IMG/VR virus record: IMGVR_UViG_3300010883_000543
Span: 1 to 22,658 of that record
Direction: 5' to 3' (one strand)
Source: a virus
Length of the DNA: 22,658 nt
In this document: positions 1 to 22,658 of the stretch, one piece after another
How positions within the stretch are numbered: the stretch's first letter is position 1
Layout: the number at the start of each line of letters is the position of its first letter
The notes under the pieces: model-generated
Told to the model about the DNA's origin: nothing
The model's input: the letters and a program-made list of their open reading frames with translations, nothing else
Databases searched by the model: none
Program-made: the position numbers and the translations under genes

Positions 1-78
1 CAGAAAGAGATAGACAAGTGTGAGGTACGGTGTGCCAACTGTCATAGGATACAAACATATAACAGAAGAACAAAATGA
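1..78 (+). CDS. HNH endonuclease, C-terminal end only (partial)
   Basis: Frame 1 is open from the window edge to a TGA at 76-78 and gives 25 residues. They contain KCEVRCANCHR, with cysteines at local positions 7, 11 and 14. A C-x-N-C-H-R ending followed by a short basic tail is typical of the last zinc-binding/HNH segment of small phage and homing HNH nucleases, which nick or cut DNA. The 5' part, including the catalytic His and Asn, lies outside the window, so activity cannot be judged. The stop overlaps the next start as ATGA, which suggests translational coupling. It is on the + strand, opposite to the virion operon, so it belongs to a different transcription unit. Only the motif is seen; the enzyme class is inferred from it. 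Confidence 0.72.
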   Translation, partial: QKEIDKCEVRCANCHRIQTYNRRTK

Positions 79-323
79 TAGACCAAGAATTATTACAGGA
101 ACTGGAGGACAACGAGTGCCTCCTAGCTGACGGGTTTGATGACGCATTAATAGGTATAACAGAGGGGTCTAACCCTGTCTCTGTTTATGAAACCGATAAA
201 TGTATCGAGGTACTTATGCGTGACCACGAGATGAACCACGAGGAGGCATTAGAGTACTTCTACTTTAATGTAGTGGGTGCGTACGTAGGGGAAAAGACCC
301 CTTTATTCCTACGAACATTATAA
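75..323 (+). CDS. Small conserved phage protein, 82 aa, function unknown
   Basis: This acidic 82-residue protein has a C-terminal half (residues 42-78) with the pattern CIEVLMRDHEMNHEEALEYF followed by FNVVGAYVGEKTPLF. I recognise this pattern from small hypothetical proteins recurrent in many tailed phages, including marine ones, where the signature is roughly EALEYFxxNVxGAYVGExTPxF. No catalytic motif is evident, there is no signal peptide or membrane segment, and the role is unknown. The ATG overlaps the stop of the HNH gene by four bases, so the two are probably co-translated. The gene ends at TAA 321-323, which is the first unit of a TAAGTC tandem repeat; the repeat then presents TAA every second codon in this same frame. 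Its stop overlaps the stop of the giant gene on the other strand. The reading frame is convincing; the function is not assignable. Confidence 0.8.
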   Translation: MIDQELLQELEDNECLLADGFDDALIGITEGSNPVSVYETDKCIEVLMRDHEMNHEEALEYFYFNVVGAYVGEKTPLFLRTL

Positions 324-3300
324 GTCTAAGTCTAAGTCTAAGTCTAAGTCTAAGTCTAAGTCTAAGTCTAAGTCTTTAACTTCTGAAGACCTAGATTTTT
401 TACCTTTACCTTCGTATTTTTTCTCTACAAACTTCTTTAAATCAACAGGCATAGCACTTTTCCCTATACCCATTGCTGCATTTATATTTGCTTCTAAATC
501 TTCACCACCTTCAGCGTAACCAGCCATTATTAAAGCAATAATAGGGTCTATTCGACCCTTCATTATTATATCTAATATCTGTTTAGCAGAAGCTAATGCA
601 TATCCATATCTCTTAACATCTTTTTCAGCTTTTCTAAACATAGATTCATAAGCATTAACATAAGAAGGTCTATATGAGTCTCTTTTATATTCCTCTTCCC
701 CATCACTTACTCCTTGAACAACCCTTCCTGCAATATCTAAACTATTTAACATATATCCAACACTAGGTAGTCTATATAATAAACCTAGGCCTGTCATTGC
801 TATTTTAACATCATAGACTGCCTTCTCTTCATCTTCGTCTGAGCCAAAGAATATTTTAGATATACTGCCCATTGCAGTAAATAACATATTTGCTATTGCA
901 GCCTTGAGTAAAACATCTCTAACGTCCTGTTGTCTAGCTTGTTTTCCTTGCATAGCCGCCCTAGTTATATTTGTAAGGCCTGTTATAGCACTGTTAATTT
1001 GTAAGTATGTTGTACTAGCAAACCCAGTAAGCATAAAAGCAAACACACCTCCTTTAGCTTGAAGTATATTTTTTTCTGTACCTCTCTTTGCTTGTTCAGA
1101 CTGTTCATAATTTTCAAAGTTTTCTAAAGCCTCAGCTTTAGTTAACCCATTCCTTAAGTCAGCGTTATAAGCTGGTACATGACCCAACACACCAAGTAAA
1201 TCTCCAGCTGCTGTAAAGAAACCAGATGCCCTTCTTCTTATATCAGCACTTATATTCCTTCTACTTCTTCTGGCCTCACCTTCTCTAAGATAGGTTCTAG
1301 ACTTTCCTCCAGACTCAAGAGAACCTAACTCTCCTTTAAAGTTTTTTTCTAGTCTTGACTTAAGTGTAGGAGACAGCCTCATCATTTTCCTGATAGGCCC
1401 CTCTATAGGTTTACCATTCTTTCCTTTAATTACAAATCCAGCAAGGTCTTTACTTAACTCTAACATGGTTTTTGATAACTCCAATGTGTACATAGTTAAA
1501 TCAAGAGGAAGACTTACTACACCAGGCAGTTTAGAACGACCACTCTTATTAAGGTTATATCTCTTAAAGCCATTAACCATAGATGAGGCTTGCTTTAATA
1601 CCTGAATTGCTCTATAGCCTAAAACTAATCCAGTAAAAGTAGACTGAGCTTTCTGGTAAGCACTATCTGTTATTGCAGATTGATTTCCCCCAGGATTTAC
1701 AGTGTTATTAATTAATGTATTGAACGACTCTTTCATATTAGGTATAGTAGATACCAGCGCATCTACTGAAGGAATCTTAAAGAAATTGTTTATATCTCTA
1801 ACTGATTCACCAAAAGCTCTAAACCTTGACATGGATGTAAGGTGTTGCTCTAATACTAAAGTAAAACCTCCAGCACTTAACCTTATATCTAACTGCTTAT
1901 CCTTTCTTTCTTTAAGTGCGGAGTCCATCTGTGCATTTAAAGTTTGAAAGTAATTTGCTGATATAGTGTCATCAGAACTAATAGATTTTGTTACTTTCAT
2001 TGTAGGAAAATAGTCTTCAATTCTAGGTAAATTAATACCATTCAATTCTTTATATACCTTATTAACCAGCTCATAGTTATCATAGGTAAGCATGTCTATT
2101 ACATTTTTAGCAAAACCAGTAAGCTTATCTCCAAGAATTTTTTCTATATTTTCAAATTGCTCCTCAGTCATACCCATCTCCTTAAGCTGTGTTCTTTGCT
2201 CAGAGTTTTGGCTCAATGCAAATATTCTAAGTAAGTCATCTGAAGTTAAATAATTAATATTATTCTTTAACTTTAATATAAATGCGTTACTTGCTTTAAA
2301 ACGTTTAAGCAAAGTGGTATTCTGTCTATCTTTTTTAGCTAACTCTGACAATACATCACTATAGTTATTGTAACCTGATTCTTTAGCTATATTATTTAAA
2401 GTGTCTTTAGCTTGCTGTTCATATTTTAAAGCAAGACTTTCAGACTTATTTAATTTTCTGTATACCTCATCTGTAAATAAAGTATAGCCATCAACAACCC
2501 TATCCATAGCGTTAGATAAAGTGTTTAAGCTTATAACATTCTTAGTAAACGATGTTATATAATCAGATATTTTACTATACTTAAAGCTATCTTTAAAGTC
2601 TTTTAAACCTTTTAATAAACCTTTATCGATAAACGTTTTAAATATGCTTTTTATTTTGTTATCAATTTTTTGAGAGTCTAAGACTTTTCCATCCTCTCCA
2701 AACAATAAAGGGTTTGTTTTTTTAATTTGAGAGTTTGCTTTTTCTTTTTGTTCATTTTTTTTCTCAGCCTCCAGTACCTTATTAGCCTTAAGGTTTTCTC
2801 TAAACATTTTACCTTGCTCCTTTATGTTTTTAAGTAAAGATTCAAGGCTCTCTATATCTAAATTATTTAAATCTTTAAACTCATTTAGGGCATAAACCTT
2901 ATTTAATAAAGATTGTTCTTGAACGGTAAGATTTTCACCGTTCATTTCTTTTTCTAATAAAACATCAATATTCTCCGTATCTTCTATAGATTTTTTGAGG
3001 GCTGGGGATAAACCTTGATTAGAAATAGGGTCTATCTTTCCATTAAATATACCTATAACAATAGGTAATATATCCTTAAAGAATTGTATACCTTTGGCAT
3101 CTATACTTTTAGATTTGTTTTTTGAAGCTTTAGATTTTTTAGCTATCAAATCTACAATATTTTTTATAGTGTCTTTCTTTATTATTTTTCGTTGCTCTTC
3201 TATAATTGTTAAAGCTTTGTCTATACTAACTTTAACTGTATCTAAGTCACCCTCAATGATTGTATCTATTAGTTTATTGATTTTATTTTGTGAATAACTT

Positions 3301-6300
3301 TTTGATACAGGTAAATTCTTTCTAATAAAATTACGTATCTCTAGCTGCTTTTCTCTAAGGTTGTTTTCAAACTCATTACCTACTTCTATTTTATTTTTTA
3401 TAGAAGCTATCTCATTTTTTATATTACGGGAACCTCTCTTAATACCATATTCCTCTCTAATAGCACTTTCTAAACCAACAATTAATTCATTTTGTACTTG
3501 GTCCTGCTGGCTTTTAAATATACTATCATTCTTCAGTAAGCTAAGTGCTTTCTTCTGTATTTCAACTAAAGATTTACCTTTATTAAATTTAGCTAACTCG
3601 GTACGTACATTATTAAATAATTTTATAGCCTGGTCTACTCCCCCTTCTATCCTTTCAAACTGTTTAGGTAGAGTGGAGAATAAATCTATATTAACTTCTA
3701 GTGCTGCATCTATCTCGCCCTCTGTATATTTTTCTCTAAACTTTATATCTAAAGGGTTTAATAAAACTTTACGTATAGCTCTTTCGCTATAATCTTTACT
3801 TCTACCTATTTCAATAGCTTGGTTTAGAGACATGTTACGAGGAGAAGTCATAAGTTGTAATTCGTTTGAAAACGATTTTACTTCAGCTTCTTTAAATAGC
3901 TGGGTCTCTGACATTAAATCTACCACTACCGCCTGTGTAAAGTCATCAAGACTCATATCTGCTAACTGTTCAGGTGTCACCTTAGATATACCCGTTAACT
4001 TTTTGATTAGTTCAAATAACTTATCTATCCACTGTACAAATTTAGACTTAATAGCTTCAGTAAACGACTCTCCTTTATCTCCAATTGCTGTAGCTAAAGC
4101 CTCATTTAATATATAATCTCTTATCTCCTGCTCTGTAGAGCCTGTAGCTTTCATGTATTTTATAACACGTTGGTAATCTTTATTATTTTCTATTTGGTTT
4201 ATGTATGTGTCATCCTCCTCAATTAACTCTAAACCTTTTTTATATAATTCTGGTCTAAGTACCTTTGCAGTATTAAGCCATAAGTGACCAAACTCATGTA
4301 TAGGAGTGTTATAATTAGCAAGTGCTGGATTAAGATAAAGCTTCCCTTCGTATACAGCTCCATATATATTTTGGCTCTTAGTTACAAGAACTGTATTTCC
4401 TTTTGATTTACTTCTTATATCTTTAATTATGTTATCAAAATCTTTAGATTCAGTAATAACCTCTAATCCAGGGAATGAACGAGATAGTTTACGTACAAAC
4501 TGAGTGTAACTTTCAGCAGTAGGTTCACTAACTGCGAATGATGTACCAGCTGTCATACTAGCACTACGCATAGAATTACTCTTTGCTTGAGCAGAAGATA
4601 TATTTTTATCTATATTTTCTATCTTAGTAATAGCACCTAACTCTTTTTCTATTAAAGTTTTAGTTTTAGTTTTATTACTCTCTGGTATACTTATCTCTCT
4701 CTCTGTTTTATCCGTATCTTTAAGACTTATTAACTCTATAAGCCTAGTTCCATTAGGGTTGTTAGAAACTTTAACCACCCTATTTTTACCACCTATTGTA
4801 ACTGTATATTTTTCTTTTTGTTTAATAATACCAGCCACCTTAAGATTTATATCGTTAAGATACTTCTTATTTAGATTCCAGAATGGTAAAGTCTCCTTCA
4901 TTATACCCACAATCCTTCCTCTAATGTATACTGGGTAGTTAGTATGAGGTGGAAGGCCTTCCTTTTTTTGTTGGTCAAGGCTTATTAAGGCTTCGTCTAT
5001 TGTATCCTTAGTTACTGGTTTACCTGCTTTATCTGTTATTTGGAGTACACTTGTAATAGCTCCCATAGGTAGCTCACTTACAAACTGCTCTATGTTTTCA
5101 CCTCTAATAGACTCCTTACTGATACCCATATCTTGAAATAGCTTACCTATTTCTGTAGTAGCATTTACTTCACTTGATGGTAACACCTTATTAAATATCT
5201 CTGCTCTTATATCAACACCTAGTGTAGCAAACCCCTGGGCAAACTCATTTATATTATTAGACTCTGTAGCTATTTTCTTTACTACAGGAGTCATTTCTCC
5301 GTTTTTACCAAACTTAGAAGCTTTTACCTGTTTCATCATTGCATCAAATAACTCCTGAGAGTTTTCAGCTTTGACTACTTTTTCTATTAAAGTGTTCAGG
5401 GTAACTTGATTAGAGTCTAATGCTGATGGGTTCATATTATATACCACAGTATAATCTGCATTAACCGCACCTTTTATTATCTCTCTAGCAGAAGCCTCAT
5501 CAATAGAAGCCCATGCTACCTTTCCAAATAGTTTTTTTATTAATGGAAAGAAAGGACCACCCATTCTTTTTTTATCTACCTTTAACTGGTCTGCCATAGC
5601 TAAGTTTATTCTCTTACCTATCAAGTCTTTTAGACCCATCTTCTTAACCTTTTCTGCAAGCTCTGTGTTTTCTTTTATAACTACAGTGTATACCTTAGCT
5701 TTTTTATCTATACTAACTGTCTGTACATCCTCACTTAACTTATCTTGCATACTCTCTACTATAGTGGTAGCTATTTTAACTAGTTTATTGGTTTTCTTAT
5801 TAGATTTTAGATTAATTTTATCTGTCAGAACTTTACGTTCAGCTCTTAGCTTAGTATTAATTTTGCTTTTAGCTTCTTTTGTTAAGGTTTTATCTCTTGT
5901 GACCTGACCTAGTTTCTTATCTATAGCCTTTATTTCAGGAGTGGCAGGCTCGCTAGACAACATAAACTGTGGGCTACCATCACTACTGTTTAGTACTTCC
6001 CTTAAATCCTTAGCTTCTTCTTCTAAAGCTACTTCCGTTTCCTCTGTTTCGCTAACTTTAGTCGGGTCCGCTTCTTGGGTTGTTTCCTGTTTGGTAGTGA
6101 TATCAAGCTCTGTGTCTCCTTCTCCCATTTCTGGGCTAACTCTGGTAGATTCTTGTGCATCCACCGTCTCTGTGCTTTGCTTAGGAATGGCATCTAGTTT
6201 AGTTTTTAGTTTTTTAATTTTTCTATCTATCGCTCTTCGTTCTTTCTTTGCTTCTTTTATATTATAGTTAGAGTTCTCTATTTCATTATCAGCATCTTCT

Positions 6301-9300
6301 TTTAAGTCTTTTTTTTCATCTTTAATTTCCTCTATTCTATCATCTCTTTCTTCTTTAGATAATGACTTATCTGCTCTAACTTTTTTTATCTCTTCGTTCT
6401 TCTCAGCAATTTCTTCTTTTAACTCTCCCTTGAGGTTTGATATCTCAACCTCACTATCCTCTATAGTAAACGCTGTGTCTCCGCTATCCATCTCAGATTC
6501 TAACTCTGCTATCTCATCTGTTAGGACTTCTTGTTCCTCTGTAAGTTTCACTTCAGTTTCTGGAGCTTCCTCTACTACTTCTTCTGTAGTCTTTGGTTGT
6601 ACAGCTGAAGGATTAATACTAGGACCTGCATCAGATTTAGTTTGTGATGATGGTCTACCTGTTACCTCAACGCCTAGTTGAGATAATACATCTGCATCAG
6701 CATCTGACTGCTCTTTTGTTTGTGTTTCTGCTGGAGTTTCTTCTGTTAGTTTCTCAAGAGCTTTATCAATCTCTGCTATTTTTTCGTTTTCTTTTTTTAC
6801 TAAAAATTGAGACTTACCATCTATAGTATTTTCTATCTTCTGCTTTTCTATTAATAAATTAAAAGCTTCAGTCTTATTATTTATTTCTGCAGGTATAGAC
6901 CTCATTGTACCTGACATTGTTTTAAAATCATTCAAGACACTTTGTGCTTGATTCTTTGTCATGTTACCTTGAAGTATATTAGTCTTCAATGTCTTAACAA
7001 AATCTTGCCTTAACCTTGGGCTATTAGCCTCATACCATAACGCATCAAATAAAGGTTTCTGCATGTAGGAACTTTTTACTCCATCAAGAACCATATTAGG
7101 GGCTACCATAGCACCCTTCATAAGAGCACCACCAATAGCCTCTAACTTTGTAGCTTCCCCAACATTTTCAAGTCTTGCTTTAACACCTTCAGGTACTCTA
7201 TATATAGGTATACCGTTAGTTTTATTATAAAAATCTTTTACCCCTATATCCACAACCTGCTGTGCAAAACCTGTCTCTCCCTCTACTAATGAACCACCAA
7301 CAATTCTAACAGCCCCATTAACAAGAAGACTGTTAGTCTCTGCAGCGACTAGTTTTTCAAAAGCAGTCTTAGTCATACCAGCACTAGACTTTTTAAACAC
7401 ATTCTTAATAACCTTACTTAAAAATGTTCTACCTAGAGCATTCTTAGCAAACATAGTTCTCAAACCATAGTTTTCTAATGCAGCTTGAATCACACCTATA
7501 CTTCCCCCTACTAAAAATAAGTCAGAAAGAGGCATATCTTTCCAGTCAGGATTCTTCATCCACTCACTAGCTACCGTTTCATAAGCCTGCCCAAATAAAC
7601 CAATAGGGACACCACCAACTCTAGTTACCATAGCTGGAAGAGATTTTAACACACCCATAGCAGCCTTCTCAACATCCGTTCTCTCCTCAGAGTTCATGTA
7701 TTCCTCTGTGGTTGTAGACCCAAGGTTATCAACTAAAGACCCTCTAATATATTTCTCAACAGCCTCCATTTTATCTTTTCGGCTCATGCTTCTTTTATCA
7801 AAACTTTTACGACTTGCTCTTATTGATTTTTTAGAGTCTAAAGATACCCCTAGGTATTCAAATAGGTCGTGAGACCCCTGGGAAAGCATGTAGTCAAGCC
7901 AATCCTCAGCTCCTAGATAACCATCAGTAATACCTATACCCATATTCTCTAAACCTACAAGTATACTATTTCCTAGAAAACCTAATGTAGTACCCGACTG
8001 TTCGTCACGTATAGCGTTTTGTTTTATACCGTAACCAGCAGCAAAGTTAATATCATTTTGAAGCCTTGCTGTTTCTGTCAGTATAGACTGTTGTTTTTTA
8101 TAACTATCTACTAAGGATTGACGCTTTAATTCTTCCTCTTCAGTAAGACTTCCTACCTGTGCTTCGAGTACATCAAACACAGATATCTCTTTGAATAACT
8201 TATTTTGATAAGTCTTTATATCTACTAACCTTTGCGAGGTCTGGTCTAAAAATTGATTATATATTTCTTTACTTACTGCAGAGGGCTGGTCACGCATCAA
8301 TGTAAGTACTGCGGATGGGTCTAACTGTTTTCCATCTCTTAATTGTTCAAATACATTACCTATTAATTTTACACCTTCAGCTTCTTTTTTTATATCCGTA
8401 AACTCCATACCTTCAGGTAAGGATATATCATCCTCCTGAGTATTTCTATTTTTCCATAGATAATCTTCAAGGTCTTTTTTAGTTCTTGCGTTTTCTGTTT
8501 TGTTAACAACATTTAAATCAACGTATAAAGGGTCTCCTGTTTCTGACTCTACAATCATGGCATCCCCCATCCCTGTCTTTTTAAACGTGAAACCATACTT
8601 ACCATAGGAGTCTGTCATAACTTCAACAGCCCTGTCTTCATCATACTCTTTAAGGAAATCAATATTTACATTATCCTGCCCTGGTATTGCTGATAGGTAC
8701 TCGTCTTTTTCTTGAGTGATAGCATCCTGCTCAAACTTAAAGTCATCGCTAGCCATGTACTTATTAGTGGCAGAAAATATATCTTCCTTATCACCTATAG
8801 ACTCCTTAGTCCCCTCTATATTATTCTGTAGTTTATCTATCTCTTTCTGAAAATCTGAAGATACTGCTTCATACTCAGGTGTATCCATTTTACCCTGGGA
8901 TTCAAGGTCAGATAAAGCGTCTTGCTTATCCGCCTCTACTTGTTGAAGGGCACGTTCTTCTTGAGATAGCTTATCTTGAGTCTCACCAACAGAAGACAAC
9001 CCTTCTGGAGCATACTTAGCCTGCCATTCACTTAACTCATCCTTATACATACCTTGACCTATAAGGTCAGACCCAAAGTCTTCAGGTTTAGGTGCGGGCG
9101 GTATATCTTTAGAAAAAGCTTGAGAACCTCCAACACCAAATGATTGTGGTTGTTTTTTAAATACGTCACTCTCGTATTGCTCCTCTATTACATCTGATAC
9201 AGAGCTAAGTATTGGTACTTGAACTGAAGAATCCGATGAGCCAGTAGGAGCCGTCTCTGTTCCTGTAACGGAATCCGTAACTTCCTCTTCTGAAGTAGGC

Positions 9301-9494
9301 TGAAAACTTTCGTTTTTTTTTACTAAAGCACTAAAATCTTCTGCTGAACCTAAAACATCTTCGCCAAATGCTTGATAAAAATCATTTATATAAGAGTCGT
9401 CACTACTTATTAGTCTTCTAAAGTCTTCAAGCACACCAAACTTATCAGCTCCTCCTAGTTGATTGTATAAATCATCTATATAGTCGTCATTCAT
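318..9494 (-). CDS. Giant virion/ejection protein, 3058 aa, with zincin-like metallopeptidase motif
   Basis: This last gene of the virion operon occupies the place of T7 gene 16. Visible parts, in order: two 30-residue repeats at 5-29 and 35-58 (YIDDLY..LG..EDF); an acidic, low-complexity stretch to about 130; hydrophobic, glycine-rich helices around 530-560 and 619-645; a Glu/Thr/Pro-rich linker around 915-1000; a highly charged coiled coil around 1008-1100; an MGGPFFPL segment at 1311; a zincin motif HEFGHLW at 1733-1739 with a candidate third ligand Glu1798 in NEALA; long Lys-rich helices around 1900-2400; a conserved-looking C-terminal block with LGYRAIQVLKQASSM near 2625; a basic stretch near 2720-2755; and hydrophobic segments at about 2815-2837 and 2857-2885. 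It ends in (DL)9. The architecture resembles large polyvalent phage proteins and ejected virion proteins. I infer packaging in the capsid, entry with the DNA, and membrane contact, with proteolysis of the host or of itself. I did not see the DFDGD-type motif of crAss-like virion RNA polymerases. The ATG at 9494 lies 11 nt after the upstream stop. Confidence 0.85.
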   Translation of the reverse strand: MNDDYIDDLYNQLGGADKFGVLEDFRRLISSDDSYINDFYQAFGEDVLGSAEDFSALVKKNESFQPTSEEEVTDSVTGTETAPTGSSDSSVQVPILSSVSDVIEEQYESDVFKKQPQSFGVGGSQAFSKDIPPAPKPEDFGSDLIGQGMYKDELSEWQAKYAPEGLSSVGETQDKLSQEERALQQVEADKQDALSDLESQGKMDTPEYEAVSSDFQKEIDKLQNNIEGTKESIGDKEDIFSATNKYMASDDFKFEQDAITQEKDEYLSAIPGQDNVNIDFLKEYDEDRAVEVMTDSYGKYGFTFKKTGMGDAMIVESETGDPLYVDLNVVNKTENARTKKDLEDYLWKNRNTQEDDISLPEGMEFTDIKKEAEGVKLIGNVFEQLRDGKQLDPSAVLTLMRDQPSAVSKEIYNQFLDQTSQRLVDIKTYQNKLFKEISVFDVLEAQVGSLTEEEELKRQSLVDSYKKQQSILTETARLQNDINFAAGYGIKQNAIRDEQSGTTLGFLGNSILVGLENMGIGITDGYLGAEDWLDYMLSQGSHDLFEYLGVSLDSKKSIRASRKSFDKRSMSRKDKMEAVEKYIRGSLVDNLGSTTTEEYMNSEERTDVEKAAMGVLKSLPAMVTRVGGVPIGLFGQAYETVASEWMKNPDWKDMPLSDLFLVGGSIGVIQAALENYGLRTMFAKNALGRTFLSKVIKNVFKKSSAGMTKTAFEKLVAAETNSLLVNGAVRIVGGSLVEGETGFAQQVVDIGVKDFYNKTNGIPIYRVPEGVKARLENVGEATKLEAIGGALMKGAMVAPNMVLDGVKSSYMQKPLFDALWYEANSPRLRQDFVKTLKTNILQGNMTKNQAQSVLNDFKTMSGTMRSIPAEINNKTEAFNLLIEKQKIENTIDGKSQFLVKKENEKIAEIDKALEKLTEETPAETQTKEQSDADADVLSQLGVEVTGRPSSQTKSDAGPSINPSAVQPKTTEEVVEEAPETEVKLTEEQEVLTDEIAELESEMDSGDTAFTIEDSEVEISNLKGELKEEIAEKNEEIKKVRADKSLSKEERDDRIEEIKDEKKDLKEDADNEIENSNYNIKEAKKERRAIDRKIKKLKTKLDAIPKQSTETVDAQESTRVSPEMGEGDTELDITTKQETTQEADPTKVSETEETEVALEEEAKDLREVLNSSDGSPQFMLSSEPATPEIKAIDKKLGQVTRDKTLTKEAKSKINTKLRAERKVLTDKINLKSNKKTNKLVKIATTIVESMQDKLSEDVQTVSIDKKAKVYTVVIKENTELAEKVKKMGLKDLIGKRINLAMADQLKVDKKRMGGPFFPLIKKLFGKVAWASIDEASAREIIKGAVNADYTVVYNMNPSALDSNQVTLNTLIEKVVKAENSQELFDAMMKQVKASKFGKNGEMTPVVKKIATESNNINEFAQGFATLGVDIRAEIFNKVLPSSEVNATTEIGKLFQDMGISKESIRGENIEQFVSELPMGAITSVLQITDKAGKPVTKDTIDEALISLDQQKKEGLPPHTNYPVYIRGRIVGIMKETLPFWNLNKKYLNDINLKVAGIIKQKEKYTVTIGGKNRVVKVSNNPNGTRLIELISLKDTDKTEREISIPESNKTKTKTLIEKELGAITKIENIDKNISSAQAKSNSMRSASMTAGTSFAVSEPTAESYTQFVRKLSRSFPGLEVITESKDFDNIIKDIRSKSKGNTVLVTKSQNIYGAVYEGKLYLNPALANYNTPIHEFGHLWLNTAKVLRPELYKKGLELIEEDDTYINQIENNKDYQRVIKYMKATGSTEQEIRDYILNEALATAIGDKGESFTEAIKSKFVQWIDKLFELIKKLTGISKVTPEQLADMSLDDFTQAVVVDLMSETQLFKEAEVKSFSNELQLMTSPRNMSLNQAIEIGRSKDYSERAIRKVLLNPLDIKFREKYTEGEIDAALEVNIDLFSTLPKQFERIEGGVDQAIKLFNNVRTELAKFNKGKSLVEIQKKALSLLKNDSIFKSQQDQVQNELIVGLESAIREEYGIKRGSRNIKNEIASIKNKIEVGNEFENNLREKQLEIRNFIRKNLPVSKSYSQNKINKLIDTIIEGDLDTVKVSIDKALTIIEEQRKIIKKDTIKNIVDLIAKKSKASKNKSKSIDAKGIQFFKDILPIVIGIFNGKIDPISNQGLSPALKKSIEDTENIDVLLEKEMNGENLTVQEQSLLNKVYALNEFKDLNNLDIESLESLLKNIKEQGKMFRENLKANKVLEAEKKNEQKEKANSQIKKTNPLLFGEDGKVLDSQKIDNKIKSIFKTFIDKGLLKGLKDFKDSFKYSKISDYITSFTKNVISLNTLSNAMDRVVDGYTLFTDEVYRKLNKSESLALKYEQQAKDTLNNIAKESGYNNYSDVLSELAKKDRQNTTLLKRFKASNAFILKLKNNINYLTSDDLLRIFALSQNSEQRTQLKEMGMTEEQFENIEKILGDKLTGFAKNVIDMLTYDNYELVNKVYKELNGINLPRIEDYFPTMKVTKSISSDDTISANYFQTLNAQMDSALKERKDKQLDIRLSAGGFTLVLEQHLTSMSRFRAFGESVRDINNFFKIPSVDALVSTIPNMKESFNTLINNTVNPGGNQSAITDSAYQKAQSTFTGLVLGYRAIQVLKQASSMVNGFKRYNLNKSGRSKLPGVVSLPLDLTMYTLELSKTMLELSKDLAGFVIKGKNGKPIEGPIRKMMRLSPTLKSRLEKNFKGELGSLESGGKSRTYLREGEARRSRRNISADIRRRASGFFTAAGDLLGVLGHVPAYNADLRNGLTKAEALENFENYEQSEQAKRGTEKNILQAKGGVFAFMLTGFASTTYLQINSAITGLTNITRAAMQGKQARQQDVRDVLLKAAIANMLFTAMGSISKIFFGSDEDEEKAVYDVKIAMTGLGLLYRLPSVGYMLNSLDIAGRVVQGVSDGEEEYKRDSYRPSYVNAYESMFRKAEKDVKRYGYALASAKQILDIIMKGRIDPIIALIMAGYAEGGEDLEANINAAMGIGKSAMPVDLKKFVEKKYEGKGKKSRSSEVKDLDLDLDLDLDLDLDLDL
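321..374. repeat. Hexanucleotide tandem repeat (TAAGTC)9
   Basis: There are nine perfect head-to-tail copies of TAAGTC, 54 bp in all. Read on the - strand they are GACTTA codons and encode nine Asp-Leu pairs, residues 3041-3058 of the giant protein, directly before its TAA stop at 318-320. Read on the + strand in the frame of the 82-aa gene, they give TAA GTC TAA GTC and so on, which is the gene's stop plus eight more in-frame stops. The unit is a multiple of three and lies inside the - strand stop, so gain or loss of copies would change only tail length. Perfect identity suggests recent slippage expansion. An assembly artefact in copy number cannot be excluded. Confidence 0.95.
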
Positions 9495-9505
9495 AATTAA
9501 AAATA

Positions 9506-11722
9506 TTACTGGCTACGGTCACTAGCGTTTAAATTATTACTTACTTTTTTATTTGTTGAACCACCTCCTTGATTTCCAAGTGACTCTCTAACTATATCCT
9601 TAACAGCTTCCCCTACAACTTGATAAAACTCTTCATCTCCATCTGTATCGCCTAACATTTGTTCTGTATTTATGTAGCCTACATGGTCACCTATACGTAC
9701 AGCTATATTACCTTTAGGGTTATTCTCATCCATATAGGTAACTTTTATTTCTCCTCCATCATCTTTTACTCTATCCTTTAAAGCTTCAGGTATAAACTCT
9801 GGTGAATCTATAAGCTTTTTAATAGCTTTTCTACCTCCCTCTATTAAATCCCCACGATAGTCTGTTTCAGCTACATCATCCATATATTCATAGTAACTTT
9901 TAGTACCACCTTCACCCTGAGAATCACGTACTATTACCTTGTTAAGATTCATAATCTTTTCATCATATGGTATATCTTGATATGCAGTACCCTGAAATAT
10001 ATTATCAGATACTTTCCCTGGATATTCTATTAAACTACCATCCTTTATAGAAATCAAATCAGCCCACAAACTATCAAACATATCCTCACCAGTAGGAGAT
10101 TTTACAATTTTAGCTGCCTCACCTTTTTTCTTTACTTTAAACGCATAGAACTTTTCCCCAACCTTTGAAGCATAACCATTGGAAACATCGTCTGCGGTTG
10201 CTGTAATACCTACCCTGTCTAACGAAGTAATCTCAGGGGTTTTAGCACCTGCCTGTTGATTCCATCTTTCTTTTAGGTTTTTCAGAGCCATTAAAGACTC
10301 TTCTCTATCTCCTTGAATCCCTTTCCTTAAAAGATTTCCACCATTAAAATTATCTTTATCTCTTGCTGTTATTTTTGGTGGATTTGGAGTTGGTCTAGGT
10401 TGGGTTAACCCACCAATTGCTACCTCCTGCTTCATGTCTAGTTTAGAGTATAGTCTAGTTTTAACTAAATCTCTTACAATTTTATACTGCTCATCAGTAA
10501 GCACTGACTTGTACCCTTGTATATTCTCATCCCAGACCTGCTCATAAAGATAATTAACCCCTGTGGTTGTTGTAGGTTCTACACCTAATTCATCCTTAGC
10601 GTACTCCTCACCGAACTGACTGTATGCATCCTTAACAAAAGAGTTAGAACCTGTAGCGTCTATATTATTATCTGTAGCATAATCAGGGTGTGTTTCTCTA
10701 ATCCACTTTCTAAAAGCAGTACCCTGTGCTTTATCTTCAAGAGATGGAACCTCAAAAGATTCTGTGGTCTTTAGGTTATCTTGTGCTTTTTCATATTCTG
10801 TTGAGAAAGCAGGGTCAAATGCATTACCGTTATATCTTCCATAACTACCTAGAATGGTAGCCACTGCTTCACTTCCTTCAGGAGCTATCTCGTCTATAAG
10901 TGCTTCTAATGCTGCTCCACCCTCTCCTTTAAACTCTTTTAATAAACCTGGATATGTTTCTTTAGTAACTTGATAATTAGAACCATATTTTTTTTTTGCA
11001 AACGCCTCTACAACCTCACCTACTTTACTTAAAGAGCCATCTATAAGAGCGGTAAGGTCTACATTATCCGTCTTTTGGAACATTAGTACATTCATCTGGG
11101 TTAGGCTTTTTGTTTCCCCAGGAAGTGCGTCTCCCTTTTTCTTTGCTTTACCATCAATAACATCTTGCTCTGTAGCAGTCCTTACAAACCCAAGGTTTCC
11201 AGTATCTCCATTAACATCTAAAACAGCATTATTAAGATTAGCAAACCCTTCAACTAAACTTGCTCTAAGCCTTTCCTGTTTTGAATTTAAAGGCTTACCA
11301 TTTAAACCTTTAGTTCTTTCTGCAAAATCCTTAAACGCTAAATCTAGATTTGATGCATTGTTCTTAACCATTGTAAAATCATCAGAAAGATTTTGCTGGA
11401 ACATGTTAAACTCAGAAGGTTTTACAAGACCCCTCTTCATTAAATCATAATAATTAGCAGAAGCCTGACCAGCGTTATTAGCACCCGACATAACAAACTG
11501 TCTAATATTTTTTGAGCTGTACTGGTCTATATCATTTAATGCTTCTTGTTGGTTTCGGTATACATCATCTAGTTCCTTCTTACGAGTTATCCTATCGTCT
11601 CGAATATCTTCAAATCTTTTAGTTATATCCTTTGCTTCCTGTGCCCAGTTTATTTGTGACTGAGGGTTAGCTCTCTCATAAACATCAAAATCTATTTTGC
11701 TTTTTGAAAATTGATTAGCCAT
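9506..11722 (-). CDS. Internal virion / ejection (cargo) protein, 738 aa
   Basis: This hydrophilic protein is helical at the N-terminus (about 1-150, with heptad-like charged stretches such as ITKRFEDIRDDRITRKKELD) and mixed alpha/beta further on. Two regions are rich in Lys-Lys-Lys-Gly (near 190-200 and 535-545), and a Pro-rich hinge lies near 443-453 (QPRPTPNPPK). There is no signal peptide, no obvious membrane segment and no catalytic motif I can name. The C-terminus is a Gly/Asn/Ser-rich tail. Its size and its position between a gp14-like protein and the giant protein match T7 gp15 (747 aa), a tube component of the ejected DNA conduit; crAss-like phages also carry cargo proteins here. That role is inferred from position and size, not from sequence similarity I can prove. 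The ATG at 11722 is 2 nt after the previous stop, in an A-rich context (AATAAAAATGGC), which supports translational coupling. Confidence 0.72.
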   Translation of the reverse strand: MANQFSKSKIDFDVYERANPQSQINWAQEAKDITKRFEDIRDDRITRKKELDDVYRNQQEALNDIDQYSSKNIRQFVMSGANNAGQASANYYDLMKRGLVKPSEFNMFQQNLSDDFTMVKNNASNLDLAFKDFAERTKGLNGKPLNSKQERLRASLVEGFANLNNAVLDVNGDTGNLGFVRTATEQDVIDGKAKKKGDALPGETKSLTQMNVLMFQKTDNVDLTALIDGSLSKVGEVVEAFAKKKYGSNYQVTKETYPGLLKEFKGEGGAALEALIDEIAPEGSEAVATILGSYGRYNGNAFDPAFSTEYEKAQDNLKTTESFEVPSLEDKAQGTAFRKWIRETHPDYATDNNIDATGSNSFVKDAYSQFGEEYAKDELGVEPTTTTGVNYLYEQVWDENIQGYKSVLTDEQYKIVRDLVKTRLYSKLDMKQEVAIGGLTQPRPTPNPPKITARDKDNFNGGNLLRKGIQGDREESLMALKNLKERWNQQAGAKTPEITSLDRVGITATADDVSNGYASKVGEKFYAFKVKKKGEAAKIVKSPTGEDMFDSLWADLISIKDGSLIEYPGKVSDNIFQGTAYQDIPYDEKIMNLNKVIVRDSQGEGGTKSYYEYMDDVAETDYRGDLIEGGRKAIKKLIDSPEFIPEALKDRVKDDGGEIKVTYMDENNPKGNIAVRIGDHVGYINTEQMLGDTDGDEEFYQVVGEAVKDIVRESLGNQGGGSTNKKVSNNLNASDRSQ

Positions 11723-11724
11723 TT

Positions 11725-12552
11725 TTATTGTATTTTAACTGGTTTTCCTGTAGAAGGGTCTAAATATTGATAACCCGATAGGGAAGGTATTGTGTTACTG
11801 TATATTTGGTTACCATATGGACCCGTTACATTTAAAGTATTTTTATCAAATGAAAACTTGTTTTCATTATTGTTAAATATATCTTTTGTGTCGTCTCCAA
11901 GAGTACGATAATAAGCAGATATATCAGCCTCTGATACACCTTCATGGCCTATGCCATCAAGACCTTTATAGAATCTGTTAAACTCTCTATCCTGCTTATT
12001 CTTACTATATAATGGAGCTACAGAAGCTATTGAGTCTACTCCCTGTGTAACACTTTGTATCATCTGTCTTTGAGCATTTGCTTTTAATATCTCTGCGTCC
12101 CTAAGTCTCATGTTCTGCTCCCTTGCATTAGATACGTCCATCTCTATTAATTGCTGGTTTATAGCGTCCTTAGAATCAAGCTTGTCACGCTCTAATTTTG
12201 AGAGCTGCTGACCCATAGCTATACGTGTAGCCTCACCTCTTTGTGCTGATAACGCACCAACCCTACCTACGCCAGCGGCTAATCCACGAGAATCACCCTC
12301 CTGGAGTGCTTCTATTGATGTTTGGTCTGTAGCAAGAGTCGATTCAAAAGCGGCCTCGTATGCGTCAATTGGTATCGTTAAGGCTTCATAGTAGTCTATT
12401 TCAGCCCTTCCTGTTGCCCTCTTCATATCTTCTTCCGCTGCAAGGGCCGCCTTATCTGCAGCATCTTGAGCATTTTCTGCTTGATTATATGACATTATAG
12501 CAGTACCCACTGTTCCTGCTATTCCTACTACTGCTGCTGTTGTTACCGCCAT
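11725..12552 (-). CDS. gp14-like internal virion protein, 275 aa
   Basis: The N-terminus is a short hydrophobic Gly/Ala/Val helix (residues 5-20, AAVVGIAGTVGTAIMS). A long Ala/Gln/Glu-rich helical region follows at 23-160, with the glycine-containing segment GDSRGLAAGVGRVGALSAQR at 86-105. The C-terminus (about 185-275) is less helical. A membrane-active N-terminal helix followed by an Ala/Gln-rich coiled-coil body is the pattern of T7 gp14-type internal virion protein B, which on infection inserts in the outer membrane as the outer part of the DNA-ejection conduit. The neighbours agree: a GNAT protein upstream, in the T7 gp13 position, and a gp15-sized protein downstream. The start is 1 nt after the GNAT stop and the end is 2 nt before the next start, so production is probably tightly coupled. 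The function is inferred from composition and synteny; no enzymatic motif is present. Confidence 0.75.
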   Translation of the reverse strand: MAVTTAAVVGIAGTVGTAIMSYNQAENAQDAADKAALAAEEDMKRATGRAEIDYYEALTIPIDAYEAAFESTLATDQTSIEALQEGDSRGLAAGVGRVGALSAQRGEATRIAMGQQLSKLERDKLDSKDAINQQLIEMDVSNAREQNMRLRDAEILKANAQRQMIQSVTQGVDSIASVAPLYSKNKQDREFNRFYKGLDGIGHEGVSEADISAYYRTLGDDTKDIFNNNENKFSFDKNTLNVTGPYGNQIYSNTIPSLSGYQYLDPSTGKPVKIQ

Positions 12553-12553
12553 A

Positions 12554-12964
12554 TTATATTATTTTAATCATTTCTTGTGTATAATTACTACCCTCCACAA
12601 AACCTATTTTTTTATAGGTATTTATTAGTGGCTGGTTTTTAATCAGTGCGTATATATATTTTTTACCAAGTAACAATGCTTCGTTACTTATTTTATTAAT
12701 TAACAATTCTAAAGCCTCCTTTCTTTTTTGTCTATCCTTATAATTTATGTTAGAGATAATCCAATCACACCACACTGCTTTTGAATTTGTGTTATATATA
12801 AACCCTGCACACACAGGTATATCGCCATCATAAACTATAAACCCACCCTTACCATTGTCAGGTAAAAAGTCTCTAGATGGAGGTGTCCACCTCCAGTCTG
12901 TCCACCATCCACACAATATATTGTCGTAGTCTGACTCTTTTAATGGTATAATGTTTAAGTTCAT
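12554..12964 (-). CDS. GNAT-fold acetyltransferase-like protein, 136 aa (T7 gp13 position)
   Basis: The protein shows a GNAT outline: an N-terminal strand (LNIIPLKESDYDNI), a central strand pair GGFIVYDGDIPVCAGFIYN at 40-58, strand 4 with AVWCDWIISNI at 63-73, an amphipathic helix after RKEALELLI, and the C-terminal strand-helix motif NQPLINTYKKIGF at 110-122. GNAT enzymes use acetyl-CoA to acetylate amines. The pyrophosphate-binding loop, normally Q/R-x-x-G-x-G/A, is replaced here by KDRQKRKEA without glycines, so catalysis is doubtful. Aromatic WWTDWRWTPP at 20-29 is notable. In T7 the gene at this place encodes internal virion protein A (gp13, also about 138 aa), whose family I recall as GNAT-related. 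I chose ATG 12964 over the in-frame GTG at 12970, because the GTG overlaps the TATCTTTG promoter-like box. It is 1 nt from the next gene. Confidence 0.78.
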   Translation of the reverse strand: MNLNIIPLKESDYDNILCGWWTDWRWTPPSRDFLPDNGKGGFIVYDGDIPVCAGFIYNTNSKAVWCDWIISNINYKDRQKRKEALELLINKISNEALLLGKKYIYALIKNQPLINTYKKIGFVEGSNYTQEMIKII

Positions 12965-12969
12965 TACCA

Positions 12970-12977
12970 CAAAGATA
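12970..12977 (-). promoter_or_regulatory. Promoter-like -7 box TATCTTTG before the GNAT gene
   Basis: The 20-nt gap between the 287-aa and GNAT genes carries TATCTTTG within TTATCTTTGT. The same ten bases occur ahead of the 320-aa and 95-aa genes. It matches the Bacteroidota -7 consensus TAnnTTTG; I see no convincing -33 TTTG about 20 nt upstream. Transcription would begin within about a base of the GNAT ATG, giving a leaderless message, or would mainly serve the three internal virion genes downstream. Confidence 0.5.
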
Positions 12978-12984
12978 ATAAAAT

Positions 12985-13848
12985 CTATGGAAAACTTTGC
13001 ATCACACTTGAGCCTACTGAAAATAATTCAACTGGTAAAGGGTTAGAATTTTTAAGGGTAAAATTTAAGAAGTACCCACGAGCACCATGAGACTCCGCTA
13101 CAGCATTCTTAATAAAGAACACAAACTCACCAACTGTAGGTGGATTTTGTGGTATTGTGGCTGGGTCTGGGGACGCTGTGTTTAAAGTTATAGACGATGG
13201 TGTTACCACTCCTGCTGCATCAGTAGTGCTTTGGTTTACAACACTTAATACAACACCTGAAAATAAAGGTGTTGCTGCTAAGGTTGGTGCCACAGGTATT
13301 AAAGGCTGAGGGACAGGTGGTTGAACTATTGTTCCCACATATATTATATCCCCCACACTTAGTATACTACCTATATCTACATTAAACGTAACTACAACTG
13401 CAGTTGAAGGGCCTGTAACTGTTACCGCTTCACCAATACCATTAGCTGACCTAGCTCTAAAGTTTAATGTATCTGCATTTTCTCTTAAAAATGTAAACCA
13501 CTCACCCTCTTTTTGAACAAAGTACGTAGAAAGCATAGAACCTGTACTTAAGTCAGAGAATAAAGATGTACACTCCCACCTGTCATCACTCTCATAAGAC
13601 ATTGTCTTAAACAATTTAATATCCATAGGCTGAACATTAAATACTGATGTAATCTGAGAGGCATACTGCTCCTCATAGTATTTATTACGTGTATCGTTTG
13701 TGTTGTGCCTGTATAAATTACCCTTGTCCCAACTATAAAAAAAGCCATTCATTCCTTTCATAAACTCTGGTTTATAAGAATAAAAAGAAGGCCATCCTTT
13801 TACTGATGCGCTATAAGATACTGTGTATGCTTTGTTTTCTTCCGCCAT
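12985..13848 (-). CDS. Conserved tail/virion protein, 287 aa (KGWPSFYS family)
   Basis: The N-terminal half has the pattern SASVKGWPSFYSYKPEFM (13-30), GMNGFFYSWDKGNLYRHN (32-49) and QITSVFNVQPMDIKLFK (65-81). I recognise this from a structural protein that accompanies the nozzle/stabilization gene in crAss-like and other Bacteroidota podoviruses. Residues 155-245 are a beta-rich insert (VGDIIY, SGVVLSV, SITLNT, VGEFVFFIKN) containing a Pro-rich run at 177-190 (QPPVPQPLIPVAPT). The C-terminus (254-287) returns to conserved-looking sequence with ARGYFLNFTL and VELFSVGSSVMQSFP. There is no signal peptide or membrane segment. The place in the operon suggests a tail component assembling with the 1764-aa protein. 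The start at 13848 sits in AATTAAATAATGGC, identical to the start context of the preceding gene. The family match is from memory; the exact virion role is unknown. Confidence 0.72.
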   Translation of the reverse strand: MAEENKAYTVSYSASVKGWPSFYSYKPEFMKGMNGFFYSWDKGNLYRHNTNDTRNKYYEEQYASQITSVFNVQPMDIKLFKTMSYESDDRWECTSLFSDLSTGSMLSTYFVQKEGEWFTFLRENADTLNFRARSANGIGEAVTVTGPSTAVVVTFNVDIGSILSVGDIIYVGTIVQPPVPQPLIPVAPTLAATPLFSGVVLSVVNQSTTDAAGVVTPSSITLNTASPDPATIPQNPPTVGEFVFFIKNAVAESHGARGYFLNFTLKNSNPLPVELFSVGSSVMQSFP

Positions 13849-13857
13849 TATTTAATT
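13844..13857 (-). promoter_or_regulatory. Translation start context AATTAAATAATGGC (287-aa gene)
   Basis: These 14 bases across the start codon are identical to those at the start of the 322-aa gene (14830-14843). There is no purine-rich Shine-Dalgarno sequence. An A/T-rich leader with A at -3 is the usual Bacteroidota arrangement, and it supports the chosen starts of both genes. Confidence 0.6.
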
Positions 13858-13865
13858 GTTTGTTT

Positions 13866-14834
13866 TTAACAAGTTGATACCGATGAAACAACACCGTTAG
13901 TATCAACTGTTACAAAATTATTCACACCCCCTATAACAACTGGGTATATTCCTGCTGGCATAGGTGTTACACCATTAATATCTTCAAACGCCCAGTCGTT
14001 TACACCTATAATAGAAGACACCCCAGTAGAGGTGTATACCGATGCTGTATATATAAAGTTACCCACTGTACCGCAAGCACCATCTATAACACCAGCATCA
14101 AACATATTTAAGCTTATTGGACAAAAAACATCTAAATAAGATACATTATTTTCACATAACACATCTACAATAACAGATAAAGAGTTACCCGCTGATATTG
14201 GCTTAGGTATTACCATTGTAAGCGTTTCATTAGCCTCTCCAAACAGGTTAACGTCTGCTGGATTAAATGGCCCCATAGATACATTTATAAGGCTACCACT
14301 TGGGTCAGTGTTTACTTCAAAAGACTGTGTTAAAATATTAAATATAAATTCACTACCAAAGAACTGTTGGTTATTACTACCAAAGTCAGAACTAATTGTT
14401 GTGCCGCTACAGGTATATGTCCCTCCATTTATAGATGATGCATAAGTACCTACAACTCCCTCTATATAACCCTGAACAGGATGACTGTACTCTGAAGCAG
14501 ATACCCCATCAAACGTCCATGTCAACTGAGATGGTGTAGCTTTTGTGTTGTACTTTATTATTACTGCCCCCGTCCCTGAACCTAAATCATAGTTAAGTTT
14601 ATATTTACCAGCACCACCAGTTATACGTTTAGCTTTTAAACCACAGGATAAAACACATGGTGCACACGATTGGGGAGATGATAGCACCCCACTTAACACC
14701 TGTCTTGTGGTACCTCCAAAAGAATACCATCCATCAGGAGCAAGTATTGTTAAGTTAGTGTCAGAAAAAAGTTGTGTCGCAGCACCAAAGCTAGGGCCTC
14801 CAAAAAAAATTGTTGTTGAGTTATTACAAGCCAT
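13866..14834 (-). CDS. Tail-surface / appendage protein, 322 aa, with two terminal Cys-ended modules
   Basis: This Ser/Thr/Gly/Asn-rich, beta-type protein has few charged residues, as is usual for phage tail fibres or appendages. Residues 18-57 form a module with an SDTNLT strand, a PDGWYSFGG turn, an RQVLSGVL strand and a final Cys57, followed by CAPCVLSC (57-64). Residues 279-322 look like a second copy: FEDINGVTPMPAGIYPV, then VTVDTNGVVSSV, with the chain ending in Cys322. The last 49 residues of the 1764-aa protein have the same plan. The middle (70-270) is beta-rich with no motif I can name. There is no signal peptide or membrane segment. It sits between the nozzle and the 287-aa tail protein, 16 and 17 nt away, so a tail-tip or receptor-contact role is likely but inferred. 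Some of the cysteines may bind metal or form disulfides. Confidence 0.68.
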   Translation of the reverse strand: MACNNSTTIFFGGPSFGAATQLFSDTNLTILAPDGWYSFGGTTRQVLSGVLSSPQSCAPCVLSCGLKAKRITGGAGKYKLNYDLGSGTGAVIIKYNTKATPSQLTWTFDGVSASEYSHPVQGYIEGVVGTYASSINGGTYTCSGTTISSDFGSNNQQFFGSEFIFNILTQSFEVNTDPSGSLINVSMGPFNPADVNLFGEANETLTMVIPKPISAGNSLSVIVDVLCENNVSYLDVFCPISLNMFDAGVIDGACGTVGNFIYTASVYTSTGVSSIIGVNDWAFEDINGVTPMPAGIYPVVIGGVNNFVTVDTNGVVSSVSTC

Positions 14835-14843
14835 TATTTAATT
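14830..14843 (-). promoter_or_regulatory. Translation start context AATTAAATAATGGC (322-aa gene)
   Basis: The 14-base start region is identical to the one at 13844-13857. It lies in the 16-nt gap after the 1764-aa gene and shows no Shine-Dalgarno sequence. It fixes the start at 14834. Confidence 0.6.
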
Positions 14844-14850
14844 ATTTTAT

Positions 14851-17800
14851 TTAACATGTTCCATTATTTATAACTAACCCGCCCGTACTAACCTGTATCC
14901 AGTTCTGACCTGGCTGCTGAAAGTAGGTGCTATTTACTATATAGAACCCCTCTCCTAGACCAGGGAAGCTACAGCTTGAATTAGGGTATACTATATCGCC
15001 AATAGTAGGCATGCTATTATTACCTACAAAAGAAGATACAGGAGGTATTGGCAAACCTGGGTAAGCCCCTACTTGGTCAGCAATAGAACCTATATTAGGG
15101 CTATTTACATTAGTGGTGCAAACAGCTTCAAGAGATGGCCTTACAGGGCCAATATAAACCTGCTTACACTTAGTTGCACATGTGCAACATACTTCTTCAG
15201 GCTGAACCCCTCCCGTGCAATAACAAACCTCTTGGGAGGTAACTAGCCTTAAGTCCCATATTAAATAAAGAAATTCATTTGTTAACGGCATATCAAAGTT
15301 TTGCTCTATTGCCTCAAACACTCCTGTAACTGGATTTATTATAGGGGTTACTTCTGAACTTACAGCTATTAAAGATGTAATGTCCGTTAAGGTATTACTG
15401 TACTCGACATTGGAGGACAATATTCTAAACCTATGTAAATTAGGGTTGAAGTCAAACGTATCTACGCCATTATTTAACTTTATTGACTGTAGCTTTATAT
15501 CAGCTCCACTTACAGGGAAGTTCCCTAAAGACCTTATACCATTAGTTAAATTGTAATATGAAGGTTGATTATATAAAAGTTCAACTGAAGGATTAGGTGT
15601 AGTCCCTGGACTATAGTTAACCCCATCATTCCAATTATAATTAATCCTTGTAAAATCACCTACATAGTCCACACTATTTGTTACTACCTGAACTACCTTT
15701 AAAGGTGTTTTGTCAGGGCACTTTACCTGTACGGTATATGTAGAAGTTTGTAGGGGAGTTATAACTATACTACACGTTTGAGGTGTATTAAACTCTTTAT
15801 TAAAACTTAGCACCCCAGAAGTGTTTACTGCTAACTCTGTGAATACAGAATTGTTCCATGTCACCTGTATATCTATAGAGCCTGAAGTCACGTTGTAAGG
15901 AATATCTACATTCCCTGATACTAGCCCAAGGTTTACATCATAACTAACCACTGTTAACGAGTCTCTATGTTCAACTATTTGACCACAAGGAGATACAACT
16001 ACTGGTACAGGAACTGGATTAAGGTTTGTCCCTAAGACATATTCATTCATATAAGGGTCATACCCCCCAAGCTTTTGTGTAGTAAGCTGTGCGTTAAACG
16101 AGTCTCTAAACCAGGAGTTCATACCAGCACTTGAAATAACACTTATTTGGTCATTAGAGGCAGAAGACCCATTCAAATGAATTACAGCCCCACGCTTAGT
16201 GTCCGTAAAAAACATATCAGAGCCCCAGGCTACAAAACTTTCAGGGTTAAAACTAATACCGTACTCTTCAATTCTAGAAACCTGCTGACCTAATACCTCA
16301 GGTACGGACACAATTGCACCGCCTCCTACAGCATCAGTAATAATGTTCTTTCCAGACATTACATAAGTTATTCTATCTTCCTGTAGTGTTAATATATCTG
16401 TGCGTCTAGAATGAAGAAGTTGTATAGGTCCAAAAGAAACCTCACAGTCTTTAAAATTTACTAGCCCTAAGTTAAATTCATTTAAGTTATTAACATTAGC
16501 AGAGCCACTATATACACCGCTATATGTTAGACCAGCAAATCGGTCTGCTTCTTTAAAGTCTTGATTAGACACCGCCATTACCCTTTCGCCTAGGCTTAGA
16601 GATTTACCTGCAGGGCTATCTTTTATCTTAAAACTTTCAACACCATTACCAAAGGTGTAACAGTTATATGCGTCTATTTGTGTTACTAATGGTGATGTTT
16701 GTGACTGGTCTGTGCTTAGTGGAGACAAAATATACTCTGGGCCATTTATACCACTAGGTACAAAGTCTCTTTTTGCCATGTGATAAGTTTGACCACCTGG
16801 TACATAAGGGTTTATCTCCATTAAATCAGAAGCATCATAAAAAAGGTTGTCATCTGCATCTCTAGGGACAGTTTCAAAAGAGATTATACCAGGAGTTCTA
16901 GTAACCTCTATTGTTAACCTTGTCTTCCCTGGATGTTTACCCCCCCTGTCTGTACATTTTTGAAGTCCACCATTAACTGCAAAGAACTGTGCCCCCGCTG
17001 AATTTTCCCACACCCAACATTTTACCGTATGTTCAGTCGTATCTACATTAGCCACAGATTGTATTGAATTTACAAACCCTATATCCATTTGGTCAATATT
17101 AGTGGTACCTACAGAGTCTGTATGTAACATGTCTGGAAGGTTATCCCCTATTGCCCATTGCCCAAAATTAGAATAGTCATCAGAAGAAACAAACGTTCTA
17201 TCGTATGTTATACTCCTGTCGCATTTTTTTGAATTTTTACCACTTCTATATACCCTTACTCTTATTCTTATTATTGAGCCTTGTGGAATATCATAAGCCG
17301 TTCCACCAGGTCCATTTAGAGAATAGTTATTTATTGTTCCTGCACTATCATTAAAATTATCTGTATAATTATCTGCTGCATACTTACCGAAAAAATAGTT
17401 GGTATTTGGTGAATCTATTGTCCAGCCCTCTGGCTTCAACAACATATATAATCCTGCTTGAGAAAACTGAGTAATCCCTTTCCCTGAGAATGACTGTATT
17501 GATAAGACAGAAGTTTTTGGCTGGTTTAGAGTCGCCCCCTCAGTATCAGATTTCACTGTCAACTCATCTCCTACCTGTAATATATTAGCATTTTGACCTT
17601 CAAGCCTAAACCATACCTGTCCAGGGTCATTAATTTCAGCTACAGGAAGCCCTGTAGTTCCTTCCCCAGTACCGTCTTGTTTATACCATAATGTAGAATA
17701 AACTATATTATAATCCCCCTCACTTGGCTTAACTACAAACTTATACTTTGTAGCCCAATAAGGAGGAAGGTTATTTAAAGTTACAGTTATTTTATTCTGT

Positions 17801-20145
17801 GTAACACTTGTATTAGGCGGGAAAAAAACTGTATTTTCAGTGCTAGTAAGAACTGTAGAGGAGCGTCCATACTCATCCATATATACTACACCTACCTCAT
17901 AATCTCTATTTGAATGAAGGCTACCTGACCTTTCAGGGATACTATAGCTTAACGTACACTCATCCTGTAAAAAATTATAGTACCTATAAGCTGTTGCATA
18001 TGCCCCTGGATTACTCATGTCCCTAACATACCACTGTGTAGCTGGCACCTTAATACTGAATTGATTGTTATTATTTGAATATTCAAACCCTTGAGCTGGG
18101 CATATTGCTGGAGTATTACCCCCCTGTGTAATAACATAGTCAACACCTGCTTGCTGTAAGTCATCTACTGCGCCTTGCGTTATATCAATTAATGTTAATG
18201 AGTTAGTTGTAACCCCTATAACTTGAGCCTGTATATTAGCTGCTACATTACCTACGGCTACAATATCATTAACCTGTACTAGTGTTGGTGCCGCATTAAA
18301 GTTAGCTGTAGTATCTGTCATCTGACCTACAACTACGGCTACGTTATCTGTAGTACCTGAAGCTATTACTGCAGATGAACATACTGGAGGAAAAGGGATA
18401 CCGCTAAGTGGTTGACCAGGTGCTGTGGAACACAGCACAGCGTCACCCCCACTTACTAGATGAAATAAATTAAAACTTATACCGACAGGGTGTGGCATTG
18501 GATTAACGCCTGAATTATAAAATTTATCACTAAGTGTTATACCAGTAGAACTGTTGTCACAAGGGTATAAACTTTGTACTATATAAGGTGTGCTAAACTG
18601 TTGGGCTACACTACCGCCAATTCTATTCTTAAAGGCTTGAGATGCTAATAAATCTGCTACATTTGGATAGGTTGTATCAGCAATGAAAGTCATTGCTATT
18701 GAAAAAGGCTGGCCATTATTTTGGTATTCTTCTACATTATCACAAAAACCAACGCCAGTACTTCCGCCTGAAGGATTACATATAGTAGGTGTCGTCTGCT
18801 GTATAGTAAATAAAAAATTTATATTTACTCCTTGAGGTATAACACCACCTGATGCGATGTTTTCTAACTCCGACAGGTCCCATGTTAGCACTGAGTTCGC
18901 TTCATTAAAGTATGGGTCATCAATATTATATACGCCAGAACTTAAAGAAGGGTTTAATGGTCCTTCACTACTTATATAGTTACCAACTTTAACTCCTTCA
19001 AACGCCTGACTAAGACCAGTAGTAGTGTAGTCCATATGAATTAGTGAACCATCGTCTTCTGATTTAATATCATATCCGTCTACATAATTACCATAAATTA
19101 AACGGTTACCCTGTATAGTTTGGGCTTTTGCTATCCTTGGTACATTGTCATATAGTCTTAGAATCTCATCTGAACCTAGTGTATTATATATCTCACTATT
19201 AGTAAAGCTTAATGTAGCAAAGTCATTATCAGACCATCCAACATTCTCTTTTATAAATCTTTTAATTACATATATAACATTAGAGCTAGACTGTTTAAAC
19301 AACACGTCAACCTCCTTAACTCTTTTGCTTCCAGTAGAAAAAGTTACCTTGCATGAGTTAAAGTTATTAATCATACCCTCATTATAATACGACTGTAAAT
19401 TTAATTCAAAGTCCCCTGGCTCAAAAGCAGGGGTCGTAAATAAAGACGTTGCACTATACTGCCCATCTTCATACCTATACCTATAGGCAAATGAAATAAA
19501 TCTAGTATCTATATAGTTCTCATCACCATCTAGCTCTACAAGCTCTATATGTGGAGCCCCTAATGGAGGTATGGTCACGTAATCTTCAAACCCAGGAGGC
19601 TTAACTATTACACTTATATCTTCTTCTTCTATACCATCTTCTCCAGGCGTTGGTACCCCTGGTGCTTCATAATTCCTATTAACATTAATTACCCTAGGAG
19701 GGTTAATGTCGTCAGTGAAAAATAAAAGACCCTCTATTTTAGAAACTCCTGTAATTAAATATTTAGGGTTAAAGTTTAATACTTTAATACTAATTACATG
19801 ATATACTAGTGCGTTAGTATTAGTGTTAAGAGACACAACCATATCTACCACGCCCGTTGTAGATTGAGGGTTGTTAGCGTCATGAATAAACCAGTACATA
19901 GTCTCCTCCATTCCGTCTTCAAAACAACCTAAAGTTGTAGCGTCATCAGATAAATCTTCACCCCCATACTGTACAGTTGTAATTTTAGAGTTACCCTTAG
20001 AATTTTCTACAGCACCTATCTCTGTACCCTCAGTAGAACCAAGCCTAACATTAAGTGCGTCAATATATTCTCCTACTGGAACTAAACGTTCATCAACGCT
20101 CTTGTTCATCCTACCTTTTATGAAATTTGTTGAAGTTAATGCCAT
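14851..20145 (-). CDS. Tail nozzle / stabilization (muzzle-type) protein, 1764 aa
   Basis: The N-terminus reads NFIKGRMNKSVDERLVPVGE (7-26), then YIDALNVRLGSTEGTEIGAV and ENSKGNSKI. This is the opening I know from tail stabilization/nozzle proteins of crAss-like and related podoviruses, the functional counterpart of T7 gp12. Further on, DDINPPRVINV near 142-152 and VGVVYMDEYGRSSTV near 753-767 also fit. The body is beta-rich. An insert around 600-672 contains MTDTTANF...NDIVAV...DYVI, which resembles an insert in the 320-aa ring protein. Near the C-terminus there is a cysteine cluster (1641, 1643, 1653, 1654, 1656, 1660, plus 1676) and then a terminal module (1716-1764) ending in Cys. It is much longer than T7 gp12 (about 794 aa); the excess is in beta inserts and C-terminal modules that may contact the host surface. 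The ATG at 20145 is 1 nt after the preceding stop. Confidence 0.8.
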   Translation of the reverse strand: MALTSTNFIKGRMNKSVDERLVPVGEYIDALNVRLGSTEGTEIGAVENSKGNSKITTVQYGGEDLSDDATTLGCFEDGMEETMYWFIHDANNPQSTTGVVDMVVSLNTNTNALVYHVISIKVLNFNPKYLITGVSKIEGLLFFTDDINPPRVINVNRNYEAPGVPTPGEDGIEEEDISVIVKPPGFEDYVTIPPLGAPHIELVELDGDENYIDTRFISFAYRYRYEDGQYSATSLFTTPAFEPGDFELNLQSYYNEGMINNFNSCKVTFSTGSKRVKEVDVLFKQSSSNVIYVIKRFIKENVGWSDNDFATLSFTNSEIYNTLGSDEILRLYDNVPRIAKAQTIQGNRLIYGNYVDGYDIKSEDDGSLIHMDYTTTGLSQAFEGVKVGNYISSEGPLNPSLSSGVYNIDDPYFNEANSVLTWDLSELENIASGGVIPQGVNINFLFTIQQTTPTICNPSGGSTGVGFCDNVEEYQNNGQPFSIAMTFIADTTYPNVADLLASQAFKNRIGGSVAQQFSTPYIVQSLYPCDNSSTGITLSDKFYNSGVNPMPHPVGISFNLFHLVSGGDAVLCSTAPGQPLSGIPFPPVCSSAVIASGTTDNVAVVVGQMTDTTANFNAAPTLVQVNDIVAVGNVAANIQAQVIGVTTNSLTLIDITQGAVDDLQQAGVDYVITQGGNTPAICPAQGFEYSNNNNQFSIKVPATQWYVRDMSNPGAYATAYRYYNFLQDECTLSYSIPERSGSLHSNRDYEVGVVYMDEYGRSSTVLTSTENTVFFPPNTSVTQNKITVTLNNLPPYWATKYKFVVKPSEGDYNIVYSTLWYKQDGTGEGTTGLPVAEINDPGQVWFRLEGQNANILQVGDELTVKSDTEGATLNQPKTSVLSIQSFSGKGITQFSQAGLYMLLKPEGWTIDSPNTNYFFGKYAADNYTDNFNDSAGTINNYSLNGPGGTAYDIPQGSIIRIRVRVYRSGKNSKKCDRSITYDRTFVSSDDYSNFGQWAIGDNLPDMLHTDSVGTTNIDQMDIGFVNSIQSVANVDTTEHTVKCWVWENSAGAQFFAVNGGLQKCTDRGGKHPGKTRLTIEVTRTPGIISFETVPRDADDNLFYDASDLMEINPYVPGGQTYHMAKRDFVPSGINGPEYILSPLSTDQSQTSPLVTQIDAYNCYTFGNGVESFKIKDSPAGKSLSLGERVMAVSNQDFKEADRFAGLTYSGVYSGSANVNNLNEFNLGLVNFKDCEVSFGPIQLLHSRRTDILTLQEDRITYVMSGKNIITDAVGGGAIVSVPEVLGQQVSRIEEYGISFNPESFVAWGSDMFFTDTKRGAVIHLNGSSASNDQISVISSAGMNSWFRDSFNAQLTTQKLGGYDPYMNEYVLGTNLNPVPVPVVVSPCGQIVEHRDSLTVVSYDVNLGLVSGNVDIPYNVTSGSIDIQVTWNNSVFTELAVNTSGVLSFNKEFNTPQTCSIVITPLQTSTYTVQVKCPDKTPLKVVQVVTNSVDYVGDFTRINYNWNDGVNYSPGTTPNPSVELLYNQPSYYNLTNGIRSLGNFPVSGADIKLQSIKLNNGVDTFDFNPNLHRFRILSSNVEYSNTLTDITSLIAVSSEVTPIINPVTGVFEAIEQNFDMPLTNEFLYLIWDLRLVTSQEVCYCTGGVQPEEVCCTCATKCKQVYIGPVRPSLEAVCTTNVNSPNIGSIADQVGAYPGLPIPPVSSFVGNNSMPTIGDIVYPNSSCSFPGLGEGFYIVNSTYFQQPGQNWIQVSTGGLVINNGTC

Positions 20146-20146
20146 A

Positions 20147-21067
20147 CTATTTAATCAATTTATTTTGACCTCTCATATTCTGCAAGAGTCTTCCAGGGTG
20201 TATGTTGCTTAGTCTTAGTTTTGCGTTACGTAATAGTGACGACTTATCCTTTCTTGCTCTATTTATAACGTACTCCTGTACACCAAAACGCCCATTTAAT
20301 ATAGAATATCTTATGTAAGCATATATAAACTCTTCAAATAATTTATTAACACTTACACTAGAATCATCTCCCGATTCTAATCCGTCAGAAACATACTCTA
20401 GTACCACAAGACTACCTGACATACCTGACGTAAAGTTAATTACACCACCCTTCTTATTAATACTGAATGTAGGGTTAACGTTTGCTGTCTCTGTGTTTAA
20501 ACCAAACCTAGTACCTATATTATAATCAAAGTACCAATTACCATCTATATTCCAACCCTGCTGACCGTTGTATGGTCCATCTCCTAGATACATATTCTGT
20601 TGTTGACCATCTAACCTCTGTCTATCAAAGAATGAGTTGTCAGGCTTTAATACGTTTCCGTCTATATCAAAAAGTATTTGACAGTCATTGTCCTGAAGGT
20701 ATGCCCCACTCCAGTTTGTCTGGATGTTTTCGGTCATAGGGAACAGCATACCGTTTTCTTCCTTAGATATCCTAACCCAGTTTACAAAGTCGGGAGGTAA
20801 AACAAAACGTAGCTGGTCACATACTTTAAGCTCTAATATCTTTACCTCCTTCATAGCATCGTAGTTCAACTCCTGTATCCCTCTCTTTGCGTGAAATAAA
20901 ACCTGGTACCTGTTTATATTATTGATAAGCTCGTTGTTACCCTGATACATCAGCATAAAGTTATTGACAATATCCTCTAAGGTAACGTATTGGTACGAAC
21001 CCCAGTTAGCATCTGTTGGAACGGTTTGTCCGTTCTCGTAGTATTGATAGTCTGTAATATATGCCAT
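20147..21067 (-). CDS. Head-tail adaptor / tail tubular protein (P22 gp4-like type), 306 aa
   Basis: The key segment is FHAKRGIQELNYDAMKEVK (58-76) followed by LPPDFVNWVRISKEENGML (90-108). A helix bearing AKRxIQExxxD and then LPPDYVxxVRIS is the signature I associate with P22 gp4/T7 gp11-like adaptor proteins of Bacteroidota phages, which join the portal ring to the tail. Residues 130-215 form a Gln/Gly/Asn-rich insert with many aromatics. The region VLEYVSDGLESGDDSSVSVN (223-242) and the C-terminal helix (KLFEEFIYAYIRYSILNGR) again fit the family, in which a C-terminal helix packs on the portal. There is no enzymatic motif or signal peptide. The start at 21067 is 2 nt after the 320-aa stop, in ATAAATATGGC. 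It lies between the ring protein and the nozzle, as expected for the neck. Confidence 0.76.
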   Translation of the reverse strand: MAYITDYQYYENGQTVPTDANWGSYQYVTLEDIVNNFMLMYQGNNELINNINRYQVLFHAKRGIQELNYDAMKEVKILELKVCDQLRFVLPPDFVNWVRISKEENGMLFPMTENIQTNWSGAYLQDNDCQILFDIDGNVLKPDNSFFDRQRLDGQQQNMYLGDGPYNGQQGWNIDGNWYFDYNIGTRFGLNTETANVNPTFSINKKGGVINFTSGMSGSLVVLEYVSDGLESGDDSSVSVNKLFEEFIYAYIRYSILNGRFGVQEYVINRARKDKSSLLRNAKLRLSNIHPGRLLQNMRGQNKLIK

Positions 21068-21069
21068 AT

Positions 21070-22032
21070 TTATGATGTTTCTTGTGTGTCATTATTTTCT
21101 TCCGCTTTTCCGAAGTTGTATACGTCAGCTTCTCTTATTTCTATACCAACATATTGACATATCTTTGCTATGAGCATAGGTTCGTCAGAGTCTGGTAACT
21201 CAAACTCTTGAAAGTCAGGCTGGTTAGCATTAAAGACAGGCTCACCTAACCCAAGTTCTACATATGTCCATTTTGGTGAAAACGGGTATCTTATATACTG
21301 AGAGCGTATTGCACCTGCGTTTGTTATTGTTGTTGGGTATACTGTAATAGTGTTACCGTCTAATACATATGCAGGGTAAGTCTTTGTAGGTGCTGTAAGC
21401 ATTGAGTTGGTTAGTAAAAATATTTTACTTTGGTTAACCCTTTCTACCTCCCTAATTTTTGTATCTGAATAAATAACATACTCGTCACCTATAGAAAATA
21501 TTGGTAAACTAATAGATATTGCCCCTGTATTAGGTGCATCTACTTTTGTTATGTACGCCTCCTGTAGCGTAGTTGTGTTTACTATAATACTACCTATTGG
21601 TGGTGTTGGGTTTGAGTTAGGTATATCGGTCCATACTGAACTCTTTGTAGAGTCTGTAATTTCATTATTTAAACCAACGCCAGTAATACTTCCAGTAAAC
21701 AAAGGTGTAGAGTAATAAAATAATTTATTAACAAGATAATAGTTACTTGGTAGTGAAAATGTGTTAGCACTAACCTGTGCTAAAAAAACCTGTGTAGAAA
21801 AACTATCTATTACCTCAACCAATCCCTTCTCTATATCTGCATACCCTGTACCTGATTGACGGGCGTTTTGTCTCTGTATCCAGTTATTATATGAGTAGAA
21901 GTAGTCCTCAAACATATCCATTTGGGCCTGCTGTGCATATAAGTTAAAATCTTGTGGTGATATATATCCGTAGTTATTTTTATTTGCTATCGCTAATACA
22001 GTATTTCTTACTTCATTTATTGATGCTGACAT
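21070..22032 (-). CDS. Connector / ring protein of the neck, 320 aa
   Basis: The N-terminus INEVRNTVLAIANKNNYGYI (5-24) with SPQDFNLYAQQAQMDMFEDYF (25-45) is a recurrent opening of structural proteins in marine and gut Bacteroidota phages, and the C-terminus has EFELPDSDEPMLIAKICQYV and GIEIREADVYNF. A beta insert (about 124-188) with ITDSTKSSVW, GSIIVNTTTLQEA and DEYVIYSD interrupts the middle and resembles an insert in the 1764-aa nozzle. I take it as one of the stacked neck-ring or head-completion proteins; it could instead be a tail component. It heads the late operon: a terminator and a TATCTTTG promoter box lie in the 87-nt gap upstream, predicting a leader of roughly 15 nt. There is no Shine-Dalgarno sequence before ATG 22032. 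The next gene begins 2 nt after its stop. Confidence 0.7.
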   Translation of the reverse strand: MSASINEVRNTVLAIANKNNYGYISPQDFNLYAQQAQMDMFEDYFYSYNNWIQRQNARQSGTGYADIEKGLVEVIDSFSTQVFLAQVSANTFSLPSNYYLVNKLFYYSTPLFTGSITGVGLNNEITDSTKSSVWTDIPNSNPTPPIGSIIVNTTTLQEAYITKVDAPNTGAISISLPIFSIGDEYVIYSDTKIREVERVNQSKIFLLTNSMLTAPTKTYPAYVLDGNTITVYPTTITNAGAIRSQYIRYPFSPKWTYVELGLGEPVFNANQPDFQEFELPDSDEPMLIAKICQYVGIEIREADVYNFGKAEENNDTQETS

Positions 22033-22051
22033 ATTATATAAACATTTGCTA

Positions 22052-22059
22052 CAAAGATA
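22052..22059 (-). promoter_or_regulatory. Promoter -7 box TATCTTTG for the 320-aa gene and late operon
   Basis: TATCTTTG (in TTATCTTTGT) matches the Bacteroidota TAnnTTTG box and lies 19 nt before ATG 22032. It begins 11 nt after the stem of a rho-independent terminator, immediately past the T-tract, so the -33 region falls inside the hairpin and has no clear TTTG. It is the same arrangement as upstream of the 95-aa gene. Confidence 0.68.
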
Positions 22060-22061
22060 AC

Positions 22062-22097
22062 AAAAAAAAAGAGGCCTACTTTTTTAGTAAACCTCTT
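22062..22097 (-). terminator. Rho-independent terminator after the 95-aa gene
   Basis: On the - strand, AAGAGGTTTAC and GTAGGCCTCTT form an 11-bp stem with two G-T wobbles around the loop TAAAAAA. The stem runs into nine T residues. It lies 22 nt after the 95-aa stop codon and should insulate that small gene from the tail operon. Confidence 0.85.
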
Positions 22098-22119
22098 AAT
22101 TAGTTGATGTAATTAGGTA

Positions 22120-22407
22120 TTAACTAAATACTGTAACAGCTATACTTGTAACTGTTTCACCTGCTGGTAATACTACAGGAACAATTGCATTTGTCCAGCT
22201 TGTTTGACATGCTGCTGTTAATGCATCATTCATAGCTGTAACCATTGCGAATGTAGAAGCTACAGTTACTAGTTCAAAGTGGTGACCAAAAGCCACTCCA
22301 CTGTAAATTCTCATTGCAGTTGCACTAGTTCTTTCTACAAATAAACCTTCGCCTATTGGAACTAACTCTTTACCTGCACCTGTTGTAATCTCTAAATACT
22401 TTGCCAT
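22120..22407 (-). CDS. Small virion-associated protein, 95 aa (possible decoration protein)
   Basis: This short protein is rich in Ala/Val/Thr and low in charge. It has a predicted strand at the N-terminus (AKYLEITT), a central FELVTVASTFAMVTAMNDAL (49-68) that could be a strand-helix unit, and a C-terminal strand pair (AIVPVVLPAG, SIAVTVFS). There is no signal peptide. Small proteins of this build, starting MAK-[FY]-L and ending in a V-x-x-P-x-G beta segment, recur near capsid genes in Bacteroidota phages, but I cannot name the family. It has its own promoter box (22437-22444) and its own terminator (22062-22097), and another terminator precedes it. This suggests separate, probably high-level expression, as expected for a capsid decoration or cement protein. 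That role is inference; the gene itself is well supported by its frame, its A/T-rich leader and ATGGC start, and its flanking signals. Confidence 0.72.
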   Translation of the reverse strand: MAKYLEITTGAGKELVPIGEGLFVERTSATAMRIYSGVAFGHHFELVTVASTFAMVTAMNDALTAACQTSWTNAIVPVVLPAGETVTSIAVTVFS

Positions 22408-22436
22408 AATAAAAAAATTTATGAATTAATAAAGTA

Positions 22437-22444
22437 CAAAGATA
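22437..22444 (-). promoter_or_regulatory. Promoter -7 box TATCTTTG for the 95-aa gene
   Basis: TATCTTTG matches the Bacteroidota TAnnTTTG consensus and lies 29 nt before ATG 22407, predicting a leader near 25 nt. It follows the T-tract of the preceding terminator directly, 10 nt from the stem. No good -33 element is visible. Confidence 0.68.
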
Positions 22445-22477
22445 AATAAAAAAAGGCACCCTATTTAAGGTGCCCTT
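22445..22477 (-). terminator. Rho-independent terminator after the partial upstream gene
   Basis: On the - strand, AAGGGCACC and GGTGCCTTT pair as a 9-bp stem with one G-T wobble around the 8-nt loop TTAAATAG. The final T residues run into TTTTTTTATT. The stem begins 21 nt past the stop of the partial gene at 22499. Only the - strand has a good T-tract. Confidence 0.85.
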
Positions 22478-22498
22478 CATATAGTTTTTCAATACTAT

Positions 22499-22658
22499 TT
22501 ATTTTTTTTTTAGCATTTGATTTAATAATTTATACGTCTCTACACCTTCATCTGTCTGAAAGTATGAGGACATAATGTCATTAGGATTCTCTCCGTAAGG
22601 TACTGTAAGTATCTTAGTCTTGTTATCCTTAAGGTTAAAGTATACATCCCTGTTCTTA
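22499..22658 (-). CDS. Unidentified phage protein, C-terminal part (partial)
   Basis: An open frame enters from the right edge and ends at TAA 22501-22499, giving 52 complete residues. Recognisable stretches are NRDVYFNLKDNKTKILTVPY, then GENPNDIMSSYFQTDEGVET and YKLLNQMLKKK. The piece is mixed in charge and probably alpha/beta, with a final helix ending in three lysines encoded by a run of A residues. I do not recognise the family. It is followed after 21 nt by a terminator, so it closes an upstream - strand unit, presumably the capsid or head-gene block given what follows. The 5' part lies outside the window, so neither its start nor its full length can be stated. Confidence 0.7.
   Translation of the reverse strand, partial: KNRDVYFNLKDNKTKILTVPYGENPNDIMSSYFQTDEGVETYKLLNQMLKKK

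Follow-up and report, generated by a model that had tools for sequence, protein, structure and literature searches.

A perfect hexamer array at the 3' end of a giant phage gene, a likely recent repeat expansion in a variable protein tail

The gene for a giant mosaic protein of 3058 residues, carried by a phage related to those of Bacteroidota, ends in nine perfect copies of a six-base unit that append nine Asp-Leu dipeptides to the protein. The window analyzed here is the whole of virus record IMGVR_UViG_3300010883_000543 (22,658 nucleotides; 22.7 kb), which is probably a fragment. The array is likely a recent, slippage-type growth of the GACTTA unit in a tolerant and fast-changing tail of the giant protein. 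Under this explanation, a GACTTA (Asp-Leu) unit located among the final codons of the giant would have been expanded by polymerase slippage or unequal recombination without effect on the frame. The expansion may have persisted because the tail appears to lack structure and to tolerate change, and because growth in steps of 6 bp spares both the giant frame and the stop of a convergent 82-aa gene. The gene end itself may act as a seam, at which the bodies of such genes are swapped while the last codons remain with the downstream neighbor.

The giant protein and its genomic setting

The phage in the window is podovirus-like, with relatives among the Bacteroidota phages (Elemovirus, Pachyviridae). 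On its minus strand are genes with matches to virion structural families and to a crassvirus muzzle C-terminal domain. Relatives of its 1764-aa structural protein occur in Elemovirus and Cellulophaga phages, which makes a Bacteroidota host likely; a search for relatives of the adjacent 738-aa protein retrieved none. The giant gene (318..9494, minus strand) closes the virion module, and a giant fills the same slot in the relatives examined. The gene before the giant also has a low-complexity end in two loci, L114 (9606-11240, EEEEEEE) and L201 (8485-10533, GGGGGGG).

The giants are strongly mosaic, with blocks of 90-98% identity in otherwise unrelated contexts beside regions without similarity (L112-L118, L199-L216), as exemplified by L113 and L116 over residues 110-955 (92%). 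Very large size, mosaicism and blocks common to different contexts are traits of polyvalent proteins, and the window giant is polyvalent-like. An HExxH zincin-like motif (HEFGH, residue 1733; 4284..4298, minus strand) is present in it and in most giants, with Peptidase_M78 appearing only below the cut-off, in L112. A Pfam search of the window giant returned no significant domain, and DUF3293 was found in the Elemovirus giant. The protein in the same slot in Cellulophaga phage phi18:3, gp123, is a virion protein according to its MS/MS annotation and has no direct sequence match to the window giant, which is itself probably virion cargo.

A tract repeated at the level of DNA

The array (TAAGTC)9 occupies 321..374 without a mismatch, and a repeat count over 321-375 gives 9.2 perfect copies. 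Read on the minus strand it is (GACTTA)9, or (Asp-Leu)9, so that the giant ORF terminates in ...SEVK(DL)9, with its stop codon (318..320, minus strand) outside the array; read on the plus strand it presents nine in-frame TAA triplets. A preliminary description had reported the nine perfect units, both readings and the stop outside the tract, and each element is confirmed in the sequence. It was also right that a frame-neutral hexamer in a terminal coding segment can change its copy number without a frameshift. The longest run of period-6 matches spans 49 positions and is far beyond chance, since none of 100 dinucleotide-preserving shuffles exceeded 11. Across the 1.73 Mb of phage loci retrieved, no perfect hexamer array reached five copies, a count that leaves out the loci fetched for the TAAGTC pattern itself.

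All 18 codons of the tract are either GAC (nine Asp) or TTA (nine Leu), while elsewhere in the giant gene GAC serves 28% of Asp and TTA 50% of Leu; under that codon usage, 18 uniform codons have a probability of about 2e-8. Such uniformity implies repetition at the DNA level. Had selection acted on the peptide for long, synonymous changes would have accumulated; the array is therefore recent or homogenized, and the uniform codons could alternatively be those of a functional array kept homogeneous. Perfect units, uniform codons and the lack of any counterpart in homologues together mark the tract as a likely slippage-type expansion. A search with the TAAGTC-tract pattern alone returned eight contigs; their arrays occur in contexts unrelated to one another and, depending on the frame, encode Lys-Ser, Ser-Leu, Arg-Leu or Asp-Leu, so that the hexamer by itself is no sign of family membership. 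The predicted RNA structure of the tract is no better than that of shuffles, and promoter and terminator scans placed no terminator at the tract. Terminator-like hairpins do occur within coding sequence, at 287-302 and 543-559 of the window (in the first 1.5 kb there are four, where 0.6 would be expected).

The window derives from a metagenomic contig and the tract starts 321 bases from the contig end, circumstances in which an assembly artifact at the repeat might be suspected. The 54 bp are below usual read lengths, though, and the arrangement of an 82-aa gene convergent on the giant ORF recurs in five other, independent contigs, where the giant gene ends at -5 to +21 nt relative to the 82-aa stop. 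That recurrence makes a chimeric join at the repeat unlikely, and we regard an artifact as very improbable.

The convergent gene and its stop codons

The 82-aa gene (phrog_13182; 75..323, plus strand) has the array's first TAA as its stop (321..323, plus strand), and it overlaps the giant gene by six bases (TTATAA). In its frame every second codon from 321 through 369 is TAA, which makes nine altogether. This had led to the proposal of a fail-safe stop array, selected against readthrough of the 82-aa gene into giant antisense, and the tandem TAATAA at the end of this gene in some relatives might seem to agree with it. Any gain from stops beyond two is implausible. A 6-bp unit that contains TAA produces in-frame stops automatically, which makes the nine stops a by-product, and L112, the closest relative (82-aa protein 91% identical), manages with one TAG and no in-frame stop array after it; the remaining relatives have TAATAA at most. 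Selection for the stops is therefore extremely unlikely, and the suggestion that one tract is designed to serve two genes finds no support. Immediately upstream of the 82-aa gene, the window (1-78), L112 (1-450) and L113 (1367-1766) carry a gene that ends in an HNH-type motif (CxxCH...); standing beside an apparent exchange seam in three phages, it is a possible nuclease gene, as judged from its motif.

A conserved core followed by a variable tail

Conservation extends to about residue 3016 of 3058, where the family has its GIS-SYRP motif. An alignment of 58 rows and the AlphaFold2 model built from it delimit a conserved helical C-terminal core at residues 2560-3016 (447..1817, minus strand), beyond which lies a variable tail of about 42 residues that includes the DL array (321..446, minus strand). 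In the model pLDDT falls below 50 over the last 29 residues, and the tail beyond the core is probably disordered. Relatives of the core were found in 50 distinct contigs. A fold search gave a structural protein of Tenacibaculum phage Gundel_1 as the best named match to the core, and a PDB fold search with the core gave no significant match.

Past the GIS-SYRP motif the tails range from about 11 to more than 100 residues, and some subgroups have a common tail while most do not. No DL tract was found among about 80 distinct syntenic or homologous C-termini (27 giants; 50 distinct core homologues), and a scan of genome contigs for the core yielded four relatives, none with a DL tail. The comparison of C-termini that had been proposed as a check for DL tails of varying length in homologous giants thus found none. 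Unrelated homologue C-termini devoid of the tract had been named beforehand as grounds for abandoning the proposals, and this is what the homologues have; the result counts against the functional claims and leaves the existence of the tract untouched. Closest in character to the DL array are the tails of L265 (DIDTNVDIDTDFETNVDF) and L263 (IDLDLED). L265 and L286, which have the same core, also carry C-termini with other repeated acidic-hydrophobic motifs (DIDTDFETNVDF; GGIEMTMD...GGIEIEMD), and these too are among the ends most like the DL tail.

These data bear on the idea of a sorting tail, in which the DL array would be a multivalent short linear motif that docks the giant cargo, targeting it into the capsid or tail or holding it until ejection. 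The same-slot protein is present in phi18:3 virions, and short repeated motifs follow a lysine-rich stretch in L200 and L209 (DNRIFK-type), L204 (MFDD), L116 (EFEE...EFIE) and L265 (DIDTDF). No motif is common to the tails, however; acidic-hydrophobic alternation is not enriched in 81 distinct tails (5 against 5.1 expected from composition shuffles), and homologues that share the core end in unrelated tails, of which some span just 11-14 residues. With no DL tail in the homologues compared, a sorting function appears unlikely, and growth of the unit by slippage remains the preferred account. A point against that account is that the DL tail is half leucine, in a family whose tails contain few hydrophobic residues, and so is not a typical neutral tail.

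What preceded the growth may be glimpsed in the collapsed gene end. Reduced to one unit, the end of the giant gene in the window reads GTTAAAGACTTATAATG and the L112 counterpart reads GTTAGACTATAATG; among 109 gene ends in an anchored comparison that of L112 comes first, though by a narrow margin, and an unanchored test gives p 0.14. A single ancestral unit, as L112 would have it, is plausible, the likeness being only suggestive. No relatives of the window phage emerged from a DNA-level search of annotated phages, nor did scans of viral contigs with the last 699 residues of the giant or with flank plus tract produce matches, and no sibling record of this phage, hence none with a different unit number, was present among the records searched. 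A contingency tract, in which the unit number often shifts within a population and thereby tunes the protein, would accord with the instability expected of long perfect arrays and with a unit that is a multiple of three. On the other side, a frame-neutral unit makes on/off switching of the gene impossible, and the giant gene end shows no change in length in the rows listed of 68 Elemovirus records, which lack the tract. We assign this role a low probability, below that of a sorting tail.

Tandem repeats as a trend of giant tails

The DL array is an extreme within a broader pattern, as giant tails are enriched for tandem repeats across the family. The strongest tandem array of the giant falls inside its last 180 nt in 7 of 27 giants against 0.6 expected (p 1.6e-6), the window being one of the seven and the case from which the test arose; leaving it out gives 6 of 26. 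Control genes from the same loci have their best array in the last 180 nt in 5 of 35 cases, against 4.9 expected. In a second set of 50 C-termini, which overlaps the first in a few contigs, the count is 9 against 3.0 expected (p 0.003). These p-values are optimistic, because contigs were counted as independent after removal of near-duplicates and some tails are nonetheless related (L200, L209). Unit lengths in the first set are 6, 12, 18, 26, 30 and 33 bp, so that most, though not all, are divisible by three.

The gene end as a possible recombination seam

Several pairs of phages differ on one side of the giant gene end and agree on the other. L114 and L117 have common tail DNA (GATACGAGAGGTAGA before the stop) and unrelated bodies upstream. 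In the cultured phages phi46:3 (gp121) and phi19:3 (gp129) the last 24 nt are common and the preceding sequence is different. The window has its C-terminal body in common with L116 and not its tail; with L112 it has unrelated C-terminal bodies and a similar N-terminal part of the giant and 82-aa gene. Comparisons of this kind indicate that tail and body can be inherited separately, and their simplest reading would be that recombination replaces the bodies of giant genes with one joint in the last codons. In Cellulophaga phage phi46:3 two genes occupy the giant slot (L221, 1439-5758 and 6078-7958); gp120 retains the N-terminal 1038 residues, and the common C-terminal residues KEKTNPK recur at the end of the separate, unrelated gp121.

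A more ambitious proposal is that the 3' end of giant cargo genes is a diversity-generating seam. Recombination within the last codons would exchange bodies, the joint would repeatedly gain in-frame repeats, and each lineage would thereby receive a new tail, perhaps as a handle for packaging or ejection, with (DL)9 as the most extreme case. In this full form the proposal is speculative and rather unlikely to hold.

Comparison with known systems and implications

In-frame microsatellite and low-complexity expansions are known from prokaryote and phage proteins (PMC6821194) and, like the tract, consist of short in-frame repeats outside a folded domain. Such repeats have been ascribed to slippage and recombination, and that survey finds hydrophobic residues under-represented in such regions; the window array differs in being half leucine and in its placement at the overlap of two convergent genes. 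The giants themselves resemble two classes of large phage proteins. Polyvalent proteins of phages and conjugative elements (PMC5512222) are likewise very large and mosaic, have an HExxH zincin-like motif and are encoded among virion genes, although without a significant Pfam domain in the window giant the named polyvalent domains were not identified in it. The crassvirus cargo proteins (PMC10172136) are also large and encoded with ring and muzzle-type virion genes, and a neighbor of the window giant contains the crassvirus muzzle C-terminal domain; in contrast, no sequence match to them was found and the genomes are smaller (relatives of about 60 kb).

Taken alone, the tract is an ordinary expansion of an in-frame repeat, though an extreme one. 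Its setting is of greater use, as it points to a widespread phage group whose giant virion-type proteins are built of exchangeable blocks, with a last 20 to 60 residues that change fast, acquire tandem repeats with greater frequency than the remainder of the gene and can be inherited separately from the body. The ends of these giant genes therefore offer a concrete site for studying how large cargo proteins are swapped, and cultured relatives exist (Elemovirus, Cellulophaga phages).
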